The translations under genes and the position numbers were made by a program. The notes beneath the pieces were generated by a model. The model was not told where the DNA came from. It searched no databases and was given only the letters and a program-made list of their open reading frames with translations. DNA of 64,000 nt from a virus, in IMG/VR virus record IMGVR_UViG_3300023199_000204, positions 124,001 through 188,000 of that record. One strand, 5' to 3'. Numbering within the stretch: position 1 is the stretch's first letter; the number at the start of each line of letters is the position of its first letter. Positions 1 through 64,000 of this stretch are shown here, in pieces.

Positions 1-69
1 GCGCAGTTTGTAAAAACTATCACGGTTTTTGGAAAAGATGCGAGAGAGGGGAAAGAGAAACTTAAATGA
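1..69 (+). CDS. C-terminal end of an upstream gene (partial)
   Basis: An open frame enters from the left edge, encodes the last 22 residues of a protein and stops at TGA 67-69. The stop overlaps the next start as ATGA, the usual coupling here. The tail is basic (ends REGKEKLK). Too little is present to name it. Confidence 0.6.
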   Translation, partial: AQFVKTITVFGKDAREGKEKLK

Positions 70-1445
70 ATCTTGATACAAAAATTTTAGCATACTGTCT
101 TTATGAAAAAAGACTATTGATAAGCGTAGAACAAGAAATTACAGCAGATTTCTTTCATCCGGATTATCAAGTGTTTTATAAGCTTTTAGTAAGTTGTTAT
201 AAAAACTACCAAGAAATTCCAACACCTAGAGTTATGATGGAGCAGGCGGGAGCAGTGTGGATTCCTGAACATGATAAAATCTATTCAAGCTCCTTGGAAT
301 TAGAAGTTGATCCAAAGGAACTTCCTCACGATTTAAAAGAATTTAAGAGGAGATTTAACAAAAATCTGCTTCTTAAAACTGGATCTAAAGTATTTAAAGA
401 AAACTGGGACGGCAATGAATTTTCCTCTCTTGAAGAGGCAAACAAAATATTAAAAAATCTAATTGTTGAAATAGATAATATTTATAAAAGTAAAATATAT
501 AAAGAAGGAACTTTATCAGAAACAGTAGATGATGCTTGGGATTCTTTTAGAAAAGTTAGAGATGATCCAGATTCAGCTAAAGGCTTACATGTTGGGTTTG
601 AAACGTTTGATAGAATTTCTAATGGGATAAGACCAGCAGAGCTTGTATTGATTGGTGGAGAGTCTGGTTCGGGAAAGTCTGCGTTGTCAATGAATATGGC
701 AGTTAATGCTTGGAAAGGAAATAATATAATTCCTCACGATCCAGAACTTGTGGGAGAGTTTATAGAGGGCGGCGCCAATATTATTTACTTTACAATTGAG
801 ATGCCGTTTAAAGTTTTGAGAAGGCGGCTAGATGCTTGTATTTCTGGAGTCCCTTTATATGGAATAAGAGATGGAAGTCTAGATGAGAATGAAATTCAAA
901 GATTCAAAGCAGGTCTTAAATTTCAGGAAGAGTATGGAAAACAATTTCACATTGTAGATGTTCCTAGGGGCTGTACTGTTCATCAAATAGAGAGCAAATA
1001 TCTAGAAAAATGTCATGAATTTCAGCCTGATCTTATTGTTGTTGATTATATAAGTCTTATGACTTCTGACAAGGATGAAGGGTCGGATTGGCTTAGTCTG
1101 GGAAGATTAGCGGAGCAAATGCACGAGTTTTGTAGAACTTATAATGTTCCAGTAATATCACCAGTTCAGCTTAATAGACCTCCTAGAAACGGTCACACAA
1201 AACCCGACCAGCACAGGGTTGGAAGAAGTAGTATGTTGCCTCAGAATGCCAATATGTTATTGGCAATAGAAACAAGGCCAGAGGAGGAAACAAGAAGAGA
1301 TATGCTTGTAAGATGGGTAAAGAACAGAGATGGAGAACAAACTTCTTTTATATTACACAAACAACTTAATGTAATGAGAATATTTGATAGTGTTCCTGGA
1401 TGGGAACCGAATATACACGATGGGTATGAAGAAATAAATGTATGA
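66..1445 (+). CDS. dnaB: replicative DNA helicase, DnaB family
   Basis: Hexameric 5'-3' helicase that unwinds the fork during phage DNA replication. The 459-residue product has a DnaB-like N-terminal domain (about 1-110) and a RecA-fold ATPase: Walker A GGESGSGKS near residue 200, Walker B as IVVDYISLM near 325, then a QLNRPP motif. Length fits the family. It overlaps the previous stop as ATGA and the next small gene by 8 nt, so it lies in an operon. No intein is present, although this family often carries one. Confidence 0.93.
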   Translation: MNLDTKILAYCLYEKRLLISVEQEITADFFHPDYQVFYKLLVSCYKNYQEIPTPRVMMEQAGAVWIPEHDKIYSSSLELEVDPKELPHDLKEFKRRFNKNLLLKTGSKVFKENWDGNEFSSLEEANKILKNLIVEIDNIYKSKIYKEGTLSETVDDAWDSFRKVRDDPDSAKGLHVGFETFDRISNGIRPAELVLIGGESGSGKSALSMNMAVNAWKGNNIIPHDPELVGEFIEGGANIIYFTIEMPFKVLRRRLDACISGVPLYGIRDGSLDENEIQRFKAGLKFQEEYGKQFHIVDVPRGCTVHQIESKYLEKCHEFQPDLIVVDYISLMTSDKDEGSDWLSLGRLAEQMHEFCRTYNVPVISPVQLNRPPRNGHTKPDQHRVGRSSMLPQNANMLLAIETRPEEETRRDMLVRWVKNRDGEQTSFILHKQLNVMRIFDSVPGWEPNIHDGYEEINV

Positions 1446-1617
1446 TATAGAAATAGCATATTTAAAGAATGTAATATATGATGATAAAACAGGGCAATTA
1501 TATTTGAAAATGGAAGTAACTGATCCCGTTTGGAAACAAAAAATACTACATAAATGGCAAGAGTTAGATATTAAAATTGTCATTGAGAATAAGGAGAAAA
1601 GTGATGCCGATATATGA
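1438..1617 (+). CDS. small acidic/basic protein of unknown function, 59 aa
   Basis: ATG at 1438 overlaps the helicase stop by 8 nt and the frame stays open to TGA 1615-1617, overlapping the next start. The product begins MYDIEIAYLKNVIYDD and alternates charged and hydrophobic residues. Family not recognised; supported by tight packing and coding-like composition. Confidence 0.65.
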   Translation: MYDIEIAYLKNVIYDDKTGQLYLKMEVTDPVWKQKILHKWQELDIKIVIENKEKSDADI

Positions 1618-1894
1618 TTATATTTGCCTCAATTGTAAATATGAATTTTCAGTTATAAAAAAAGTTGATAAAGATGGAAATTCTATAAGTAGAACAAGTT
1701 GTAGCAAATGTGATGGGTTTGATTTAAAAAAAAAGCTTACCAGTTGCGGAGTTAGAGTAGATTATAAAGATTCTAAAGAAATGTATGAAAGGGTTATAAA
1801 GCCAGATGCTAAAAAAATAGCAGATAAAATTCGTGCTGGAGACGAGGACGCCGCTGCCGATGTTTTTGGAGAAGATAAAGTATTTGGAAGTTGA
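1604..1894 (+). CDS. FmdB-type zinc-ribbon protein
   Basis: The start is ATG 1604, giving MPIYDYICLNC, because AAGGAG lies 9 nt upstream and the family always starts MPxYxYxCxxC. Two CxxC pairs (CLNC, CSKC) form a one-zinc ribbon in the first 45 residues; the rest is a charged tail of about 50 residues ending in an acidic alanine-rich stretch. FmdB-type ribbons are thought to act as small regulators or adaptors; the role here is unknown. It lies between the helicase and the PrkA kinase gene. Confidence 0.75.
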   Translation: MPIYDYICLNCKYEFSVIKKVDKDGNSISRTSCSKCDGFDLKKKLTSCGVRVDYKDSKEMYERVIKPDAKKIADKIRAGDEDAAADVFGEDKVFGS

Positions 1895-1924
1895 TTAGTA
1901 AGTAAAAATTAGGAGAAAGAAAGT

Positions 1925-4900
1925 ATGACTAAAATCAAAAATTCTGGGTCAAAAGGGGTGAATGAAGTGAAAGAAAGTGAAGTAGAAAAAAGCATTTTCG
2001 ATTTAATTAATGATTCTATGGGTGAAGAAGATACTGCGCCCTGGGAAGGAACGGTAAAAGATTATTTACAAAAAGTGATAGCCAAGCCGAGTTTAAATGA
2101 TAATGCCCACGCTAGAATTTGGAGAATGATTGAATCTCACGGAGTAGAGTTTGATGAGGAAGATGAAAAGAAAAAATACCCTAGATATAAGTTTTTTGAA
2201 AACGATTTATTTGGTGTAGATCACGTAATAGCAAGGGTGATGGAATACTTTAAAGCAGCCGTTTCTGGTTCGGAAGAAGTTAGTAGAAGAATTTTACTTA
2301 TGTGGGGCCCAACCTCATCAGGCAAATCGCAATTTGCGACTTTATTAAAAAGAGGCTTAGAGGCATTTTCAAAAACAAAAGAGGGAGAGATTTATGCTTT
2401 GTCAGAGTCACCTATGTTTGAAAACCCACTAGCAGCCATTCCACATTCAGCTAGAGCATCTATTAGAGATAAGTATGGATTAGTAATTGAAGGGGAACTT
2501 TCTCCTAAAATGGCATATCTTTTAGAGCACAAATATAAAGGTGATTTTTGGAAATTACCAGTTAAAAGAATTTTCTTATCTGAGCAGAATAGAGTAGGAA
2601 TTGGAACTTTTCAGCCGGGTGATTCGAAGTGCGTGGGGGGAGATACAATAATACTTACAAATTCAGGACTAATGAGAATAGAAGATATGGAGGAGTTGGT
2701 AGAAAATAATAAAGTAAAAGATTTAATGTGTTTAGATGAAAATGGAAAAGAACACGAGATAACTACATTTTTTAAATATAAAAATAAAGAGGTAGTTGAA
2801 ATAAATACAGAACTTAATTTTAATATAACGGCTACTCAAAACCATCCATTAAAGATTGTTAATAAGGATGGAGATTTTGAATGGAAATGTGCAGGTTTAA
2901 TTTCTGCAGGAGATACTTTAGTTTTAGGGAAAGGAGATATTAATTTTGTCGGAAAAGAACTTCCAGAAAATAAACTTGGTTTAAAGTGGAGTAGTGATCT
3001 AGCTTGGTTATTGGGAGTTTTTATTGCAGAAGGCTCTTATAGAAGAAACACTGTTGAAATATCAAATTGTAATAAAGATGTAAAAAATGTTGTTAAAAAC
3101 TTTGCTGAAACTATAAATTCTACATATATTGTTCGTGATGATAGAATTACATTTACAAGTAAAGAGTTTGTTAATTTCTTAAAAGACATGGAATTTAAAA
3201 CTGGGGCTCATAGCAAATTTATACCTCCAGTTGTTTTTACATCTGGCAAATATATAAAAGATTTTATTCAAGGAATGTGGATTGGTGATGGAAATTTAGG
3301 TAGGCATAAATCCAAAAATACTAATGAAGCTTCATATAGCACAGTTTCAAAAGAGTTGGGTGAACAGGTAAGATTGCTATTACTTACTTTAGGAATTCCT
3401 GCTTCTTTACATAAAGAAAAGGATGTTGGAACATCAGGAGCATTTAAAGTACAAGTTACTGGAAAAAATGTAGAGAAATTACAAGATGTTTTAAATTTGC
3501 CTGAATGGAAAATTACTAGAAAACTTACGGAAAATAAATTTTCAAGCCCAAATACCCTTAGGCTCCCTAATATAGATAATTTATTAAATAAGATATATAC
3601 TAAAACTTGGAAAGGAACTAATTGGTATCCATATATGAATAATAAATCTAGATTCAGTCTAGAATCTTTTCAAAAATTTATTAAAACAGCAAAAGAAAAT
3701 AATATTGAGCAGGAATATTTAAATAAATTAGAGAAGCTATCTAATAAAAATATTTTTTATGTAGATGTTAAAGAGGTTAAAAATTCCATATCTGATGTTT
3801 ATGACATTGAAGTTCCAGGAATACATTATTTTATAGCTAATGGATTTATTTCTCATAATAGTCAAAGTCAATCTGAATTAGTTGGATCTGTAAATTTTTC
3901 TAAATTAGAAGAATATGGTGTAGAATCTCATCCCATGGCCTATAATTTTGATGGAGAACTTAATGTTTCCAATAGAGGAATGATGGAGTTTATTGAACTA
4001 CTTAAAGTAGATCCAAAGTTTAGACATATTCTTTTAACCCTAGCTCAAGAAAAGAGAATTAAGGTTGAAAGATTTCCTTTAATTTCAGCTGATTTAGTTC
4101 CTATTTCACACACAAATGAAACAGAATATAATAAATTCATCGGTGATAAAACTGAAGAAGCTTTGCACGACAGGCTTTGGGTTGTTAATTTCCCTTATAA
4201 CTTAAGGTTAGATGATGAGGTTAGAATTTATAAAAAGTTAATTTATGGCAACACTGGTTTGAGTCAAACTCATATTGCGCCACACACGCTTAAGGTTGCG
4301 GCAATGTTTGCTATCCTATCTAGACTAGAAGAGCCTAAAGATAAAAGTGTTACAATTTTACAAAAGATGCATATGTATAATGAAGAGTCTGTGGATGGCT
4401 TTTCTAAGGAAGATGCTGTTGAATTACATAAAGCTTCAGAAAGAGAGGGCCTAGATGGAGTATCTCCTAGATATGTAGTTAATAGATTAGCAGCGTGTTT
4501 CGCAAAATATAATGTTAGTTCTATCACCCCAATTGATGCCCTTAGAAGTGTTAAAGAGGGGTTAGGAACTAATGCTAAATTAGATAAAGAAGAAGTTACA
4601 AGATTAGAAAACTTGATTTCTCTTTGTATTGAAGAATACAATAAGATTGCTATAAATGAAGTTCAAAAAGCATTTTTCTTAAACTTTGAAACAGAAATTA
4701 AAAATCTTCTTGCTAATTATATTGATAATGTTGGAGCTTATCTCGATGATTCAAAAGTAGAAAATGAGTGGGGCGAGTACGAGGAGCCTGATGAGAGATT
4801 AATGAGGAGTGTTGAAGAAAAGATAGGTATTACCATTAGTGGTGCCGATACTTTTAGACAAGAAGTCTATCGTAAAATGCTTGAATCTAAAAAGCAGGAT

Positions 4901-5134
4901 GGAAGTTATGAATATAAATCACACGCCAGGCTTAAAGAGGCTCTACAGAAACAATTATTTGAAGAAAGAGCTGATGTAATTAGATTAACAGTTTCTACTA
5001 GAAATCCTGATGAAGGTGCTCTTAAGAGATTAAATCAGGTATGTGAAACCCTAATTGATAAGTATGATTATACTGCTGATAGTGCTAATGAGTTGCTACG
5101 ATATGTAAGCAATATAATGAGCAAAAGCAACTAA
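1925..5134 (+). CDS. prkA: PrkA-family serine kinase / AAA+ ATPase, interrupted by an intein
   Basis: Homologue of Bacillus PrkA and E. coli YeaG. The AAA+ part has Walker A GPTSSGKS at residues 128-135; the C-terminal half is the PrkA kinase-like domain. An intein occupies residues 236-645; removing it gives about 659 residues, close to the usual 640. The splice junction restores the conserved stretch that continues QSELVGSVNFSKLEEYG. AGGAG lies 10 nt upstream of the start. It is followed by YhbH and SpoVR, its known genetic partners in bacteria (B. subtilis prkA-yhbH-spoVR; E. coli yeaGH and ycgB). Finding all three in a phage is unusual. Confidence 0.9.
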   Translation: MTKIKNSGSKGVNEVKESEVEKSIFDLINDSMGEEDTAPWEGTVKDYLQKVIAKPSLNDNAHARIWRMIESHGVEFDEEDEKKKYPRYKFFENDLFGVDHVIARVMEYFKAAVSGSEEVSRRILLMWGPTSSGKSQFATLLKRGLEAFSKTKEGEIYALSESPMFENPLAAIPHSARASIRDKYGLVIEGELSPKMAYLLEHKYKGDFWKLPVKRIFLSEQNRVGIGTFQPGDSKCVGGDTIILTNSGLMRIEDMEELVENNKVKDLMCLDENGKEHEITTFFKYKNKEVVEINTELNFNITATQNHPLKIVNKDGDFEWKCAGLISAGDTLVLGKGDINFVGKELPENKLGLKWSSDLAWLLGVFIAEGSYRRNTVEISNCNKDVKNVVKNFAETINSTYIVRDDRITFTSKEFVNFLKDMEFKTGAHSKFIPPVVFTSGKYIKDFIQGMWIGDGNLGRHKSKNTNEASYSTVSKELGEQVRLLLLTLGIPASLHKEKDVGTSGAFKVQVTGKNVEKLQDVLNLPEWKITRKLTENKFSSPNTLRLPNIDNLLNKIYTKTWKGTNWYPYMNNKSRFSLESFQKFIKTAKENNIEQEYLNKLEKLSNKNIFYVDVKEVKNSISDVYDIEVPGIHYFIANGFISHNSQSQSELVGSVNFSKLEEYGVESHPMAYNFDGELNVSNRGMMEFIELLKVDPKFRHILLTLAQEKRIKVERFPLISADLVPISHTNETEYNKFIGDKTEEALHDRLWVVNFPYNLRLDDEVRIYKKLIYGNTGLSQTHIAPHTLKVAAMFAILSRLEEPKDKSVTILQKMHMYNEESVDGFSKEDAVELHKASEREGLDGVSPRYVVNRLAACFAKYNVSSITPIDALRSVKEGLGTNAKLDKEEVTRLENLISLCIEEYNKIAINEVQKAFFLNFETEIKNLLANYIDNVGAYLDDSKVENEWGEYEEPDERLMRSVEEKIGITISGADTFRQEVYRKMLESKKQDGSYEYKSHARLKEALQKQLFEERADVIRLTVSTRNPDEGALKRLNQVCETLIDKYDYTADSANELLRYVSNIMSKSN
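2630..3859 (+). mobile_element. intein with LAGLIDADG homing endonuclease inside PrkA
   Basis: 410 codons in frame with the host gene. It starts at Cys (CVGGDTIILT), has a block-B-like TQNHPL motif and ends FISHN followed by Ser, so splicing is chemically possible. Two LAGLIDADG-type helices are visible (LLGVFIAEG and IQGMWIGDG). It sits in the AAA+ ATPase domain, a conserved site typical of inteins. Confidence 0.92.
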
Positions 5135-5143
5135 GAGGTTTTA

Positions 5144-6340
5144 ATGAGTAAAGAATCATTTAAAGATATTTGGTCTTTGAGAAAACCTGGGGCTCGCGAC
5201 TCCGCTCGTCATAAGGAGCGGGTTCGCGAAGCCATCAAGGATAATCTTAGAGATTTGATAGCAGAAGAAAATATTATTACTTCACACGGAAACAAAAAAA
5301 TTAAGGTGCCAATTAAGTATCTTGATATGTGGAGATTTAAGTTTGGAAAAAACAAAAAGTCCAATAGTGTCGGACAAGGTGAAGGAAAAGAACCAGGGGA
5401 TATTATTGCCAAGGAAGGTGGAAAACCTGGGCAAGGAGATAAGGCTGGAGAGCAAGCTGGTGAAGATATTTATGAAGAAGAAGTAGATCTAGATGAAGTA
5501 ATTGAAATAATGTTAGAAGACCTAGATTTACCCTGGCTTGAAGAAAAAGATAAAGCAATAGAAGTAGAAACCGAAGAGATTGTGTTTCAAGATATTGCTG
5601 AAAAAGGCTTGCCTGCGAACATTGATAAGAGAAGAACTATTCTTCAAAATATGAAACGAAACGCTATGAAAGGTAAAATGCGTATTAAGGGAATAGCTCT
5701 CGAAGATTTGAGATATAAGGTTTGGGAAAAAGTCGTTGAAAAGCATTCAAACGCAGCGGTCTTTTTATTAATGGACCGATCTGGAAGTATGGATTCAGAG
5801 AAAAAGTATATTGTTAAATCATTCTTTTTCTGGATGGTTAATTTTATTAGAAGAAAATATAACAATGTAGAAATTGTTTTTATTGCTCACGATACAAGAG
5901 CCAAAGAAGTTGAAGAGGATAAGTTTTTTGAAATTTCTCAGTCTGGAGGAACCAAATGTAGTTCCGCACTACAATTAGCAAAGGATATAATAGAAGAGCG
6001 TTATCCAGATAATATCTGGAATAATTATGTATATTCTTTTTCTGATGGAGATAATTGGAGTGACGATAATTCTATTTGTGTAGATTTAGTTAAAGATCTT
6101 TTGAAAGTGTGCCAGGCGGTTGGTTATGGAGAAGTTCATTACAATAATTGGTTTTACAACTGGTCACAAAATAATCAAGATAGAATAGAGGATTATAAAA
6201 AATCTAAGTTAGCATACTCATATGATTCTAATCTGGATTTAGTTACTAATCCAAGATTTATGATTGGTGTAATCTCAAAAAGAGAGGATATTTACCAATG
6301 CCTTAGAAACTTTTTGAAAGGAGTTAATTCAAATGAATAA
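5144..6340 (+). CDS. YhbH/YeaH-like protein with a von Willebrand A domain
   Basis: 398 residues, matching the DUF444 family (B. subtilis YhbH, E. coli YeaH). The C-terminal half has the metal-ion-dependent adhesion motif as DRSGSM (DxSxS) near residue 210, then a typical VWA core with SFSDGDNWS. The N-terminal half is highly charged, with a glycine-rich linker. YeaH is a partner of the YeaG/PrkA kinase, and here the gene follows PrkA directly and overlaps the SpoVR start by 8 nt, so the three were probably acquired as a unit. Confidence 0.88.
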   Translation: MSKESFKDIWSLRKPGARDSARHKERVREAIKDNLRDLIAEENIITSHGNKKIKVPIKYLDMWRFKFGKNKKSNSVGQGEGKEPGDIIAKEGGKPGQGDKAGEQAGEDIYEEEVDLDEVIEIMLEDLDLPWLEEKDKAIEVETEEIVFQDIAEKGLPANIDKRRTILQNMKRNAMKGKMRIKGIALEDLRYKVWEKVVEKHSNAAVFLLMDRSGSMDSEKKYIVKSFFFWMVNFIRRKYNNVEIVFIAHDTRAKEVEEDKFFEISQSGGTKCSSALQLAKDIIEERYPDNIWNNYVYSFSDGDNWSDDNSICVDLVKDLLKVCQAVGYGEVHYNNWFYNWSQNNQDRIEDYKKSKLAYSYDSNLDLVTNPRFMIGVISKREDIYQCLRNFLKGVNSNE

Positions 6341-9300
6341 TAGGATAGAAGAAATTTTACAACTGGCGAAAGATGAAGGTTTAGATTTCTTTCCTGTAGT
6401 TTTTGAGATCGTAGAGAAAACAACTATGAACAATGTATGTGCCTATGGCTTACCTACCAGGGCAAGGCACTGGAGCTATGGTAGATCCTATGACCATCAA
6501 AAAACCTATGGAGAAATGGGTTTGTCAAAAGTATATGAAGTTATATTAAACAACAATCCTTCATATGCGTTTATGCTTGACACAAACACGCCTGTTCAAA
6601 ATTTATTTATTGCTGCTCATTGTTCCGCACACTGTTTTATAACAGGAACATTAATTGAAACACAAAATGGACCTAAAAATATAGAAGATATAACTCTAAA
6701 TGATAAAATTTTAACTCATAAGGGAATATATAGAAAACCTATGGCTTTGTCTAAAACAAAGCATAAAGGATACTTATATACAATAGGAATTGGTTCACAT
6801 AAAATAACTTGTACGCCAGAGCATCCGTTTTATGTTGTAAGTAGTGAAGAATGTGTGCTTAATTATCGTAAGTCAATATGTAGACCAAATTGTAAATATA
6901 AAAATCAAGATAGGTGCAAAGATAAGCCTTATTCGTCATATGAGCCAAGTTGGTTAAAAGCACAGGATATTAAAATAGGAGATTTTTTAGTTTATCCTAA
7001 AAATAAAACTATTGGTTGCGAACCTGTTAAATCATTTATAATAAATGGAGAAAAGGAGCACGGTCATCCGGGTGGAGTGAAAGAAGTAGAATATACTATA
7101 AATATAGATGAGGCTTTCGGCGAATTTTTAGGTTTATATCTTGCGGAAGGTTATGCCCGTGAAGGCGGACAGATGGGATTATGTTTTCACACAAAAGAAA
7201 AAGGATTACATAAAGATAGCCATAGGTTAATTAAACAATTATTTGAGTTAAAAACATATAATTCTATTAGTGAAGATACTCATTCTCACCAAGTATTATT
7301 TAATGAAAAAGTATTAGCAAATTGGTTAATTAATAATTTAGGAAGAGGCAGTGGTAATAAACAAATACCTGATTTTTTGCTAAAATCTGGAAACGAAAAG
7401 TTTTTCTTGGCACTATTAAAAGGATTATTTCACGGAGATGGCCACGGCAGAGATAGGTCGATTAACTTAACAACCACTTCGTCGATTCTTGCTACGCAAG
7501 TTAGACAAATATGTGCTAAATATAATTACATTACTAATATTAAAATTAGAAAATATAATGATAAAAAAACAGCGTATGTTATAACTTTATCTGGAACAAG
7601 TAGGGTTAGTTTATTAAACGATACTGGTATATATTGGAATAACTACTCTGGCAATAGAAGTTACGAATTTGGATGGTATGATGAAGATAATATTTATATT
7701 CCTGTTAAAACAGTAGATGTTTCCTGTAATAATGAAGAGGAAGTATATAATCTGGAAGTTCCTAAGGACTCTTCTTATACTTTGTTTGCGGGAGCAATTA
7801 CTCATAATAGTGATTTTTTTAAAAATAATATTATGTTTAAAGGCTCTGATAGAAATATGATTAGACACGCAGCAGAGCACGCAGGAAGGGTAGAAAAATA
7901 CATAGAGAAATATGGTTTTGATAAAGTTGAACATTTAATGGATGTGGGCTTTGCTTTGGATAATCACATTGATTGGCATAAAGGTTTATATAGAAAGCCA
8001 TATGATGAAAAGAAAGAAATATATAGAAAAAGGAACCCAGGGGAATTTGATGATTTACTTTATAAAAAGTATAAACCAACCATTGTAAAAGATACGGTTA
8101 ATGATAAGTTTCCACCTAGTCCTGAAAGAGATCTATTATGGTTTTTAATTACATATGCTCCTTTAAAAAATTGGGAAGTTGATTTGTTAAACATTATTAG
8201 AACAGAATCATTTTACTTTTATCCGCAGATGATGACTAAGATACTTAATGAAGGATGGGCTTGTTTGTGCCCTGGCTCTCTTGTATTTTCCCCACAAAAT
8301 GGAATGGTTCCTATTGAGGAGCTTGTAGATAAAGGATTTGATGTAATTGATAGAAATAACAATACACATAAATTAAGTGATAAATATAATGGATACAAGA
8401 TATGTAGAAATGTAAAAACCAAACGAGGATTTGAATTATCTGGTGCGGAAAATCATGGTGTTCTATGTTGGGATGAAAAACCTATATATAAGAAAATAAA
8501 AGATTTATGTTCTGGTGATAAAGTGGTCATCAGTAGTAATCAAAATTGCTGGAGTAATAAGACCCAAAAACTACCTAGCGTTAGTTTATCTGGGAAAGAG
8601 CGAGAAGGATTTAAGTTACCAAAGTATTTAAATAAAGATGTAGCTAAATTTCTTGGATATTTTCTAGCTGAGGGTCATATAGGCAAAAGATGCGTTTGTT
8701 TAACTAATGGAGATTTAAATGTAGCGAAAGACATGTGTTTATCTATAGAAAAAACATTTGGGTATAAAGTTTCGCCAAGAGAAGAGGAATCTAGATATAG
8801 GGTTGAATTTTATTCGACATCTGTATGTGAATTGCTAAATAAGCTTAATCTTTCTGGAGGGGCAAGAAATAAGAGAATCCCGAAAGAAATTTTAACTTCT
8901 CCAAAATCAGTGGTAATAGAGTTTCTTTCTGCTGCTTTTACTGGCGATGGGGGAGCATATAATAAATATGGTATATTAGCATTAAGTACTGGTGTTAAAG
9001 AAAACGCCAATATTATTCAACTTTTATTGCTAAATTTAGGTATAGTTTCAACAATATCAGTATGTAAAAAATCTGGATATGAAGATACTTATCAAGTTTG
9101 GATTAGAGAAAACTTAATGAAAAAAGCTTTTTCAAAAATAATTAAAACTTCTTCTAAATTAAAAGAAAAGGTATTAAATAGTTTTAAAAATCACAATAAT
9201 AAAAATACTTATAAATGGTCATATAACATTAGTGATAAGGATATAAATAATATAAGTTTATTTTTACAAAATACTACACAGAAGAAAGAGAAAGAAGTTG

Positions 9301-10208
9301 GATTTAATTCTTGGAGAGTTAATAAATCAAAAAGTATAACATTAAATCAAATTAATTCTTTGGAAGAATTAGGAGTCAAGTCCAATATAAGTAAAAATTG
9401 GGTAATTGATGAGGTAAAAGAAGTTTCTATTCCATTTGAATCAAAGGTATATGACATGACTGTACCTAATGTTCACGAATATCAAGCTCAGGGATTTATC
9501 AATCACAATTCATTTTGGCACGCAGAGCTAATGTTTAAATATAATGGAACTACTCCTGAGGAACATATTGATTTCTGTAGAACTCACGAAAAAGTAGTTC
9601 AGCCAGGTGGAAACCCTTTTAGAATAAATCCATATTTCTTGGGCTTTAAAATATTCAAAGATATTGAGAAAAGATGGGATGAAAAATATAAAAATGGCGA
9701 AAGCAATATTTCTGGAAGAGAAAAAATATTCAAAGTAAGAGCGGAAGAGGACGACATCTCTTTTGTCAGAAATTACTTAACTAAAGAACTAGTAGAAGAG
9801 CTTCATTTATTTACATATGGATATGAAAAGGAATATCCCGAAGGTTTTGATGGTGAGAAATTGATTCAAATGAAATCACGGAGCCTCAATGATGTTGTTG
9901 AGTCTATTGTTTCTCCGCTATATAACTGTGGTGCTCCAAAGATTGTAATAACTGGATTAAATAGAGAAGGAGGTCTTGTTTTGAAGCACGATAGCGAAGA
10001 GATAGGGACTCTTAATTTTAATTTTGCCAAAAAGACACTTGAATATTTATGGCACCTTTGGACGGAAAATATCGAACTCCACACAAAAGATGATGACGGA
10101 AATGAAGTTATTCTTTGCTTTGATGAAGTTGGATTTTATGTTAAAAAATTAGATGAAGAATTAGATTTTCTAGATGAAGAGGAAAAAAATGAAGATTTTA
10201 AATTCTAG
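6333..10208 (+). CDS. spoVR: SpoVR/YcgB-family protein carrying two inteins
   Basis: 1291 residues; removing two inteins (392 and 416 aa) leaves about 483, near the normal 470-510. Family hallmarks are YGLPTRARHWSYG, MGLSKVYEVILNNNPSYA, the broken histidine motif AHCSAH/SDFFKNN and NEGWA/SFWH. Both inteins fall inside these invariant motifs. SpoVR is needed for spore cortex formation in Bacillus; YcgB belongs to the E. coli stationary-phase regulon with YeaGH. The biochemical role is unsettled. It overlaps the YhbH gene and is followed by a repeat protein. No frameshift is seen over 3.9 kb. Confidence 0.92.
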   Translation: MNNRIEEILQLAKDEGLDFFPVVFEIVEKTTMNNVCAYGLPTRARHWSYGRSYDHQKTYGEMGLSKVYEVILNNNPSYAFMLDTNTPVQNLFIAAHCSAHCFITGTLIETQNGPKNIEDITLNDKILTHKGIYRKPMALSKTKHKGYLYTIGIGSHKITCTPEHPFYVVSSEECVLNYRKSICRPNCKYKNQDRCKDKPYSSYEPSWLKAQDIKIGDFLVYPKNKTIGCEPVKSFIINGEKEHGHPGGVKEVEYTINIDEAFGEFLGLYLAEGYAREGGQMGLCFHTKEKGLHKDSHRLIKQLFELKTYNSISEDTHSHQVLFNEKVLANWLINNLGRGSGNKQIPDFLLKSGNEKFFLALLKGLFHGDGHGRDRSINLTTTSSILATQVRQICAKYNYITNIKIRKYNDKKTAYVITLSGTSRVSLLNDTGIYWNNYSGNRSYEFGWYDEDNIYIPVKTVDVSCNNEEEVYNLEVPKDSSYTLFAGAITHNSDFFKNNIMFKGSDRNMIRHAAEHAGRVEKYIEKYGFDKVEHLMDVGFALDNHIDWHKGLYRKPYDEKKEIYRKRNPGEFDDLLYKKYKPTIVKDTVNDKFPPSPERDLLWFLITYAPLKNWEVDLLNIIRTESFYFYPQMMTKILNEGWACLCPGSLVFSPQNGMVPIEELVDKGFDVIDRNNNTHKLSDKYNGYKICRNVKTKRGFELSGAENHGVLCWDEKPIYKKIKDLCSGDKVVISSNQNCWSNKTQKLPSVSLSGKEREGFKLPKYLNKDVAKFLGYFLAEGHIGKRCVCLTNGDLNVAKDMCLSIEKTFGYKVSPREEESRYRVEFYSTSVCELLNKLNLSGGARNKRIPKEILTSPKSVVIEFLSAAFTGDGGAYNKYGILALSTGVKENANIIQLLLLNLGIVSTISVCKKSGYEDTYQVWIRENLMKKAFSKIIKTSSKLKEKVLNSFKNHNNKNTYKWSYNISDKDINNISLFLQNTTQKKEKEVGFNSWRVNKSKSITLNQINSLEELGVKSNISKNWVIDEVKEVSIPFESKVYDMTVPNVHEYQAQGFINHNSFWHAELMFKYNGTTPEEHIDFCRTHEKVVQPGGNPFRINPYFLGFKIFKDIEKRWDEKYKNGESNISGREKIFKVRAEEDDISFVRNYLTKELVEELHLFTYGYEKEYPEGFDGEKLIQMKSRSLNDVVESIVSPLYNCGAPKIVITGLNREGGLVLKHDSEEIGTLNFNFAKKTLEYLWHLWTENIELHTKDDDGNEVILCFDEVGFYVKKLDEELDFLDEEEKNEDFKF
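6633..7808 (+). mobile_element. intein 1 of SpoVR, LAGLIDADG type
   Basis: 392 codons, starting at Cys of CFITGTLIET and ending ITHN before Ser. It has block B TPEHPF and two endonuclease helices (FLGLYLAEG and LLKGLFHGDG). An inserted cysteine cluster (CxxxC, CK, RCK) lies before the endonuclease, possibly an extra zinc-binding element. It interrupts the AH/SDFFKNN motif. Confidence 0.92.
8262..9509 (+). mobile_element. intein 2 of SpoVR, LAGLIDADG type
   Basis: 416 codons, starting at Cys of CLCPGSLVFS and ending INHN before Ser. Endonuclease helices are FLGYFLAEG and LSAAFTGDGG. Block B is altered (AENHG instead of TPEH), but the terminal HN and downstream Ser are present, so splicing is still likely. 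It splits NEGWA/SFWH, a second invariant site of the same host protein. Confidence 0.9.
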
Positions 10209-10581
10209 ATATAAAACAGTAGTTATAGATGATGATCGTTATATCATGTATAATAATATTGGAGAATTTTGGTTTAAAAATAAAAAGCTACATAGAATAA
10301 GCGGACCTGCGTTTATTGGTAAAAACGAAGATAAGTTTTGGTTTCAAAAGGGAAAGCTTTATCGGACCGATGGTCCAGCAGTGGAATATGCTAATGGAAC
10401 TAAATATTGGTATAAAGAAGGAAAGCTTCATCGGACCGATGGTCCAGCAGTAGAATGGGCCGATGGAACTAAATATTGGTATAAAGAAGGAAAGCTTCAT
10501 CGGACCGATGGTCCAGCACTAGAGTATAGTAATGGAACTAAAGAGTGGTGGATAAAAGGAATGTATATAAAGGTGAAATAA
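10189..10581 (+). CDS. HRTDGPA-repeat protein, about 130 aa
   Basis: The start is ATG 10189 (MKILNSRYK) behind GAAGAGGAAA, overlapping the SpoVR end. The body holds one degenerate and three good copies of a 22-23 residue repeat, consensus KxWYKEGKLHRTDGPAVEY. These resemble MORN-like beta-hairpin repeats of YwqK-type proteins. Four close relatives lie at 43.8, 46.8, 48.5 and 50.4 kb but start MNYEKYEVRVY and share a common C-terminus; this copy has a different N-terminus that matches the INS signature of the 23-34 kb genes. Function unknown. Confidence 0.75.
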   Translation: MKILNSRYKTVVIDDDRYIMYNNIGEFWFKNKKLHRISGPAFIGKNEDKFWFQKGKLYRTDGPAVEYANGTKYWYKEGKLHRTDGPAVEWADGTKYWYKEGKLHRTDGPALEYSNGTKEWWIKGMYIKVK

Positions 10582-11132
10582 TGAACATAACAATAACAGG
10601 TCATAGACCAGATACTTTTTTACAATCACATATAAGTGAATATTTAGCAAAAAAGAAAATATCTGATGTACTGGGAGGATTAAAAAGACAATATGGAAAG
10701 GACCTATCTTTTAATATAGGTGGAGCAATTGGTGTTGACCAGTGGGCAGGAACAGCCTGTGTTGAACAAGATATTAATTTTAAACTTTATTTACCTTTTA
10801 TTCCAAAAGTACAGTCAAAGTATTGGAAAAAAGAAGATGTAGAAGCACTTAATCTATTAATAGAGAATGCTAATTCTCTTACAATAGTTGATCCATCAGG
10901 CAATTATAATGTTTATCGCTATGAAGAAAGAAATAGATTAATGGTAGATAATTCTACATTTGTTGTAGCTTTTTGGTTGGGCAAGAAAAAGGGCGGAACA
11001 TTTAATTGTATAAAATATGCCTTAAACAAATCTAAATTTGTAGCTCACGGATTTGATAATTTAAGGTTATTGTTTAATGAAGATTTAAAATCTGGCTGGA
11101 CGCCTAACTTGGAGGAATTAAATGACAAATGA
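10581..11132 (+). CDS. SLOG-fold protein, DUF1273/YpsA-like
   Basis: Starts at ATG 10581 in a TAATG overlap with the previous gene, giving MNITITGHRPDTF. The GHRP motif near the N-terminus and GGAIGVDQWAG near residue 50 are typical of the YpsA branch of the SLOG/Rossmann superfamily, proposed to bind nucleotide-derived ligands. 183 residues, normal for the family. It overlaps the sigma factor start by 11 nt. The enzymatic role is not known. Confidence 0.8.
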   Translation: MNITITGHRPDTFLQSHISEYLAKKKISDVLGGLKRQYGKDLSFNIGGAIGVDQWAGTACVEQDINFKLYLPFIPKVQSKYWKKEDVEALNLLIENANSLTIVDPSGNYNVYRYEERNRLMVDNSTFVVAFWLGKKKGGTFNCIKYALNKSKFVAHGFDNLRLLFNEDLKSGWTPNLEELNDK

Positions 11133-11763
11133 AAATGTTCAGGCAGAATCTATTAATAAAAGCAAGTGGAATAAATATCCAGTCAACAATGATGTTGTTT
11201 TAGAGTGGATGAATGTTTGGGAAAATGGTTCTGAAGAAATCAAGAGAAAGACTGAAGAACTACTAATAAAAAAACTATCTTATTTGACTAACAAGATTGC
11301 CAGGAAGCATATAAACAAACACTATTACGAAGATATTCTAATGGAAGTTAAATTAGGTCTCATCTGTGCTTTAAGAGAATTTGATTCACAGAGGGGACCT
11401 AACTTTTTCAAATACGCTCAATGGAAAATGAAAAATAAAGTGAGGGATTTTATGAGCTGGTATATTAGGTCTAGCAAAAGATTTGAATATAAAAACTCAT
11501 CACTTTATGAAAATATAAAAACACCATGCGAAAAACTTGAAAAACAAGAACAACTACGGGCGCTTTTCAAAGCGCTCGATTTTTTATCAGATAGAGAAAA
11601 ATCGATTCTAAATTTAAGATTCGGGCTAGATGGTGGAGATCCAAAAGTATTAAGAGAAATAGGGGAAGTTTTTAACTTATCTAAAGAAAGAATCCGTCAA
11701 ATAGAGGTTGAGGCAATTAAAAAACTTAAGAAAGTAATAGAAATTAAAGATTTGGAGGACTAA
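11122..11763 (+). CDS. sigma-70 family RNA polymerase sigma factor
   Basis: 213 residues. Region 2 is recognisable around residues 60-120 (core-binding and -10 recognition helices, AQWKMKNKVRDFMSW). Region 4 occupies about 145-205 with LSDREKSILNLRFGL and the helix-turn-helix SKERIRQIEVEAIKKLKK. Region 1.1 is absent and region 3 reduced, as in phage and sporulation-type sigma factors. It would redirect host RNA polymerase to phage promoters; the recurrent motif at 35.7-58.2 kb is one candidate target, though this link is speculation. Confidence 0.88.
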   Translation: MTNENVQAESINKSKWNKYPVNNDVVLEWMNVWENGSEEIKRKTEELLIKKLSYLTNKIARKHINKHYYEDILMEVKLGLICALREFDSQRGPNFFKYAQWKMKNKVRDFMSWYIRSSKRFEYKNSSLYENIKTPCEKLEKQEQLRALFKALDFLSDREKSILNLRFGLDGGDPKVLREIGEVFNLSKERIRQIEVEAIKKLKKVIEIKDLED

Positions 11764-11768
11764 TTTGT

Positions 11769-14700
11769 ATGGAACTATCAGCGAGGATTTTGTCGGATAT
11801 TGTTGTTTATATGAAATATGCGAGATTTAAACCGGAACTTGGAAGAAGAGAAACTTGGAAAGAACTTATTACTAGAAATAAAAATATGCACATTAAAAAA
11901 TATCCAAAGCTGGAAGACGAAATAGAGGAGGCATATAAATTAGTTTATGATAGAAAAGTACTACCCTCAATGCGCGGACTCCAATTTGGTGGAAAGCCTA
12001 TTGAAATAAACCCAAGTAGGTTATACAATTGTTGCTATACTCCTATGGATGATTGGAGAGCATTTTCAGAAATAATGTTTTTGCTTTTGGGAGGTTCAGG
12101 GGCAGGTTATTCAGTTCAACATCACCATATAGATAAACTACCAGAAATTAAACGACCAAGGAAAAGGAAAAGAAGATATTTAGTTGGAGACTCAATCGAG
12201 GGATGGGCTGATGCTATTAAAGTTTTGATGAAATCATATTTCTTTGGAATGTCTGATATAGATTTTGATTATTCAGATATTAGGCCGAAGGGAACTAAAC
12301 TAGTGACAGCTGGTGGAAAAGCTCCTGGTCCCCAACCTTTGAAAGATTGTATTCATAACATAAGAAAGGTTTTGGATACTAAAGAAGTTGGTAGCAGGCT
12401 TACTTCTTTAGAAATTCACGACATAAATTGTTTTATTGCTGATGCAGTATTGTCTGGTGGGATTCGAAGATGTTTACCACAAAATACTTTAATTCACACT
12501 AAGAATGGATTAGTAAAGATAAAAAATATTAATGTAGGAGATGAAGTTTTAGTTGGTGTTAATAAGTGGGAAAAAGTATATGCTAAAGAAAATACTGGAA
12601 ATAAAAGTCTTTTGACAATAAAGACACAGTTAGGCAATTTTTTCAGTACTCCAGAGCATCGTTGGGCAGTTTTAAAAAACTTAGAAGGAGAAATTTTTTG
12701 GAAAGAGGCGCAAAATTTGTCTAGTCAAGATAGATTAGTTTTTGTTCCAGATATGTTATCACCAGATAACAATTTAGATTTTCCAGAATGGAAATACATC
12801 CCTCCTAAACACTCTACAATTAGTAAAAATATCAAAATTCCAAAATTTTCTGATAAGTACGCGTGGTATCTTGGGTTTTTACATGGGGATGGTTATGTTT
12901 GTAAGTTTAAAAACCTTTGGAAACAGGTAGTTTTTTCTTGCGCCCCAGATATGCCCAAATCTTATAAAAAGGTAATGGAATTGTCTAAAAATTTCAATGT
13001 AAATCCTAGACCTGTTATGAAAACAGATGGTGCCGATAAAATAGTAATAAAATCTAATCAATTAGCAGAATTTTTAAGTCAATACAAAACATCAAATACA
13101 TCAATAGAAGTTCCTGATATTATTCTTAGGGGAGATTATAAAATTAAATCATCTTATATTGCTGGAATCTTTGATGCTGATGGTAGCGTAAAGTCTAAAA
13201 ATAATAAAAAAGTTATGCCCGCAATAAGTTCTATATATTTTGATTATTTAAGACAACTTAGAGCAGTTTTAGCGAGCTTAAATATTCCAACAAAAATTAG
13301 TATTGTTAGACCAGAAAAAGGTAATTGGAAGACATTATATAAGTTAACTACTGTAGGCCAAGAATCTTTATATAGATTTCATGAACTTATTGGCCCGTAT
13401 TCTGAGAAGTGGCAAAATGATAGTAAAGATTTTTCAAGAAAGTGCGAAAGGAAGTCTTTTACCGTGCCCCCAAAATTATTGAAAGAGTCCCAATATAAGA
13501 ATCTTTTTAATGGAAGTTATTCTTCAGATTCTAGGGTAGAGTTATCATTTTTAAAGTTTGAGAAAGATACGAAAAAAAGAGGATATAAGCCAGTTAAAAT
13601 AGTTGAAGTTATTGATGAAGGTATAAAAACCGAGACATATGATATATCAGTAGAAAATGAATTTTGTTTTGTTGCAGAAGGAATGTTAGTTCACAATTCC
13701 GCTATGATTAGTCTCTTTTCATTTGATGATGAAGATATGATAACTTGTAAATATGGTGCTTGGTGGGAACTAAATCCACAAAGGGCGAGAGCAAATAATT
13801 CAGCTGTAATATTGAGGCATTTAATAAAAGAAGAAGAGTTTTATGACTTTTGGAAAAGAATAGAATTATCTAATTCTGGTGAGCCGGGAATATTCTTTTC
13901 AAATGATATGAACACTGGATCGAATCCATGTATGGAAATATCATTAAAGCCCAACTGTTTTTGTAATTTATGTGAAGTTAATGTAAGTGATGTTGAAAGT
14001 CAGGAAGATTTAAATAAAAGAGTTAGAGCTGCTGCTTTTATAGGGACATTACAGGCAAGCTATACTAATTTTCATTATTTAAGAGATATATGGAAACGAA
14101 CAGCAGAAAAGGAAGCTTTACTTGGAATAGGATTAACTGGTATAGCCAGCAATGCTATTCAAAAATTTGATTTACAAGAATCTGTCAAAATAGGAATGAC
14201 AGAAAACGAGAGGGTGGCTAATTTATTAGGAATTAATAAAGCAGCCCGAGTAACTTGTATTAAGCCTTCTGGGACATCTGCTTTAGTTTTAGGTTGTTCT
14301 AGTGGAATACACGCATATCATTCTAAGTATTATATTCGTAGAATTAGAGTTGGAAAGGATGAGGCCATATATAAATATCTTAAAGAACATCTTCCTAATA
14401 TTATAGAGGATGATTTCCTAAAACCAAAACTACAAGCTGTAATCTCTTTACCAGTTAAAGCACCACAAGGTTCAATTTTAAGAAATGAGTCTGCTCTTTC
14501 TTTGTTAGAAAGAGTAAAAGATTTTCATAACAACTGGATTAGTCCGGGGCACAGAAAGGGACAAAATAAGCACAACATTTCTTGTACTGTTTCTATTAAA
14601 AAAGATGAGTGGAAAACAGTAGGCAAATGGATGTGGGAAAACAGAGAGTTTTATAATGGTCTGTCCGTTTTGCCTTATGACTGTGGTAGCTATACTCAAG

Positions 14701-14849
14701 CACCTCTTGAAGAGTGTAGTGAAATAGAATATTTTAATATGCTTAGTAATTTGGAAAAAATTAATTTAAAAGATATTGTAGAGGGGGAAGATAATACAAT
14801 GTTTAATGAAATCGTTGCTTGTGCGGGCGGAAAATGTGACATTGTATAA
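11769..14849 (+). CDS. nrdJ: adenosylcobalamin-dependent (class II) ribonucleotide reductase with intein
   Basis: Reduces ribonucleotides to deoxyribonucleotides without oxygen or iron. 1026 residues, about 617 after removal of a 409-aa intein, which is shorter than the roughly 740-residue Lactobacillus enzyme. Conserved parts are LYNCCYTP (redox cysteine), GGSGAGYS, SNPCMEI (radical Cys plus active-site Glu), CIKPSGTSALVLG and a C-terminal cysteine pair CAGGKC. The intein splits SGGIRR/SAMISL. No nrdB-like subunit is needed. It feeds dNTP supply along with ThyX and the dTMP kinase further on. Confidence 0.92.
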   Translation: MELSARILSDIVVYMKYARFKPELGRRETWKELITRNKNMHIKKYPKLEDEIEEAYKLVYDRKVLPSMRGLQFGGKPIEINPSRLYNCCYTPMDDWRAFSEIMFLLLGGSGAGYSVQHHHIDKLPEIKRPRKRKRRYLVGDSIEGWADAIKVLMKSYFFGMSDIDFDYSDIRPKGTKLVTAGGKAPGPQPLKDCIHNIRKVLDTKEVGSRLTSLEIHDINCFIADAVLSGGIRRCLPQNTLIHTKNGLVKIKNINVGDEVLVGVNKWEKVYAKENTGNKSLLTIKTQLGNFFSTPEHRWAVLKNLEGEIFWKEAQNLSSQDRLVFVPDMLSPDNNLDFPEWKYIPPKHSTISKNIKIPKFSDKYAWYLGFLHGDGYVCKFKNLWKQVVFSCAPDMPKSYKKVMELSKNFNVNPRPVMKTDGADKIVIKSNQLAEFLSQYKTSNTSIEVPDIILRGDYKIKSSYIAGIFDADGSVKSKNNKKVMPAISSIYFDYLRQLRAVLASLNIPTKISIVRPEKGNWKTLYKLTTVGQESLYRFHELIGPYSEKWQNDSKDFSRKCERKSFTVPPKLLKESQYKNLFNGSYSSDSRVELSFLKFEKDTKKRGYKPVKIVEVIDEGIKTETYDISVENEFCFVAEGMLVHNSAMISLFSFDDEDMITCKYGAWWELNPQRARANNSAVILRHLIKEEEFYDFWKRIELSNSGEPGIFFSNDMNTGSNPCMEISLKPNCFCNLCEVNVSDVESQEDLNKRVRAAAFIGTLQASYTNFHYLRDIWKRTAEKEALLGIGLTGIASNAIQKFDLQESVKIGMTENERVANLLGINKAARVTCIKPSGTSALVLGCSSGIHAYHSKYYIRRIRVGKDEAIYKYLKEHLPNIIEDDFLKPKLQAVISLPVKAPQGSILRNESALSLLERVKDFHNNWISPGHRKGQNKHNISCTVSIKKDEWKTVGKWMWENREFYNGLSVLPYDCGSYTQAPLEECSEIEYFNMLSNLEKINLKDIVEGEDNTMFNEIVACAGGKCDIV
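12471..13697 (+). mobile_element. intein in the ribonucleotide reductase, LAGLIDADG type
   Basis: 409 codons starting CLPQNTLIHT and ending MLVHN before Ser. Block B is TPEHRW. Endonuclease helices are YLGFLHGDG and IAGIFDADG. Ribonucleotide reductases are among the most frequent intein hosts, and this GGxRR/S site is conserved. Confidence 0.93.
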
Positions 14850-14858
14850 TTATTAATT

Positions 14859-15197
14859 ATGATTGTATTAGCTGACAGAGATAATGTAAATGAAGTAATA
14901 GAAGAGGAAAAACAAGAGTGGGTTGTAAAGGTTTTAGTAGCTCTTGGAGTAGAAGAAAGCATATTAGAAATTAATGATCCGATGTTTGATATTAGTGATT
15001 ATTTAGCAGGTCTTAATTTAGAAATCTGGAATAATCCAAATGGAACTGTTGATATTTTAAGAGGTGATAAAGTAGTTGGTCAGTGGAAAGAGCCAAGTTA
15101 TATTTTAAAAAAAGAAGGACAGGGTAAGTTTTATTATGAGGTAAAGATAAATGAATGGTCTTTGCCGTTTCAGATGGAAAAAAGAGGTAGAAAATAA
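14859..15197 (+). CDS. hypothetical protein, 112 aa
   Basis: Not recognised. Acidic N-terminal helix (NEVIEEEKQEWVVKVLVALG), then mixed strands. The stop overlaps the next ATG as TAATG. No Shine-Dalgarno is obvious at 14859, so translation may be coupled to the reductase 9 nt upstream. Confidence 0.65.
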   Translation: MIVLADRDNVNEVIEEEKQEWVVKVLVALGVEESILEINDPMFDISDYLAGLNLEIWNNPNGTVDILRGDKVVGQWKEPSYILKKEGQGKFYYEVKINEWSLPFQMEKRGRK

Positions 15198-15658
15198 TGA
15201 GCGAGTTTTATACAAAAAGTGATAAAGGAGAATATATTCCAATTTCCTTTGACAAGATAGTTACTAAAGATTGGGATGAGAAGCTTGTTTTAGTTAGAAT
15301 TGGAAGTGAAGAAAATCCAGCAAAAGAAGATGAGATAAATCAAACCATGGAAGGATTAAATAACGCAGACGCTTTATATAAGCTTAAAAATGCTAGTTTT
15401 TTAATTACACTACATAATATTGATTTTGAAAAATTTGGAAGCGTGAAGGAAATTGCTGAGCAAAATATAGCAGTAAAAGTAACTGCTGATGATGACTTAT
15501 CAAAGTTGTCTTATTTGCAAAAAGAAGCCAAATCACAATTAAGAGGAAAGGTCAAGAAAGTTGTTACATTGCCAGTTCCACTAACTGTCCAAGAATATAA
15601 GGAAGTTATGGACATTAAGAAAAGGTGTGATACAAGAAGAGAAAGGAGAGGAAAATAG
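15197..15658 (+). CDS. hypothetical protein, 153 aa
   Basis: Not recognised. Soluble, charged, with a very basic C-terminus (KKRCDTRRERRGK) that could bind nucleic acid. It starts in a TAATG overlap behind AGAGG and is the last gene before the PhoH gene. Confidence 0.7.
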   Translation: MSEFYTKSDKGEYIPISFDKIVTKDWDEKLVLVRIGSEENPAKEDEINQTMEGLNNADALYKLKNASFLITLHNIDFEKFGSVKEIAEQNIAVKVTADDDLSKLSYLQKEAKSQLRGKVKKVVTLPVPLTVQEYKEVMDIKKRCDTRRERRGK

Positions 15659-15720
15659 TTGAAAAAACTACTAATATTTGTTCATTAAATAGTAAACTCT
15701 TAAGGAGGGTGATCTAATTA

Positions 15721-16995
15721 ATGAAAACATTTTTGCTAGACACCAATATCTTCCTTGTTGATCCTGCCTGTTTAAAATCATTTAAAAATAACGAAATAGT
15801 CATTCCACTATCAGTAATCGATGAGCTAGATGAAGCTAAAAATCGTCCTGATGCGATAGGAAGGAATGCTAGAGAAGCAATTAGAATTTTAGATGTTTTA
15901 AGAAAAAAAGGTAATATTAGCAAAGGGGTAAGTTTAGAAGACACTTTAATAAGAGTAGAGCTTAATCATTCCGATAATATTCCATCTATGTTGTCAGATA
16001 AAAAGAAAGACAATAGATTTATAAGCACTGCTTTAGGTCTTAAAAGGGAAGGAAGTAAGGTAATAGTAATAACAAAAGATATTAATCTTAGAGTTAAATG
16101 CGATGCCTTAGGGCTTGAGGCAGAAGATTATGAAACTGACAAGATAGCTAAAAATCCCTCTGATATTTATTCTGGAATTAGAGAAGAGTTTGTATCTCAA
16201 GAAACAGTGGATAAGCTATATAAAGAAGAGGATGGAATAGAAGGCTTTGAAGGCTTTCCCAATGAATTTATTCTCCTTAAAACTGAACACAATAATTGTG
16301 TGGGGTTAGGAAGAATTGTTGGAGATAAGCTTAAAAAGTATAATAATATCAAGAAAATATGTGGAATTAGTCCAAGAAATTTAGAACAAAAAATAGCTTT
16401 TGAGTTATTAATGGATCCAGATGTTAAGCTAGTTACATTGGTTGGTCTTGCTGGAAGTGGCAAGACTGTAATGGCGGCAGCGGCTGGATTACATCACATA
16501 TTAAGCCAAGGCAATACATATCAGAAGCTTCTTATATCTAGACCTATACAGCCTATGGGAAGAGATTTGGGCTACCTTCCTGGTGACATTGATCAAAAAC
16601 TAGATCCTTGGATGCAGCCAATTTACGACAATTTCGAGCTTCTTTTGGGCAACAGTAGAGAAAATTTAAGGATGTATAAGGAGCAAAGACTAATTCAAGT
16701 AGAGCCTTTAACATACGTTAGAGGCAGAAGTATCCCAAAAGCTTTCATAATTCTTGATGAGGCTCAAAACCTTAGCATTAATGAAATTAAGACAATTGTA
16801 TCAAGAGCTGGCGAAGACACGAAAATAGTAATTACTGGAGATATAGAGCAGATTGATAACCCTTATGTAGATTTTGCTGATAATGGATTAACACACGTTG
16901 TTGAAAGATTTAAGGATTATGGAATTGCGGGACATATAATGCTTCAAAAATGTGAAAGATCTAAACTTGCGGAACTAGCCGCCAAAGTGCTGTAA
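15721..16995 (+). CDS. phoH: PIN-PhoH family protein (PhoH2/YlaK type)
   Basis: N-terminal PIN RNase domain (LLDTNIFLVD with its first acidic residue, about 1-135) fused to a PhoH ATPase (about 215-424): Walker A GLAGSGKT, then FIILDEAQN and ITGDIEQID. PIN-PhoH proteins are reported to be ATP-dependent RNA helicase/RNases. PhoH is one of the commonest auxiliary genes in large phages. AAGGAGG lies 14 nt upstream. A terminator follows directly. Confidence 0.92.
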   Translation: MKTFLLDTNIFLVDPACLKSFKNNEIVIPLSVIDELDEAKNRPDAIGRNAREAIRILDVLRKKGNISKGVSLEDTLIRVELNHSDNIPSMLSDKKKDNRFISTALGLKREGSKVIVITKDINLRVKCDALGLEAEDYETDKIAKNPSDIYSGIREEFVSQETVDKLYKEEDGIEGFEGFPNEFILLKTEHNNCVGLGRIVGDKLKKYNNIKKICGISPRNLEQKIAFELLMDPDVKLVTLVGLAGSGKTVMAAAAGLHHILSQGNTYQKLLISRPIQPMGRDLGYLPGDIDQKLDPWMQPIYDNFELLLGNSRENLRMYKEQRLIQVEPLTYVRGRSIPKAFIILDEAQNLSINEIKTIVSRAGEDTKIVITGDIEQIDNPYVDFADNGLTHVVERFKDYGIAGHIMLQKCERSKLAELAAKVL

Positions 16996-17011
16996 TTATA
17001 ATACTTTATAC

Positions 17012-17047
17012 AATATGGAGCTTAATTTATTAGGCTCCATATTTTTA
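17012..17047 (+). terminator. intrinsic terminator after phoH
   Basis: A 10-bp stem (AATATGGAGC / GCTCCATATT) with a 12-nt loop runs into TTTTT. It ends the operon that begins left of the window. Confidence 0.8.
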
Positions 17048-17066
17048 TCGATAGAATGTAATTTAG

Positions 17067-17111
17067 AATATACTAATATTAAGGCATTTTTGTGTAAAAT
17101 ATTAGTATATT
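17067..17111 (+). promoter_or_regulatory. perfect 14-bp inverted repeat before the tail genes
   Basis: AATATACTAATATT (17067-17080) and its exact reverse complement (17098-17111) are separated by 17 nt. The right arm abuts the ribosome-binding site of the next gene. It may be an operator or an mRNA 5' hairpin that hides GGAG; it lies where a promoter for the next operon is expected. Confidence 0.5.
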
Positions 17112-17124
17112 GGAGAATTTTATT

Positions 17125-18393
17125 GTGAGTCTTTTTACATTAAACAAAAACCCAACAGCCAGTGAGACTGGAGTAGATGGGGATAAAACTATAGACATAA
17201 GCATACTTTCTACAACTGATGACTTTGGTGTAGTTTTATCGGACATAGATGCTTATGTTGATGGAAATCCGGCGTTTGTTGGTCCGGGGACATTTTTATC
17301 TCCTTGGAATGGAAGTGATTCTTCAATATCTGCCATAACTACTGATGGTTATAGTGGATATAAACTTATTTTAGATTATGCCAGCGGCTCTTTAAATTCA
17401 AACACAGATTTTTCTGTTAGAGTCGTAGCTAGAGATGAGAATTTAAATACACTGGATGAAAGTTATTCTTTTAGAACTGGTAATAAGATTATTTCAGCCG
17501 AAGTTTCTGATTTTGAAATAGTCTTAAATGTAAAATTTGAACAGGCAATGAGTGAGGGAACATTGTCAAAAGCTTCTGGATACACATTTGATAATGGAGC
17601 ATATGTTAGGTTAGTAGAACAGGTTTCTTCGGCTGAGGTTAAAATATGGGTGGAATTATTAGACGGTAGTGATTCATTTGTTTTAAATACATCAGATATT
17701 ATACTAGATTCATATGGAGATCCCATCCCAAGCTCTTATAATAATTTTGTAGTTTCTCCGCTTGTTTCTACAGCAACAATAAGTCATTCAAATGCTAAGA
17801 TAAGAACCTGGAGAGAAAGTAACATTATTTTTGCCGATAGTGAAAGAATTTATTTGGCAGGAAGTAGAGGAATGGACGTTTTTAATAGAGACAACATAAC
17901 AGCAACTTCTCGTTGGGGACAAATATTTGATTCGTATGGAATTAATGCTATGTTTGTTGCTAACTTTGGCGGAGATTTGGTCATAACCGATACCTCTCCG
18001 CCTTATCTATCAAATCAAAGTCCAGTTCCTTTAACATTTGCCCCTACTGATTCATTAATCATATTATCCATAGTAGATGATGAAACGTCAGTGGAACCAA
18101 CATCTACAACTATTTATATTAATGAGATATTAGCATTCAGTGGAAGCTTTGGTGGTTGGCAAAATGACTATACTGGAAGTATTATAGTATCTCATAAAAG
18201 GCTTAATTTTACTATTGTTTCAGTTTCACAGTTTTCAGAGGGACAAAATGTAACAGTAAGGGTAATATCTTCAGATCTATATGGGAATGAATTAGATACA
18301 ATATACGGATTTATTGCGACTGATGAAGTTGATCTTTTTGGAGAAGGTTTTGGAGCAGAGGCTTGGGGAACTAGTGGCTGGGGTAGTGCATAA
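17125..18393 (+). CDS. tail/adhesin-like protein with Ig-like domains
   Basis: The GTG at 17125 is chosen as start because GGAG (17112-17115) is correctly spaced; an in-frame TTG at 17110 has none. About 422 residues, rich in Ser, Asp, Asn and beta-strand. Two Ig-like segments are visible: residues 1-120 (ending SYSFRTG) and about 290-405 (PPYLSNQSPVP onward). The C-terminus is a Gly/Trp/Ala tail (GAEAWGTSGWGSA). Probably a virion surface or tail-fibre component; shares motifs with the next gene. Confidence 0.6.
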   Translation: MSLFTLNKNPTASETGVDGDKTIDISILSTTDDFGVVLSDIDAYVDGNPAFVGPGTFLSPWNGSDSSISAITTDGYSGYKLILDYASGSLNSNTDFSVRVVARDENLNTLDESYSFRTGNKIISAEVSDFEIVLNVKFEQAMSEGTLSKASGYTFDNGAYVRLVEQVSSAEVKIWVELLDGSDSFVLNTSDIILDSYGDPIPSSYNNFVVSPLVSTATISHSNAKIRTWRESNIIFADSERIYLAGSRGMDVFNRDNITATSRWGQIFDSYGINAMFVANFGGDLVITDTSPPYLSNQSPVPLTFAPTDSLIILSIVDDETSVEPTSTTIYINEILAFSGSFGGWQNDYTGSIIVSHKRLNFTIVSVSQFSEGQNVTVRVISSDLYGNELDTIYGFIATDEVDLFGEGFGAEAWGTSGWGSA

Positions 18394-19559
18394 TGGTTTT
18401 TCCTATTATTTCAAACAAAAGCCCAGAGGTAGATTCATATGGAAACTCTATTGATACTTTAATTGAATTTGATATTACAGATGCTGACGACGACCTAACA
18501 GGAAGTTCCGTCAATATATATGTTAAGGGCGCACTTGCTTATAATGGAACAAATTTTTTATCTCCCTTTAATGGAATAAATTCAGCAGTATCGACAATAA
18601 CAGATGGTTATCATTTTGCGATAGACAGTTATAATGATTATGCTAATTTAGTTTCAGTTGAAGTTGATGCCTATGATTCTTCTTTAAACACTATAGAAGA
18701 AAAATGGTCATTTTTAATCACAGGTAATTTTAATGTGGTTTATTTTTCTGACGGCTATGGTTTAAAGGCAATAGATCAGTTAGATTTAGTCGGAGAAGCA
18801 CAAAGCGTAGTTAGAGCTGTTTTAACAGAACCAGATATTCCTTCAAGAAGAATTTCACATTTAGATGGAACAACGAAAGGTGGCAGTGTTTTTAATGTTG
18901 CTTCTTTTCTAGACTCCTATGCGACAGACTCTTATGGAGCTTCTGTTATAAAAAATGAAACACAGGTTTTTACTTATAGAGATGGTTATAAAGTAGATAA
19001 AGCAAAAATTAATACCAACGGAACTCTTTATTTAATTAATAAAACATTAAACCAAATAGAAGCATTTTATGGTGTAGATTATAGGGGGGACGTTAATAGA
19101 GAGCCAGATTTTATTTATAATGAATCATCAGTCCCTTCATTATTTAATGGAGAACTTCTTGATATAGAGATGTCAGAAGGAAATTCTACAGTCTTTCCTG
19201 GAGGGACAAGGTTATATATTGGAACTTCATTAGGTATGTCTAAACTTGATACTTATGATTCTCAAACTGACGGATATTCGGATAGTTTAGAAGGCTATGG
19301 GATATCTGTTTCATATGGTATTTCTGGATCAGGTGCTGATTATGAAGTGCTAGGAGGGACAATACCTAGAGTTACTAGAGTTAGTGTTAATGATGAAAAG
19401 CTAGTAATGTTTGTTGTAACTGCTGATGGATTAGGTGATGGTGGAATTACTCAAGTTAATTTATCTGGTAATTCAAAAATATTGTTTATAGATAAAAATG
19501 TCGGATATATAGCGAGCAATGATATAAGAGACGTGTTTGCGAGGGATTTTAACATATGA
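18393..19559 (+). CDS. second tail/adhesin-like protein
   Basis: 388 residues starting in a TAATG overlap. Its first 110 residues parallel the previous protein: FLSPFNGINSAVSTITDGY here versus FLSPWNGSDSSISAITTDGY there, a local duplication. The C-terminal two thirds, with repeated Gly-Thr/Ser strands such as RLYIGTSLGMSKLDTYDSQT, look like a beta-propeller or beta-helix. Likely virion-associated, function inferred. Confidence 0.6.
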   Translation: MVFPIISNKSPEVDSYGNSIDTLIEFDITDADDDLTGSSVNIYVKGALAYNGTNFLSPFNGINSAVSTITDGYHFAIDSYNDYANLVSVEVDAYDSSLNTIEEKWSFLITGNFNVVYFSDGYGLKAIDQLDLVGEAQSVVRAVLTEPDIPSRRISHLDGTTKGGSVFNVASFLDSYATDSYGASVIKNETQVFTYRDGYKVDKAKINTNGTLYLINKTLNQIEAFYGVDYRGDVNREPDFIYNESSVPSLFNGELLDIEMSEGNSTVFPGGTRLYIGTSLGMSKLDTYDSQTDGYSDSLEGYGISVSYGISGSGADYEVLGGTIPRVTRVSVNDEKLVMFVVTADGLGDGGITQVNLSGNSKILFIDKNVGYIASNDIRDVFARDFNI

Positions 19560-19819
19560 TAGAAAAATTAACTTTACAAGAGCTGTTGTTAGCGAGACAA
19601 TGGCTGGTATTTTATACAAATGTAACGAATATAGAGAAGAATTATTCTAATGATGCTGTTCAGGCACTACTTGATGTCGACAAACAGATATGGGGAAAAC
19701 TGATTTCAACCAGCACACCTTGGGGTGAAGTTAAAAGCAAAGAAGATAATTTAGAATTTTGTGATGAGGATTTTGATGATACTGTTAAAGAATTATTTAA
19801 AGAAGAAGAAGAAGAATGA
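19556..19819 (+). CDS. hypothetical acidic protein, 87 aa
   Basis: Overlaps the previous stop as ATGA. N-terminal helix LTLQELLLARQWLVFY, then an acidic C-terminus ending in five Glu. Not recognised; its place after the adhesins suggests a small virion or chaperone role at most. Confidence 0.65.
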   Translation: MIEKLTLQELLLARQWLVFYTNVTNIEKNYSNDAVQALLDVDKQIWGKLISTSTPWGEVKSKEDNLEFCDEDFDDTVKELFKEEEEE

Positions 19820-20112
19820 TTGTAGACAAAGATAAAGAAAAATCTGATTTGCTATTGAAAGATATTGTTAAAACTAAGTTTAAATTAGAGGATGAGGGTA
19901 AAAATCCGAGAGTAGTTTTATTATCAAAAGAAGAAAATGAATTACTTAAAAATAATTGGATTAAAACATATAAAGAGCTGCCTTGGGCAGATAGTATTAA
20001 TTTTGAACTTATTAGAAATAAAAATAAAGAGAGTATATTTCTAGGTGACGGAACTATATTAGGTTTGTGGGTCGTAGTTGTTGATACGATAGAGGAATTT
20101 AAAGTATATTAA
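19816..20112 (+). CDS. hypothetical protein, 98 aa
   Basis: ATGA overlap at the start, TAATG at the end. Charged N-terminus, then a compact beta-rich C-terminal half (GDGTILGLWVVVVDTIEEF). Family not recognised. Confidence 0.65.
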   Translation: MIVDKDKEKSDLLLKDIVKTKFKLEDEGKNPRVVLLSKEENELLKNNWIKTYKELPWADSINFELIRNKNKESIFLGDGTILGLWVVVVDTIEEFKVY

Positions 20113-20876
20113 TGATAGTTTATATAAAAAGCAGAGAAGAATTAGAGGGTTTTAAATTAGCTTCAAAGCACGCTGCGGAAATTCTAGAAAAATTAATAAA
20201 AGCGGCTAAACCTGGAGTGGAGTTAAGACATCTTGATGAACTAGCAAATAAAGAATGTAAGTCACGCAATATCATTCCAATATTTTTAAATTATAATGGA
20301 TTTCCTGGCTCAGTATGTTTGTCTGTAAATGAAGAATTAGTTCACGGAATTCCTTCAGACAGAACACTAAAAGAAGGTGATGTTCTCACGATAGATTTTG
20401 GCTCAAATTATAATGGATATATTGGAGACACAGCTGAAACTATAGTTGTTGGGCAAAAACAAAACAATTTAATTAAATGTTGTAAAAAAGCATTAATGGA
20501 AGCAATTAAATTATCAGTTCCTGGTAATAAATTAAACGATATAGGTAGAGTTATAAGTGGTATTGCTAAAAAGAATGGATATTGTATTCCTTACGGATAT
20601 GGCGGGCACGGAATAAATAGATATGAGTTACACGGTTCCCCATTTGTTCCGAACTATGAAGTAATTGAAAAGGAAAACATAACATTAAGAAAAGGAATGA
20701 TAATAGCTATAGAGCCTATGTTTATAGATGGCACCGACAATACAACTTCTGTTAAAGATGATAATTGGACGGTAGTGGCTAGTGGAATTTCAGCACACTG
20801 CGAGCACACCATAATGGTTGATAAAAATCCACTTATTTTAACTAAAAGAGGCATGGATGTTAAAATGTGTAGTTGA
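20112..20876 (+). CDS. map: methionine aminopeptidase, type I
   Basis: Removes the initiator Met from nascent proteins. 254 residues, the usual minimal size. Metal and substrate ligands are visible in order: ELVHGIP (His), DFGS and GDTAET (two Asp), GGHGINRYELHG (His pair), IEPMF (Glu) and CEHTIMV (Glu). Its last 20 nt overlap a homing endonuclease gene in another frame. Confidence 0.92.
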   Translation: MIVYIKSREELEGFKLASKHAAEILEKLIKAAKPGVELRHLDELANKECKSRNIIPIFLNYNGFPGSVCLSVNEELVHGIPSDRTLKEGDVLTIDFGSNYNGYIGDTAETIVVGQKQNNLIKCCKKALMEAIKLSVPGNKLNDIGRVISGIAKKNGYCIPYGYGGHGINRYELHGSPFVPNYEVIEKENITLRKGMIIAIEPMFIDGTDNTTSVKDDNWTVVASGISAHCEHTIMVDKNPLILTKRGMDVKMCS

Positions 20877-21945
20877 TTGTAAATCGCCTCTAATAACTGA
20901 AAATAATATTAAAACACCAGATAATATAAATATTAATGATGAATTATTAACTTATAAAAATGGAAGAGTTTTAAAATCAAAAGTAGTAAACATTTATAAA
21001 GAAAAATTAGAAGCAATAGAATGCTTATATTATGGAAAAAACTTATGTTGGTCTACTTTTAATAGTAAATGGATTTCTGTTGATGAGAGAAGACCAAGAA
21101 ATGAAAATAAAAAACTAATACAAAATATTAAAAATCATAGAAAATTAAAGCGAGCCCCATTCTTTAAAAGTAATTTAGGTAGTGTGGATGAGCCACACTC
21201 TTATGCCATTGGAGCTTTATTAGGAGATGGATGTAGTATTAATGGTAAAAATAAAATTTACATTTCTTCAAAAAACTCTATTATACCAAATAAAACAACT
21301 AGAGTAATTTCAGCAAAATATTGTTATAAACTTAAAGGGAATAATTATACTTATTGTATAAGTAACGAGCCAAAATATACTAATCCACACAAAACTACAA
21401 AAGTAAAATGTCATTTTTATAATAATTGGATCGAGGATAGATATGCTCACCAAAAAATAATAGATATTAACAAAATTAAGAAGTGGAATAGATTATCTTG
21501 TATAAAGCTGTTAGCAGGATTATTAGATACAGATGGATCCGTATCTATTAATAATAATAGATTAACTATTTCTTGGGGAATGCAAGCAAAAGAAGTTATT
21601 AAATGTATTAAATATTTAATATTATCTCTTTGGTACTTCAGTCCTTCTATTTATACTAGCAAAAGAGATAAATATAAAAATGGACCATTATATGTTATTT
21701 CAATAAGAAATAATAGAATATCAAAAATGATGTTAAAAGAAATGAATAAAGAATTAGTTTGTGATAGAAAGAAGTATAAAAGCTTTTACAATAATATTAA
21801 AACACCAGGCACTTCTGATTTATTTTTAACAGTTAGATTAGGTAAGAAAGAAATTAGAGATATGTATAATATTTTTATTAATAATCCTATTATATTGGCT
21901 AATAATAGGGTAGTTTGTGGATTTGAGGAGTTAAATGAAGAATAA
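20857..21945 (+). CDS. LAGLIDADG homing endonuclease with an intein-like N-terminus
   Basis: 362 residues, two LAGLIDADG helices (AIGALLGDG near residue 115 and LLAGLLDTDG near 220). The first 70 residues (CVVDCKSPLIT, NININDELLTYKNG, then WSTFNSKWISV) resemble the start of a Hint splicing domain, but there is no C-terminal HN pair and it is out of frame with map, so it cannot be a working intein there. It may be a degraded intein that became free-standing. Very AT-rich and lysine-rich compared with its neighbours, as mobile genes often are. Confidence 0.75.
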   Translation: MLKCVVDCKSPLITENNIKTPDNININDELLTYKNGRVLKSKVVNIYKEKLEAIECLYYGKNLCWSTFNSKWISVDERRPRNENKKLIQNIKNHRKLKRAPFFKSNLGSVDEPHSYAIGALLGDGCSINGKNKIYISSKNSIIPNKTTRVISAKYCYKLKGNNYTYCISNEPKYTNPHKTTKVKCHFYNNWIEDRYAHQKIIDINKIKKWNRLSCIKLLAGLLDTDGSVSINNNRLTISWGMQAKEVIKCIKYLILSLWYFSPSIYTSKRDKYKNGPLYVISIRNNRISKMMLKEMNKELVCDRKKYKSFYNNIKTPGTSDLFLTVRLGKKEIRDMYNIFINNPIILANNRVVCGFEELNEE

Positions 21946-22585
21946 AAAAGGATTATTTATTACTATCGAAGGAGGCGAAGGTAGTGGAAAGACGACTCAG
22001 TCTAAATTACTTTCGAAGTGGATGGAAAGTAATAATATAAAGCATTTTTTAACCAAAGAGCCAGGGACAGAATATCTTGATGAATGTATTAAAATTCGCA
22101 AATTATTACTTGATACAAAAAGTGATTTAAACTACAAGTCTGAATTATTATTATTTTTAGCAGACCGAGCACAACACGTTCATAAATTCATATTGCCAAA
22201 GCTAGAGCAAGGAATTCATATTATATGTGATAGATACTCTGATTCAACTAGAGTTATACAAAGTGCTAGGGGTTTAAGTAGAACTAAAATTAATTCTTTA
22301 ATAGAGTTTTCCACTTCAGAATTAAATCCAGATATAACATTTATTTTGGATATGCCAGTTGAAACGGGATTGAAAAGAGCAAAAGCAATAAGTATATATG
22401 AAGACGGAGATAGAATGGAGTCTGAAAGCCCAAGATTTCATGAAAATATTAGGCAGGGGTTTTTAAAACTAGCTGAAAGTATGGATGACAGGTATTATTT
22501 AATAAATGTCGCACCGCCTGCGACCTCTGAAGAAATACACGAAAAGGTTGTGGAACAGGTTAAAAAGAAATTATGGGAAGTGTAG
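21935..22585 (+). CDS. tmk: thymidylate kinase
   Basis: Phosphorylates dTMP to dTDP. P-loop EGGEGSGKTTQSK at residues 9-21, LID/substrate motif CDRYSDST near 100, and a DxPVETGLKRAK helix. 216 residues, normal length. Works downstream of ThyX (24.4 kb) in dTTP supply. Overlaps the endonuclease gene by 11 nt. Confidence 0.92.
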   Translation: MKNKKGLFITIEGGEGSGKTTQSKLLSKWMESNNIKHFLTKEPGTEYLDECIKIRKLLLDTKSDLNYKSELLLFLADRAQHVHKFILPKLEQGIHIICDRYSDSTRVIQSARGLSRTKINSLIEFSTSELNPDITFILDMPVETGLKRAKAISIYEDGDRMESESPRFHENIRQGFLKLAESMDDRYYLINVAPPATSEEIHEKVVEQVKKKLWEV

Positions 22586-22592
22586 GTGTAGT

Positions 22593-23618
22593 ATGAATAC
22601 TTGTATAGTTATTTGTGGAAAAAAAGTTGATATAGGGACAAAAGTTATTTTGTGGAATGATCCAGATGGGCTTAACGCTTATGGTAGATCAAAAAATGTT
22701 TATTATATTGAAGATAGAAAAACTGGCAAGAAGAAAAAAGAAGTGGTTTCGGGAGCAAGATTTAATTCACGAAGCAAAATAAGTAGCCAGCCTAGTTTAA
22801 ACAAAATTCGAAATATAGTTACGCAATTTTTCTTACATCACTCAGGCTTATATAGAGCAAAAGATACATTTAATGTTCTTCATAATCAAAGAGGAATATC
22901 TTGTCATTTTATACTCGATGATGATGGAACTATTTATCAGACTTTAGATATGAGAGAAAGAGCTTGGCACGCAGGCTTAAATAACACCATAGCTGTTGGA
23001 GTTGAGATTGATTCAAGAGCATACGCAAAATCATTGCCAAAGGCATATGACAAATTTCATCAAAAAAGATTTGGAGTTATGCCGAGAAATAAGAGATTAG
23101 ATAGAGTTAATGGCGATAATATACTGGGATACGAATATAATGATGCTCAGTATAATGCCTTGATTAATTTAGGAATAGGAGTGAAGGATATTTTTCCAAG
23201 GTTATGGGAAAGTCCAAATAAATATTTAATTGATTTTCCAAGAGACCAGAATGGAGATATTATTAAATCGAAGTTAAGTAATCCTACGAAGCATATAGGT
23301 TTTATTTGTCATTATAATTCAAGCAGCAGCAAAAGAGACCCAATCGCTTTTGATCACGACAGATTTTTAAGAGGTGTTTTTGAAGACAATCCAAATCAAA
23401 AGTCAACTTTTGTTGATTTAAGCGACTGGGAAAAGAGACAAAAGGCTCTTAAAAAGTTAAATTTTGATCCTGGAGTAATTGATGGTATTTTTGGATTAAA
23501 TACAAAAAAAGCCATTATAGCTTTTCAGAAGAAATATGGACTTGTTGCTGATGGAGTTTGGGGCTACAATACACAGAGTGCTATAGAGAAGGCACTAAAG
23601 GGCAATAATGAAGATTAA
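22593..23618 (+). CDS. endolysin: N-acetylmuramoyl-L-alanine amidase with peptidoglycan-binding domain
   Basis: ATG 22593 gives MNTCIVICG. An Amidase_2-type catalytic domain spans about residues 60-240: FFLHHSG supplies the first zinc His, then CHFILDDDGTIYQ, AWHAGLNN and FICHYNSSS. A C-terminal PG-binding domain (about 270-338) shows two related halves, FDPGVIDGIFGLNTKKAI and LVADGVWGYNTQSAI. No signal peptide, so export needs a holin. It cuts the host cell wall at lysis. Confidence 0.88.
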   Translation: MNTCIVICGKKVDIGTKVILWNDPDGLNAYGRSKNVYYIEDRKTGKKKKEVVSGARFNSRSKISSQPSLNKIRNIVTQFFLHHSGLYRAKDTFNVLHNQRGISCHFILDDDGTIYQTLDMRERAWHAGLNNTIAVGVEIDSRAYAKSLPKAYDKFHQKRFGVMPRNKRLDRVNGDNILGYEYNDAQYNALINLGIGVKDIFPRLWESPNKYLIDFPRDQNGDIIKSKLSNPTKHIGFICHYNSSSSKRDPIAFDHDRFLRGVFEDNPNQKSTFVDLSDWEKRQKALKKLNFDPGVIDGIFGLNTKKAIIAFQKKYGLVADGVWGYNTQSAIEKALKGNNED

Positions 23619-23703
23619 AGTAATAAATACACATTATATTTTTAAAAATATGAGTTATAAAGAGTATAATATTATATGTAATATAATGAGTTGGAACTAT
23701 TAA
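23608..23703 (+). CDS. very short ORF with the INS-type N-terminus, 31 aa
   Basis: ATG 23608 overlaps the endolysin 3' end and gives MKIKVINTHYIFKN. The N-terminus matches the signature shared by the small genes that follow, but the product is only 31 residues, so it may be a truncated relic. The 115 nt after it contain no gene. Confidence 0.4.
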   Translation: MKIKVINTHYIFKNMSYKEYNIICNIMSWNY

Positions 23704-23818
23704 AAACCATCTTTTGCGAGTTAATCAAATTATGACGCGTTTATAGATAAAGAAGTGAATTCGTGTAGAGTATGTCAAAAGTGATATATTGATAAAGAAA
23801 CAACAAAGGAGTGTTGAA

Positions 23819-23986
23819 ATGAAAGTTATAAATAGCAAAAAAGGTAAAAGCTCATTTACTATAAGTTCGGACGAAATGATTTTGGATTTTCTTGAAAATA
23901 TAAGAGTTTCTTGTGAAGTTCCCAAAGACAAAATTTATGTAATAAGTGAGCCTATTGTGATAAAAGGAAAGGGTAAAATTAAATGA
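23819..23986 (+). CDS. small INS-signature protein, 55 aa
   Basis: ATG 23819 behind AAAGGAG gives MKVINSKKG. First clear member of the run of small proteins with this N-terminus. The rest (SSDEMILDFLENIRVSC onward) has a helix like that of the gene at 24161. Unknown function. Confidence 0.65.
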   Translation: MKVINSKKGKSSFTISSDEMILDFLENIRVSCEVPKDKIYVISEPIVIKGKGKIK

Positions 23987-24168
23987 AATTAATAAATAGT
24001 AGCTCCTCCGTTAAAGTAACTGCTAAAATAAGACCTACAACTATAATATTTAATAATGGAGAATGGACTTCAACTAACAATTACACTCTGTTTAATGATG
24101 ACTTTATAATAGAGTATATTTATAAAACAAATTGGACTGTTGATAATAAAGGGGAAGAAAATGGCTAA
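23983..24168 (+). CDS. small INS-signature protein, 61 aa
   Basis: ATGA overlap with the previous gene; begins MKLINSSSS. Beta-rich, no other motif. Confidence 0.65.
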   Translation: MKLINSSSSVKVTAKIRPTTIIFNNGEWTSTNNYTLFNDDFIIEYIYKTNWTVDNKGEENG

Positions 24169-24385
24169 AATGATTAATTCAAATAAAAACACGATTACTA
24201 TATCTCTTAAAACGCTCATAGAGACTGTTGTGGAAAATATAAGGACAAATTATTCAAGAAGTTTATTTGAGCTTGAGGAAATAATTAAAATCAACGGCAC
24301 TGAGGAGTTAAAAAATCCTTGTAATGAGGTCACGGGTATAGAGCCAATATTCACAAAAAAGATTAAAAACTGTGAGAGTATTTAA
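24161..24385 (+). CDS. small INS-signature protein, 74 aa
   Basis: The start is ATG 24161 behind GGGGAAGAA, giving MAKMINSNKN. The helix LIETVVENIRTNYSRSLFE parallels the product at 23819. Ends in a TAATG overlap with thyX. Confidence 0.65.
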   Translation: MAKMINSNKNTITISLKTLIETVVENIRTNYSRSLFELEEIIKINGTEELKNPCNEVTGIEPIFTKKIKNCESI

Positions 24386-25230
24386 TGAAAGAAATTAAAG
24401 TCTTAGAGAAAGGCTTTGTAAAATTGGTTGATTATATGGGTGATGACAGTTCAATAGTACAAGCCGCACGAGTGAGTTATGGAGAAGGAACTAAAACTAT
24501 AAGAGAAGATAGAGATTTAATAAGATACTTAATGCGTAATAAGCATTCTTCACCTATGGAAATGGTAGAATTTAAATTTCATATTAAATGTCCAATATAT
24601 GTTTTTAGGCAAATTATTCGGCATAGAACATTTTCAACAAATGAAATCAGCCTTAGATATTCAATAGTTAAAGATGAATTTGATTTAACTCTAGAAAATG
24701 AGTGGCGAGTTCAATCAAAAAATAACAAACAGGGCAGTGAGGGACTAATAAGTAAAGAACTAGGTATAAGTTTTACTGATAAAGAAAAATATATAGCCAA
24801 TAATGCTAAATCAGCATATGATAAAATGATCGTTAATGAAGTAGCGAGAGAGCAGGCTAGAAAAGTTCTTCCAGTATCTTTATATACTGAAGCCTATTGG
24901 AAGGGAAATTTACATAATTTATTTCATTTTCTTGGGTTAAGACTAGATTCGCACGCACAACAGGAAACTAGAGAATATGCTGAAGCTTTATTTAATTTAA
25001 TAAAACCAATAGTTCCCATTTCCTGTGAAGCTTTTGAAGATTATAGATTAAATGCTGTTCAGTTCTCTTCTAGAGAATTGAAATTAATACAAAAAGCCCT
25101 AAAAGAAGGCATGATTCCAGATAGAAAATGGATTAAGGAAAACGCAAATGGCAAACATCCAGAATTAGAATTAAGCCAAAGGGAGAGGAGAGAATTTCGG
25201 ATTAAACTTAATCGAAATGTCGATAATTAA
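24385..25230 (+). CDS. thyX: FAD-dependent thymidylate synthase ThyX
   Basis: Makes dTMP from dUMP using methylene-tetrahydrofolate and FAD. 281 residues. The ThyX signature RHRTFSTNEISLRYS (RHRxxSxNExSxRY) is intact, followed by the conserved REQARKVLP and LRLDSHAQQETREYA. With tmk and the class II reductase it gives the phage its own thymidine route. Confidence 0.95.
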   Translation: MKEIKVLEKGFVKLVDYMGDDSSIVQAARVSYGEGTKTIREDRDLIRYLMRNKHSSPMEMVEFKFHIKCPIYVFRQIIRHRTFSTNEISLRYSIVKDEFDLTLENEWRVQSKNNKQGSEGLISKELGISFTDKEKYIANNAKSAYDKMIVNEVAREQARKVLPVSLYTEAYWKGNLHNLFHFLGLRLDSHAQQETREYAEALFNLIKPIVPISCEAFEDYRLNAVQFSSRELKLIQKALKEGMIPDRKWIKENANGKHPELELSQRERREFRIKLNRNVDN

Positions 25231-25245
25231 GATTTTCCGAAATAC

Positions 25246-25542
25246 ATGATAATGATGCCAATTGATGAAATCAAAGAATATAGGAACTTAAATATTGGAG
25301 ATCTGGTCAGAATAAAAGATAGATTTATTCCACCTGTTCTTGAGGGTTTAAAACCAGTTTCTATGGAAATAGTTAAATATATTAGAGATAATGGAAATAT
25401 ATTTACTATATGTAGAATACTTCCATATAAATCTCCAATATTTAAGTTATATGAGGTTATGTCAGTTGTTGATTATAGGCATTTAAGTCCATTTAGACAA
25501 AATGGAAGTATAAGGATTTTTAATTGGAAAAGAATAACTTAG
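25246..25542 (+). CDS. hypothetical protein, 98 aa
   Basis: Not recognised. Several ATGs at the start (25246, 25252, 25255) and no clear ribosome-binding site, so the exact start is uncertain. The segment NIGDLVRIKDRFIPPV looks like a small SH3-like barrel. Confidence 0.6.
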   Translation: MIMMPIDEIKEYRNLNIGDLVRIKDRFIPPVLEGLKPVSMEIVKYIRDNGNIFTICRILPYKSPIFKLYEVMSVVDYRHLSPFRQNGSIRIFNWKRIT

Positions 25543-25730
25543 AGTTTGTATTTAGAGATAATAGTAAAATAAAGTTTTTAATAGAAGATAATAAACTATC
25601 TATAGTTCTTCAAGCAAAAAATTTAGGTTCAGAAAATAAAATAACATCATCTAGCGTAGAGCTTAATGAACAAGAGTTCATTGAGCTAGTAAACTGGCTA
25701 GGAGAAAATTTACTTAAAGGAAACGATTAG
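25524..25730 (+). CDS. hypothetical protein, 68 aa (TTG start)
   Basis: TTG 25524 lies 6 nt after AAGGAT and is the only start in a frame open to 25730. Overlaps the previous gene by 19 nt. Beta-strands then a C-terminal helix (EQEFIELVNWLGENLL). Not recognised. Confidence 0.55.
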   Translation: MEKNNLEFVFRDNSKIKFLIEDNKLSIVLQAKNLGSENKITSSSVELNEQEFIELVNWLGENLLKGND

Positions 25731-25731
25731 A

Positions 25732-26379
25732 GTGGGTCAAATTACCAAAGAACATCTTACAGAATTAGAGCAGACTATAAAAACATATGCTCCAAAATTT
25801 GAAGTAAAGTTTAAAGATGAAAGTAAACTAATGAAGGTAATAGGAAAGCTTTCATTTTTTAATAAAGACTTTATGACCAGCGGGGCAATAACCGTTGGGC
25901 AGAAAGTATATTTCCCCTCACGTGAGATTTATGAGACGAACCCAGAATGGTCTTTTAGGGTTTTAACTCACGAATTTGTCCATATAATGGACTGGTTAGC
26001 TAACCCCTTCACATTCATAATTGGTTATTGGTTCCCTCAAATGCTAGCAGCGTTCTCGTTGCTGGCATTTTTAGCTTTTATCAATCCGTATTTTCTATTG
26101 TTCTTGACATCTCTTGTATTTTTGGCTCCAATCCCTGCCCCAATAAGGGCTTGGGCGGAGCTGAGAGGCTATGGAATGAGTTTAATGATAAAATCAACTC
26201 TATACGGCATTGATATTAAAGTCGCAGCAGAGAGCTATGTGGGGCGTTTCAGCAGCCCTTCTTATTGGTTTATGTGGCCATTTAAAAATAATGTAAGAAA
26301 AATGCTCGTAAAGTTTGCTATGAGCAAAGATCGTCCATTTGTAATCGTAAGAGGCTTAATGGAGAAGCTTTCTTTATGA
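25732..26379 (+). CDS. membrane metallopeptidase-like protein
   Basis: GTG start one base after the previous stop. 215 residues. A zinc-peptidase motif LTHEFVHIMDW (HExxH) at about residues 82-92 is followed by two hydrophobic helices and then AWAELRGYGMS, whose Glu could be the third ligand. It looks like an integral membrane protein. The target is unknown; candidates are host membrane proteins or phage maturation. Confidence 0.65.
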   Translation: MGQITKEHLTELEQTIKTYAPKFEVKFKDESKLMKVIGKLSFFNKDFMTSGAITVGQKVYFPSREIYETNPEWSFRVLTHEFVHIMDWLANPFTFIIGYWFPQMLAAFSLLAFLAFINPYFLLFLTSLVFLAPIPAPIRAWAELRGYGMSLMIKSTLYGIDIKVAAESYVGRFSSPSYWFMWPFKNNVRKMLVKFAMSKDRPFVIVRGLMEKLSL

Positions 26380-27455
26380 AATATGATGTGATAATTATAG
26401 GTGCTGGACCAGCGGGTGTCTCTGCTAGCTATAAACTTTCCAATAAATTAAGCACTCTTATAATAGATGAAGGTAAAGGTATTAGTAGAAAAAGAAATTT
26501 AACTTCTGGTTGGTTTGGAAGAGGGCTGTTTGGGGTAAATAGACTTGAGCTTAATGATATTAAACTTAATAATGATAAAGAGTGTAATTATATTTTAGAA
26601 GAGCTTAAAAATGTCGCTCGACCCAGCAAACCAATAATAAAAAAGAAATTTTGTTCTTTTCCATTACTTGCTGGTCCAGCTATTGCTAATTTCTATTTAA
26701 ATAAAATAGGCAAAACTGCTGATATATTATTTAATACTAAAGTTTATAATATAAGAAAAGAAAATGATTTATTTATAGTAACTACAAGTAAAAAGGAATA
26801 TGTTGGTAAAAAGTGTATAATTGCTACTGGAAGTAATTCGTTAGTGTGGTCAAAGAAAATATGTAAATCCGCAGGGATATATAGCAAAACTCCAACTATC
26901 AAGGTAGGAGTTAGAGTAGAAATACCCACAAGGATTTTAAACTGTCTTACAGATGACCATAATGTAAATTATAGTGACATAAGACCAAATGCTTTTGTTG
27001 GAGAGTGGGAAGATTCAAGATTTGTCTCAGCCTTTTCTCACGGGCTCCCAGAAGAAAGATCCGAAAAAACTAATTTTACAATAGGTAAAAACTATGAAGA
27101 AACTAATAGTATAATAAGAACTATCAAGATAGTTAATGTTTTAGCTAATGATAAAATTAAAAGAGAAAAGGTATATAATTATCTTTCAGGAAACTCAATA
27201 CTAAAGCACATAGGTCTGTTTAGCAATTTAAAAGAAACTTTTTTGAAAATAGATGAAGAAATTTCAAACTTTATAGATTTTGCTTTTATGTATATTCCAG
27301 AATTAAAATATAGTGGGATAATTAAAGTAGATGAAAAGATGAAAACTAATATAGATGGGTTATATTGTATTGGTGAGGCTTCTATAAAAGCTGAGACAAT
27401 TATTGGCGCTATGGCATCAGGTCGTATCGCCGCTAAAGGAATTTTAGGAGAGTAA
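26376..27455 (+). CDS. FAD/NAD(P)-binding oxidoreductase
   Basis: 359 residues with an N-terminal dinucleotide-binding motif (VIIIGAGPAGVSASY), an internal ATGSNS element and a C-terminal FAD motif (GLYCIGEASIKAETIIGAMASGRIAAKG). Closest in layout to COG2509-type FAD dehydrogenases of unknown substrate. Rare in phages. Overlaps the metallopeptidase by ATGA. Substrate not deducible. Confidence 0.8.
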   Translation: MKYDVIIIGAGPAGVSASYKLSNKLSTLIIDEGKGISRKRNLTSGWFGRGLFGVNRLELNDIKLNNDKECNYILEELKNVARPSKPIIKKKFCSFPLLAGPAIANFYLNKIGKTADILFNTKVYNIRKENDLFIVTTSKKEYVGKKCIIATGSNSLVWSKKICKSAGIYSKTPTIKVGVRVEIPTRILNCLTDDHNVNYSDIRPNAFVGEWEDSRFVSAFSHGLPEERSEKTNFTIGKNYEETNSIIRTIKIVNVLANDKIKREKVYNYLSGNSILKHIGLFSNLKETFLKIDEEISNFIDFAFMYIPELKYSGIIKVDEKMKTNIDGLYCIGEASIKAETIIGAMASGRIAAKGILGE

Positions 27456-27458
27456 TAA

Positions 27459-27833
27459 ATGACAAAGAAAAAAATAACAAGTAAAAAGAAAACAAGTGCT
27501 GTTAAAAAACCAAATTTGGTTGAGCAGTATTTGAAAAAAAATAAGTCTAAGTTAATGGAAAACGAGAGCATTTTGGATGTAGGACCAGGTGAAGATGGAA
27601 AGATTGTTGTATTAACATCTGATCCAAATCTAGAACTCAAAGAAGTAAAGGGCGTAGAATTTAATATATTATTTGCTGGAAATCAGAAATTAGAGGAAAT
27701 TAGGGCTAAATATAATTTAGTAGCGAACCCACTTGTGGAAACTCACAAAGCATCAGAAGCCATAAATCCCAACTCTGAATCAGCAAATATAGAAGAATAT
27801 AAAGCCTGGAAAAAAAGACACTCAAGGAGTTAA
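27459..27833 (+). CDS. hypothetical lysine-rich protein, 124 aa
   Basis: Basic N-terminal tail (MTKKKITSKKKTSAVKK) followed by a mixed domain with ILDVGPGEDGKIVVLTSD. Possibly DNA-binding or virion-associated; family not recognised. Confidence 0.65.
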   Translation: MTKKKITSKKKTSAVKKPNLVEQYLKKNKSKLMENESILDVGPGEDGKIVVLTSDPNLELKEVKGVEFNILFAGNQKLEEIRAKYNLVANPLVETHKASEAINPNSESANIEEYKAWKKRHSRS

Positions 27834-27834
27834 A

Positions 27835-28023
27835 ATGGATTTTGTAACACTGTTAAACAGAGGGCATAAGTCTTATATTGAAAAGTATCTAAAACCTAGA
27901 AAAAATGGCACGTGCGATGATTGTGAATGTTATGCGTTGCTAATATCTACATTTTTAGATTCTGATATATGGAATTTGTGCGAAAAATGCTACTCGGAAG
28001 TTATAAAGGAGTATGAATTCTAG
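27835..28023 (+). CDS. small zinc-ribbon-like protein, 62 aa
   Basis: Two cysteine pairs (CDDC and CEKC) separated by about 24 residues suggest one zinc site. AAGGAG stands just upstream. Unknown function. Confidence 0.6.
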   Translation: MDFVTLLNRGHKSYIEKYLKPRKNGTCDDCECYALLISTFLDSDIWNLCEKCYSEVIKEYEF

Positions 28024-28032
28024 GTGAAAAAA

Positions 28033-28347
28033 ATGAAACTGGTAAATAGTAATAATAGAGAAGAAACATTAAATTTGATAGACCAGATATTGGAAGATTA
28101 CAACGATGTTGGTGATTTTTTTGATTTAAATCTGGAAGACATAAGAGAGCCGTGTTGGCAAATTAAAATAGATAGGAAAGAAGATTTAATAAGGTTTTTA
28201 ATAGATTTAAAAGAAATAACAAATTTTCCTTTGCCCGAAGTTGATATAAATTCTGAATTTTTATATTTGGCAATGAAATTATTTAAAACAAAAGACCTTG
28301 TTAAGCTTGAAGATTTTTTAAAGTCTGGAAGTTATGAAACGTTATAA
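28033..28347 (+). CDS. small INS-signature protein, 104 aa
   Basis: ATG 28033 is preferred to GTG 28024 because it yields the shared N-terminus MKLVNSNNR behind AGGTG. Acidic helical body with alternating Leu and Asp; unrelated to its neighbours after the first ten residues. Confidence 0.65.
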   Translation: MKLVNSNNREETLNLIDQILEDYNDVGDFFDLNLEDIREPCWQIKIDRKEDLIRFLIDLKEITNFPLPEVDINSEFLYLAMKLFKTKDLVKLEDFLKSGSYETL

Positions 28348-28690
28348 TAGAAGATTATTATTTTTAATTATAACTATAGCAGCCGTGGCAATTGGCGGAT
28401 CGGTATTTCATTATCATTTTAGGCAGAATAATAAGTCTTTTTGTAAGCTTAGCGAATATAAAAGATTTAAAAGATGTCCTTGGATTAGAAGAACTTTGAT
28501 TTTTAATAAAACTTCTTGGGCTGTGGAATATTATTGTAATCGCAATGAAGCGTTTTTTCAAATTTTTAATCCTACCCTATCTGTTAAAAATTATGTAGCA
28601 AAAAGATTTGTTCGGCTTTCTTTAAGTGGTTTTAAGGTTAATAAAGAATGTCAATCCAAAAAACAAATTACCTATCACTTAATAAGATGA
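28334..28690 (+). CDS. small membrane or exported protein, 118 aa
   Basis: Basic start then one hydrophobic helix (LLFLIITIAAVAIGGSVF), a signal-anchor pattern, followed by a cysteine-containing basic domain. No lipobox. Unknown role at the membrane. Confidence 0.6.
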   Translation: MKRYNRRLLFLIITIAAVAIGGSVFHYHFRQNNKSFCKLSEYKRFKRCPWIRRTLIFNKTSWAVEYYCNRNEAFFQIFNPTLSVKNYVAKRFVRLSLSGFKVNKECQSKKQITYHLIR

Positions 28691-28980
28691 ATCCGTTTTC
28701 TCAATTCCCAAAATTATTAGAAATGTTGGTAAATAAAATATCCGAGATTTCTCCAGAAAATGAAAGCGAAAGTGCTAAAAAAGCAAGGAAAAAGTTGCTT
28801 AAAAATTTAGAAAATGTTAATCAAACTTTGATTAATATCTCTGATAATAATGAAGAGCTGCCATTTACCAATGAACAAATAGAAGCATTGGCTAAAATAA
28901 GGCTAGAAACAAAAGATATAGAAGAAATGGTAAGAAAAATTACTAATTTTAAGGAGAAGATTAATGAAACTGATAAATAG
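28648..28980 (+). CDS. hypothetical helical protein, about 97-110 aa
   Basis: Start is either 28648 or ATG 28687 (MNPFSQFPKL); the second avoids a 43-nt overlap but neither has a strong ribosome-binding site. Helical with coiled-coil-like spacing (SAKKARKKLLKNLENVNQTL). Unknown. Confidence 0.6.
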   Translation: MSIQKTNYLSLNKMNPFSQFPKLLEMLVNKISEISPENESESAKKARKKLLKNLENVNQTLINISDNNEELPFTNEQIEALAKIRLETKDIEEMVRKITNFKEKINETDK

Positions 28981-29275
28981 CAATTCATTAACTCAAATGA
29001 AGGCTTTCGAAGAAATGGTAGAACAACTATCGTTTGAATTCGATTCAGATTGTAATTTTGTTAACAATTTGGAGTTTTCAGATGAAGATGTAGAAATGAT
29101 GCTTAGTTTACTTGACGAATGGGATAGTGTTCAAAAAGATAGTAAAGTGATAGATTATTCAAAAAATCAAGAAGAATTTATGTTTTATATCCCTGAACCA
29201 TTGGGAGATGAAACTACTGAAAAACATTCAAAAAATCTCAAATTTAGAGATGTAACTACGACTTTCACTTTTTAA
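28964..29275 (+). CDS. small INS-signature protein, 103 aa
   Basis: ATG behind AAGGAG; begins MKLINSNSLTQ. Strongly acidic body. Overlaps the previous gene by 17 nt. Confidence 0.65.
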   Translation: MKLINSNSLTQMKAFEEMVEQLSFEFDSDCNFVNNLEFSDEDVEMMLSLLDEWDSVQKDSKVIDYSKNQEEFMFYIPEPLGDETTEKHSKNLKFRDVTTTFTF

Positions 29276-29304
29276 GTCTCTGCTAATATTTTTACATCAA
29301 GATT

Positions 29305-29523
29305 ATGAGTAATATCAGCAAAATTGCCCAAGATTTATACTATGCTATGATCACTTCTGGTATGGTTAAACAGGCTATTAAATTAAAAGAAACAGTAGCA
29401 GAGGTTAATTCCTCATTGGATTCCTATATTGATTCCACTATCTATCAAATGATAGAAGATTTAGAACATCACGGCAGAGATGAGGTGGTTAAATCTATTA
29501 AAAAGGCGGCAGAAAGCCTATGA
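29305..29523 (+). CDS. hypothetical helical protein, 72 aa
   Basis: All-helical, begins MSNISKIAQDLYYAM. ATGA overlap at its end. Not recognised. Confidence 0.55.
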   Translation: MSNISKIAQDLYYAMITSGMVKQAIKLKETVAEVNSSLDSYIDSTIYQMIEDLEHHGRDEVVKSIKKAAESL

Positions 29524-29747
29524 AAATAATATGTATTAATTCGAATGATAGGGTAAAAACCCTTTGTAGTGACTATACTTTAACTATTTTAAATAGCACA
29601 CCGTATAATGATTCATTGGATTTTATTCGTTATGAACATACTGGGGATTATTATACTACAACATCAACGGCACCAGATGATTGGATATATTTTCCATCAA
29701 ATTTGGCATATGACAGCACCACAACAGGAGCTAATAACGATGAATAG
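29520..29747 (+). CDS. small INS-signature protein, 75 aa
   Basis: ATGA overlap; begins MKIICINSND. Thr/Tyr/Asp-rich beta body. Unknown. Confidence 0.6.
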   Translation: MKIICINSNDRVKTLCSDYTLTILNSTPYNDSLDFIRYEHTGDYYTTTSTAPDDWIYFPSNLAYDSTTTGANNDE

Positions 29748-30057
29748 GAAACTGAAATACTGGCTAGAGACTAAAGGCAGAAGGCTCATAGAGCTTAAAC
29801 TGGCGGGATGTAGCGAGTATTTCGCCAAGGTAAGGGATATTGGCAAAATGGAAACAATTTCTGCCGAAGAGTGGGTTGAATTTATCGCACTCACAGGGGA
29901 AATGGATGCCTTGCTTTGGGTCCTTCAACCTAAGTCTTCTGAGAGAAAAGAAAAATTTAAAACCGAAGTTAAAAACTTTCTAATCAAGATTGAAAGCCAA
30001 ATTTTGGAAATTAATGAAATAACAGGTCAGGCTTTGCTTCCAAAAGGTGAGGCGTGA
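29740..30057 (+). CDS. hypothetical protein, 105 aa
   Basis: ATG 29740 behind CAGGAG gives MNRKLKYWLETKGRR. Charged helical body (EEWVEFIALTGEMDALLWVL). Not recognised. Upstream in-frame ATGs are shadows of the previous gene. Confidence 0.65.
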   Translation: MNRKLKYWLETKGRRLIELKLAGCSEYFAKVRDIGKMETISAEEWVEFIALTGEMDALLWVLQPKSSERKEKFKTEVKNFLIKIESQILEINEITGQALLPKGEA

Positions 30058-30257
30058 CACGGCTGATTAACTCTGGTGTTGAATTATGTGTAAGAACTTC
30101 AAAAGGGGACCTCATCGTGAGGTTCCCTTCTTGCGTTAGGTTTATGTATTATAGAATATTTAAAAAATCAGGTATGTATATAGCAAAAGAGCAAATGGAC
30201 CCAGATCTAGAGTTTGTTTGCTCTGTTAAAATTCCACAGGATATAGTCATAAAATGA
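30054..30257 (+). CDS. small INS-signature protein, 67 aa (GTG start)
   Basis: GTGA overlap; begins MTRLINSGVE, again placing I-N-S at positions 5-7. Beta-rich remainder. Un-annotated family. Confidence 0.6.
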   Translation: MTRLINSGVELCVRTSKGDLIVRFPSCVRFMYYRIFKKSGMYIAKEQMDPDLEFVCSVKIPQDIVIK

Positions 30258-30454
30258 AATCAAAAATAATATCTATTCTTAAAGATGTTTCCTCCTATTA
30301 TTCAAAATTCTCATCAAAAGAAAAGAAAATAAGAATTATATTTGAATGTCTAAATTGTAAGACAACTTACGATATGACAACTATTTATAAAGATAAATAT
30401 ACTCTAACTTGCGTTTGTGGCACGGAGCTTGAAAGTGAAAATGAAAAAAAATGA
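30254..30454 (+). CDS. small zinc-ribbon protein, 66 aa
   Basis: CLNC and CVCG pairs about 26 residues apart suggest a zinc ribbon after a basic helix. ATGA overlap with the preceding gene. Confidence 0.6.
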   Translation: MKSKIISILKDVSSYYSKFSSKEKKIRIIFECLNCKTTYDMTTIYKDKYTLTCVCGTELESENEKK

Positions 30455-30707
30455 ATCAAATAGTAAATGCGAAATGAGAGCTTATGTTGTGAGTTGGAAC
30501 AGAAATTATAACTTTAGCCCATATGATATTTTTTGTAACCCTCCAAATTCCCCCACTGTTTATGATGGGTTCAACCTTGAAGTAAAATATAAGTGCCCAT
30601 ATTGCTCTGCTTTATGGACAGTTGAATTTAATTACTATCATAATAGTTTTAAAACAGTATGTATGTATAAAACCCCTCTTATTGTATCTATAGAAAAATA
30701 CGTTTAA
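30441..30707 (+). CDS. hypothetical protein with CPYC motif, 88 aa
   Basis: ATG 30441 is the first sensible start. Contains CPYC and further single cysteines, possibly half a zinc site. Aromatic-rich. Ends TAATG with the next gene. Confidence 0.55.
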   Translation: MKKNESNSKCEMRAYVVSWNRNYNFSPYDIFCNPPNSPTVYDGFNLEVKYKCPYCSALWTVEFNYYHNSFKTVCMYKTPLIVSIEKYV

Positions 30708-30961
30708 TGAAAATAAAAGCAATAAATTCAAATGCCCCACCATATCAACTCATATCAAAGATAATTGAAAAAATAGAATATCGTTGGAATAATTCTCTTA
30801 GTTTGGAATTATCTAATAGATACTTGTATCTAGAAAGACTTTTAAACCGATTACAGACAAAAAGAAGAATTTATAGATGGCACTATTCTATGGATAGAAA
30901 AGTTCTCGCAATAATTCCATACCTTACATCTAAAATTTTCTATATTATTTTGAGGTTCTAA
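30707..30961 (+). CDS. small INS-signature protein, 84 aa
   Basis: TAATG overlap; begins MKIKAINSNAPPYQL, the same first eight residues as the genes at 33343 and 33621. The N-terminal helix resembles theirs, so the three form a subfamily. Confidence 0.65.
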   Translation: MKIKAINSNAPPYQLISKIIEKIEYRWNNSLSLELSNRYLYLERLLNRLQTKRRIYRWHYSMDRKVLAIIPYLTSKIFYIILRF

Positions 30962-30963
30962 AT

Positions 30964-31179
30964 ATGAAAATGTTAAATTTCAGTCAAAATGAAAAGTGGG
31001 CTAAATACATAAAAGAAAAGCTAAAAAATATGTCCAGTTGTCCAGGAATGAATGAACTTGCGTCCCTAACAGCGGATTTGATTATAAAAGCAGATGGGAA
31101 AGTGATATTTATAACATATTCTTTAAAAGAAATTAATATCCATTTTTCAAATGGAATGAAAAAAAGGATAAAGATTTGA
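30964..31179 (+). CDS. hypothetical protein, 71 aa, divergent signature
   Basis: Begins MKMLNFSQNE, a weak version of the shared N-terminus. Helical first half, beta second half. ATGA-like (TTGA) junction with the next gene. Confidence 0.55.
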   Translation: MKMLNFSQNEKWAKYIKEKLKNMSSCPGMNELASLTADLIIKADGKVIFITYSLKEINIHFSNGMKKRIKI

Positions 31180-31497
31180 AAATATGTAAAGTAAATACAA
31201 ATACTTATGAAATAAACTTTTTTAAAGACCATCCAGAGTGTGAAGCAGCCCGTAGGATTTTTAAAAATCTGTTGTCGTTCAAAAAAATAGTTAAAACAAC
31301 TTCAAATAACAAAATACTTTTTATTTATAAAAATATATATCTTTTTATAGGGTCAAATGGTGGCCGAATAGTAAGAATAGCACTTTATAATAAAGTCGAT
31401 GAAAACTGTTGTATAACTTCTATTTCCTGAGGAACTTAAATTTTCAGAAAATCTAGTAGAAATAATGAAATTTATTGAAAAATATGATATTAATTAA
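31176..31497 (+). pseudogene. INS-signature gene, probably frameshifted near its 3' end
   Basis: TTG start gives MKICKVNTNT. The frame stops at TGA 31428-31430, but the +1 frame continues from about 31417 to 31497 as FPEELKFSENLVEIMKFIEK. That tail matches the C-termini of the related genes at 33621 and 33925 (PFNIEELKSFKDIVEKYK), so a single-base change near 31417-31427 probably split the gene. Confidence 0.5.
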
Positions 31498-31966
31498 CTC
31501 CTCCCATAAAATAATGTTATTACCCAAAAGTATTAGTTTGCCCAAAGGATATACGTATATAAAAGAACTTTGTATATATTGTTCAAAATTTTATTATCTT
31601 TATTATCCTGAAAAACCTGAAGCAGTAGATGTGTATGAAGTGTGCCCTCATTGTTATTGTATCATATATCATAACCAAATAAAGGAATATAAAATGTTAG
31701 TAATTAATACAATCCCAAAATTTATTAAAGATAATCCAGTTTTAGTGCCATTCTATAGACATTTTGTAAAATTTGACCCAGAAGTTGTTAAAGAAAATTT
31801 TACAGATAATTATCTGCTTATGAGATTCAAAAAACCAAAAAAGACGGCATACGTTGTTCTTCAGCCCAGGATAGTCCTGCCATTCTGTACCATAACAACA
31901 TATGATCAATCTGGATGCTGGGTTTCGGATTTCTATGATACGCTTTCTCTTCCAAAAATATGCTGA
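31484..31966 (+). CDS. INS-signature protein with cysteine pairs, 160 aa
   Basis: ATG 31484 gives MILINSSHK. CIYC and CPHC pairs (about 28 residues apart) suggest a zinc ribbon in the first third. A longer member of the family; function unknown. Confidence 0.6.
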   Translation: MILINSSHKIMLLPKSISLPKGYTYIKELCIYCSKFYYLYYPEKPEAVDVYEVCPHCYCIIYHNQIKEYKMLVINTIPKFIKDNPVLVPFYRHFVKFDPEVVKENFTDNYLLMRFKKPKKTAYVVLQPRIVLPFCTITTYDQSGCWVSDFYDTLSLPKIC

Positions 31967-32262
31967 TCTCTAAACTTGAAAGTAATAGGTTTTTTGAAAT
32001 TAAAATAGGAGAGGTAGATGTTGGATATCATATCAAAGTTTTTCTTAAAAAGAAAATCATCTTTTCTGTTGTTAAAAGATTGGAAGGCAAGTTCTATAAA
32101 ATAAAAATACCTTTTAATGAGACACCAGTAGAGTTCTCAGTAAATGTGTCCTATCCAGGATTTCTAACTTGGCAATCAAAACATTATATATATAATGGAT
32201 CAGGGTTTATTATTTACTTTGATAAATGTCCAGATCCACTATTATCGGAGTATAGATTATGA
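31960..32262 (+). CDS. hypothetical beta-rich protein, 100 aa
   Basis: Begins MLISKLESNR. Strand pattern (FYKIKIPFN, then a GSGFIIYF tail) is similar to the products at 32259 and 33073, suggesting a beta-sandwich subfamily. ATGA overlap with the next gene. Confidence 0.55.
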   Translation: MLISKLESNRFFEIKIGEVDVGYHIKVFLKKKIIFSVVKRLEGKFYKIKIPFNETPVEFSVNVSYPGFLTWQSKHYIYNGSGFIIYFDKCPDPLLSEYRL

Positions 32263-32516
32263 TCATATCTACATTCTCAACTAATGTCGCTAAAATAATT
32301 ATATCTAACCTTAGAAAAAACGATAACTTACGGCTCCTGTCAGCAAGAGGATATAGAGAAGTAAGAAAAACAATGTCGGAGAAAGAAATATTCTATGTGC
32401 CCTTCTGCCATTATAAAATATCAATTAGCGTCTCAAATCCGTATATGTTCACATTTCAAAAACAGGTTCTTGTCGAAAGTAAAAGAATAGGTGTTCATAG
32501 GAGAGTTATAAGATGA
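32259..32516 (+). CDS. hypothetical protein, 85 aa
   Basis: Begins MIISTFSTNV, a weak signature variant. The segment HYKISISVSNPYMFTFQKQV parallels the 33073 product. ATGA overlaps on both sides. Confidence 0.55.
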   Translation: MIISTFSTNVAKIIISNLRKNDNLRLLSARGYREVRKTMSEKEIFYVPFCHYKISISVSNPYMFTFQKQVLVESKRIGVHRRVIR

Positions 32517-32842
32517 TAATATGTGGAATAAATTCAAATAAATCTCCTTTACAAATTGTTTATGAACAAATAATTAATACTTGCTTGGTGACCAAAAATG
32601 ACGTGGCTTATATATCTCGCCCAGATATAGAAGGAATAATAGTGTATTATAGAGAAAATTTCTATGCCAAAGTAAGATTGACTGCTTATGATAAAAAGGT
32701 AAAAGTTAATTCATTTACGGAAGCTAAAAATAAATTTGGAAATTGGATCCAATATAGAAAACAAATTTATCTTGAAGACCCATATGTTTTATATGATTTT
32801 AAAAGCTTGGGGCTAAAAACATTATCAAAATTAAAGTGCTAA
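32513..32842 (+). CDS. small INS-signature protein, 109 aa
   Basis: Begins MIICGINSNKSPLQI. Mixed alpha/beta. Its 3' end overlaps the decayed copy described next. Confidence 0.6.
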   Translation: MIICGINSNKSPLQIVYEQIINTCLVTKNDVAYISRPDIEGIIVYYRENFYAKVRLTAYDKKVKVNSFTEAKNKFGNWIQYRKQIYLEDPYVLYDFKSLGLKTLSKLKC

Positions 32843-33060
32843 ATCCTTATTCTTTAATACAATAAATTCATCAAAAAACCAAACATCTCTTGAATTTAAA
32901 TAAAAACCTATTCATTTGATGCTGAATATATTCAAGAAGAGAGCAAATAAAGATAATTTTATTACCGAGACTTTTATCCAGATTAATCAGTTTTGTGTGG
33001 AATTTATAATTTCAAAGAAATAGAAAGTAAAACCCAATACCTATTACAGGTTCCTAAAAA
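32827..33060 (+). pseudogene. decayed INS-family gene remnant
   Basis: From 32827 one frame reads KIKVLNPYSLIQ then stop, matching the start of the gene at 33925 (MKIKVLNPNDLYQL), but there is no start codon. The following 200 nt hold no open frame of useful length. A degenerate copy. Confidence 0.45.
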
Positions 33061-33072
33061 TAAAGGATTTAT

Positions 33073-33342
33073 ATGAAAGTTACATTAATTAATGCCAACG
33101 GCTATACAATCCAAATAAACCGCGTCACAATTGGTTCAAAAATTAAAATAATAGGTAAAAACTATAAATATCAGGGTTTTATAAATAAAAACCCTTTTAA
33201 AATCACAATGCCGCTCCCAAAATATACTCGTCTTAAAATAACCATATACGGTGCCAATAGATATATCTTTAAAAAAAGAATTTATCTTAAAGATATTGAA
33301 ATAATCAATACCGCGACATTTAGACCAATTTTAACCCTATAA
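33073..33342 (+). CDS. small INS-type protein, 89 aa
   Basis: ATG behind AAAGGA gives MKVTLINANG. Beta-rich and basic; related in layout to the 31960 and 32259 products. Confidence 0.6.
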   Translation: MKVTLINANGYTIQINRVTIGSKIKIIGKNYKYQGFINKNPFKITMPLPKYTRLKITIYGANRYIFKKRIYLKDIEIINTATFRPILTL

Positions 33343-33624
33343 ATGAAAATTAAAGCAATAAATTCAACAACTTTAAAATCACTAGCAAATAAAATTATTG
33401 CTCACTTAAATATAGAAAATCCTCGTGTTTCTGAAAAATTAAAAAAGTTTGTAACCATAGCTTGGCGGCATAAAAATTATCACTGTTATATTGATTACGA
33501 TAGAGAAATAATAGCCCTCGCTATCATTGTGGTTTCATCAAAAGGTTATAATTTCATTTATAATGCCAAAACAAAGTTTTCCAGAGATATGAATAAATTA
33601 AATGATTTCAAGGAAATATTATGA
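33343..33624 (+). CDS. small INS-signature protein, 93 aa
   Basis: Begins MKIKAINSTTLKSLANKI and ends NKLNDFKEIL; both ends match the next gene closely, a tandem duplication. Aromatic central strands. Confidence 0.65.
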   Translation: MKIKAINSTTLKSLANKIIAHLNIENPRVSEKLKKFVTIAWRHKNYHCYIDYDREIIALAIIVVSSKGYNFIYNAKTKFSRDMNKLNDFKEIL

Positions 33625-33935
33625 AAATTAAAGCAATAAATTCAACTGATCTTAAATCAATAGCAATAAAGATCAAAAATTACCTTCAAATTAAAAATCC
33701 TGATATTTATGGACCAGAAGATAAAGACCCCTGTTATATCACAATTTATTGGCACAACACGAAATATAGGCTCTATATCGATGTTGAAAAACCATTGCCT
33801 TTGACAATATCGCTATCTATCTATAAAAAAAAAGGAAATCATAATATCAAGAATTTTCCATTCGTTCTCACAAAGAAATTAAATATGAATAAATTAAATG
33901 ATTTCAAGGAAATATTAAAAAATTATGAAGATTAA
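33621..33935 (+). CDS. small INS-signature protein, 104 aa
   Basis: ATGA overlap; begins MKIKAINSTDLKSIAIKI and ends NKLNDFKEILKNYED. Tandem paralogue of 33343. Confidence 0.65.
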   Translation: MKIKAINSTDLKSIAIKIKNYLQIKNPDIYGPEDKDPCYITIYWHNTKYRLYIDVEKPLPLTISLSIYKKKGNHNIKNFPFVLTKKLNMNKLNDFKEILKNYED

Positions 33936-34237
33936 AGTCCTAAATCCAAATGATTTATATCAACTAACAAAAAAAAAACAAGCGGCTCCTCAATATTGAA
34001 GAGGCTTGGGTGGGTGAATATTGTTCAACACTCTTCCTGAAAACAAATCACTTTCGATTCTTTGTTGATCTAAATAAAATAAATCCTAGCAAAATTAGAT
34101 GCCGGCTGTCTATTTATAATGATAAAATCACCATAGGAAATATTGTTAATTATAAAATTGTTGAGCACTTTCTAAAATATCCCTTCAATATTGAAGAACT
34201 TAAATCTTTCAAAGATATTGTTGAAAAATATAAATGA
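33925..34237 (+). pseudogene. third tandem INS-family copy, frameshifted at an A10 run
   Basis: ATG 33925 gives MKIKVLNPNDLYQLTKKK, then the frame dies at TGA 33997. The next frame continues from the A10 run (33969-33978) to 34237, ending IEELKSFKDIVEKYK like its paralogues. Removing one A restores a single frame of about 103 residues. Could be decay, slippage or a sequencing error. Confidence 0.6.
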
Positions 34238-34760
34238 TCCAGCCTCTCAAAACTTTCCTCTCCAGTATATAATCCCCCTCCGTAACGTCTCGAATTTATT
34301 AAGCTTTTTAAACCAATATATTCCCCTCCTAACTTCCCAATATTATTCAATAAATTAACCCACCAAATTAATACAAATAGCTAAATTCCAGCCTCTCAAA
34401 AAAATCAACCAAGCCGGGCTATAAGAATGTGATAAATATCTGTTTTTATTGTTGCTGATCATATAAGTAAATCTAATATAAACCATAAGCATAAAAGCAT
34501 TTCTCTCCTCCCTATCTCTCTTATATCTAATAACTCATAACCTCATTGCCACATATACATTAAGCTATATCTTACCCCTATTCTCTTCCTTTCCCCTAAC
34601 CTATACATATATATACATTATTAATCTTAAGAGCCACTTCTTACTTCTATCTTACTCCTTTCTCTATATATTAAACTTAATCTTAAGCTGTATGTTAAAC
34701 TTAATAGCTACATCTTACCCCTCCTATCCCTTTACATATATATACATAAATTTACCGAAC
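34238..34760 (+). other. non-coding AT/pyrimidine-rich stretch, G-poor
   Basis: No plausible gene. From about 34480 the + strand is nearly free of G for almost 300 nt and repeats short words (CTTAATCTTAAG-like, ACATATATATACAT, CTTACCCCT). The skew and the position at a composition boundary fit a replication origin or untranslated spacer, but nothing proves it. Confidence 0.45.
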
Positions 34761-34929
34761 GGGGTGCCCCGGAGCCTCAACTTCAAAAGTTTCCCGCCTG
34801 GGTCCGTACTACATCACCCTACGTGTAAGATAATATCCTACATATAAATAACTCCCTGAAATTATTGATGAAAATATTTTTCCGTTTGAAAAACAATGGA
34901 TCGACGATTATATTAGGTTGAAAGCGGCA

Positions 34930-35190
34930 AGCTGTGTCGGCATGGCGCAGCAAGGGTGAGCAGGCACAGGGGGCGAGTGGGTGATACACACCTGAGCCCC
35001 CGCAAGAGACCCGAAGGGTCTCTGCTCCCCAAAAAACACAGTGCTGGGCGTTTGATTTATCCAGCACGACGCTTTTAGAAGGTTGAGAGCGTCGGCGTCT
35101 GCGTGGTGTAGGCGTCGTAATCCTGGCGGGATTTCCCGCCGCATACGGAACGGGGCCGGCTTAGGCATAAAGCCCCAAAAGATAGCGGGT
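34930..35190 (+). ncRNA. hairpin-dense non-coding segment
   Basis: At least six strong stems in a row: GGGGGC/GCCCCC (34969, 34996), AGAGACCC/GGGTCTCT with a GAA loop (35005-35023), GTGCTGG/CCAGCAC (35041, 35061), GACGCT/AGCGTC (35068, 35088), GGCGGGA/TCCCGCC (35125-35140), GGGGC/GCCCC (35152, 35172). GC-rich, no gene. Probably a structured RNA or long leader of the 35211 gene; no known family recognised. Confidence 0.5.
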
Positions 35191-35210
35191 AAAACCGCAA
35201 GGAGACTATC

Positions 35211-35720
35211 ATGAGTAAGTTCAGCATTTTCTTGGGAAGGGGAACGCAGATCAGCATCGCGAATACGAAGCTGCGCGAGAGCGTCGTCAGGGCAGCGGAG
35301 GAGCGCAACGTGGGGGAGGAGAAGCTCAAGGCGCAGCTGGATAAGCTGTGCAGCCCGGAGGATCGCGCGGAGTGCCAGTCCGTGTTGGAGGGAGGTGGGT
35401 CCGTGACCACGAGCCTCTACGATCTCAACGACCTTACCCCGGAAGTGCGCAAGAAGGCCGTGGCCTTCTTGCGCCAGCTGGCCAAGCAGGCGGGCAGCAA
35501 GGTTCGCGAAGTGCGGTTCACCGTGACGGCACCGAAGTCCGGAAAAGTCGTAGGTAAGTCGTCCGGCCTCAAGGGCATTCTCAACGCGCCGGTGACCATC
35601 ATGGGCGCCGAGCTTGAGCGCGCTGGCGCCAGCAAGTCGGACGGGCCGAGCGCCTTTGACTCGGCCATCGCCTCGATCCTCGGGTCCGAGGACACCGACA
35701 GCGAGACCGCCGACGCCTAG
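35211..35720 (+). CDS. hypothetical protein, 169 aa, GC-rich
   Basis: ATG behind AAGGAGAC. First gene of the GC-rich zone; codon use is sharply different from genes left of 34 kb. Ala/Ser/Lys-rich, with helix VVRAAEERNVGEEKLKAQLDKL and an acidic C-terminus ending DSETADA. Not recognised. Possibly an abundant structural or DNA-associated protein. Confidence 0.7.
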   Translation: MSKFSIFLGRGTQISIANTKLRESVVRAAEERNVGEEKLKAQLDKLCSPEDRAECQSVLEGGGSVTTSLYDLNDLTPEVRKKAVAFLRQLAKQAGSKVREVRFTVTAPKSGKVVGKSSGLKGILNAPVTIMGAELERAGASKSDGPSAFDSAIASILGSEDTDSETADA

Positions 35721-35726
35721 ACTCTT

Positions 35727-35744
35727 CGGGGGCGCAAGCCCCCG
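35727..35744 (+). terminator. hairpin after the 35211 gene
   Basis: CGGGGGC-GCAA-GCCCCCG, seven GC pairs closed by a GNRA tetraloop, 7 nt after the stop. No U run follows directly, so it may protect the mRNA end rather than terminate. Confidence 0.5.
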
Positions 35745-35760
35745 ACATTCCTACCTTTTT

Positions 35761-35806
35761 AAAGGGGCGGTCCCATTAACTTGGGGTCGCCCCTTTTCCC
35801 ATTCGA
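35761..35806 (+). promoter_or_regulatory. hairpin + ATTCGA element, copy 1
   Basis: Stem AAAGGGGCG/CGCCCCTTT, then TCCCATTCGA. Divergent first copy of the recurrent element described in the findings. Confidence 0.55.
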
Positions 35807-35966
35807 GCGCTAAATGCGTTTCTGCGTGTTCGAGCAAGGGATCGCCCACTGCTACGTCCCTAGACTTGTCTATGTGGGGGCGTATCAAATCTCGACATGT
35901 GCGGACGCATCCGCACCGTTCGACGATTACTGGCTGGTTCGCTAAGTCGACTCAGTCACACCTTTT

Positions 35967-36026
35967 GCCCGCTTTCCTTAATGGTTTGCGGGCTTTAGGT
36001 GTTCGAAGGGTTTTCTCCCTTCGAAC
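35967..36026 (+). promoter_or_regulatory. hairpin + TTTAGG motif, copy 2
   Basis: Stem GCCCGC/GCGGGC then TTTAGGTGTTCGA (ends 36006). The motif itself opens a second hairpin, GTTCGAAGG (36001-36009) with CCTTCGAAC (36018-36026). Between 35807 and 35966 I see no gene, only two further GTTCGA words. Confidence 0.65.
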
Positions 36027-36047
36027 GCAGATCTTAAACTTGCTTTG

Positions 36048-36266
36048 ATGTTTCTTGGGAATAATCTCCCAGAAAGCATCATAACCAGCGTTGCGGTCGT
36101 CACGGCAGCAAAAGCAGGCAAGGGACAGTATGATGCCGCGATTCATCTCGTGGCTAAGTCTCTGGTTTTCCCCGACCACAACTCTTGGGGGAATGAGTGG
36201 AGTACTGCCTTCACTCACGCAACATTGGAGCTAGACTCCAATGATCACGGCAGGTTCTACCGCTAG
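36048..36266 (+). CDS. hypothetical protein, 72 aa
   Basis: Begins MFLGNNLPESIIT and lies neatly between element copies 2 and 3. No clear ribosome-binding site. Ala/Val-rich first half. Not recognised. Confidence 0.5.
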   Translation: MFLGNNLPESIITSVAVVTAAKAGKGQYDAAIHLVAKSLVFPDHNSWGNEWSTAFTHATLELDSNDHGRFYR

Positions 36267-36287
36267 CTAAGGTTCTTTTTGTTTCTT

Positions 36288-36317
36288 GGGCACCATAGGT
36301 GCCCTTTAAGCATTCGA
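36288..36317 (+). promoter_or_regulatory. hairpin + TTTAGG motif, copy 3
   Basis: GGGCACC-ATA-GGTGCCC then TTTAAGCATTCGA. The interval 36318-36472 after it has no gene. Confidence 0.7.
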
Positions 36318-36472
36318 GGAGACTTTCTCCAAAAAACAAAAGGGTTTATATCTCTACTTGACTTTAAAACGAGGGTAGGGTTCGTGAACCTAGGAAACTG
36401 TAAGCCTAATTACAGTGGGCGGGGGGCCTCACATTTCATAGTTATTTTTTTGAAAAGGTTCGTGTTAATTCT

Positions 36473-36501
36473 GGGAGCTATGGCTCCCTATAAGCATTCG
36501 A
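36473..36501 (+). promoter_or_regulatory. hairpin + TTTAGG motif, copy 4
   Basis: GGGAGC-TATG-GCTCCC then TATAAGCATTCGA. No gene follows before copy 5. Confidence 0.7.
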
Positions 36502-36573
36502 AAACCCACAAACAAGGAAGCTCCCAGTAGATGAGTTGAAGCGACTACTTAACTCTTAATGTTAATGTTTAGA

Positions 36574-36603
36574 GGGCACCATAGGTGCCCTTTAGGTATT
36601 CGA
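36574..36603 (+). promoter_or_regulatory. hairpin + TTTAGG motif, copy 5
   Basis: GGGCACC-ATA-GGTGCCC (same stem as copy 3) then TTTAGGTATTCGA, 14 nt before the next start codon. Confidence 0.75.
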
Positions 36604-36616
36604 GAAAGGTAAAGCA

Positions 36617-36763
36617 ATGACCACTTTTATCACGGGCTTTCTGGTTGTGGGGATTGTATTCATTCAGAACCCAGCGAAATACTTTGATGTATGCGCTGGA
36701 TTCTTTGTGGGTTTGGTTTTCACTTTGATTATGGTTTTGGTTTTTGGAAACCAAAACCGATAA
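36617..36763 (+). CDS. small two-helix membrane protein, 48 aa
   Basis: ATG 36617 behind GAAAGG. Begins MTTFITGFLVVGIVFIQNP and has a second hydrophobic segment (FFVGLVFTLIMVLVFG). Two transmembrane helices in 48 residues resemble a holin-like or small inner-membrane protein. Lies between copies 5 and 6. Confidence 0.6.
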   Translation: MTTFITGFLVVGIVFIQNPAKYFDVCAGFFVGLVFTLIMVLVFGNQNR

Positions 36764-36790
36764 TTTTTTTCTGAAATTTTTTTTTGGAAA

Positions 36791-36836
36791 AGGGCGTATT
36801 AATCCTTCCAAGGGTTCACGCCCTATAGGTGTTCGA
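36791..36836 (+). promoter_or_regulatory. hairpin + TTTAGG motif, copy 6
   Basis: Stem AGGGCGT/ACGCCCT with an inner CCTT/AAGG pairing, then TATAGGTGTTCGA. Confidence 0.75.
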
Positions 36837-36860
36837 AAACACACAAACAAAGGAGCTATT

Positions 36861-37160
36861 ATGCTCACTCGGAAAGAGAAAGAAGAACTGTTGCGAAGGA
36901 TCCTAACCTTTCGCAAGGGCAAAGTGAACCTTCGGACGCAACGACCGAAAGGTCAGGATCAAGAATCACTGCGTGCGTACTTCGTGTGGCGCATGGCGAG
37001 ATTCCATGGTGGAGAAGATCTGAGCATGCCGATTCAGGCACTTCAGGTCATTGGAGATGACGAAGCGCTCCCCGACTTGAAGGAGATGGCCGACAAGCTG
37101 GCGAAGCGTTTCTTTGGGAGTGACATGCGAGCCGTCAATCGGTTCGAGGGTCTCTTCTAG
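36861..37160 (+). CDS. hypothetical protein, 99 aa, paralogue of 49629
   Basis: ATG 36861 behind AAAGGAG. MLTRKEKEELLRRIL, then RAYFVWRMARFHGGED; the gene at 49629 has MLTKEQEKEIINRAL and SYFVWRLVRVYSGED in the same places. Helical, basic. One copy is in GC-rich and the other in AT-rich DNA. Unknown function. Confidence 0.75.
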   Translation: MLTRKEKEELLRRILTFRKGKVNLRTQRPKGQDQESLRAYFVWRMARFHGGEDLSMPIQALQVIGDDEALPDLKEMADKLAKRFFGSDMRAVNRFEGLF

Positions 37161-37189
37161 GGGAGACATATACATCGGCAAAACACTTT

Positions 37190-37220
37190 AAGGGCACTTC
37201 GGTGCCCTTTAGGTGTTCGA
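37190..37220 (+). promoter_or_regulatory. hairpin + TTTAGG motif, copy 7
   Basis: AAGGGCAC-TTCG-GTGCCCTT (UUCG tetraloop) then TAGGTGTTCGA. Confidence 0.8.
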
Positions 37221-37245
37221 CAATACACAAGCAAAGGTGGCTATA

Positions 37246-37506
37246 GTGGTTGTCATCCGTCACGAAATTATCAACACCTTAAAGGGAGACTTTGAGGTTT
37301 TCTCGGGAAAGAATCCCGAGCAAGTGGCCTGGATTCTCTCTTACGTTAAGAGAGAGTTTAAGGGGCGACTGTTTCCAGCAACTCCTGGAAATCCTGACGG
37401 CATCGTCAGGAATGACCAGGGCGAGGAAATCGGCCTCTATACCTATGAGGCTCCTCCGTTTCGGCCTCGCAACTCCACGTGGCTATATGTGGAAATTCGG
37501 CTGTGA
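37246..37506 (+). CDS. hypothetical protein, 86 aa (GTG start)
   Basis: GTG 37246 behind AAAGGTGG; in-frame codons before it belong to element copy 7. Begins MVVIRHEIINTLKGDFEVF; mixed alpha/beta with DQGEEIGLYTYEAPPF. Not recognised. Confidence 0.6.
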   Translation: MVVIRHEIINTLKGDFEVFSGKNPEQVAWILSYVKREFKGRLFPATPGNPDGIVRNDQGEEIGLYTYEAPPFRPRNSTWLYVEIRL

Positions 37507-37538
37507 GCCATAGAGCCTTTACAGGTTTATATACTTTT

Positions 37539-37578
37539 GCCCACTTTCCTTAATGGTTTGTGAGCTTTAGGTGTTCGA
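37539..37578 (+). promoter_or_regulatory. hairpin + TTTAGG motif, copy 8
   Basis: Same loop as copy 2 (TTTCCTTAATGGTTT) with stem GCCCAC/GTGAGC (one mismatch), then TTTAGGTGTTCGA. A mutated duplicate of copy 2. Confidence 0.7.
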
Positions 37579-37603
37579 AACCTCATAGTCAAGGAGAGTT
37601 GAA

Positions 37604-37786
37604 ATGACTCAGAACCTGTATCAAATGACTCGTCGCCTCCATCGCAAAAGCCCGCAGCAGCTAAGGGCGTTGCTAAACAAGCTGGCGGTCATCGGTGCGA
37701 CCACGAAGACCAACGTCTCCGGCTACATGAGGGACGTGAGCCACATGATGGCTTGGAAACAAGTGGAGGGGCCGCACAAGCGATAG
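37604..37786 (+). CDS. small basic protein, 60 aa
   Basis: ATG behind AAGGAGAG. Basic, helical, many Gln/Arg (RRLHRKSPQQLRALLNKL). Possibly RNA- or DNA-binding; not recognised. Confidence 0.6.
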   Translation: MTQNLYQMTRRLHRKSPQQLRALLNKLAVIGATTKTNVSGYMRDVSHMMAWKQVEGPHKR

Positions 37787-37814
37787 GTCTGCGGGACTTA
37801 AACAAAACACTCAC

Positions 37815-37855
37815 AGGCGCGCGGGATTATTTCCTTAGCGCCTTTGGGTGTTCGA
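37815..37855 (+). promoter_or_regulatory. hairpin + TTTAGG motif, copy 9
   Basis: AGGCGC/GCGCCT then TTGGGTGTTCGA; leads straight into a tRNA-like fragment. Confidence 0.6.
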
Positions 37856-37861
37856 AGAGCA

Positions 37862-37902
37862 GAGCCGGTTGGTCCCTGGTTCGAATCCTACTTCTCGGCT
37901 TC
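37862..37902 (+). other. tRNA 3'-half-like fragment
   Basis: Contains CTGGTTCGAATCC (T-arm-like) and GAGCCG/CGGCTTC that could pair as an acceptor stem, but only about 40 nt with no D or anticodon arm. A relic, not a gene. Confidence 0.35.
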
Positions 37903-37953
37903 GAGGAAAAAAAGTTTGAGAAGTATGACTTCGGAATATAAACTTCTTTGATA

Positions 37954-37983
37954 AAAGGGTCTTCGGACCCTTTAGGTATTCGA
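37954..37983 (+). promoter_or_regulatory. hairpin + TTTAGG motif, copy 10
   Basis: AAAGGGTC-TTCG-GACCCTTT then AGGTATTCGA; the cleanest copy. Confidence 0.8.
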
Positions 37984-38062
37984 AGGGCGTAAAGCTTAAT
38001 TGTTTAACTTGACAACTTAGCTTAACTACTTAACAATTTAATATCTTAATCTTACACCCTTC
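37982..38062 (+). other. long AT-rich hairpin following copy 10
   Basis: GAAGGGCGTAA (37982) can pair with TTACACCCTTC (38052) with one mismatch; inside, AATTGTT pairs with AACAATT. The loop is built of TTAA-rich words. A similar structure follows copy 17. No gene lies between 37787 and 38148. Confidence 0.5.
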
Positions 38063-38148
38063 CTCTTAACTTAATGTTTCTTTTGCCAGTTGAAACTGGC
38101 AGCTAACCTCAACCCAGAGCAAGAATGCTCCAAACCAAGGAAAAAACA

Positions 38149-38511
38149 ATGAGCACGACCACGAACAAAATCATCGAGCAGGCGAAGTCGGCAATAGTGA
38201 ATGGTACGAAGATCGGCGCCAGCGTCAATCTCGGTCGTCAAATCACCAAGCTGGTTCGCGATTTCGCGGGAGCACACTACCCCGAGGCTTTCAACAGCCC
38301 GCTGTTCAAACAGGTGGAGCCGCTTCTGGTGGCTTTCATCGTCCAGGCTGCGACCACGGCATATCCGAATGTGCCGGGAGCGCAGAAGGCGAACAAGGTC
38401 GCTGGACTGGCAATGGTCGGTGAGGCTGCCCTTCTGACCCAGGAGCTGATGTCCAAGGTGGATGTGAGCACGCTGTTCCAGCGAGTGGCTGCTCTCGCTC
38501 CAACGGAGTAA
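38149..38511 (+). CDS. hypothetical protein, 120 aa, GC-rich
   Basis: ATG 38149 (MSTTTNKIIEQAKSAI) behind CCAAGG. Helical, Ala/Val-rich; FKQVEPLLVAFIVQAATTAY could be amphipathic or membrane-associated. Preceded by a GCCAGTT/AACTGGC hairpin and followed by a CCGCGG-rich one. Not recognised. Confidence 0.65.
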   Translation: MSTTTNKIIEQAKSAIVNGTKIGASVNLGRQITKLVRDFAGAHYPEAFNSPLFKQVEPLLVAFIVQAATTAYPNVPGAQKANKVAGLAMVGEAALLTQELMSKVDVSTLFQRVAALAPTE

Positions 38512-38636
38512 GCAGGTATAAGGCTTCAACGGGGCCGCGGCTCGATGGCCGCGGTGATGCTTGTACCTTTCGAGAAACCGCCAGTGCGGTAGGCAGGTAT
38601 AAGAAACAAAAAAAACAACAAACAAAAGGAACTGCT

Positions 38637-39227
38637 ATGTTGAAACTAGGTTTTTCGGAGCTTGTGATTCACAAACGCTTTAACAAGGTCCTTCTCAACA
38701 AACTCAAGAAGTCAGAATACGAGTTCGGTCTTACGGGCTCGTACTTCTTCGGGACCTATCGCCCTGATAGTGACCTTGATCTCTTCGCCAAGGACTCGAA
38801 TGAAGTTCGTAGATTCCTCTACGAATGTAATTTTAATATCGAGTGGGAGGTGAATGGGTATGGGGACAAAAATACTGTCTTATTGTTAAGGCATCACTCC
38901 AATCCTCACATCGATGTTCAGTTGGTGCGGGACACCGCTGCCAAAAAGGATGTGGAGGAGAGGATCAAAAAGGAAACGGGTTGTTGGATCCTCACTCCCC
39001 AATGTGGTGAGACCAAGACCTCTATTTGCTTCAAAAAGCGGCGTGCTACTTTGTATGATATGCTGTATGGGCTGTATGTTTCGGGACACCCCGATTCGCC
39101 TCTTGCGCAGCATATCACAAATCGTTCAGACGTGCTGAACAAGAAGTTGGGTTTGGGTTCGGCACCCAGCGTCGCAGGGAGCAAGAAGGAAACACCAGCA
39201 CTCAAGGGATGGCCTTTCACGTCCTAA
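38637..39227 (+). CDS. nucleotidyltransferase-like protein, 196 aa
   Basis: ATG behind AAAAGGAA. The pattern GSYFFGTYRPDSDLDLF (GSxxxGxxxxxSDxDL) is the polymerase-beta-type nucleotidyltransferase core, with a third acidic position in HIDVQLV. A paralogue lies at 44387. Such minimal transferases adenylylate or nucleotidylate proteins or tRNAs; the target is unknown. The C-terminus is a low-complexity tail. Confidence 0.7.
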   Translation: MLKLGFSELVIHKRFNKVLLNKLKKSEYEFGLTGSYFFGTYRPDSDLDLFAKDSNEVRRFLYECNFNIEWEVNGYGDKNTVLLLRHHSNPHIDVQLVRDTAAKKDVEERIKKETGCWILTPQCGETKTSICFKKRRATLYDMLYGLYVSGHPDSPLAQHITNRSDVLNKKLGLGSAPSVAGSKKETPALKGWPFTS

Positions 39228-39249
39228 AAACAGGAGATAAAACCATTTT

Positions 39250-39322
39250 GGGCCCATAGCTCAGCGGTTAGAGCGTCGCTCTCATAAAGCGGGGGTCCCT
39301 GGTTCGAATCCAGGTGGGCCCA
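39250..39322 (+). tRNA. tRNA with CAT anticodon (Met or Ile2)
   Basis: Complete cloverleaf: acceptor GGGCCCA/TGGGCCC, anticodon loop CTCATAA, T-loop TTCGAAT. CAT can be elongator Met, initiator or lysidine-modified Ile; sequence alone does not decide. No encoded CCA. Confidence 0.9.
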
Positions 39323-39406
39323 AAGCAACAATTAATAAAAATAACGAAAGGAGCCAAACAATGCGATAATCTAATATTATTGAAGGAAAACATATATAGT
39401 GTCCTG

Positions 39407-39451
39407 GGGCTGCCCAACTTTAATAGGTTGGGCAGCCCTTTAGGCATTCGT
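39407..39451 (+). promoter_or_regulatory. hairpin + TTTAGG motif, copy 11
   Basis: 12-bp stem GGGCTGCCCAAC/GTTGGGCAGCCC then TTTAGGCATTCGT. Longest perfect stem of the set. From 39323 to 39406 no gene is seen, only AAGGAG followed by ATGCGATAA. Confidence 0.75.
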
Positions 39452-39489
39452 GAACTTGGCGATATAGGTTAACTTGGTACGCGACAAGA

Positions 39490-39519
39490 GAATTGCGAAT
39501 TGCGAATTGCGAATTGCTA
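39490..39519 (+). repeat. four tandem copies of a GAATTGC heptamer
   Basis: Perfect 7-nt repeat in the leader of the next gene, about 55 nt before its start. Could vary in copy number. Confidence 0.75.
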
Positions 39520-39572
39520 AGGATCATGGGGAAATTTCCTGGGGGTTTTCCCTGGGACGAAAGGACAGAATC

Positions 39573-39878
39573 ATGAAGACCATGAAGACCATCAGCAAAG
39601 ACATGATCAAAGAGTTGCAGGTCGGCGACGCCGTACTGGTCCTGACCAGCACGGCGCATTACTGGACAGGGAGGATCGTCTCTCTGTCCATGACAGAGAT
39701 CGCCCTCGACGAGGCGGCCTGGATCTCGCAGGTGGGCCGCCACAGCGACTGCGTCGCACGAGGAGACCTGAGTGGGGCTGAGATCGAGCCCCACGCTGAC
39801 GGGCAGATTACCAGGCTGCCTCGGATCGGCAGCGTGGTAGTGGACTGGATCCACGCGTTGCCGCGCGAGCAGCGCTAA
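39573..39878 (+). CDS. hypothetical protein, 101 aa, GC-rich
   Basis: ATG 39573 behind AAGGAC (MKTMKTISKDMIKEL). Beta-rich, with VGDAVLVLTSTAHYWTGRIV resembling a small barrel. Stop overlaps the next ATG as TAATG. Bacterial-like GC-rich codon use. Not recognised. Confidence 0.65.
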   Translation: MKTMKTISKDMIKELQVGDAVLVLTSTAHYWTGRIVSLSMTEIALDEAAWISQVGRHSDCVARGDLSGAEIEPHADGQITRLPRIGSVVVDWIHALPREQR

Positions 39879-40270
39879 TGGACGATCTCGCAGGGGAGCT
39901 CGAGCAGCTGATGCGCGCTGGAGACGAGCGCGTGCTCACGGACTACATCGCCGAGCACGCGCTCGAGTGGCTGTGGCTGCCGGCGCCGACCCTTCCGCTG
40001 ATAGCGTGGTCTGGGCGGCTGTCGGGGTCGCGGTCGCGGTCGAGGTCGTGGTCGTGGTCGCTGTCGGGGTTGCGGTCGCGGTCGAGGTCGTGGTCGCTGT
40101 CGGGGTTGCGGTCGCGGTCGAGGTCGAGGTCGCGGTCGCGGTCGAGGTCGTGGTCGGGGTCGGGGTTGCGGTCGCGGTCGAGGTCGTGGTCGAGGTCGTG
40201 GTCGGGGCCGAGGCCGAGGTCGAGGTCGCGGTCGCGGTCGAGGTCGTGGTCGGGGTCGGGCTGGCTCTGA
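39878..40270 (+). CDS. short N-terminal domain fused to a Ser-Arg hexanucleotide-repeat tail
   Basis: The first 45 residues (MDDLAGELEQLMRAGDERVL, YIAEHALEWLWLPAP) look like a real domain of an unnamed family. From about 40020 the frame runs through a GGTCGN repeat, giving an SRSRSW tail. The repeat is open in all frames, so the protein C-terminus is uncertain. Confidence 0.5.
   Translation: MDDLAGELEQLMRAGDERVLTDYIAEHALEWLWLPAPTLPLIAWSGRLSGSRSRSRSWSWSLSGLRSRSRSWSLSGLRSRSRSRSRSRSRSWSGSGLRSRSRSWSRSWSGPRPRSRSRSRSRSWSGSGWL
40020..40261 (+). repeat. GGTCGN hexanucleotide minisatellite
   Basis: About 40 imperfect units of GGTCGC, GGTCGA, GGTCGT and GGTCGG in higher-order blocks. Extremely G/T/C-biased with few A on this strand. 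Confidence 0.9.
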
Positions 40271-40307
40271 CGTCGCGCGTGCCGGTATAGATACGATAGG
40301 AGGGGTT

Positions 40308-40331
40308 ATGATTACTTTCGTATTTTTCTGA
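40308..40331 (+). CDS. possible 7-codon leader peptide
   Basis: AGGAGGGG stands before ATG ATT ACT TTC GTA TTT TTC TGA, directly ahead of the next gene with its own site. Strong ribosome binding for a 7-residue product suggests a translational leader. Low certainty. Confidence 0.3.
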   Translation: MITFVFF

Positions 40332-40343
40332 CGGAGGTGAATC

Positions 40344-40478
40344 ATGCGCAAGACTCATAAAAAGATTGGTCCTGGCGGAGTGAAGTGTCCTTGCTGTAAT
40401 CCTTATGGTAAGGACATTAAGAAAAAGCTTAATCGTTGGGAGCGACGCAAGGTAAAACAAGAGCTTAAAACTTATTAG
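40344..40478 (+). CDS. very small zinc-knuckle-like basic protein, 44 aa
   Basis: ATG 40344 behind ACGGAGG. MRKTHKKIGPGGVKCPCCNPY, then a lysine-rich helix. The CPCC cluster and basic tail suggest a nucleic-acid-binding peptide. Immediately precedes the rRNA-like element. Confidence 0.65.
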   Translation: MRKTHKKIGPGGVKCPCCNPYGKDIKKKLNRWERRKVKQELKTY

Positions 40479-40484
40479 CTTATG

Positions 40485-40702
40485 GGGTGCTGTGAGAGTT
40501 TGGAAATGCTGGGAGGTAGGCTTAGAAGCAGCCAGCGGTGTTGAGCAAACCGCATACCTTTAAAGAGTAGCTCATACCCACTCTAGGTGAGTTTGACCGT
40601 GAAGGCTCGCGGAAACCTTGCCGGAGTTTAGGAGTCGGTCTAGAACGACTTTTAATGAAAACCAGGGTTGAGAAAATGCTTTTGGCGTAATAGCACACCA
40701 GT
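40485..40702 (+). ncRNA. 23S rRNA GTPase-associated-centre-like RNA
   Basis: Positions 40518-40534 read AGGCTTAGAAGCAGCCA, the universally conserved L11/thiostrepton-loop hairpin of 23S rRNA domain II (about 1060-1077 in E. coli). TTTAAAGAG (40559-40567) and TAGCTCA (40568-40574) follow in rRNA order. The missing second loop, GCGTAATAGC followed by ACACCAGT, appears at 40685-40702. An extra GCGGT/ACCGC hairpin is inserted. No coding frame covers it. It is likely a structured RNA derived from or mimicking rRNA. Confidence 0.7.
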
Positions 40703-40723
40703 ATTTATTGGAGTAAAAATCCT

Positions 40724-40768
40724 AAAGGTCGTTGGTCTTTCTCAAGACTACGACCTTTAGGCATTCGA
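40724..40768 (+). promoter_or_regulatory. hairpin + TTTAGG motif, copy 12
   Basis: AAAGGTCGT/ACGACCTTT with an inner GTCTT/AAGAC stem, then AGGCATTCGA. Lies directly after the rRNA-like RNA and may end its transcript. 40769-40983 holds no gene, only a GACC-GAAA-GGTC hairpin. Confidence 0.75.
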
Positions 40769-40983
40769 GGACACTTTAGCGCGTATGGTTGGAAGGTTGG
40801 TATATACATTTAAGTGTTTGACTGTGTTGTGGAGCACCCCCCCCAATGAGATAAGGGACTTCAAGTTCTTTTCCTAAGTGTGTGGGACCGAAAGGTCAAA
40901 AACTAACACAGCGAGATCGGCGGAAGTATCACACGACTCCGCGCGGATCTCCATTTGGCGATAAAAAATAACAGAATAAGGAT

Positions 40984-41024
40984 AAGCCCGGATACTTAAT
41001 TGTATTCGGGCTTTAGGTATTCGA
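40984..41024 (+). promoter_or_regulatory. hairpin + TTTAGG motif, copy 13
   Basis: 12-bp stem AAGCCCGGATAC/GTATTCGGGCTT (one G-U) then TTAGGTATTCGA. The next 126 nt form a GC-rich structured leader (AGCGGTTAGCCGCT and others). Confidence 0.75.
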
Positions 41025-41150
41025 GGAGCTTGTCTCCTAGAAATTGTTAGACCTTGTGAAGACCGCGGGGCGCCACTTCCCCCGGCCGGCAGACACGCCG
41101 GTGTTCTTCCGGCGGAAGAAATAGCGGTTAGCCGCTGAAAGGAAAGGTAC

Positions 41151-41891
41151 ATGCGACTCTCAATCAAGATGTCCAACATCGACGCGCTGTGCGAGGAGCT
41201 ATTGAAGCTCCCAGCCGGTGCACTCTTTCGCCACAACGACGCCGGTGACCTGCCCGCCGCAGGTCGCAGGCAGAAGTTTTTCTTCACTAACCGCGGGCAA
41301 GCCAAGACGGGATACTCGTACCGGACGCGCACGAGTCGCGGTAGTTGCCCGCGGTCGTGCCGTCTCTTCGATATCTGCTACGCTAGCGTTAATCCTCTCC
41401 GATGGTACTGGCAGCAACTCGGACGTTGGTACAAGCGCGGCGCGGAGTATCTCGATCACCGTACCGTGATCAAGCTCGCCAAGGCGGCTTCGCACCTGAC
41501 GGGTTGGACCTACACGCATTGGGACTGGAAGCGCTACTTGCGCACGTTCCTGCGCGGCAACGAGCTCGGGTTCACGATCAACGCGTCGACCGAGAGCCCC
41601 GAAGAGGCACTCGAGGCGTTCCGCGCAGGTCTGCCGGTCACACTCGTCGCTCCGCCCTTCGTGCGCAAGAAGATCATGCTCGAGGACGTGCCCGCCATCC
41701 CTTGTCCCGCGCTCCTGCAAAAGGGCTTCACATGCGACATGTGCGGCAAGGGTTCACCTCTGTGCGCCCGAGCCGACAGGCACTACATCATCCTGTTCCC
41801 CGCGCACGGCGCCAGAGCCCGAGCCGTGTGGAATCGCATCGCGAAGTTCTGGACGGACTTTCTGCCCGAAATGGAGGACGCCTGTGCCTAG
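41151..41891 (+). CDS. DUF7227-like phage/plasmid protein, apparently circularly permuted
   Basis: 246 residues, GC-rich. Recognisable family segments from memory: LPAGALFRHNDAGDLP, TSRGSCPRSCRLFDICYA, GWTYTHW, LGFTINAS, IPCPALLQ, FTCDMCGKGSPLC, IILFPAHG. In relatives I recall, the RHNxAGDLP segment follows the CPxxC segment; here it comes first, at residues 20-38. Cysteine clusters suggest zinc or iron-sulfur binding. Function unknown. Confidence 0.55.
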   Translation: MRLSIKMSNIDALCEELLKLPAGALFRHNDAGDLPAAGRRQKFFFTNRGQAKTGYSYRTRTSRGSCPRSCRLFDICYASVNPLRWYWQQLGRWYKRGAEYLDHRTVIKLAKAASHLTGWTYTHWDWKRYLRTFLRGNELGFTINASTESPEEALEAFRAGLPVTLVAPPFVRKKIMLEDVPAIPCPALLQKGFTCDMCGKGSPLCARADRHYIILFPAHGARARAVWNRIAKFWTDFLPEMEDACA

Positions 41892-41902
41892 AAGAGACGA
41901 CG

Positions 41903-42034
41903 ATGTGGGCTGGGCGGCCATCTAGAGTCTCACCTAAGTCGACGGGTGAAAAAAAATACCGTCCATACAAATCCGACTCATATGTTTCGCCCAAGTTCAA
42001 GTCGCACACTCACACTATGGGGGACATACCATAG
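41903..42034 (+). CDS. small basic protein, 43 aa
   Basis: ATG behind GAAGAGACG. Ser/Lys/Pro-rich, likely disordered (RPSRVSPKSTGEKKYRPY). Weak evidence beyond position and an open frame. Confidence 0.4.
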   Translation: MWAGRPSRVSPKSTGEKKYRPYKSDSYVSPKFKSHTHTMGDIP

Positions 42035-42119
42035 GGCTACTGGCTTGCTATAAAGGAAACTAAGACGCTCGCGAGCGCATCTTTCCTTTACAGCAGCCAG
42101 TGGCCTTTTGGTGTTTCGA
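42035..42119 (+). promoter_or_regulatory. hairpin + TTTTGG motif, copy 14 (long stem)
   Basis: A long interrupted stem: GGCTACTGGC with GCCAGTGGCC, TAAAGGAAA with TTTCCTTTA, and a GCTCGCGAGC tip, then TTTTGGTGTTTCGA. The largest copy. Confidence 0.7.
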
Positions 42120-42193
42120 CTGCCTTGGGCAAATGCGCGATAACGCGCGCGATATAGGGTTAAAGAAGTTTTAAATCATCATTATTCGAATAT

Positions 42194-42269
42194 GCACCCG
42201 TATCGGACAGGACTTCTAATCCTGAGCACCGTAATTGGATCGATGCAGGTTCGAGCCCTGCCGGGTGTA
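42194..42269 (+). tRNA. unusual tRNA-Arg(TCT)-like gene lacking a normal D-arm
   Basis: Acceptor GCACCCG/CGGGTGT, anticodon stem-loop CAGGA-CTTCTAA-TCCTG (anticodon TCT), T-arm GCAGG-TTCGAGC-CCTGC. Total 76 nt is normal, but only about 7 nt lie where the D-arm should be and about 20 nt occupy the variable region. Confidence 0.6.
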
Positions 42270-42331
42270 TTAAAGAAGAAGTTAAAGAGAGCCGAGCACA
42301 CAAAGAAGTTCCATTTACAACGAGGTGAATA

Positions 42332-42679
42332 ATGGAAATCTCCGCGCCAGCATTTATGCAAAAAGGATTGGTCTTTTTGATCGATCTAGGAGCCGACTGT
42401 AAAGAAGAGGTAATCTCTCACGAGATGGGGAGGAGCTTTTGGGGACCTGGTTTTTGGTGGAAGGTGGTAAAGGAGCTACGAAGCAGAGGATACGACATTT
42501 CTCCGGAAGACCTTGGGAGAACCATTGCCAAAATGTACTATGACTTTCGTCCCAACGAGATGATGAATGAGCAAATGGTATCCTATGGATACTCCCAGTG
42601 TTCGAAGTGTGAATTGAGGTATCTTAAACACAAGTTCAAAAGTCACGATCCGTGTGATAATTGCAAAGGTGGTGAATAG
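42332..42679 (+). CDS. hypothetical protein with C-terminal zinc ribbon, 115 aa
   Basis: ATG behind GAGGTG. Helical first 85 residues (FWWKVVKELRSRGYDISPED), then CSKC and CDNC, a zinc ribbon. Not recognised further. Confidence 0.7.
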   Translation: MEISAPAFMQKGLVFLIDLGADCKEEVISHEMGRSFWGPGFWWKVVKELRSRGYDISPEDLGRTIAKMYYDFRPNEMMNEQMVSYGYSQCSKCELRYLKHKFKSHDPCDNCKGGE

Positions 42680-42721
42680 AGGTTTCGCAATTTCCGGGAC
42701 TTAGAAAAGGAGAGAATCAAA

Positions 42722-43000
42722 ATGAATAATTTCAAGCGTCTCCGTAAAATCTCGAACACTATCGGCATTTCCCAAGTCAACATGGGAAAGACCGCAGAAG
42801 GGAATGGTCACGTCTCGGTTATTCTGAGAAATGGTCTTTCTATCCGTTCGGAATACGGACAGGGAGACTTTCAGAAAATCTGGTCGGCTATTCACGTATG
42901 GAAGAAGGCACAGGGTCTTCCGTTCTGTTACAACGGCAGTTCGCACGGCTTCGTGTCGCGACTTCGTAAAAAACAGCCGAAGCGAGTAAGAGATGTTTAA
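42722..43000 (+). CDS. hypothetical protein, 92 aa
   Basis: ATG behind AAAGGAGAG. Basic; central beta strands (GHVSVILRNGLSIRSEY). Overlaps the next gene by 8 nt. Confidence 0.7.
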   Translation: MNNFKRLRKISNTIGISQVNMGKTAEGNGHVSVILRNGLSIRSEYGQGDFQKIWSAIHVWKKAQGLPFCYNGSSHGFVSRLRKKQPKRVRDV

Positions 43001-43280
43001 GTCAATTCGGGAGTGGGTTCGCAGAAGGAGAATCAATAAGAAAACAGCGCTGACGGCTTCACGGTTCAAGTGGCTTGGCCTTGAACTTATCAAGGTCTTT
43101 CCCAAGAATCACGATGGGACCGTAAGGATTACCGCGAAGGTCGTCGGCAAGCCAGTGGAATACATCGGAAAGGATTTCAACTTTCAAGGTCGCAAGTATA
43201 TCGTAAAGGATATGGAGTATGGAAAACTCTGTGATAGCATCGTTGGTCTTCGGTGTATAGACATGGGAAGAAATAGATAA
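42993..43280 (+). CDS. hypothetical basic protein, 95 aa
   Basis: Very basic N-terminus (WVRRRRINKK), then a beta-rich domain. Coupled to the previous gene. Unknown. Confidence 0.65.
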   Translation: MFKSIREWVRRRRINKKTALTASRFKWLGLELIKVFPKNHDGTVRITAKVVGKPVEYIGKDFNFQGRKYIVKDMEYGKLCDSIVGLRCIDMGRNR

Positions 43281-43285
43281 GCTTG

Positions 43286-43316
43286 AAGGGCTTATATGAG
43301 CCCTTTCGGCATTCGA
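43286..43316 (+). promoter_or_regulatory. hairpin + TTTCGG motif, copy 15
   Basis: AAGGGCT/AGCCCTT then TCGGCATTCGA, 16 nt before the next start. Confidence 0.7.
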
Positions 43317-43331
43317 GGAGAAAAAAAGATT

Positions 43332-43598
43332 ATGTTTTCAAACGATGACATTTGGGATTTCCTGAACTTGGAGAGGAATTTTCGCTATGTTGGAGGTCTT
43401 CTTCGTTTTCTAGAAGCACTTCCCGACAAGAAGAACTGTGCCAACCCAAGGGAGCCTGATTGTACGTCAGCTCGCTACATTGGGACTATCATTGTTCGTA
43501 ATGCTTATAATGCTTATAACGCGATGCGAGATGAGGAAAATATGACAAGGGACTGGGGCAACATCATAGATATGGTGTTGGCTTTTAACAACGAATAA
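43332..43598 (+). CDS. hypothetical protein, 88 aa
   Basis: ATG 43332 behind GAGGAG (MFSNDDIWDFLNLER). Soluble, helical, Asn/Arg-rich. Not recognised. Confidence 0.65.
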   Translation: MFSNDDIWDFLNLERNFRYVGGLLRFLEALPDKKNCANPREPDCTSARYIGTIIVRNAYNAYNAMRDEENMTRDWGNIIDMVLAFNNE

Positions 43599-43609
43599 GG
43601 AGACAAACG

Positions 43610-43639
43610 ATGTCTTTCAACAAAATCAAAAAGGAGTAA
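43610..43639 (+). CDS. possible 9-codon leader ORF
   Basis: AAGGAG before ATG; product MSFNKIKKE. Its 3' end contains the ribosome-binding site of the next gene. Confidence 0.3.
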   Translation: MSFNKIKKE

Positions 43640-43642
43640 GAA

Positions 43643-43735
43643 ATGGGATATATCTGTGCTCCAATTGTTGTGGTATATGTTGCGATTTTGTCAGCTTTGT
43701 GTCAGAAAAAAGAAGTGGACTCAATGAATAGATAG
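43643..43735 (+). CDS. single-helix membrane peptide, 30 aa
   Basis: ATG behind AAGGAG. MGYICAPIVVVYVAILSAL then a polar tail. A transmembrane micropeptide. Four GATA tetramers follow at 43731-43746. Confidence 0.45.
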   Translation: MGYICAPIVVVYVAILSALCQKKEVDSMNR

Positions 43736-43787
43736 ATAGATAGGTTTGCTATCCTTGAACAAACTACCTAATTAAAGGTAATAGAAA

Positions 43788-44024
43788 ATGAATTACGAAA
43801 AATATGAAGTAAGAGTATATACTGATGGAGATAAATATTGGTATCAAGAGGGAAAGCTTCATCGGACCGATGGTCCAGCAGTAGAATTTGCCAATGGAAC
43901 TAAACTTTGGTATATAGAAGGGAAAGAATATACTAAAAAAGAGTTCATTGAACTCTTGAAGAATGACTGTGATGGAAAGACCGTCGAAATCGACGGAAAG
44001 AAATACAAACTAATTCTTCAATAA
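43788..44024 (+). CDS. HRTDGPA-repeat protein, one repeat, 78 aa
   Basis: MNYEKYEVRVYTDGDKYW, one HRTDGPAVE repeat, then the shared C-terminus KEYTKKEFIELLKNDCDGKT. Shortest of four nearly identical paralogues (46842, 48546, 50365). Confidence 0.75.
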   Translation: MNYEKYEVRVYTDGDKYWYQEGKLHRTDGPAVEFANGTKLWYIEGKEYTKKEFIELLKNDCDGKTVEIDGKKYKLILQ

Positions 44025-44034
44025 GGAAAGACAA

Positions 44035-44251
44035 ATGAGCAACAAAGTTACACCTCAAAAAAAACACATGCAATTCTTCGTTTGTAGTTGCGCGATCAAA
44101 TCAGCAATACTGAAGCGAAAATCGCTCAAATGAGCGAGAAAAAAAAAGCAAGGGTGTGCGAAAAGCCATTCGGCAAAACAAAAGGCAACTGCAAAAATTG
44201 AGAGAGCGCAAGCACGAAGTAGAGCAGCTTCAACGTTATTATGGCGACTAA
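44035..44251 (+). pseudogene. coiled-coil gene broken by TAG and two A-run shifts
   Basis: ATG 44035 (MSNKVTPQKK) behind AAGGA. Past the A8 run (44057-44064) another frame reads KKTHAILRL-TAG(44085)-LRDQISNTEAKIAQMSEKKK; past the A9 run (44139-44147) a third reads KGVRKAIRQNKRQLQKL to a stop at 44249. Joined, they form one coiled-coil protein of about 70 residues. Confidence 0.5.
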
Positions 44252-44288
44252 TTAGTAATTAATGGTGGGGGCATCTTAAATAAAGTTC

Positions 44289-44333
44289 TATAGGCTATCG
44301 GTCTTTTTAGACCCATGGCCTATAGGCATTCGA
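44289..44333 (+). promoter_or_regulatory. hairpin + TATAGG motif, copy 16
   Basis: TATAGGC/GCCTATA with inner GGTC/GACC, then GGCATTCGA. Confidence 0.7.
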
Positions 44334-44386
44334 AAGGGTTTTGGCAATAAAACTCAAACTTGAGAGAAACCAAAAAGGAGAAAGAA

Positions 44387-45076
44387 ATGATTAACTTTGC
44401 CATTTATTCTCATAGCTCTCTGACTTCACTTCCTGTTGCCGATTTTGGTCCGGCGCTTCAAAGGATCAATAATTCTCCCTTTGAGTTCTGGCTCACGGGA
44501 AGTTTTTATTTCGGCAATTACACTATCGATAGCGACTTGGATCTCTACGTTGCTGACGAGAATGCCGTTCATCAGTTCATAATTTCGCTTGGCGGAGTTG
44601 TTCTTAATGGAGTCGCCGGCTATTCTGATTCGAATACCAAGCTCGTTTATAGAATCAAAAACCCAACAATAATGCTTCGGCACATTGACATCCAGATTAG
44701 CAAAGATGTAAAAAGGAAAAAATATCTAGAGCGCAAAATAATGTGTGGTGGTTCACTATACACTACTTTTATAAGTTTGGACAAGGGCGACCGTCGTTCT
44801 TTTTATAACTCCCTATATAGTTTGACTAGTTATAATGAGGAGGAGGAGAAGAAAAAACAACTGCCTTGGTATCATAATGGACAGTATCATCCAGCCGATG
44901 GTCGTCCAATAGCTGAGGGTCTATCTATGAAATCTATCGCATCGCGATCAATTGCCTCTCGCAAAGGTCAAACCATAAAGAAGCAAGATACTTGTACTAA
45001 TTGTGGTTCTCTTGGAGAGGATCTTATCTTCAAGTTCTATTGCTCCAATCCTTCTTGTTCTAACTACAAACCGTAA
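44387..45076 (+). CDS. nucleotidyltransferase-like protein with C-terminal zinc ribbon
   Basis: ATG 44387 behind AAGGAG. Core GSFYFGNYTIDSDLDLYV near residue 35 and IDIQIS as the third acidic strand, as in the 38637 gene. It adds a C-terminal zinc ribbon (CTNCGS and CSNPSCSNY). 229 residues. Likely a paralogue that gained a nucleic-acid-binding ribbon. Confidence 0.7.
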   Translation: MINFAIYSHSSLTSLPVADFGPALQRINNSPFEFWLTGSFYFGNYTIDSDLDLYVADENAVHQFIISLGGVVLNGVAGYSDSNTKLVYRIKNPTIMLRHIDIQISKDVKRKKYLERKIMCGGSLYTTFISLDKGDRRSFYNSLYSLTSYNEEEEKKKQLPWYHNGQYHPADGRPIAEGLSMKSIASRSIASRKGQTIKKQDTCTNCGSLGEDLIFKFYCSNPSCSNYKP

Positions 45077-45089
45077 AGGATGTTGGGAG

Positions 45090-45269
45090 ATGAAAAACAA
45101 AGCAGTAAACATCAACCCTGGAAGCCCTGAAGCTGTAAAGCGTGGCTGTAAATGTCCCGAGATAGACAATGGTTACGGAAAAGGTTATATAGGTGGTCGA
45201 TACGATCCGGAAACTGGTCAGGTGATGTATGTCACAAGCAGTGCCTGCCCACTTCATTGGGAAAACTAA
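45090..45269 (+). CDS. hypothetical protein, 59 aa
   Basis: ATG 45090 just after GGGAG. Contains KRGCKCPEIDNGYGKGYIGG and SACPLHW; four cysteines may bind a metal. Not recognised. Confidence 0.6.
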   Translation: MKNKAVNINPGSPEAVKRGCKCPEIDNGYGKGYIGGRYDPETGQVMYVTSSACPLHWEN

Positions 45270-45279
45270 GGAGAGAATA

Positions 45280-45447
45280 ATGGCTCGTCGTAAAAACACA
45301 ACTCGAAAAGTTCTTTTTCTTTGCGTCTTCGCTCTGGCTGTCTTTGGTGGATGGTCTCTTTGGAAAGGACACGGAAAGAAGTGGTTCTTCAAGGGCAAAG
45401 CTCAGGTGGAGAAAGTCACGAAGGCAGTGAAGAAGAGTTTGAAGTAA
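45280..45447 (+). CDS. small membrane-anchored basic protein, 55 aa
   Basis: ATG 45280 behind AAGGAGAG. RRKNTTRK, then helix VLFLCVFALAVFGGWSLW, then a lysine-rich tail: an N-in signal anchor. Confidence 0.6.
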   Translation: MARRKNTTRKVLFLCVFALAVFGGWSLWKGHGKKWFFKGKAQVEKVTKAVKKSLK

Positions 45448-45462
45448 TTTAAGGAGTAAAAG

Positions 45463-45666
45463 ATGGTCTCGGTAACAAAAGATATGATGGGAAAAATCAC
45501 TTTTCTCATTGGTCAGAAACTAACTCTACACTTTTTACTCAAGAGCGAGGTTACTCCGCGATTCAAAAATTGGGGATATTCTTCGGAAAAGTGTAAAAAC
45601 TACACTTCTTATGGTTTCGGACTTGGAAAGTTAGCTTTTTTGGTATATAATAAGCAGGTGAATTAA
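45463..45666 (+). CDS. hypothetical protein, 67 aa
   Basis: ATG behind AAGGAG. Mixed strands, Lys/Tyr-rich. Stop-start overlap TAATG-like with the next gene. Unknown. Confidence 0.6.
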   Translation: MVSVTKDMMGKITFLIGQKLTLHFLLKSEVTPRFKNWGYSSEKCKNYTSYGFGLGKLAFLVYNKQVN

Positions 45667-45971
45667 TGAGAGTTAAGTTCCTGATGTTTGGAAATCTCAG
45701 TTGTCAGGGGAAGGCTTTTTCACAAGTAGATAAAGGATGGGCTATACTTCAAGCCCGTGTTTGTGATAATACTGTTGGTGAGTTAATCACTGATTGGGCA
45801 AACGATTACGAGATTTGGTTGTTTGGAGATAACCCTTGGCTTTGTTCTGGTTTGGAAGTTGAGAAAGCTTTGACAGAACAATTGGATTGTGAGTTTCTTG
45901 AGAAAGAAATTCTCAGACTCAATAAGCACGAGGGTTTGCCAGTTTACGGCTGGGTTGCTATTCACTCTTAA
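45666..45971 (+). CDS. hypothetical protein, 101 aa
   Basis: Starts in an AATTAATGAG overlap. Trp-rich soluble protein (DWANDYEIWLFGDNPWLC). Not recognised. Confidence 0.6.
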   Translation: MRVKFLMFGNLSCQGKAFSQVDKGWAILQARVCDNTVGELITDWANDYEIWLFGDNPWLCSGLEVEKALTEQLDCEFLEKEILRLNKHEGLPVYGWVAIHS

Positions 45972-45977
45972 GTTTAT

Positions 45978-46006
45978 GGGGCTCAATGAGCCCTATAGAT
46001 ATTCGA
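45978..46006 (+). promoter_or_regulatory. hairpin + TATAGA motif, copy 17
   Basis: GGGGCTC/GAGCCC then TATAGATATTCGA. Confidence 0.7.
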
Positions 46007-46085
46007 AGGGTGCTAGGTTTATAGTTTAACTTAACATTAATCTTAAATTCAGACTTAAAATTTAATATTTCATTCTAGCACCCTT
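46003..46085 (+). other. 12-bp perfect stem enclosing an AT-rich loop
   Basis: GAAGGGTGCTAG (46003-46014) pairs perfectly with CTAGCACCCTTC (46074-46085). The loop is TTAA-rich, like the structure after copy 10. It separates copy 17 from tRNA-Leu. Confidence 0.6.
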
Positions 46086-46115
46086 CTTCTTAGCATAACT
46101 TTGCGAACTTTTTAT

Positions 46116-46197
46116 GCCGGAATGGTGAAATTGGTATACACGGGAGACTCAAAATCTCCTTCCTTCGGGAGCAGGGGTTCGACTCCCCTCTCCGGCA
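46116..46197 (+). tRNA. tRNA-Leu(CAA)
   Basis: Class II tRNA: acceptor GCCGGAA/CTCCGGC (last pair mismatched), anticodon loop CTCAAAA, long variable arm closed by TTCG, T-loop TTCGACT. Confidence 0.9.
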
Positions 46198-46296
46198 TCA
46201 AGGACAAGCTATATTGTAGAGAGTTATTAAGCTTTCATTGAAAGTTGTGAATAATGAGATCTGCTCACCTCGGATCCAAATTTTTAGAGGAGAATA

Positions 46297-46542
46297 ATGA
46301 CTAAAAACAGAACGAAGCTTCCTAAGTTCATTTGCCTTGGTTATAACTTTTCAGAAAACGAAATAATGCGTTTTGATTGTGTTGCTGAAACAAAAGAGAG
46401 GGCTGCTGAAAAAGCAAAGACCCGTCTAGTAAAAAGCATCGGAATGAATTAAGTTCATTATGATTGGTCAGTTTACAACGTTTCCAATGCGAAACTCTAT
46501 GATATATTTAATACCGAGTTGGTTTGGAAGGGAGACCAGTAG
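46297..46542 (+). pseudogene. small gene with in-frame TAA at 46450
   Basis: ATG behind AGAGGAG. MTKNRTKLPKFICLGYNFS ... KSIGMN-TAA-VHYDWSVYNVSNAKL ... to TAG 46540. Coding character is equal on both sides of the stop, with no shift of frame. 81 codons in all. Confidence 0.55.
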
Positions 46543-46559
46543 TTTGGTAAGTGATTTTA

Positions 46560-46742
46560 AATCCCGATAGGTTTTATTCCTTCGGGACTTAGCAGGAACT
46601 CAGGCTGCGAAATGACCTTGTTTTGTACTATCTTTTGGTGTAAGACCGCAAGCTGGGCTAGCCCGCTTACATTAGGATTGGTGAATATAAGTAATCATTA
46701 TTAGGGCTAAAGCCCAGCTGATGCCTACCTGAGTATGCTTAT
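46560..46742 (+). ncRNA. structured non-coding RNA candidate
   Basis: Long-range stem ACTCAGG (near 46609) with CCTGAGT (near 46728); inside, GCTGGGC pairs with GCCCAGC and GGGCT-AA-AGCCC forms a hairpin. No gene. AGGCTGCGAAATGACCTTGT shows a loose likeness to 23S rRNA helix 71 (AGGTAGCGAAATTCCTTGT); this is weaker than the 40.5-kb case. Confidence 0.4.
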
Positions 46743-46743
46743 C

Positions 46744-46770
46744 GGCCCAAAAGGGCCTTTAAGCATTCGA
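46744..46770 (+). promoter_or_regulatory. hairpin + TTTAAG motif, copy 18
   Basis: GGCCC-AAAA-GGGCC then TTTAAGCATTCGA. Follows the structured RNA, as copy 12 follows the rRNA-like RNA. Confidence 0.7.
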
Positions 46771-46841
46771 AGACAGTAAAGATTAGAAAGAAAACATTGT
46801 TGGAGCAATTTTTACCACCCGACAGGCGCAAGGTTATAAAA

Positions 46842-47216
46842 ATGAATTACGAAAAATATGAAGTAAGAGTATATACTGATGGAGATAAATATTGGTATAA
46901 AGAGGGAAAGCTTCATCGGACCGATGGTCCAGCAATAGAATATGCTAGTGGAACTAAACAATGGTATCAAGAGGGAAAGCTTCATCGGACCGATGGTCCA
47001 GCAGTAGAATATGCTAATGGAGATAAATTTTGGTGGAAAGAGGGAAAGCGTCATCGGACCGATGGTCCAGCAGTAGAATATGCCAATGGAACTAAACTTT
47101 GGTATATAGAAGGGAAAGAATATACTGAGAAAGAGTTCAACGAACTCTTGAAGAACGATTGTGATGAAAAGACCGTCGAAATTGACGGAAAGAAATATAA
47201 ACTAATCCTTCAATAG
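46842..47216 (+). CDS. HRTDGPA-repeat protein, three repeats, 124 aa
   Basis: Same N- and C-termini as the 43788 gene with three internal repeats. Start at MNYEKYEVRVY; an upstream in-frame ATG lacks a ribosome-binding site. Confidence 0.75.
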   Translation: MNYEKYEVRVYTDGDKYWYKEGKLHRTDGPAIEYASGTKQWYQEGKLHRTDGPAVEYANGDKFWWKEGKRHRTDGPAVEYANGTKLWYIEGKEYTEKEFNELLKNDCDEKTVEIDGKKYKLILQ

Positions 47217-47224
47217 GGAAATAA

Positions 47225-47353
47225 ATGGAAAGCATCTCAACATTGATTGGCGCCATATGGCTAACAGCAATTTTTGCTTCAGCAATAAGTTGGTGTATTA
47301 GTTGCGTAAAATTGTGGCGTTGGGATAAACATCAGCAACGAAATATCTTTTAA
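47225..47353 (+). CDS. small membrane protein, 42 aa
   Basis: ATG 47225 behind AGGGAAA. One helix (LIGAIWLTAIFASAISW) followed by cysteines and a basic tail. Confidence 0.55.
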   Translation: MESISTLIGAIWLTAIFASAISWCISCVKLWRWDKHQQRNIF

Positions 47354-47357
47354 AAGT

Positions 47358-47390
47358 GGGAGCCCATATGGGCTCCCTCGATTTGTTCGA
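47358..47390 (+). promoter_or_regulatory. hairpin + degenerate motif, copy 19
   Basis: 20-nt palindrome GGGAGCCC-ATAT-GGGCTCCC, then TCGATTTGTTCGA. Confidence 0.55.
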
Positions 47391-47458
47391 GCTAATATAA
47401 GCTTGGCTTCTTTATATAAGGTTAAAAAATCACTTAACGCGTACAAAAGAGGGACAAT

Positions 47459-47863
47459 ATGAAAAATCTAGTTATTTTAATGATTTTACTTTCCTCTTGT
47501 GGGAGAACTGAAGTAAATCCTTCAAATTCCGTTATAGTTGTTGCGACTGATGGATATGTAGTTATTCCTACCACTTACACTTGTAAAGAGGATCTTTCAA
47601 AGGACTTTATTGAATCCAAAGAATTATGTCTTACTAATTATAAATGTAAAAATAAAGTTTTTACATTTTATATGACGTATTTTTGTTTGGATGGAGGAAC
47701 ATTTTGTTTCATTAGGAGAAGTCATAATCAAATTAAATGGAAGTCGTGGGTGTTATTTGTTAATTCACGATTTTGCGAACTTTCGAAAGATTTGAGGTTC
47801 AAGCCTTTAATGAACTTTTGGTTGCTTGGAAAGAACGAAGTTTTGATATTGGAAAAAAAATAA
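47459..47863 (+). CDS. predicted lipoprotein, 134 aa
   Basis: Signal peptide MKNLVILMILLSSC with lipobox LSSC cleaved before Cys14. Cysteine-rich mature part (eight further Cys), probably disulfide-bonded outside the cytoplasm. Could act in superinfection exclusion, as several phage lipoproteins do, but that is inference. Confidence 0.65.
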   Translation: MKNLVILMILLSSCGRTEVNPSNSVIVVATDGYVVIPTTYTCKEDLSKDFIESKELCLTNYKCKNKVFTFYMTYFCLDGGTFCFIRRSHNQIKWKSWVLFVNSRFCELSKDLRFKPLMNFWLLGKNEVLILEKK

Positions 47864-47889
47864 AAAAGGATTTAAATTAATTCCTTTTC

Positions 47890-47922
47890 AAAAGGCACCA
47901 AATGGTGCCTTTAAGTATTCGA
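47890..47922 (+). promoter_or_regulatory. hairpin + TTTAAG motif, copy 20
   Basis: AAAGGCACC-AAAT-GGTGCCTTT then AAGTATTCGA, 16 nt before the next ATG. Confidence 0.75.
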
Positions 47923-47937
47923 AAGGGATTAAGCAAT

Positions 47938-48276
47938 ATGAAGCTTTGGCACATTGGAAAGAGACCTCCGTTCCCAAAACCTTTTAATCTTACTTTTATG
48001 AGCACTTCACGAACTGCTTGGATTCGACCTGGTAGGTCCGATATTAAATGCGGAGTTTTCCTTTCTCCTCGGCCCGATCTCGTTTCTAAAAATCATAATC
48101 GTGTTGGTAATGTTTATACCGTTGAAGTTCCTCGCAAAGTCATAAAGGCTATGGGAGGAATTTTAATTTACGACAATGCTCCTGAAATCATTATTGATGA
48201 TGAACATTGGGTTTATTGTCATTTTATTGGTAGGTCTAAAAAGTGGGAAAAGAAAATTGAAAACATTACTTTTTAA
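47938..48276 (+). CDS. hypothetical protein, 112 aa
   Basis: ATG 47938 (MKLWHIGKRPPFPK). Looks like an ADP-ribosyltransferase-type N-terminus in layout (LWHIGKRP, then FMSTSRTAW), but I would not claim that fold. Otherwise unknown. Confidence 0.6.
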   Translation: MKLWHIGKRPPFPKPFNLTFMSTSRTAWIRPGRSDIKCGVFLSPRPDLVSKNHNRVGNVYTVEVPRKVIKAMGGILIYDNAPEIIIDDEHWVYCHFIGRSKKWEKKIENITF

Positions 48277-48291
48277 ATTAATAGGGAATAA

Positions 48292-48408
48292 ACTATAAAA
48301 TTAGCTAATGCGATTAATACATCCTTGGCTAAGGGAGAATTTAAGAAAGTATCTCAAATGGTTACTAACCAAAAAGAATTTCGAAGATTTATAAAGGAAG
48401 GAAAATGA
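48292..48408 (+). pseudogene. coding frame without a start codon, about 38 codons
   Basis: Reads TIKLANAINTSLAKGEFKKV ... RRFIKEGK and ends in an ATGA overlap with the next gene, as real genes do here. The codon before it is TAA (48289); no ATG, GTG or TTG stands at its head. Confidence 0.45.
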
Positions 48409-48539
48409 AAAGAAATAAAAAAAAACCCTCAAAGCCTATATCTTCTTGCCCAGAATGTGGAAATGGAACTCACGGACAAGATGCCCTGTGTGATAAACAT
48501 TGGTCGGAATATTTGGGACAACATATTGGTGGAAGGTAA
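48405..48539 (+). CDS. small zinc-finger protein, 44 aa
   Basis: ATGA overlap behind AAGGAAGG. Basic start, then CPECGNGTHGQDALCDKH, a Cys/His zinc site. Confidence 0.65.
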   Translation: MKRNKKKPSKPISSCPECGNGTHGQDALCDKHWSEYLGQHIGGR

Positions 48540-48545
48540 TAGAAA

Positions 48546-48920
48546 ATGAATTACGAAAAATATGAAGTAAGAGTATATACTGATGGAGATAAATTTTGGT
48601 ATAAAGAGGGAAGTCTTCATCGGACCGATGGTCCAGCAGTAGAATATGCTAATGGAGATAAATTTTGGTGGAAAGAGGGAAAGCGTCATCGGACCGATGG
48701 TCCAGCAGTAGAATATGCCAATGGAACTAAACTTTGGTGGAAAGAGGGAAAGCGTCATCGGACCGATGGTCCAGCAGTAGAATTTGCCAATGGAACTAAA
48801 TTTTGGTATATAGAAGGGAAAGAATATACTAAGAAAGAGTTCAACGAACTCTTGAAGAATGACTGTGATGGAAAGACCGTCGAAATCGACGGAAAGAAAT
48901 ACAAACTAATTCTTCAATAG
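48546..48920 (+). CDS. HRTDGPA-repeat protein, three repeats, 124 aa
   Basis: Third paralogue; N- and C-termini almost identical to 46842. Repeats 2 and 3 are of the WWKEGKRHRTDGPAVE kind. Confidence 0.75.
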   Translation: MNYEKYEVRVYTDGDKFWYKEGSLHRTDGPAVEYANGDKFWWKEGKRHRTDGPAVEYANGTKLWWKEGKRHRTDGPAVEFANGTKFWYIEGKEYTKKEFNELLKNDCDGKTVEIDGKKYKLILQ

Positions 48921-48930
48921 GAAAATAAAA

Positions 48931-49200
48931 ATGTGTTGTGAAGATTGTACACACATTGGTGTATCAGATTATGATGGAGCGTGTATCTCTTGTGGAGAGC
49001 AGATTTTAATTGAGAGGAGCTATTATGGCTATCGTTGTGCTGATGGCTCTCTAGAATTTAAACTCGCGACAGCTCAACCTGAAGCCGATGCGACGATAAT
49101 TTTTAATTGTGATGCTGCTTCGTGGCATCAAGCAATGGACCAATGGCACGAATTTAATGGTTGGAAGCCATATGTTCCTTTAAAAGATAAAAGTGAGTGA
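48931..49200 (+). CDS. small zinc-binding protein, 89 aa
   Basis: MCCEDCTHIGVSDYDGACISCG: two CxxC pairs in 22 residues form a compact zinc ribbon. The rest is an alpha/beta domain with a Trp-rich end. Not recognised. Confidence 0.65.
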   Translation: MCCEDCTHIGVSDYDGACISCGEQILIERSYYGYRCADGSLEFKLATAQPEADATIIFNCDAASWHQAMDQWHEFNGWKPYVPLKDKSE

Positions 49201-49206
49201 TAAACA

Positions 49207-49473
49207 ATGGCTGATTTTTTAAACGTTATTATAGACACAGGACACGTAGCACTTACTGACAGGGAAACATTGTTTCCTGATGAAGAGTTGGTACACGTAT
49301 TTCGTGAAGACAATCCAAAAACAATCTTCGACTTTCTAGTTATCATTGGTGCTTTCAAGTCTAAAAGCCAAGCCAAAAAAAACTGGAAAGGCGGTCCTAT
49401 TCAGGATGGATGGAATGAGTGGTTCATAGGCAAAAAGAAACGCCACTTGTGTATATGGAAACCCAGTTTTTAA
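49207..49473 (+). CDS. S4-like RNA-binding small protein, 88 aa
   Basis: The segment IFDFLVIIGAFKSKSQAKKNWKGGPI resembles the S4-type RNA-binding pattern seen at the C-terminus of TyrS. The first 40 residues are unplaced. Moderate confidence. Confidence 0.5.
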   Translation: MADFLNVIIDTGHVALTDRETLFPDEELVHVFREDNPKTIFDFLVIIGAFKSKSQAKKNWKGGPIQDGWNEWFIGKKKRHLCIWKPSF

Positions 49474-49489
49474 AAGAGAGGAAAACTAA

Positions 49490-49555
49490 ATGTCGAACAT
49501 TAGCCGGCACTGAAAAAGAGACAACAAGCCCGAAGAAAAAAAAGAACAAGCGTAA
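49490..49555 (+). pseudogene. tiny ORF with in-frame TGA at 49511
   Basis: ATG behind AGAGG. MSNISRH-TGA-KRDNKPEEKKEQA. Reading TGA as Trp gives a 21-residue peptide. Weak alone, but matches the regional pattern. Confidence 0.3.
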
Positions 49556-49628
49556 CAGTTCTTTAATAGAATATTATTTGTATACTGGCACCCTGCCTTA
49601 ATAAATTTTTAATGGAAGGTAATTCATT

Positions 49629-49949
49629 ATGTTGACGAAAGAACAGGAAAAAGAGATTATTAATCGTGCTCTTATTCAAAGAAAAGGTGAAATTAAATTG
49701 CGTAGTGTGAAACCCGAACACCGCTATGACGATATGGGAAAATATTCTTATTTCGTATGGCGACTAGTTCGGGTTTATAGTGGAGAAGATACTAGCAATC
49801 CACGATTGGCTGGGAAACTCTCTGTTAAGTTTTCAGAAGAAGTTCGCGAAAGTCTAAAGAACTTGGCGATTAAGATTACCAAGTATCTTTATACTAAGTC
49901 TACTACCACCTCTACTAAAAAGAACGAACAAGAAACAGTTACGGTTTAA
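49629..49949 (+). CDS. hypothetical protein, 106 aa, paralogue of 36861
   Basis: ATG behind GGAAGG. Aligns along its whole length with the GC-rich 36861 gene (KEKEELLRRIL / EQEKEIINRAL; YFVWRMAR / YFVWRLVR). C-terminus is Thr/Lys-rich low complexity. Confidence 0.75.
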   Translation: MLTKEQEKEIINRALIQRKGEIKLRSVKPEHRYDDMGKYSYFVWRLVRVYSGEDTSNPRLAGKLSVKFSEEVRESLKNLAIKITKYLYTKSTTTSTKKNEQETVTV

Positions 49950-49961
49950 TATTATAATAAT

Positions 49962-50138
49962 ATGAAGATTCAAAAAGAACGAGAGTTGTTAAAAGAATTG
50001 AGTCCTATCTTTGTTCTAGGGGGAGGGGCTAGGGAGAAAGCTATAGATTTATATCTTGAATGGCACAAATATGCCTTTAAAGCTAGTTATTCAAGATTAA
50101 AAGCAATAGCTAAACTAATAAATGTAAGGGAAATATAA
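49962..50138 (+). CDS. hypothetical helical protein, 58 aa
   Basis: MKIQKERELLKELSPIFVLG, then a basic helix. Sits 12 nt after the previous stop. Unknown. Confidence 0.5.
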   Translation: MKIQKERELLKELSPIFVLGGGAREKAIDLYLEWHKYAFKASYSRLKAIAKLINVREI

Positions 50139-50155
50139 TTTAATTGGGGTGAATT

Positions 50156-50362
50156 TTGACAAAGAAAGATTATGAAGCTTTTGCTGAGATAATTAAAGAT
50201 CCCTGGGCTTCAATAAGATATAAAGAAATTAAAATTGAAGAGGTAATTGAAATTTTAATTGCTGATTTTTGTAAGTTGTTTTCTTATGATAATACAAATT
50301 TTGATGAGAATAAATTTCGCCAAGCTTGTAAGCCAGATAATTTTATAGTTATTGGAGAATAA
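50156..50362 (+). CDS. hypothetical acidic protein, 68 aa (TTG start)
   Basis: TTG 50156 behind GGGGTGAA. MTKKDYEAFAEIIKDPWASI; helical. Unknown. Confidence 0.55.
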   Translation: MTKKDYEAFAEIIKDPWASIRYKEIKIEEVIEILIADFCKLFSYDNTNFDENKFRQACKPDNFIVIGE

Positions 50363-50364
50363 AA

Positions 50365-50748
50365 ATGAACTATGAAAGATATGAAGTAAGAGTATATCCT
50401 GATGGAACTAAACTTTGGTATCAAGAAGGAAAGATTCATCGGACCGATGGTCCAGCACTAGAGTATGCCAATGGAGAGAAATATTGGTATAAAGAGGGAA
50501 AGCTTCATCGGACCGATGGTCCAGCAGTAGAATATACTAGTGGAGATAAAGAATGGTATCAAGAAGGAAAGCTTCATCGGACCGATGGTCCAGCAATAGA
50601 ATATGCTAATGGAGATAAATTTTGGTATATAGAAGGGAAAGAATATACTGAAAAAGAGTTTAATGAACTCTTGAAGAACGATTGTAATGGAAAGACCGTC
50701 GAAATTGACGGGAAGAAGTATAAACTAATCCTTCAAATAGGAAATTAA
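50365..50748 (+). CDS. HRTDGPA-repeat protein, three repeats, 127 aa
   Basis: Fourth nearby paralogue, MNYERYEVRVYPDGTKLW; same C-terminal KEYTEKEFNELLKNDC module. Confidence 0.75.
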   Translation: MNYERYEVRVYPDGTKLWYQEGKIHRTDGPALEYANGEKYWYKEGKLHRTDGPAVEYTSGDKEWYQEGKLHRTDGPAIEYANGDKFWYIEGKEYTEKEFNELLKNDCNGKTVEIDGKKYKLILQIGN

Positions 50749-50750
50749 TA

Positions 50751-51012
50751 ATGGAAAAGCGAAGCTTGCTAAATAAAGAGATTCAGGGCGATTCTTGGGA
50801 GGCAGATACAATTATATTTGAACTATATGGAGCCCCTATATCTTCATCACCTAAGCCTCAAATTCTTTGGACGAGAGTTTGGACCAGTTTTTTGTGAAGA
50901 TGCTCAAGAGAAAGAACTTGGCGTATGGTTTGTGATCACAACTAATGGAATTCATACTGATTTTTTAATGTCTCAAAAGACTTTTAAAGAAATGTCAAAG
51001 TATGTTAAATGA
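50751..51012 (+). pseudogene. frameshifted gene
   Basis: MEKRSLLNKEIQGDSWEADT ... SSPKPQ in the first frame, then FFGREFGPVFCEDAQEKELG ... KEMSKYVK in the next. Removing one A near 50851 (AAA to AA) joins them into about 86 residues. Confidence 0.5.
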
Positions 51013-51095
51013 AGATGTGGTTGGCGTCGTCATTTTTGGAACTTAAAGCTTCGTTTGCGAAGCTGGTGGTTTTGGTTTCGTAATAATTAAAATAA

Positions 51096-51204
51096 GTGGT
51101 AGTAGTCTAAAAGCGATCAAAACGAGAGGAAGGGTTCATCCCAACCGAGCGGGACTAGGACGCCGTAGGCCACGGAATTGTAGGTTCGAATCCTACCTAC
51201 CACA
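51096..51204 (+). other. tRNA-like element, 109 nt
   Basis: Perfect acceptor GTGGTAG/CTACCAC and T-arm GTAGG-TTCGAAT-CCTAC, but the 77 nt between do not fold into normal D and anticodon arms. CCGT-AGGCC-ACGG and GGGTTCATCCC are visible. Could be a degenerate, intron-bearing or novel tRNA-like RNA. Confidence 0.5.
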
Positions 51205-51217
51205 TAAGGAAAAAAAA

Positions 51218-51700
51218 ATGAATTATTTTAAAGATCTTTCGCGAGCATTTTATCTAATTTCTATTGCGTATTGTATTGATAAAAAAGATCTTTCTATGTC
51301 GACTTACGTAATGTCGGCATCTGATAAAGATCTTATTCTTGTTAGTATTTATAGGAACAAATATGCTCAATCCACACCGAATTTTTTGAGAAAAACAGCT
51401 TCTTTAATTAAAGAGAATATTAAAAACCTAATTGTTATTTCTGTGAAAGATTCTCAATTTAACCATTAATCTTATTTTGATAATCTTCCAAGCAGAGAAG
51501 ATATTCTAGATTCAATTGAAAAAGACAGAAGTATTGCTCACGAAATTCATAATCCATTTTATAATGCTGTTCGTGAAATTGCTGAAACTTTTTCTTTTCC
51601 TGAAGTTTTTACACATTTTGGGGAGAGAGGAACTCCACATCCTAATGGTTATGTTAGGATTAAAAAATTCCATATTAATGAGATTAGTAAAAAAAATTAG
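51218..51700 (+). pseudogene. 160-codon gene with in-frame TAA at 51467
   Basis: MNYFKDLSRAFYLISIAYC ... VKDSQFNH-TAA-SYFDNLPSREDILDSIEK ... FHINEISKKN then TAG 51698. The second half has no start codon of its own and is in the same frame. Not recognised. Confidence 0.6.
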
Positions 51701-51734
51701 GACTTTTAAAAAAAAGGTGGTGAGAGAAATAATA

Positions 51735-51807
51735 GAGCCCATAGTTTAACGGTTAAAGCGTAGGTCTCATAAACCTGTTAGTCTAGGTTCGAATCCTAGT
51801 GGGCTCA
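51735..51807 (+). tRNA. tRNA with CAT anticodon (second copy)
   Basis: Acceptor GAGCCCA/TGGGCTC, anticodon loop CTCATAA in GGT/ACC-ended stem, T-loop TTCGAAT. Similar to the 39250 tRNA but AT-richer. Confidence 0.88.
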
Positions 51808-51859
51808 TTTAATAATAGATATTCTGCTTCAAACTTTATATCTTAATAAAGGAACTTAA

Positions 51860-51979
51860 ATGTAAACGGAATCGATATTTACAGTAGAATATACTATAAT
51901 TTATGGAAAGTATACTTATATTCGATGTTATTATGCTGAAAAAATCAAGCCATTAAAGATTCGTAATATAAAAAAATGA
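51860..51979 (+). pseudogene. small gene with TAA as its second codon
   Basis: AAGGAAC, then ATG-TAA-ACGGAA: M-stop-TESIFTVEYTIIYGKYTYI, ending KIRNIKK at TGA 51977. The start and ribosome site are well placed. Confidence 0.45.
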
Positions 51980-51995
51980 TAAAGAGGCTTTTCGT

Positions 51996-52284
51996 ATGAG
52001 CGGAATTTATCCGTTTTTAACTGGTTTATTTGAAGGATTTGAAATTTGCGAAATTATTGAAGTTGAATTTGCTGGTGTTGGTAAAACCAAACCAAGTGGG
52101 TACTATTATTGTGGGAAAAATTTTAGTGACATTATCAAAATAATGGAAAAAAAATGTGGACAATCCTGAACAGAAGGGAATTATATATACAGCTGTTGGT
52201 GGAGTAGAAATCCTTGCTAAAAGAATGGTATTCTAATGGCGCCCAAGCGTGTCTTATGATGTTATAATTAATCCAGAGTATTAA
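51996..52284 (+). pseudogene. gene with A8 frameshift and in-frame TAA at 52234
   Basis: MSGIYPFLTGLFEGFEICE ... IIKIMEKK, then, past the A8 run (52147-52154), NVDNPEQKGIIYTAVGGVEI ... RMVF-TAA-WRPSVSYDVIINPEY and TAA 52282. Seven A would restore one frame. Confidence 0.5.
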
Positions 52285-52288
52285 CGAA

Positions 52289-52522
52289 ATGATTACTCCT
52301 GATTTTACAAAGACTTTTGCTTCCATAGCAGAAATTAAAGAGTTCTTTTTTGGAACTAATAGTTAAATTAATCTTCAAACAGGATGGAATAAAAGAGGCA
52401 ATAGTTTTCTTCTTATTTATAAAGAGGGGTTTCTTTGGTTTGCGAATGTTTGTACCAATCGTGATCCAAGAAATACATTCCTTAGACTTTTTAATTTCCC
52501 AGAAAGGATTATAACAGAATAA
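52289..52522 (+). pseudogene. 78-codon gene with in-frame TAA at 52364
   Basis: MITPDFTKTFASIAEIKEFF ... TNS-TAA-INLQTGWNKRGNSFLLIYK ... ERIITE then TAA 52520. Same frame throughout. Confidence 0.55.
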
Positions 52523-52584
52523 ATATTCTGGACCATATTCTTTCTTAACCGTTTGTAGAATTTTGTTAAAAGTAAAAAGAGATT

Positions 52585-52800
52585 ATGAGAACTAAAATGA
52601 AACTAAAAGTTTTTCTTAAAAAAGCTTCAAAAGCTGTTGGTTGGTCAAAACCTGATGGAGTTCAAATTAAGCCAACTATTGATGGAATTCAAATTAATTA
52701 TGATTTGAAAAATCCAAGACATTGTACTTGGGTTAATGAGGTAGAAGAAGCTCTTTGTGATGAAGTAGAAATTTACGTTTCTGCTTCTCTTACCAAATAA
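52585..52800 (+). CDS. hypothetical protein, 71 aa
   Basis: Intact. Basic N-terminus (MRTKMKLKVFLKKASKAVGW), acidic C-terminal half. The short gap 52523-52584 holds no gene. Confidence 0.6.
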   Translation: MRTKMKLKVFLKKASKAVGWSKPDGVQIKPTIDGIQINYDLKNPRHCTWVNEVEEALCDEVEIYVSASLTK

Positions 52801-52810
52801 GGAATTTATC

Positions 52811-53122
52811 TTGGTATCAATTGAAAAGAAAATAAATAACTCCTTTATTCTTGAATATCTTGATTCATTTTTCGAGCTTAGTTTTGGATATAAAAGACTT
52901 TCTACTTGGAAAAGGATCACGGCTGGACCATTTACACCTAATACTGTTCCTACAGGTAAAGAAGTTCTTAATCATATAATTAACGATTTTATTCCAAAAT
53001 GGGAAAAAGCTTTTAGTTATAAAAAAGATAAGCCTCTTCCTTATTTTCGCATTGTTAATTTTTACACCAATAAAGTTGTATGGTTAAAAGTTGATGGTAA
53101 AGTAGTTGTTTCATTTAAATAG
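52811..53122 (+). CDS. hypothetical protein, 103 aa (TTG start)
   Basis: TTG behind AAGGAAT. Aromatic, Lys-rich; NTVPTGKEVLNHIINDFIPK. Unknown. Confidence 0.55.
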   Translation: MVSIEKKINNSFILEYLDSFFELSFGYKRLSTWKRITAGPFTPNTVPTGKEVLNHIINDFIPKWEKAFSYKKDKPLPYFRIVNFYTNKVVWLKVDGKVVVSFK

Positions 53123-53131
53123 GAGAGCATA

Positions 53132-53269
53132 GTGATTCCAAAATTATTTGGATTTCCTCTTTACAAAAGTTATAAAAAAAGATTGGCTAAAAAATCATTA
53201 ACTCACAAAGTAAGAATATGTTTAAAAGGCTTTGTGAGCTTGATGGAATTCAACTTGGAGATTTGGTAA
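53132..53269 (+). CDS. possible small basic protein, 45 aa (GTG start)
   Basis: GTG behind AGGAGAG, MIPKLFGFPLYKSYKKRLAK. It overlaps the next gene by 52 nt, so the end may be wrong. Confidence 0.35.
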   Translation: MIPKLFGFPLYKSYKKRLAKKSLTHKVRICLKGFVSLMEFNLEIW

Positions 53270-53550
53270 ACGACTGTACTGGGTTTAATTCTCCTGTGTT
53301 AAAAGCGAAACCGATTTACAAAAGAACAAAAAGAGGAAAGGTTCTAATTGATCTAGATCTTACAACTGTCGAAACTACTTGTTCTTTTTATCATTGTGAT
53401 GTAGAGCCTCCACTTAGTGCCTTTAAAATTAGAGAAAGATGTGATATAGACCTTGAAGCTTGGAAGAATGATGATTTCGATTTTTTTAAAGAGTTATATA
53501 ATAAATATAAAAACGTAAAGATAAATCCTGATGGAACAAAAGCTGTCTAA
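53218..53550 (+). CDS. hypothetical protein, 110 aa
   Basis: MFKRLCELDGIQLGDLVNDC; a domain with VLIDLDLTTVETTCSFYHCDVE. Acidic helical end. Not recognised. Confidence 0.6.
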   Translation: MFKRLCELDGIQLGDLVNDCTGFNSPVLKAKPIYKRTKRGKVLIDLDLTTVETTCSFYHCDVEPPLSAFKIRERCDIDLEAWKNDDFDFFKELYNKYKNVKINPDGTKAV

Positions 53551-53734
53551 CAAACTTAAAAGAATTTATCAAATTTTACATCAAGTTTCTCCAAAGAATT
53601 TATTTGGAGTGTCTCGTTTTGAATTTGAGAACTCTGTTCAATTAGTTAGAAAACTAATAAGAAGTGCCGAAGTTGAGGAGAAGAAAAATGAACAGGACAA
53701 TGCGACTAATTTTGGTTTTATTTGTTATTTTTAA
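53531..53734 (+). CDS. hypothetical protein, 67 aa
   Basis: ATG inside the 3' end of the previous gene. Helical, MEQKLSNKLKRIYQILHQV. Its last 47 nt overlap the lipoprotein gene. Confidence 0.5.
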   Translation: MEQKLSNKLKRIYQILHQVSPKNLFGVSRFEFENSVQLVRKLIRSAEVEEKKNEQDNATNFGFICYF

Positions 53735-54029
53735 TAGTTGTTTTATACTTACTTCTTGTTTCACATCACGAAAATGTAAATGTGATGATGGAGGAAAAGG
53801 AACCTTTGTAGAATGTAATGAACCTCTTAAATATGAACCAGATAAGATAAAAGAAGCAGTCAAATCTGTAAGAACTAATATGATTTATTTGGTTGATAAA
53901 AGGCATAAACATCCTATTTGTTATGCTATTGTAGTTTCTCGTGAAGTTGTTCGGGGCGTCACCACAGTCGTTTGTGATACTCTTAATAATAAAAAAATTA
54001 CTACTTTGGAAGTTCCAAGCGTTAAGTAG
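53688..54029 (+). CDS. predicted lipoprotein, 113 aa
   Basis: ATG 53688 behind GAGGAGAAG. Signal peptide with hydrophobic LILVLFVIFNSCFILTSC and lipobox LTSC. Mature part starts with CKCDDGG. Second phage lipoprotein besides 47459. Confidence 0.65.
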   Translation: MNRTMRLILVLFVIFNSCFILTSCFTSRKCKCDDGGKGTFVECNEPLKYEPDKIKEAVKSVRTNMIYLVDKRHKHPICYAIVVSREVVRGVTTVVCDTLNNKKITTLEVPSVK

Positions 54030-54040
54030 AGGAAAAATAG

Positions 54041-54198
54041 ATGAAAATTCTAACTTATGATAGTATTAAGTAGATTGTCGTAAATGTAATTCAATGCTTT
54101 CTTTTACGAAGGAAGATGTGTATGTAGTTAATAATACTTGTGGCTATGCTGGCGAGACTTGGGATCCAGCTTATAAAGTTAAATGCTACAGTTTGTAG
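54041..54198 (+). pseudogene. zinc-ribbon gene frameshifted after codon 10
   Basis: ATG behind GAGGAAA: MKILTYDSIK, then TAG. One frame over, DCRKCNSMLSFTKEDVYVVN ... KVKCYSL continues to TAG 54196. One missing base near 54072 (K-Y-D junction) explains it. Confidence 0.5.
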
Positions 54199-54199
54199 T

Positions 54200-54466
54200 A
54201 ATGGTATAAATGTTTCAAATAAAATTTCTTCTGAGCTTGAACAAGATGTAAGTGATAAAGTTCGCAATCTTGAAAAGAAATCTTCTAATTCTAACTGGAA
54301 ACAAGAAAAACCTATTGAACAATTGATTGTCATTATTCAAGCAGCACAGGGAGAACTTATTAATATTTATTCTCAGCTTTATAAAGTTAATAAACAAGTT
54401 TCTAAAGCTAAAAAACTTCTAGAAGAAGCTCAAGAAATTATAAGTAAATATAAAAATAATTTATAG
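54200..54466 (+). CDS. coiled-coil protein, start unclear
   Basis: Open frame reading NGINVSNKISSELEQDVSDK ... KLLEEAQEIISKYKNNL. Clearly coding and helical, but no ATG heads it; upstream codons overlap the previous gene. Confidence 0.5.
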   Translation, partial: NGINVSNKISSELEQDVSDKVRNLEKKSSNSNWKQEKPIEQLIVIIQAAQGELINIYSQLYKVNKQVSKAKKLLEEAQEIISKYKNNL

Positions 54467-54490
54467 GAATGGTAAGTTAAAGTAAAAAGG

Positions 54491-55069
54491 ATGACTATAT
54501 TTTTTACATCTGATTATCATTTTGATCATAAAAATATAATTAGGTATTGTAAAAGACCTTTTAAATCTATTTCGGAAATGAATGAAGAGATAATTAAGAG
54601 GCATAATGAAAAGGTTTCTAATGAAGATATAGTTTATAATCTTGGAGATTTTGCTTTTTGCGATGCTAATAAGGCAAGTAATTTTGCTAGACAACTTAAT
54701 GGGACTATATATCTTCTAAAAGGAAACCACGACAAAAGAAGAAACAAACCTATATCTCATAATATAAAACATCTCGATCATTATTATGAATTAAAAGTTG
54801 ATGATGGAACAAAAAGAGGGCAACTTATTGTCCTATGTCATTATGCTTTTAGAGTTTGGAATAAATCACACCGTGGAGCGTATCATTTGTATGGACATAG
54901 CCACGGATCGCTTTCAGATGATAAAAATGCCTTATCGTTTGATGTGGGCGTAGACTGTCATAATTTTTATCCAGTTAGTTTTAAAGAAGTTCAAGCAATA
55001 ATGAATAAAAAGGAATACAAACCAATTGACCACCACGGCAAAAAAATAACCGACGACATAATGATTTAG
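54491..55069 (+). CDS. calcineurin-like metallophosphoesterase
   Basis: 192 residues with metal motifs in order: DYHFDHKN (DxHxxH), NLGDFAF (GD), KGNHDKR (GNHD), CHYAF (H) and YGHSHG (GHxH). Typical of small phage and bacterial phosphoesterases that cleave phosphodiesters; the exact substrate is unknown. Confidence 0.88.
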   Translation: MTIFFTSDYHFDHKNIIRYCKRPFKSISEMNEEIIKRHNEKVSNEDIVYNLGDFAFCDANKASNFARQLNGTIYLLKGNHDKRRNKPISHNIKHLDHYYELKVDDGTKRGQLIVLCHYAFRVWNKSHRGAYHLYGHSHGSLSDDKNALSFDVGVDCHNFYPVSFKEVQAIMNKKEYKPIDHHGKKITDDIMI

Positions 55070-55368
55070 ATATTGAATTTAGAGTAAGAAATCCCAAAGA
55101 TTATAAGGGATTGCGAACTAGATTAAGAACAAAATTAAAGGCACCTTTTAAATATCGTACCGATTTAGTTAGAAAATCAAAATCTTTTTTACATAATCAT
55201 TTTAATGGAAATCCTAAGAATAGTATAAACACTTCGTCTATGAGCATTTATATTATTCTTAGAAAAATAAACTCACCTGAAGAAATTAAAAAGGTTAAAA
55301 ATTATATTATAAATAAATTAAATAAATTAGAGTTTGAAGGATTTCCTATAGTGGTATTATCTAATTAG
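55061..55368 (+). pseudogene. basic protein gene with a shifted start
   Basis: An open frame from 55063 reads DLDIEFRVRNPKDYKGLRTR ... FEGFPIVVLSN. The only ATG (55061, in an overlap with the phosphoesterase end) is one base out of frame; one added base restores M-x-LDIEF. Confidence 0.5.
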
Positions 55369-55376
55369 GAGCTTCT

Positions 55377-55841
55377 GTGTCTAAAAGAAAGTTTTATAGT
55401 ACTCACAAAGTCACGCTTACTGAAGATGAAAAAGCTCATATTTATAGAATTATAGATAGTGCTTTTGAAAAAGTTAAAAATATAAATAAGAAATCTGATC
55501 AAGATTTAGAAGGTGAGGTATTTACAAAAATTAGAACTGATGTGATTAGAGCATCAGATGTTCCATATAATATTCGTCACTTGTTTAAAGGAACAATGAA
55601 ATCATTTTCGCTATGTTTTTCATATCTTAATAAACAAACACAAATGGAGCTTAGGAGTATGTTTAATAGCATTAAAGAAAAACGGAAAAGCAACTCTGAA
55701 AAAGAAAGTATTAATTTTACCGATCTTTATATGGAAATGCATATTATGAGGGCAAACATTAAAAGAATGGAGGATTTAGCGGACCAGGCAAAAAAAGTAA
55801 GTGAGCAAGCTGAAGAACTAGAAAAATTTATTGAAGGTTAA
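55377..55841 (+). CDS. hypothetical helical protein, 154 aa (GTG start)
   Basis: GTG behind AGGAGC. MSKRKFYSTHKVTLTEDEKA; the last 40 residues form a coiled coil (MRANIKRMEDLADQAKKV). Unknown. Confidence 0.65.
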   Translation: MSKRKFYSTHKVTLTEDEKAHIYRIIDSAFEKVKNINKKSDQDLEGEVFTKIRTDVIRASDVPYNIRHLFKGTMKSFSLCFSYLNKQTQMELRSMFNSIKEKRKSNSEKESINFTDLYMEMHIMRANIKRMEDLADQAKKVSEQAEELEKFIEG

Positions 55842-55851
55842 GGAGAGATAA

Positions 55852-56187
55852 GTGTCAGATAATAAACAAAGTTCTGTTGAACGATTGAATTCATTGGTTG
55901 GACCCGAGGTATTGAAACGTGGAAAGATTACCCAAGGTATTCTAAAAGAAGTTTTGGGTGAACTTCAAACTGAAAAGCTTGAAGAAGCAAGAAAGCGTGC
56001 TCGGGAGCTAATTCGCAAAGCTCTTGAAATTAATGAACAAAAAGATAAACTTAAGAAAGAATTCGAAAAGGCGGATCTTAAAGCTGATAAAGAATTGGCA
56101 AAGATTCTTAACCAGTTGGAATCAGATCTAAGAGTTTCTGCTGGAATGCCGGTGGTTGAAAACGCTGAGGAAACAACAACAGAATAA
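55852..56187 (+). CDS. coiled-coil protein, 111 aa (GTG start)
   Basis: GTG behind AAGGAGAG. KITQGILKEVLGELQTEKLE, then a long Lys/Glu coiled coil. Possibly structural or scaffolding. Confidence 0.65.
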   Translation: MSDNKQSSVERLNSLVGPEVLKRGKITQGILKEVLGELQTEKLEEARKRARELIRKALEINEQKDKLKKEFEKADLKADKELAKILNQLESDLRVSAGMPVVENAEETTTE

Positions 56188-56284
56188 TTATTCTGTATGA
56201 TGATAATATTTCATCGGTCCTCTCATTATTGTGTATAGCACAAGGGTAGGTCGTACTACGATGAGAGGTTCAAAGGATCTTACA

Positions 56285-56392
56285 ATGTTTCATTTGTGTC
56301 CTAATGAACTTATGGTATTCGTTATTGGGTTGCCATTTATTGGTGCTGTGTATTGGTGGATCAAATCAAGATTTTTTGGAGAAAGAAAATGA
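56285..56392 (+). CDS. single-helix membrane protein, 35 aa
   Basis: ATG 56285 behind AAAGGATC. MFHLCPNELMVFVIGLPFIG, then WWIK and a basic end; ends in an overlap with the next ATG. Confidence 0.5.
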   Translation: MFHLCPNELMVFVIGLPFIGAVYWWIKSRFFGERK

Positions 56393-56775
56393 ATGAGAAA
56401 GAACTTAATTACATCGCAAAGACAATTGGTGGAATTCTTGCTAATCGATTTAGCACTCCTATTTAATCCTCTGTAAAAGAAATTATTCAAAAGTCTATTG
56501 ATAAAATTAGAGAAGGAGTTAATGAAATTGAAAATCTACTTTACTCTGAAGCAAAAGCTAAGCTAAATAATCGTTTTAGAAATGAAATTGAAGTTTCTAT
56601 TGACAGATCTGTAGAGCGTCTTAAAAGAGATATTGATAGTGGAAAATTTGATAATCTCCTTTAGGATATTATGAAAAAGGAGTTGGAAAGAACACTTCGC
56701 GATAAAGCTAGAAGTTGGGCAGAAAGAGTTTCTAGTGCTCACGTTTCTTTTTCTTTTGAAGATATGTTTTGTTAG
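56389..56775 (+). pseudogene. 128-codon helical gene with in-frame TAA (56464) and TAG (56662)
   Basis: ATG behind GGAGAAAG. MNEKELNYIAKTIGGILANR ... TPI-TAA-SSVKEIIQKSIDKIREGVNE ... NLL-TAG-DIMKKELERTLRDKARSW ... DMFC, TAG 56773. One frame, both stops inside amphipathic helix; Gln fits at each. Confidence 0.6.
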
Positions 56776-56783
56776 GATTTAAA

Positions 56784-56984
56784 ATGAATACTTGGGTTAT
56801 TAAATCTTGTCATATGGAATATGTTGAATTGGAACGTTCTAATTCAAAAGATAAGGCAAAATATTATCCTAAATATGAAGAGCTTATTGTTAATGATGAG
56901 CTTCTTCTTAGAGATGTTAGTCTACTAAAAGGGCTAACAATAATTTCTAATAATTATCCTGCCGAATGGGAAAGAGTTAAGTAA
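56784..56984 (+). CDS. hypothetical protein, 66 aa
   Basis: ATG 56784 behind AGGATTT. MNTWVIKSCHMEYVELERSN. Unknown, intact. Confidence 0.55.
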   Translation: MNTWVIKSCHMEYVELERSNSKDKAKYYPKYEELIVNDELLLRDVSLLKGLTIISNNYPAEWERVK

Positions 56985-57280
56985 TTGAGTACTAAAGAAG
57001 TATTTGAAATAAAAGCTGCTTGGAAAGACGGGGTAAAATTAGGAACTAAGCAAGATATAATTCCTTCTTAAGTTCCAGAAATGATTTCAGGAAAGCTCAC
57101 TTGGAAAGATTTGGCTAAGCAAATAAAGATGGGGGAAAGTGGCCTTATGTTTGGGCTATGGGGTTCCTGTTTGGTTTATATGGAGATGTGAAATACTCTA
57201 GTCAGATTTTAAAATCTGATCAAAAAAAATATATTACTGCTAAACATATGTCTGAAGGAATGAAAAGAATAGGTGTTTAA
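56985..57280 (+). pseudogene. gene with in-frame TAA (57069) and G-run frameshift
   Basis: TTG start: STKEVFEIKAAWKDGVKLG ... DIIPS-TAA-VPEMISGKLTWKDLAKQ, then, past G5 near 57130, GKWPYVWAMGFLFGLYGDVK ... EGMKRIGV, TAA 57278. Six G would restore the frame. Confidence 0.5.
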
Positions 57281-57444
57281 ATGAAAGTATATGCTCGGCT
57301 CATAGAGTCATTAATGATCCTAATTGTAGATTATGTTCAACAGGAAGGTGGGTATTGTTTGATAAAACCCAAGCTAAATTTATGAGAATGTGAATGGATA
57401 GAGAGAATTGGAATAATGAAACATATTATGGAGACAGAAAATGA
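57281..57444 (+). pseudogene. zinc-ribbon-like gene with frameshift and in-frame TGA (57391)
   Basis: MKVYARL, then one frame over HRVINDPNCRLCSTGRWVLF ... KFMRM-TGA-MDRENWNNETYYGDRK, ending ATGA-coupled to the next gene. TGA as Trp fits. Confidence 0.5.
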
Positions 57445-57749
57445 GTGATTTGCTTAAAAAAGTCAAAAATATTCTTGGTAAAGAATATGACTGGATTCCA
57501 GTAAAAATGAGTCGTGTAAAAAATGGAGAGGCTCTAAGAACAGATGTTATTGAAGGAGTAACAATTAATGGTTTGCTAGAAAAAGGGAAATCTTTTTTCG
57601 TTTATGGTGAGTCGTTGGCTCACAATGGTGCGATGAGATCCGTTAATACATCTCCAATCGTTGAAATTAAAGAGGTTAATGATTATAAGTTGATAACAAC
57701 AGCTTCTGGCAGTATATATAAAATTGAAATTATTGAAGGAAGTAATTAA
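57441..57749 (+). CDS. hypothetical protein, 102 aa
   Basis: ATGA start. MSDLLKKVKNILGKEYDWIP, then a beta-rich domain. Intact. Unknown. Confidence 0.65.
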   Translation: MSDLLKKVKNILGKEYDWIPVKMSRVKNGEALRTDVIEGVTINGLLEKGKSFFVYGESLAHNGAMRSVNTSPIVEIKEVNDYKLITTASGSIYKIEIIEGSN

Positions 57750-57755
57750 ATAGAT

Positions 57756-57829
57756 GGGGCTATAGTTTAACGGTTTAAAGCAAACGCCTCATAAGCGTTC
57801 TATTCTAGGTTTAAATCCTAGTAGTCCCA
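57756..57829 (+). tRNA. tRNA with CAT anticodon (third copy)
   Basis: Acceptor GGGGCTA/TAGTCCC (one G-U), anticodon stem AACGC-CTCATAA-GCGTT, T-arm CTAGG-TTTAAAT-CCTAG. The T-loop TTTAAAT replaces the usual TTCGAAT, so it may be degenerating. Confidence 0.8.
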
Positions 57830-57846
57830 AACTTGAAAGGAAAGAA

Positions 57847-58152
57847 ATGAACAATATTAAGGAAAAGACGAGCAACATTGATTTTATTAATGAAGAAGAT
57901 AATTTTAAATCAATATATCTTGAATGTTCTTGCCAAGATAGAAGTCATCTAGTTGTTATTTCTAGAGATTTTGAACATAATTATTTGTACATTGAAGTTC
58001 AACTTAATTCTTACCACGGATTTTTTAAGCGTCTTTGGTTGGGTTTGAAATATATTTTTAATAAAAACTTTAATAATGGTATGTGGGACTGCTCTTTGCT
58101 TAATAAAAGTGAAGCAGAGCAAGTTAAAAGTTTTCTTGAAAGCAAATCTTAA
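57847..58152 (+). CDS. hypothetical protein, 101 aa
   Basis: ATG behind AAAGGAAAG. Beta-rich centre, aromatic loop FKRLWLGLKYIFNKNFNNG. Unknown. Confidence 0.6.
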   Translation: MNNIKEKTSNIDFINEEDNFKSIYLECSCQDRSHLVVISRDFEHNYLYIEVQLNSYHGFFKRLWLGLKYIFNKNFNNGMWDCSLLNKSEAEQVKSFLESKS

Positions 58153-58162
58153 TAGCTATTAT

Positions 58163-58204
58163 TGTAGCCTGCCTCCTTCTGGATGCGGGCTACAGGTGTT
58201 TGTA
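58163..58204 (+). promoter_or_regulatory. hairpin + AGGTGTTTGTA, distant copy 21
   Basis: TGTAGCCTGC/GCGGGCTACA then AGGTGTTTGTA. Divergent copy 10 kb from the others, again just before a gene. Confidence 0.5.
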
Positions 58205-58259
58205 AATTTCGCCATAACGCGGGCAAAGTTATAAGTATTTTAAGGTTAGGAATTAAACA

Positions 58260-58652
58260 GTGAAAATTATTCAAAATAGTTATGTTGAAGAAATAGTTCG
58301 TTATATTAGAAACTTTTCTTGGGCAGATCAAGATGATCCTTATTATGGTTTCTGTTTTGATTCTGATGAAAATGGAAATGTTGATATTGATAATCTAAGT
58401 TCCTGTGCTAGGAATAATTATGAAAAATGTATTAATGGAGAACATAATGTAGTTGATTTGGGAGTTAAAAAACTTGTTCATAATTATAAACACCCAAAAA
58501 TTGGACTTTGTGATTGTGGGGAGGCGATTTTTCTCGATAGTTTTACAAATACTTGTGAATGTGGAGTTGATTATAATTCAAGTGGCCAAAAGTTGGCTGA
58601 TCGTAGCCAATGGGGCGAAGAAACCAATGAACATTGGACGGAGTGTTATTAA
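58260..58652 (+). CDS. hypothetical protein with cysteine-rich region, 130 aa (GTG start)
   Basis: MKIIQNSYVEEIVRYIRNFS; later GLCDCGEAIFLDSFTNTCECG, a CxC/CxC zinc site. Ends TAATG with the next gene. Confidence 0.6.
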   Translation: MKIIQNSYVEEIVRYIRNFSWADQDDPYYGFCFDSDENGNVDIDNLSSCARNNYEKCINGEHNVVDLGVKKLVHNYKHPKIGLCDCGEAIFLDSFTNTCECGVDYNSSGQKLADRSQWGEETNEHWTECY

Positions 58653-58933
58653 TGTCTGAAGATAAGATAAGAAAAGTTTCTATTGCTAGAAAGGACTTTA
58701 ATAGTGAAATTCAAAACCTTTATGAAATGGCTCAGTCTGTTAGATGTTTAGGACTGGATAGTATGACAGATGAGCTTGGGGCTAGTATAAAAATTCTTAA
58801 TGATTTTTGTAATGAACTATATCAGGCTTGGTCAGACGAACTAGGTAATAGATGTGATGATGCTAAAAGAAGTCTTGGAAACGTCCTAAGTGCTGTTCTT
58901 AATTCAAATCTTCCTAAAATTGAGGATGAATAA
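58652..58933 (+). CDS. hypothetical helical protein, 93 aa
   Basis: TAATG overlap; MSEDKIRKVSIARKDFNSEI. All-helical. Unknown. Confidence 0.6.
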   Translation: MSEDKIRKVSIARKDFNSEIQNLYEMAQSVRCLGLDSMTDELGASIKILNDFCNELYQAWSDELGNRCDDAKRSLGNVLSAVLNSNLPKIEDE

Positions 58934-58934
58934 A

Positions 58935-59093
58935 ATGTCAAGAAAATTTTGTATGCATTGTTTGCGTAGCATCAATATTCTCGCTGGTAGATGTCCTTAT
59001 TGTCGTTCAGAAGAGCAAGGCGTTCTAGGAAGAATCCTTGTTTATTTGGCAATTTTGGGTACATTGGTTTATTTTGCTTACAACCTAACATAA
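58935..59093 (+). CDS. zinc-ribbon membrane protein, 52 aa
   Basis: MSRKFCMHCLRSINILAGRC, CPYC, then one transmembrane helix (ILVYLAILGTLVYFAYNL). A cytosolic zinc ribbon tethered to membrane. Confidence 0.65.
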   Translation: MSRKFCMHCLRSINILAGRCPYCRSEEQGVLGRILVYLAILGTLVYFAYNLT

Positions 59094-59105
59094 AGGAAAT
59101 TTCAA

Positions 59106-59327
59106 GTGCCTGAAAATAAGAAACATTTTTTTGATATGACCGTTAAAGAAAGAAAAGAATCATTTAAAAATCTTAGTGAAAAGCTTATTAGAAAGAAAAA
59201 ACGGGAAGAAATAACTACAGTGATTGGTTTTGTTTTTCTATTTTTTATTTCTATAGGAGCAATAACATTTGTAGGTTATTTTATGTATCTAGTAGTTGTA
59301 GCACTACAAAAATATATTGGCGGATAA
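59106..59327 (+). CDS. membrane-anchored protein, 73 aa (GTG start)
   Basis: GTG behind AAAGGAAA. Charged N-terminal half, then a hydrophobic stretch (VIGFVFLFFISIGAITFVGY). Unknown. Confidence 0.6.
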   Translation: MPENKKHFFDMTVKERKESFKNLSEKLIRKKKREEITTVIGFVFLFFISIGAITFVGYFMYLVVVALQKYIGG

Positions 59328-59373
59328 TATTTATAAGTAAGGAAAATTTCAAAATCTTTGAAAGGTAATTGAC

Positions 59374-59568
59374 ATGAGAGTTTTTTCTATTAAACACAAT
59401 GGTAGTTGGCCTTATAATGATACAAGTGTTGTAGTTGCGAAAAATGAAGAGGAAGCAAAGAAGCTTCTTCGCGAAGCATTTGTAATTAAATATCAAGTAG
59501 AGATTAAAATAACAGAAATATCTGAGATTAAAACAACTCAATCGGCAGCTTACATTAATAGTAAATAA
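59374..59568 (+). CDS. hypothetical protein, 64 aa
   Basis: ATG behind GAAAGG. MRVFSIKHNGSWPYNDTSVV, alpha/beta. Unknown. Confidence 0.6.
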   Translation: MRVFSIKHNGSWPYNDTSVVVAKNEEEAKKLLREAFVIKYQVEIKITEISEIKTTQSAAYINSK

Positions 59569-59570
59569 TT

Positions 59571-59792
59571 ATGTTTAAAGTTGGTGATAGAGTTATTAAT
59601 TGGAGAAGCGGTGAAAAAAGTGGGCTTTGTTCTATTGAACAAACAACGGGATGTATAGGATTTATTAAAGAAATTAATGAATACGAAACTTGTTTTGGGA
59701 CAGCTTATAAAAAATTTGTTGTAAAGTATGATTCGGGAGATATTATTGAACATTTGTCTCTTCAACTCTATCCATATCCTCCTTATAAATGA
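59571..59792 (+). CDS. hypothetical SH3-like protein, 73 aa
   Basis: MFKVGDRVINWRSGEKSGLC: the FKVGDRV start suggests an SH3-like barrel. ATGA overlap with the next gene. Confidence 0.6.
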   Translation: MFKVGDRVINWRSGEKSGLCSIEQTTGCIGFIKEINEYETCFGTAYKKFVVKYDSGDIIEHLSLQLYPYPPYK

Positions 59793-60514
59793 GAATATAA
59801 ATATTTAAAAAATTTGATAGAAATTTTCGCAAACTTAAAACTTTTGAAGATTATAACGAGCTTGACCCACCGTATGAAGTTAAGGTTGAGCAACCTCCAG
59901 AGGTTCCTTATGATAAACAAATGATTTTAAGGATGCTAGTAAGACCAAAATGTGGTGAGTTTAAAATTCCAGAAGAACTTTATTGGCTTAGGAGAAGTAT
60001 TAAGCAAATAGCAATTTATGATTATCTTCTGTCTGGAATAAAACACAGATGGTGTTATGTTACTGTAAGACACGGTCCACTTTGCTCTGAGACTGATGAT
60101 GAATGGCATTTTGACGGAGCATCGTTTAGGACAGATATTATACTAGAAAGAAATTATATTTGGACAAATCATACTCCACCAGAATATAAATTAGGAAGTT
60201 TGAAATTTCCTAATGATTTTGATCCAGTAAAACATAATTTGTTTTCATTTGCCAAAGAACAAACTAAATATGATATAATTCGAACAGCTCAAGAAAAAAC
60301 TTGGTTGCTTATGAAACCATTTTGTTTTCATAGAAGACAAGGAATTAAACGTGGAACTAAAAGAACTTTTATTAGAATTTCTTTTCCAGATATTGAGGTA
60401 AGGGACAAAAATAATACTCCAAACCCTTTGCTTTCAACACCCGCTTTTAATAGAGACCCAGTGAAATCATTTAGAAATACTCTTAAAGAGTATTATGAGG
60501 AAAAAAGAATTTAA
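59789..60514 (+). pseudogene. 241-codon gene with in-frame TAA at codon 4 (59798)
   Basis: ATGA-coupled start gives M-R-I-TAA-IFKKFDRNFRKLKTFEDYN ... PPYEVKVEQPPEVPYDKQMI, continuing without break to TAA 60512. The first internal ATG is 44 codons in and lacks a ribosome site, so the true N-terminus seems to include the TAA. Contains AFNRDPVKSF and HRRQGIKRGTKRTFIRISF; possibly a 2OG/dioxygenase-like or host-takeover protein, not assigned. Confidence 0.6.
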
Positions 60515-60552
60515 TTAAATTTTAATTCTCCAAAAACAAATTAAGGATTTGT

Positions 60553-60921
60553 ATGAAATATGAAATATTATCAATAGTGAGATGCGAGGGCTCTAATGCT
60601 TTAAAATCTGGTTGGAAAGCGAATGTAAAATGGTTTCCTAAAAGGAAATGGCTAATAGGTAAAAAACGAAAACCAGTTATAATTACTTATTATAGCTTTA
60701 CTGGACTTTTGTGGTATGATAAAAACGGAACAGAATTATATTCTATTTCTGAATTATCTAATATACTTAGTAAAAAAACTAAAGGAATGGAAACATTAAC
60801 TAATATGAAAGAATTTATTGAATCTCATGAACAAAGTAATGAGAACCTCCCGAAAATAAAGAAAATTTATACACATTTGTGTCCAAGATATAAAGAAGAA
60901 GTGACAAAAATATATAGGTAA
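60553..60921 (+). CDS. hypothetical protein, 122 aa
   Basis: ATG behind AAGGATT. Basic beta-rich first half (WFPKRKWLIGKKRKPVIITYY). Unknown. Confidence 0.6.
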   Translation: MKYEILSIVRCEGSNALKSGWKANVKWFPKRKWLIGKKRKPVIITYYSFTGLLWYDKNGTELYSISELSNILSKKTKGMETLTNMKEFIESHEQSNENLPKIKKIYTHLCPRYKEEVTKIYR

Positions 60922-60927
60922 TTTATA

Positions 60928-61188
60928 ATGAAAAAGAAATTTCGCGACCTTTGCCTTGATAAAGAAATTTGGAAATATCGTATTCACAGAAGTGGTGTTT
61001 CCATAATTTCTCCTGAAAATAAAAAAGTATTTATTGAGGTAGTAGAATTTCTCAATACAATTCGTTTTGATGGACATTCATTTTGGAATAATAACTCTCT
61101 TGATAGGGCAGAAGAGAAAGGATATTATCCAAAGCTTGGTCCAGGAAATATAAAAGAATATATTCTTCAAACTTTTAAAGGAAAGTGA
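60928..61188 (+). CDS. hypothetical protein, 86 aa
   Basis: MKKKFRDLCLDKEIWKYRIH. Mixed fold. Unknown, intact. Confidence 0.6.
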   Translation: MKKKFRDLCLDKEIWKYRIHRSGVSIISPENKKVFIEVVEFLNTIRFDGHSFWNNNSLDRAEEKGYYPKLGPGNIKEYILQTFKGK

Positions 61189-61189
61189 A

Positions 61190-61688
61190 ATGGACAAAAA
61201 GGAATTGGAAATTGTTTTACTAGATGGTTATGGAATTATTAGAGATTTTCCTAATGCAATTGTAAGTATTCATAATCATAAGTATCTCAAAACACCTCGT
61301 GATGAAATTTATATATCAGTTGTTGATAGGACACTTAATAAGAAAATTAATTATATCGATCACGAATTTTCAATTGATCATATAGAAGAAGCGGTGGGAA
61401 AGTTTTTTTTTCATTTGTAATAAGTTTTCAAATGGAGAGGTTATTCCAGATAATGATGCTTATATTATTGTTCTGGTTAAAAACAACAACACAACTTCTA
61501 TGAGGCAAGTTATTATCCAAAATTATGCTGATAAAAATGATGCTATAAGTCAAGCTACTGTTCAAGCTCAAGATATGGGCTGGGAAGTTCTTGATTGTGT
61601 AGCCCTAAGACCTCTTGATATTATGGATGGAGTGCCTACTCTTCCTTATCAGTCTACTGTAAATAATATGAATAAAAGAGATAAATAA
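61190..61688 (+). pseudogene. gene split by a frameshift at a T9 run
   Basis: MDKKELEIVLLDGYGIIRDF ... EEAVGKFFF, then, past the T9 run near 61403, ICNKFSNGEVIPDNDAYIIV ... MRQVIIQNYADKND ... NNMNKRDK. The second part has an internal ATG (61500) without ribosome site, which supports one fused gene of about 165 codons. Confidence 0.5.
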
Positions 61689-61906
61689 TGAAAAGACTAT
61701 TATATTTAATGCCTGGTGATATTTTTTTAAAAGCAGGAAATAATGAATATTTTGTGTTTCTTAATAGACCAAATGGTTCTATAGAATGCGAATGTTTATG
61801 TTTAACTGATTATGGAAGTGGATATAAAACTTATAAACTTAATAGTTCTATTGAAGTAGAAGTTATGGGCAAGTTGCCAAAAACTTTTTCTTCCTTTTCT
61901 TTTTAA
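61688..61906 (+). CDS. hypothetical protein, 72 aa
   Basis: TAATG overlap; MKRLLYLMPGDIFLKAGNNE, small beta barrel-like. Unknown. Confidence 0.6.
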   Translation: MKRLLYLMPGDIFLKAGNNEYFVFLNRPNGSIECECLCLTDYGSGYKTYKLNSSIEVEVMGKLPKTFSSFSF

Positions 61907-61915
61907 GGAAAATTA

Positions 61916-62149
61916 ATGTTTGAAAAAGCAAGAACATATGTTTGGGTTGAAAAAAATAATTGGAACAGTTCCAAAACTATTGAATTTCTTGGAACAATTC
62001 CAAAACTTTACCAAAATATTTCTTGAGAAGATGCTGTTAAAATAATAAAAGAGCATATTCAAGAAGATTATAATTTTAATGATATTGCTCTTGGAAATCT
62101 TGAAACTTTTATTGAGAGATTAATATCAAATAAATTTAATAATATATAA
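61916..62149 (+). pseudogene. 78-codon gene with in-frame TGA at 62024
   Basis: ATG behind AAGGAAA. MFEKARTYVWVEKNNWNSSK ... LYQNIS-TGA-EDAVKIIKEHIQEDYNF ... NKFNNI, TAA 62147. Trp fits at the TGA (ISWEDAVKII). Confidence 0.55.
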
Positions 62150-62159
62150 AGGAGTTATA

Positions 62160-62324
62160 ATGTTTTTCTTTGGTCTTTTAATTATTATTTGTATTTTAAT
62201 TGCGATGGTTTATGATGCTAATTCAAATGGAATGAAAGTATTTTGAGGAGTTTGTTCATTTTTAACAACTTGTTTGACCGTATTTCTTTGGATGGTTAAA
62301 TATCATTTAATTTATTTGAAATAA
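62160..62324 (+). pseudogene. small membrane gene with in-frame TGA at 62244
   Basis: ATG behind AAAGGAG. MFFFGLLIIICILIAMVYDA ... MKVF-TGA-GVCSFLTTCLTVFLWMVKY ... YLK, TAA 62322. Two membrane helices, one on each side of the stop. Confidence 0.55.
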
Positions 62325-62331
62325 AATAAAT

Positions 62332-62413
62332 GCTGGGATGGCGTAAATGGTAGCCGCGACGGACTTAAAATCCGTTGTCTTCGGGCGTGGGGGTTCGAAT
62401 CCCCCTCCCAGTA
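62332..62413 (+). tRNA. tRNA-Leu(TAA)
   Basis: Class II: acceptor GCTGGGA/TCCCAGT, anticodon loop CTTAAAA, long variable arm, T-loop TTCGAAT. With tRNA-Leu(CAA) it covers both TTA and TTG, the leucine codons favoured in AT-rich genes. Confidence 0.9.
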
Positions 62414-62432
62414 AAACTTATAAAGGATTATA

Positions 62433-62963
62433 ATGATCAAAAAAAGAAAATTTATTCCAGCTTTAATTGACATCAAAACTAACAAGATTCACGATCGATC
62501 TAGAGAAGCAAAGCTTATAGCAAAATTTAATACTATTAAAGACCCGTCAAATTTTAATAAATATGAAAAATTAAGTATTGACGCTATCAAAAGTAAATGT
62601 AAGATAGTAGATAAAATTCCTGATGGAGCTATTTGTTGTGGAATTAGAAAGTCTTACACTGATAGACATTATGTTCTTTTCAAATCTCCTGATGGAATAC
62701 ATTATTAATTCTCTATTAAAGAGTTCAATAAATTAATTACTGGAATGCTTTTATTTAACTCGCCAGGTTTTGTTAGTCTCGCGGGCAAAATATTAATTGC
62801 TGTTGATGAGAGCACTGTATTTACAAAGCCAGTAGAAGAGAACCTTAAAGAACATTATAAAGTTCTATACGATGCTATTTCTGACAAAGATGAAAACACT
62901 ATTGAAGAAGTAATTAATGCCATCTTAGGAGAGAATAAGGAACGAATTAATGGAAAAGATTAG
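62433..62963 (+). pseudogene. 176-codon gene with in-frame TAA at 62706
   Basis: ATG behind AAAGGATT. MIKKRKFIPALIDIKTNKIH ... SPDGIHY-TAA-FSIKEFNKLITGMLLFNSPG ... NKERINGKD, TAG 62961. Both halves lie in one frame; an internal ATG (62745) has no ribosome site. Confidence 0.55.
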
Positions 62964-62999
62964 AATGTTTGTAGTTTCTTGGATTGAGGAGAGTGGAAA

Positions 63000-63128
63000 A
63001 TGAGGATGGAATATAAAAATAAATATGATACTGAAAGTATTTTAACTAAATACGAATTATCTTCTGCGTATGAAGTAGAGGGTGCTGCGTGGAGAGCAGA
63101 CTTTCTTTATAAAATAGAAGTCGTATAA
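63000..63128 (+). CDS. small protein, 42 aa
   Basis: ATG 63000 behind GAGGAGAG; MRMEYKNKYDTESILTKYEL. Unknown. Confidence 0.45.
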   Translation: MRMEYKNKYDTESILTKYELSSAYEVEGAAWRADFLYKIEVV

Positions 63129-63170
63129 GATATATCTTTGGTTTATAAGGAGGGGGGGGTGTAGTATTTT

Positions 63171-63229
63171 CTCGGCGGCTGTCATTAATAACTTACCGAA
63201 GTTTTGCCGCGAGTCAAATTTTTTTTTTC
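63171..63229 (+). terminator. intrinsic terminator
   Basis: CTCGGCGGC pairs with GCCGCGAG (one bulge) across a loop of about 26 nt, followed by a run of ten T. Marks the end of the preceding transcript. Confidence 0.6.
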
Positions 63230-63257
63230 TTAGACAGATATTATAAAGGAAGGGAGT

Positions 63258-63473
63258 ATGTATAGAGATAATGAAATAGCAAATAATGAATTATGTGAAA
63301 CATTAAAGAAAGAAAATATTAAACTAATAAATGAAAATTCTGTTCTAAAAAGAAACATAAAGAAAAATTCAAAAAGAAAGAAATTTAAATTGAGCGATAA
63401 TCTTAAACACACGATTCTTGGCATTGTTGGAATTTTGGCGGCACTTGTTTTTTTTAGGGTTCCTTGTGATTAA
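63258..63473 (+). CDS. coiled-coil membrane-anchored protein, 71 aa
   Basis: ATG behind AAGGAAGGG. Helical, Asn/Lys-rich coiled coil, then a C-terminal membrane helix (TILGIVGILAALVFF). Tail-anchored; spanin or holin-associated roles are possible but unproven. Confidence 0.6.
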   Translation: MYRDNEIANNELCETLKKENIKLINENSVLKRNIKKNSKRKKFKLSDNLKHTILGIVGILAALVFFRVPCD

Positions 63474-63484
63474 AGGAACTAGTT

Positions 63485-63583
63485 GTGAATCTAAAAAAGA
63501 AAATAGTAATATTTGGGCAAAAATGTATAGAAGTTACTAAAAACCCGGAAGTTTGTCGCAAGCAACTGGAGAAGTTGAAGTAA
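63485..63583 (+). CDS. micro-ORF, 32 aa (GTG start)
   Basis: MNLKKKIVIFGQKCIEVTKN; GTG after AAAGGAACT. Basic. Low evidence. Confidence 0.35.
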   Translation: MNLKKKIVIFGQKCIEVTKNPEVCRKQLEKLK

Positions 63584-63584
63584 A

Positions 63585-63728
63585 ATGAAAATAATTTGGT
63601 ATATGAATAATGGTTGTTATTCTGAATACTGTGATGGAGAACTAATTATTTTTAATAAAAAGGGAGAAATAATTGATAGTATTATGACATCACTTGATGA
63701 TGTCCCAAATCATTTACTCTATTATTAA
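63585..63728 (+). CDS. small protein, 47 aa
   Basis: ATG one base after the previous stop. MKIIWYMNNGCYSEYCDGEL, beta-hairpin-like. Unknown. Confidence 0.45.
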   Translation: MKIIWYMNNGCYSEYCDGELIIFNKKGEIIDSIMTSLDDVPNHLLYY

Positions 63729-63754
63729 TCTTTACTTTAAAGAAAAATAAAAAA

Positions 63755-64000
63755 ATGACTAGAAGAAACTACAACAATAAGTCTAAACCGATTTCTTTTT
63801 CTTATGATGCTAAGATAAAATGGCTTACTTTTCTTATTAAAAATCCTGTTTCTTACGAAGCAGGATTAAGAGCATCGTTTTCTAAATATCATCCGATGTA
63901 TAAAGATCTAGTTAATCTGCTCTCAAATATTTATAAAAGAAATCGAGTAGAAGTTCTTAAAGAACAATTGAAAGTAGTTTTGCTTGAAAAACAACTAGAA
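63755..64000 (+). CDS. hypothetical protein, 3' end beyond window
   Basis: ATG 63755 opens a frame of at least 82 codons to the edge: MTRRNYNNKSKPISFSYDAK, then helices ending LLEKQLE. Partial. Unknown. Confidence 0.6.
   Translation, partial: MTRRNYNNKSKPISFSYDAKIKWLTFLIKNPVSYEAGLRASFSKYHPMYKDLVNLLSNIYKRNRVEVLKEQLKVVLLEKQLE

Follow-up and report, generated by a model that had tools for sequence, protein, structure and literature searches.

A structured RNA gene was identified at positions 40504-40706 of the window, by which we mean the whole 64,000-nucleotide stretch analysed (positions 124,001 to 188,000 of IMG/VR record IMGVR_UViG_3300023199_000204, a 316-kb virus record carrying several tRNAs). 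The element contains a complete 58-nt GTPase-associated centre (GAC, the L11-binding domain; E. coli 23S rRNA positions 1051-1108), which is split between positions 1090 and 1091 by a 112-nt insert and a UUUG linker and bears a second hairpin at the bulge U1078. Many unrelated phages carry the same two-part element, and we regard it as virtually certain that this family of rRNA-mimicking phage RNAs is real. The initial annotation had described a phage-borne RNA that resembles the GAC and in which an inserted structure moves the second loop away; covariation in about 100 relatives lends strong support to this description.

The true ends of the element are set by a closing helix, P1, rather than by the limits 40485-40702 originally assigned, which were wrong. 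Its 5' strand, AAATGCTG (40504-40511, corresponding to positions 1047-1054 of rRNA helix H42), pairs with the 3' strand, CAGTATTT (40699-40706, H42 positions 1105-1112), with one G-U pair. All parts lie on the + strand. Positions 40512-40534 (GGAGGTA GGCTTAGAAGCAGCCA) form an exact rRNA core equivalent to 1055-1077, i.e., the 5' part of H43 and the 1067 loop, and are followed by the extra hairpin GCGGT...ACCGC at bulge U1078 (40535-40556), a local fold. The segment CCTTTAAAGAGT (40557-40568) corresponds to 1079-1090 and comprises the 3' strand of H43, the tertiary pair U1082-A1086, and G1087, A1088 and U1090. The 112-nt insert domain (40569-40680), closed by AGC/GCU, replaces a short link inside H44, and is followed by the UUUG linker (40681-40684) and the equivalent of rRNA 1091-1104 with the 1095 loop (40685-40698); the two together, TTTG GCGTAATAGCACAC (40681-40698), occur as a single exact copy in the window. 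The numbering follows E. coli 23S rRNA, and A1067 and A1095 land at the expected places.

The words on which the resemblance had been based were all located where claimed: AGGCTTAGAAGCAGCCA at 40518-40534, TTTAAAGAG at 40559-40567 and TAGCTCA at 40568-40574 for the first part, GCGTAATAGC at 40685-40694 and ACACCAGT at 40695-40702 for the second. The 16-mer among them is present once in the window, compared to about 3e-5 copies expected in 64 kb, and TTTGGCGTAATAGCACAC is also found in one copy only, at 40681. The assignment of TAGCTCA to the flank of the rRNA 1095 loop was mistaken, as this stretch consists of U1090 and the first six bases of the insert (stem AGC...GCU); relatives carry other bases at this place and the resemblance to rRNA is accidental. 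Because TAGCTCA belongs to the insert, a pattern scan with the exact pattern including it returned zero matches. Folding of the segment yielded -71.5 kcal/mol (z = -3.1), and none of 200 shuffles folded as well. No second copy of a GAC-like element was found in the genome of the window itself. Upstream and outside of the RNA, a 44-aa ORF (MRKTHKK...CPCC...; 40344-40478, + strand) with a Shine-Dalgarno-like GGAGGTG gave no Pfam match.

Several other features were observed in the window. The 341 nt directly downstream of the element (40720-41060) fold far better than shuffled sequences (z -3.7), form two strong hairpins and possibly represent a second structured RNA. The motif TTTAGGYATTCGAGGA has eight matches in the window compared to 0.18 expected, one of them on the - strand and the others intergenic on the + strand at 36305, 36591, 39439, 40756, 41012, 43304 and 46758; at both copies inspected (40756 and 41012) it is located after a hairpin, and it looks like transcript punctuation, a terminator or a processing signal. 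Positions 1925-6340 hold a PrkA serine kinase gene, split by an intein with a LAGLIDADG domain, and then a DUF444 gene, and similar PrkA-like genes occur in Thermus phages. The ribonucleotide reductase ORF at 11769-14849 may also hold an intein. Within the ORF at 39878-40270, a degenerate GGTCGC/GGTCGAGGTCGT hexamer repeat with 16 overlapping copies spans 40005-40270.

Relatives were collected from IMG/VR phages, from phage-like stretches of bacterial genomes and from named phages. In pattern scans of IMG/VR, the 3' word matched at least 119 loci and the 5' word 102, and the two sets were joined. BLAST of the region against named phages pointed to unannotated spots in pf16, XacN1 and GAP32, all at the same query position, where both GAC halves were present around a different insert. 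Named carriers comprise the Pseudomonas phages pf16, Milchi, UNO-G1W1 and Astolliot (with two tandem copies), Aeromonas phage 4_4572, XacN1, GAP32, Erwinia jumbo phages, the Rak2-like jumbo phages CBB, BF, XbC2, Kaldavass and the SNUABM series, and apparently also XaC1. The scan of bacterial genomes yielded 16 loci with both halves (Clostridia including Flintibacter muris, Bdellovibrio, Nitrospirota, Bacteroidota, Parcubacteria and others), and those examined had phage proteins nearby, such as a tail fibre, a portal, an RNA ligase and DNA methyltransferases. In total, at least about 158 GAC-like elements were obtained, of which 126 remained after removal of redundancy, with 104 distinct cores. 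Tandem pairs occur in Pseudomonas phage Astolliot (L199, 3642-4190), whose first copy is divergent (GGTGTCATAACACGCC in the 3' loop), hinting at specialised paralogues, and also at locus L159.

Some candidates were rejected. About 29 of 45 bacterial genome-contig matches had no 5' half and are probably due to chance, and 19 of 115 loci with the 3' word that had no 5' half were treated likewise. BLAST matches in short phage records, and the Paenibacillus Pd_22F, Listeria, Staphylococcus, Salmonella and Escherichia records, represented real 23S rRNA and were set aside. The Paenibacillus phage Pd_22F record (L203, MZ092003) aligns to real 23S rRNA over a long stretch, at about 1431-3803, and this stretch is probably host contamination or misassembly. 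Among the matches listed for a plasmid search, only tRNA-like ones were present.

The alignment of the phage cores provided strong evidence for a selected structure. In a set of 58 distinct cores, 91.2% of cells were paired, compared to 68.8% in shuffled controls, which ignore the relatedness of the cores, and 28-51% when the partners were slid; cells with double changes numbered 361 compared to 121 after shuffling, with a covariation score of 0.56 versus 0.14. Among the 104 cores, as in the 58-core set, the closing helix P1 and the pair 1058-1080 in H43 covaried; P1 showed 75-98% pairing per position versus about 40-75% shuffled, and 1058-1080 was formed in 96% versus 44% shuffled. A-U variants of H43 were found at 1062-1076 (loci L022 and L250) and at 1064-1074 (L224, L088 and L103). 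Also the tertiary pair 1082-1086 varied (UA in 58, CG in 19 and AU in 18 of the 104 cores) and was paired in 91% versus 54% shuffled (91.4% in the 58-core set). As both bases switch together between UA, CG and AU, the tertiary fold of the rRNA, beyond its helices alone, is under selection. Given the slid controls and the range of pair types, an explanation other than structure is not tenable, and the structure is clearly conserved in relatives. The sequence of P1 is not fixed across the family, so P1 does not reproduce the sequence of the part of H42 that lies below the GAC.

Since conservation within the search words is partly built in, each half was scored in loci picked by the other half. 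The 5' half was found upstream in 96 of the 115 loci picked by the 3' motif alone (at least 15 of 21 positions; among shuffled sequences, one score equalled 15 and none exceeded it), and the 3' half in 74 of 77 loci picked by the 5' motif alone. In these unbiased halves, G1055, G1059, U1060, G1071 and C1072 were conserved in 49 of 49 and C1092, G1093, A1098, G1099 and C1104 in 55 of 55, while loop-tip and variable positions were less constant (A1067 41/49, G1068 38/49, A1070 36/49, A1095 50/55). In the GAC, G1071 and C1072 form base triples with G1091-C1100 and C1092-G1099, and these loop-loop residues were invariant or nearly so. The extra hairpin at U1078, which is an exposed nucleotide in the GAC (PMC4409310), was found in 17 of 110 non-redundant members, most others having one base or nothing at this place.

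The phage elements thus share with the GAC of 23S rRNA (H42-H44, 1051-1108, part of RF02541) the register of the closing helix, H43 with the 1067 loop, H44 with the 1095 loop, the covarying 1082-1086 pair and the invariant residues U1060, A1084, A1085, G1087, A1088, G1071, C1072, G1091, C1092, G1099 and C1100. They differ in being stand-alone, in the 37-360-nt insert at 1090/1091 with its UUUG linker, in the optional hairpin at 1078, in A1101 opposite U1090, in the unconserved P1 and in scoring below the gathering threshold of the LSU model. A contiguous 58-nt GAC inside LSU rRNA was not what we found, and no other 23S sequence follows in the window or in most members. Comparison with the Rfam LSU model had been proposed at the outset, and the outcome was divided: the window gave no LSU match at E <= 1, but the best relative tested, L143, matched at positions 1084-1153, exactly the right place, with 31.4 bits (E 5e-6). 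Neither the window nor the relatives tested reached the RF02541 gathering threshold of 50 bits, and Rfam 15 scans of the window and relatives identified no non-tRNA family at the elements except for sub-threshold LSU. Conversely, a covariance model built from the phage cores alone found three real 23S rRNAs (38-44 bits, E 1.5e-7 to 3.6e-9). A long insert makes this core model report two separate hits, and on the window its hits, of 23.1 and 17.3 bits, therefore have weak E-values.

The 1090/1091 insert, the UUUG linker and A1101 opposite U1090 are common to all phage copies and absent from the three 23S rRNAs. These shared departures from rRNA and the long-term covariation point to a selected family and not to a recent stray copy. 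Of the earlier suggestion of a captured rRNA fragment, only a remote ancestry therefore stands; the data suggest that the family arose from rRNA once, in the distant past, and has since been evolving in phages for a long time.

With regard to function, we favour, with moderate confidence, the interpretation that the element is a trans-acting, non-coding phage mimic of rRNA that would bind the host ribosomal protein uL11. Isolated GAC RNA of about 58-60 nt is able to fold by itself and to bind L11 (PMC10161774, PMC4409310), and the features required for this fold are retained in the phage RNAs, suggesting that they may bind uL11 as well. In addition, the residues that hold the fold are kept more strictly than the loop tips A1067 and A1095, as expected if the partner reads the folded domain, L11 above all. 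The tips are where EF-G or thiostrepton make contact, and the pattern of constancy accordingly favours L11 over translational GTPase factors; L11 is the probable main partner. The phage RNA would be transcribed during infection, adopt the tertiary structure of the GAC, with H44 carrying an added domain specific to the phages, and offer a second binding site for uL11; the occupied L11, or the L11-RNA complex, might then tune translation for the phage. L11 is needed for the activation of RelA and helps factor function, so lowered or redirected L11 could blunt the stringent response. The likeliest effect would be a weaker L11-dependent activation of RelA when tRNAs are depleted or uncharged, and a blunted response would suit phages with tRNAs and RNA-repair enzymes; we nevertheless consider the effect on the stringent response doubtful. 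Some points speak against an L11 mimic: the insert splitting H44 at 1090/1091 might hinder L11, and the variable insert may hold the real function with the GAC merely as a handle. Furthermore, L11 is an abundant protein, most of which sits on ribosomes; a sponge would thus have to reach high RNA levels, or its action would be confined to newly made L11.

The insert is the basis of the alternative that retains the most weight, though we consider it unlikely, namely that the GAC-L11 contact only docks the insert to L11 or ribosomes, or that L11 is a structural cofactor of a larger RNP, and that the insert does the work. An insert is present in every member and is itself structured, the first three pairs of its closing stem being formed in 91-100% versus 41-61% shuffled, and in the Rak2-like jumbo phages, a synteny group, it contains additional covarying helices. 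A module, CACCCC-N(5-10)-GGTAAGG, is conserved in 26 of 126 members at a fixed distance of 10-12 nt from the insert 3' end (e.g., in L003, L051, L055 and L060). However, the inserts are very diverse in length (37-360 nt) and sequence, and no module common to all was found among the 126 members compared. The helix flanking the module seems to covary (GAGCC/GGCUC in L107, GUC/GAC in L023).

The constancy of the loops also bears on a further possibility, which we regard as improbable: that the RNA is a decoy for a host or competitor effector attacking the GAC of 23S rRNA, such as a nuclease toxin, a modifying enzyme or a thiopeptide-like inhibitor, and thereby spares the ribosomes. The exposed loops are copied closely, and nearby phage tRNAs and RNA-repair enzymes would fit a general response to RNA-targeting defence; RNA-repair genes near some copies include an RNA ligase (XacN1), a PNK/ligase (L241) and RtcB (L076). 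A decoy for an enzyme that reads the loops should, however, have constant tips, whereas A1067, G1068 and A1095, which effectors of this kind recognise, show the lowest constancy of all rRNA-like positions. Moreover, we know of no widespread defence that cleaves the GAC.

The elements are non-coding, with stops in all three forward frames in 117 of 126 and insert lengths spread evenly over the three classes modulo 3. A tRNA was located within 300 nt of 62 of the 126 elements, compared to 21% when positions were drawn at random from these loci, and the element of L217 resides inside an array of 25 tRNAs. All 259 tRNAs within 1 kb of elements were on the same strand, which partly reflects co-directional phage gene blocks. 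Neighbour clustering revealed no constant protein neighbour, any family being present in at most 11 of the 126 neighbourhoods; the RNA itself is therefore likely the agent. Proteins with DUF2828/DUF7788 (PHROG 850 'RNA-binding protein') were found in only 6 of 124 loci; in L055, L017, L069, L199, L200 and L246 these large proteins are encoded 0.5-3.4 kb away on the same strand. In a 376-kb phage contig (L054), sub-threshold matches to YrlA (Y-RNA-like) were observed downstream of the element at 1253-1479 and 1619-1767.

The genomic context also weighs on the idea of a cis-acting leader or terminator, by which L11 or a phage protein binds the element and controls a downstream gene. Leaders of ribosomal-protein mRNAs are established mimics of the rRNA sites of these proteins, and like the phage element they copy such a site outside the ribosome. 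T-rich tracts follow 35 of 125 elements (28%, compared to a 10% background), suggesting that some elements may end transcripts. The leaders, however, act in cis on ribosomal-protein operons, whereas neither an adjacent ribosomal-protein gene nor a conserved downstream gene was found in the 126 loci, and the elements often lie between tRNA genes and are not followed immediately by an ORF, rendering cis action very improbable. Finally, a few database records do hold real 23S rRNA (L174, L183, L203). In view of compensatory changes in about 100 divergent copies, the shared non-rRNA features and the synteny conserved among jumbo phages, it is nevertheless hardly conceivable that the elements are functionless leftovers of captured host 23S rRNA or contamination.

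Genes for tRNAs and for a few ribosomal proteins are known from viral genomes, but to our knowledge no viral RNA copies a catalytic-factor centre of rRNA. No report of a phage-borne RNA mimicking the GAC was found in the open-access full-text literature, and the family is absent from Rfam 15. GOLLD and ROOL come closest in habit, being, like the phage GAC elements, structured non-coding RNAs of phages or prophages, often near tRNA islands; as described in passages of PMC12286853, GOLLD binds ribosomes in pull-downs and the function of both is unknown. These RNAs are much larger, their Rfam families do not match the phage GAC elements, and no likeness to the GAC was found in those passages. The bacterial OLE RNA, suggested to sequester the ribosomal protein RpsU/S21 (according to passages of the same source), is a precedent for an ornate RNA proposed to sequester a ribosomal protein, but is unrelated in sequence and structure and is not a copy of an rRNA domain. 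On this evidence, a phage copy of an rRNA functional centre that would act in trans represents a new kind of system.

Taken together, we put forward tentatively, as a proposal just short of evenly balanced, that an ancient RNA gene of large phages infecting many bacterial phyla mimics a functional ribosomal centre and, by capturing L11 or factors that work at this centre, shuts down the stringent response or readjusts host translation, acting together with the phage tRNAs. If true, these elements would be the first class of trans-acting viral rRNA mimics. The family is abundant, easily recognised by its motif and present in cultivable phages, and the suggested target is L11 together with the stringent response or factor binding; the way in which huge phages control translation would thereby become directly accessible to experiments. 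For ribosome biochemists, the family offers about 100 naturally occurring versions of the GAC, which also show where insertions are tolerated.
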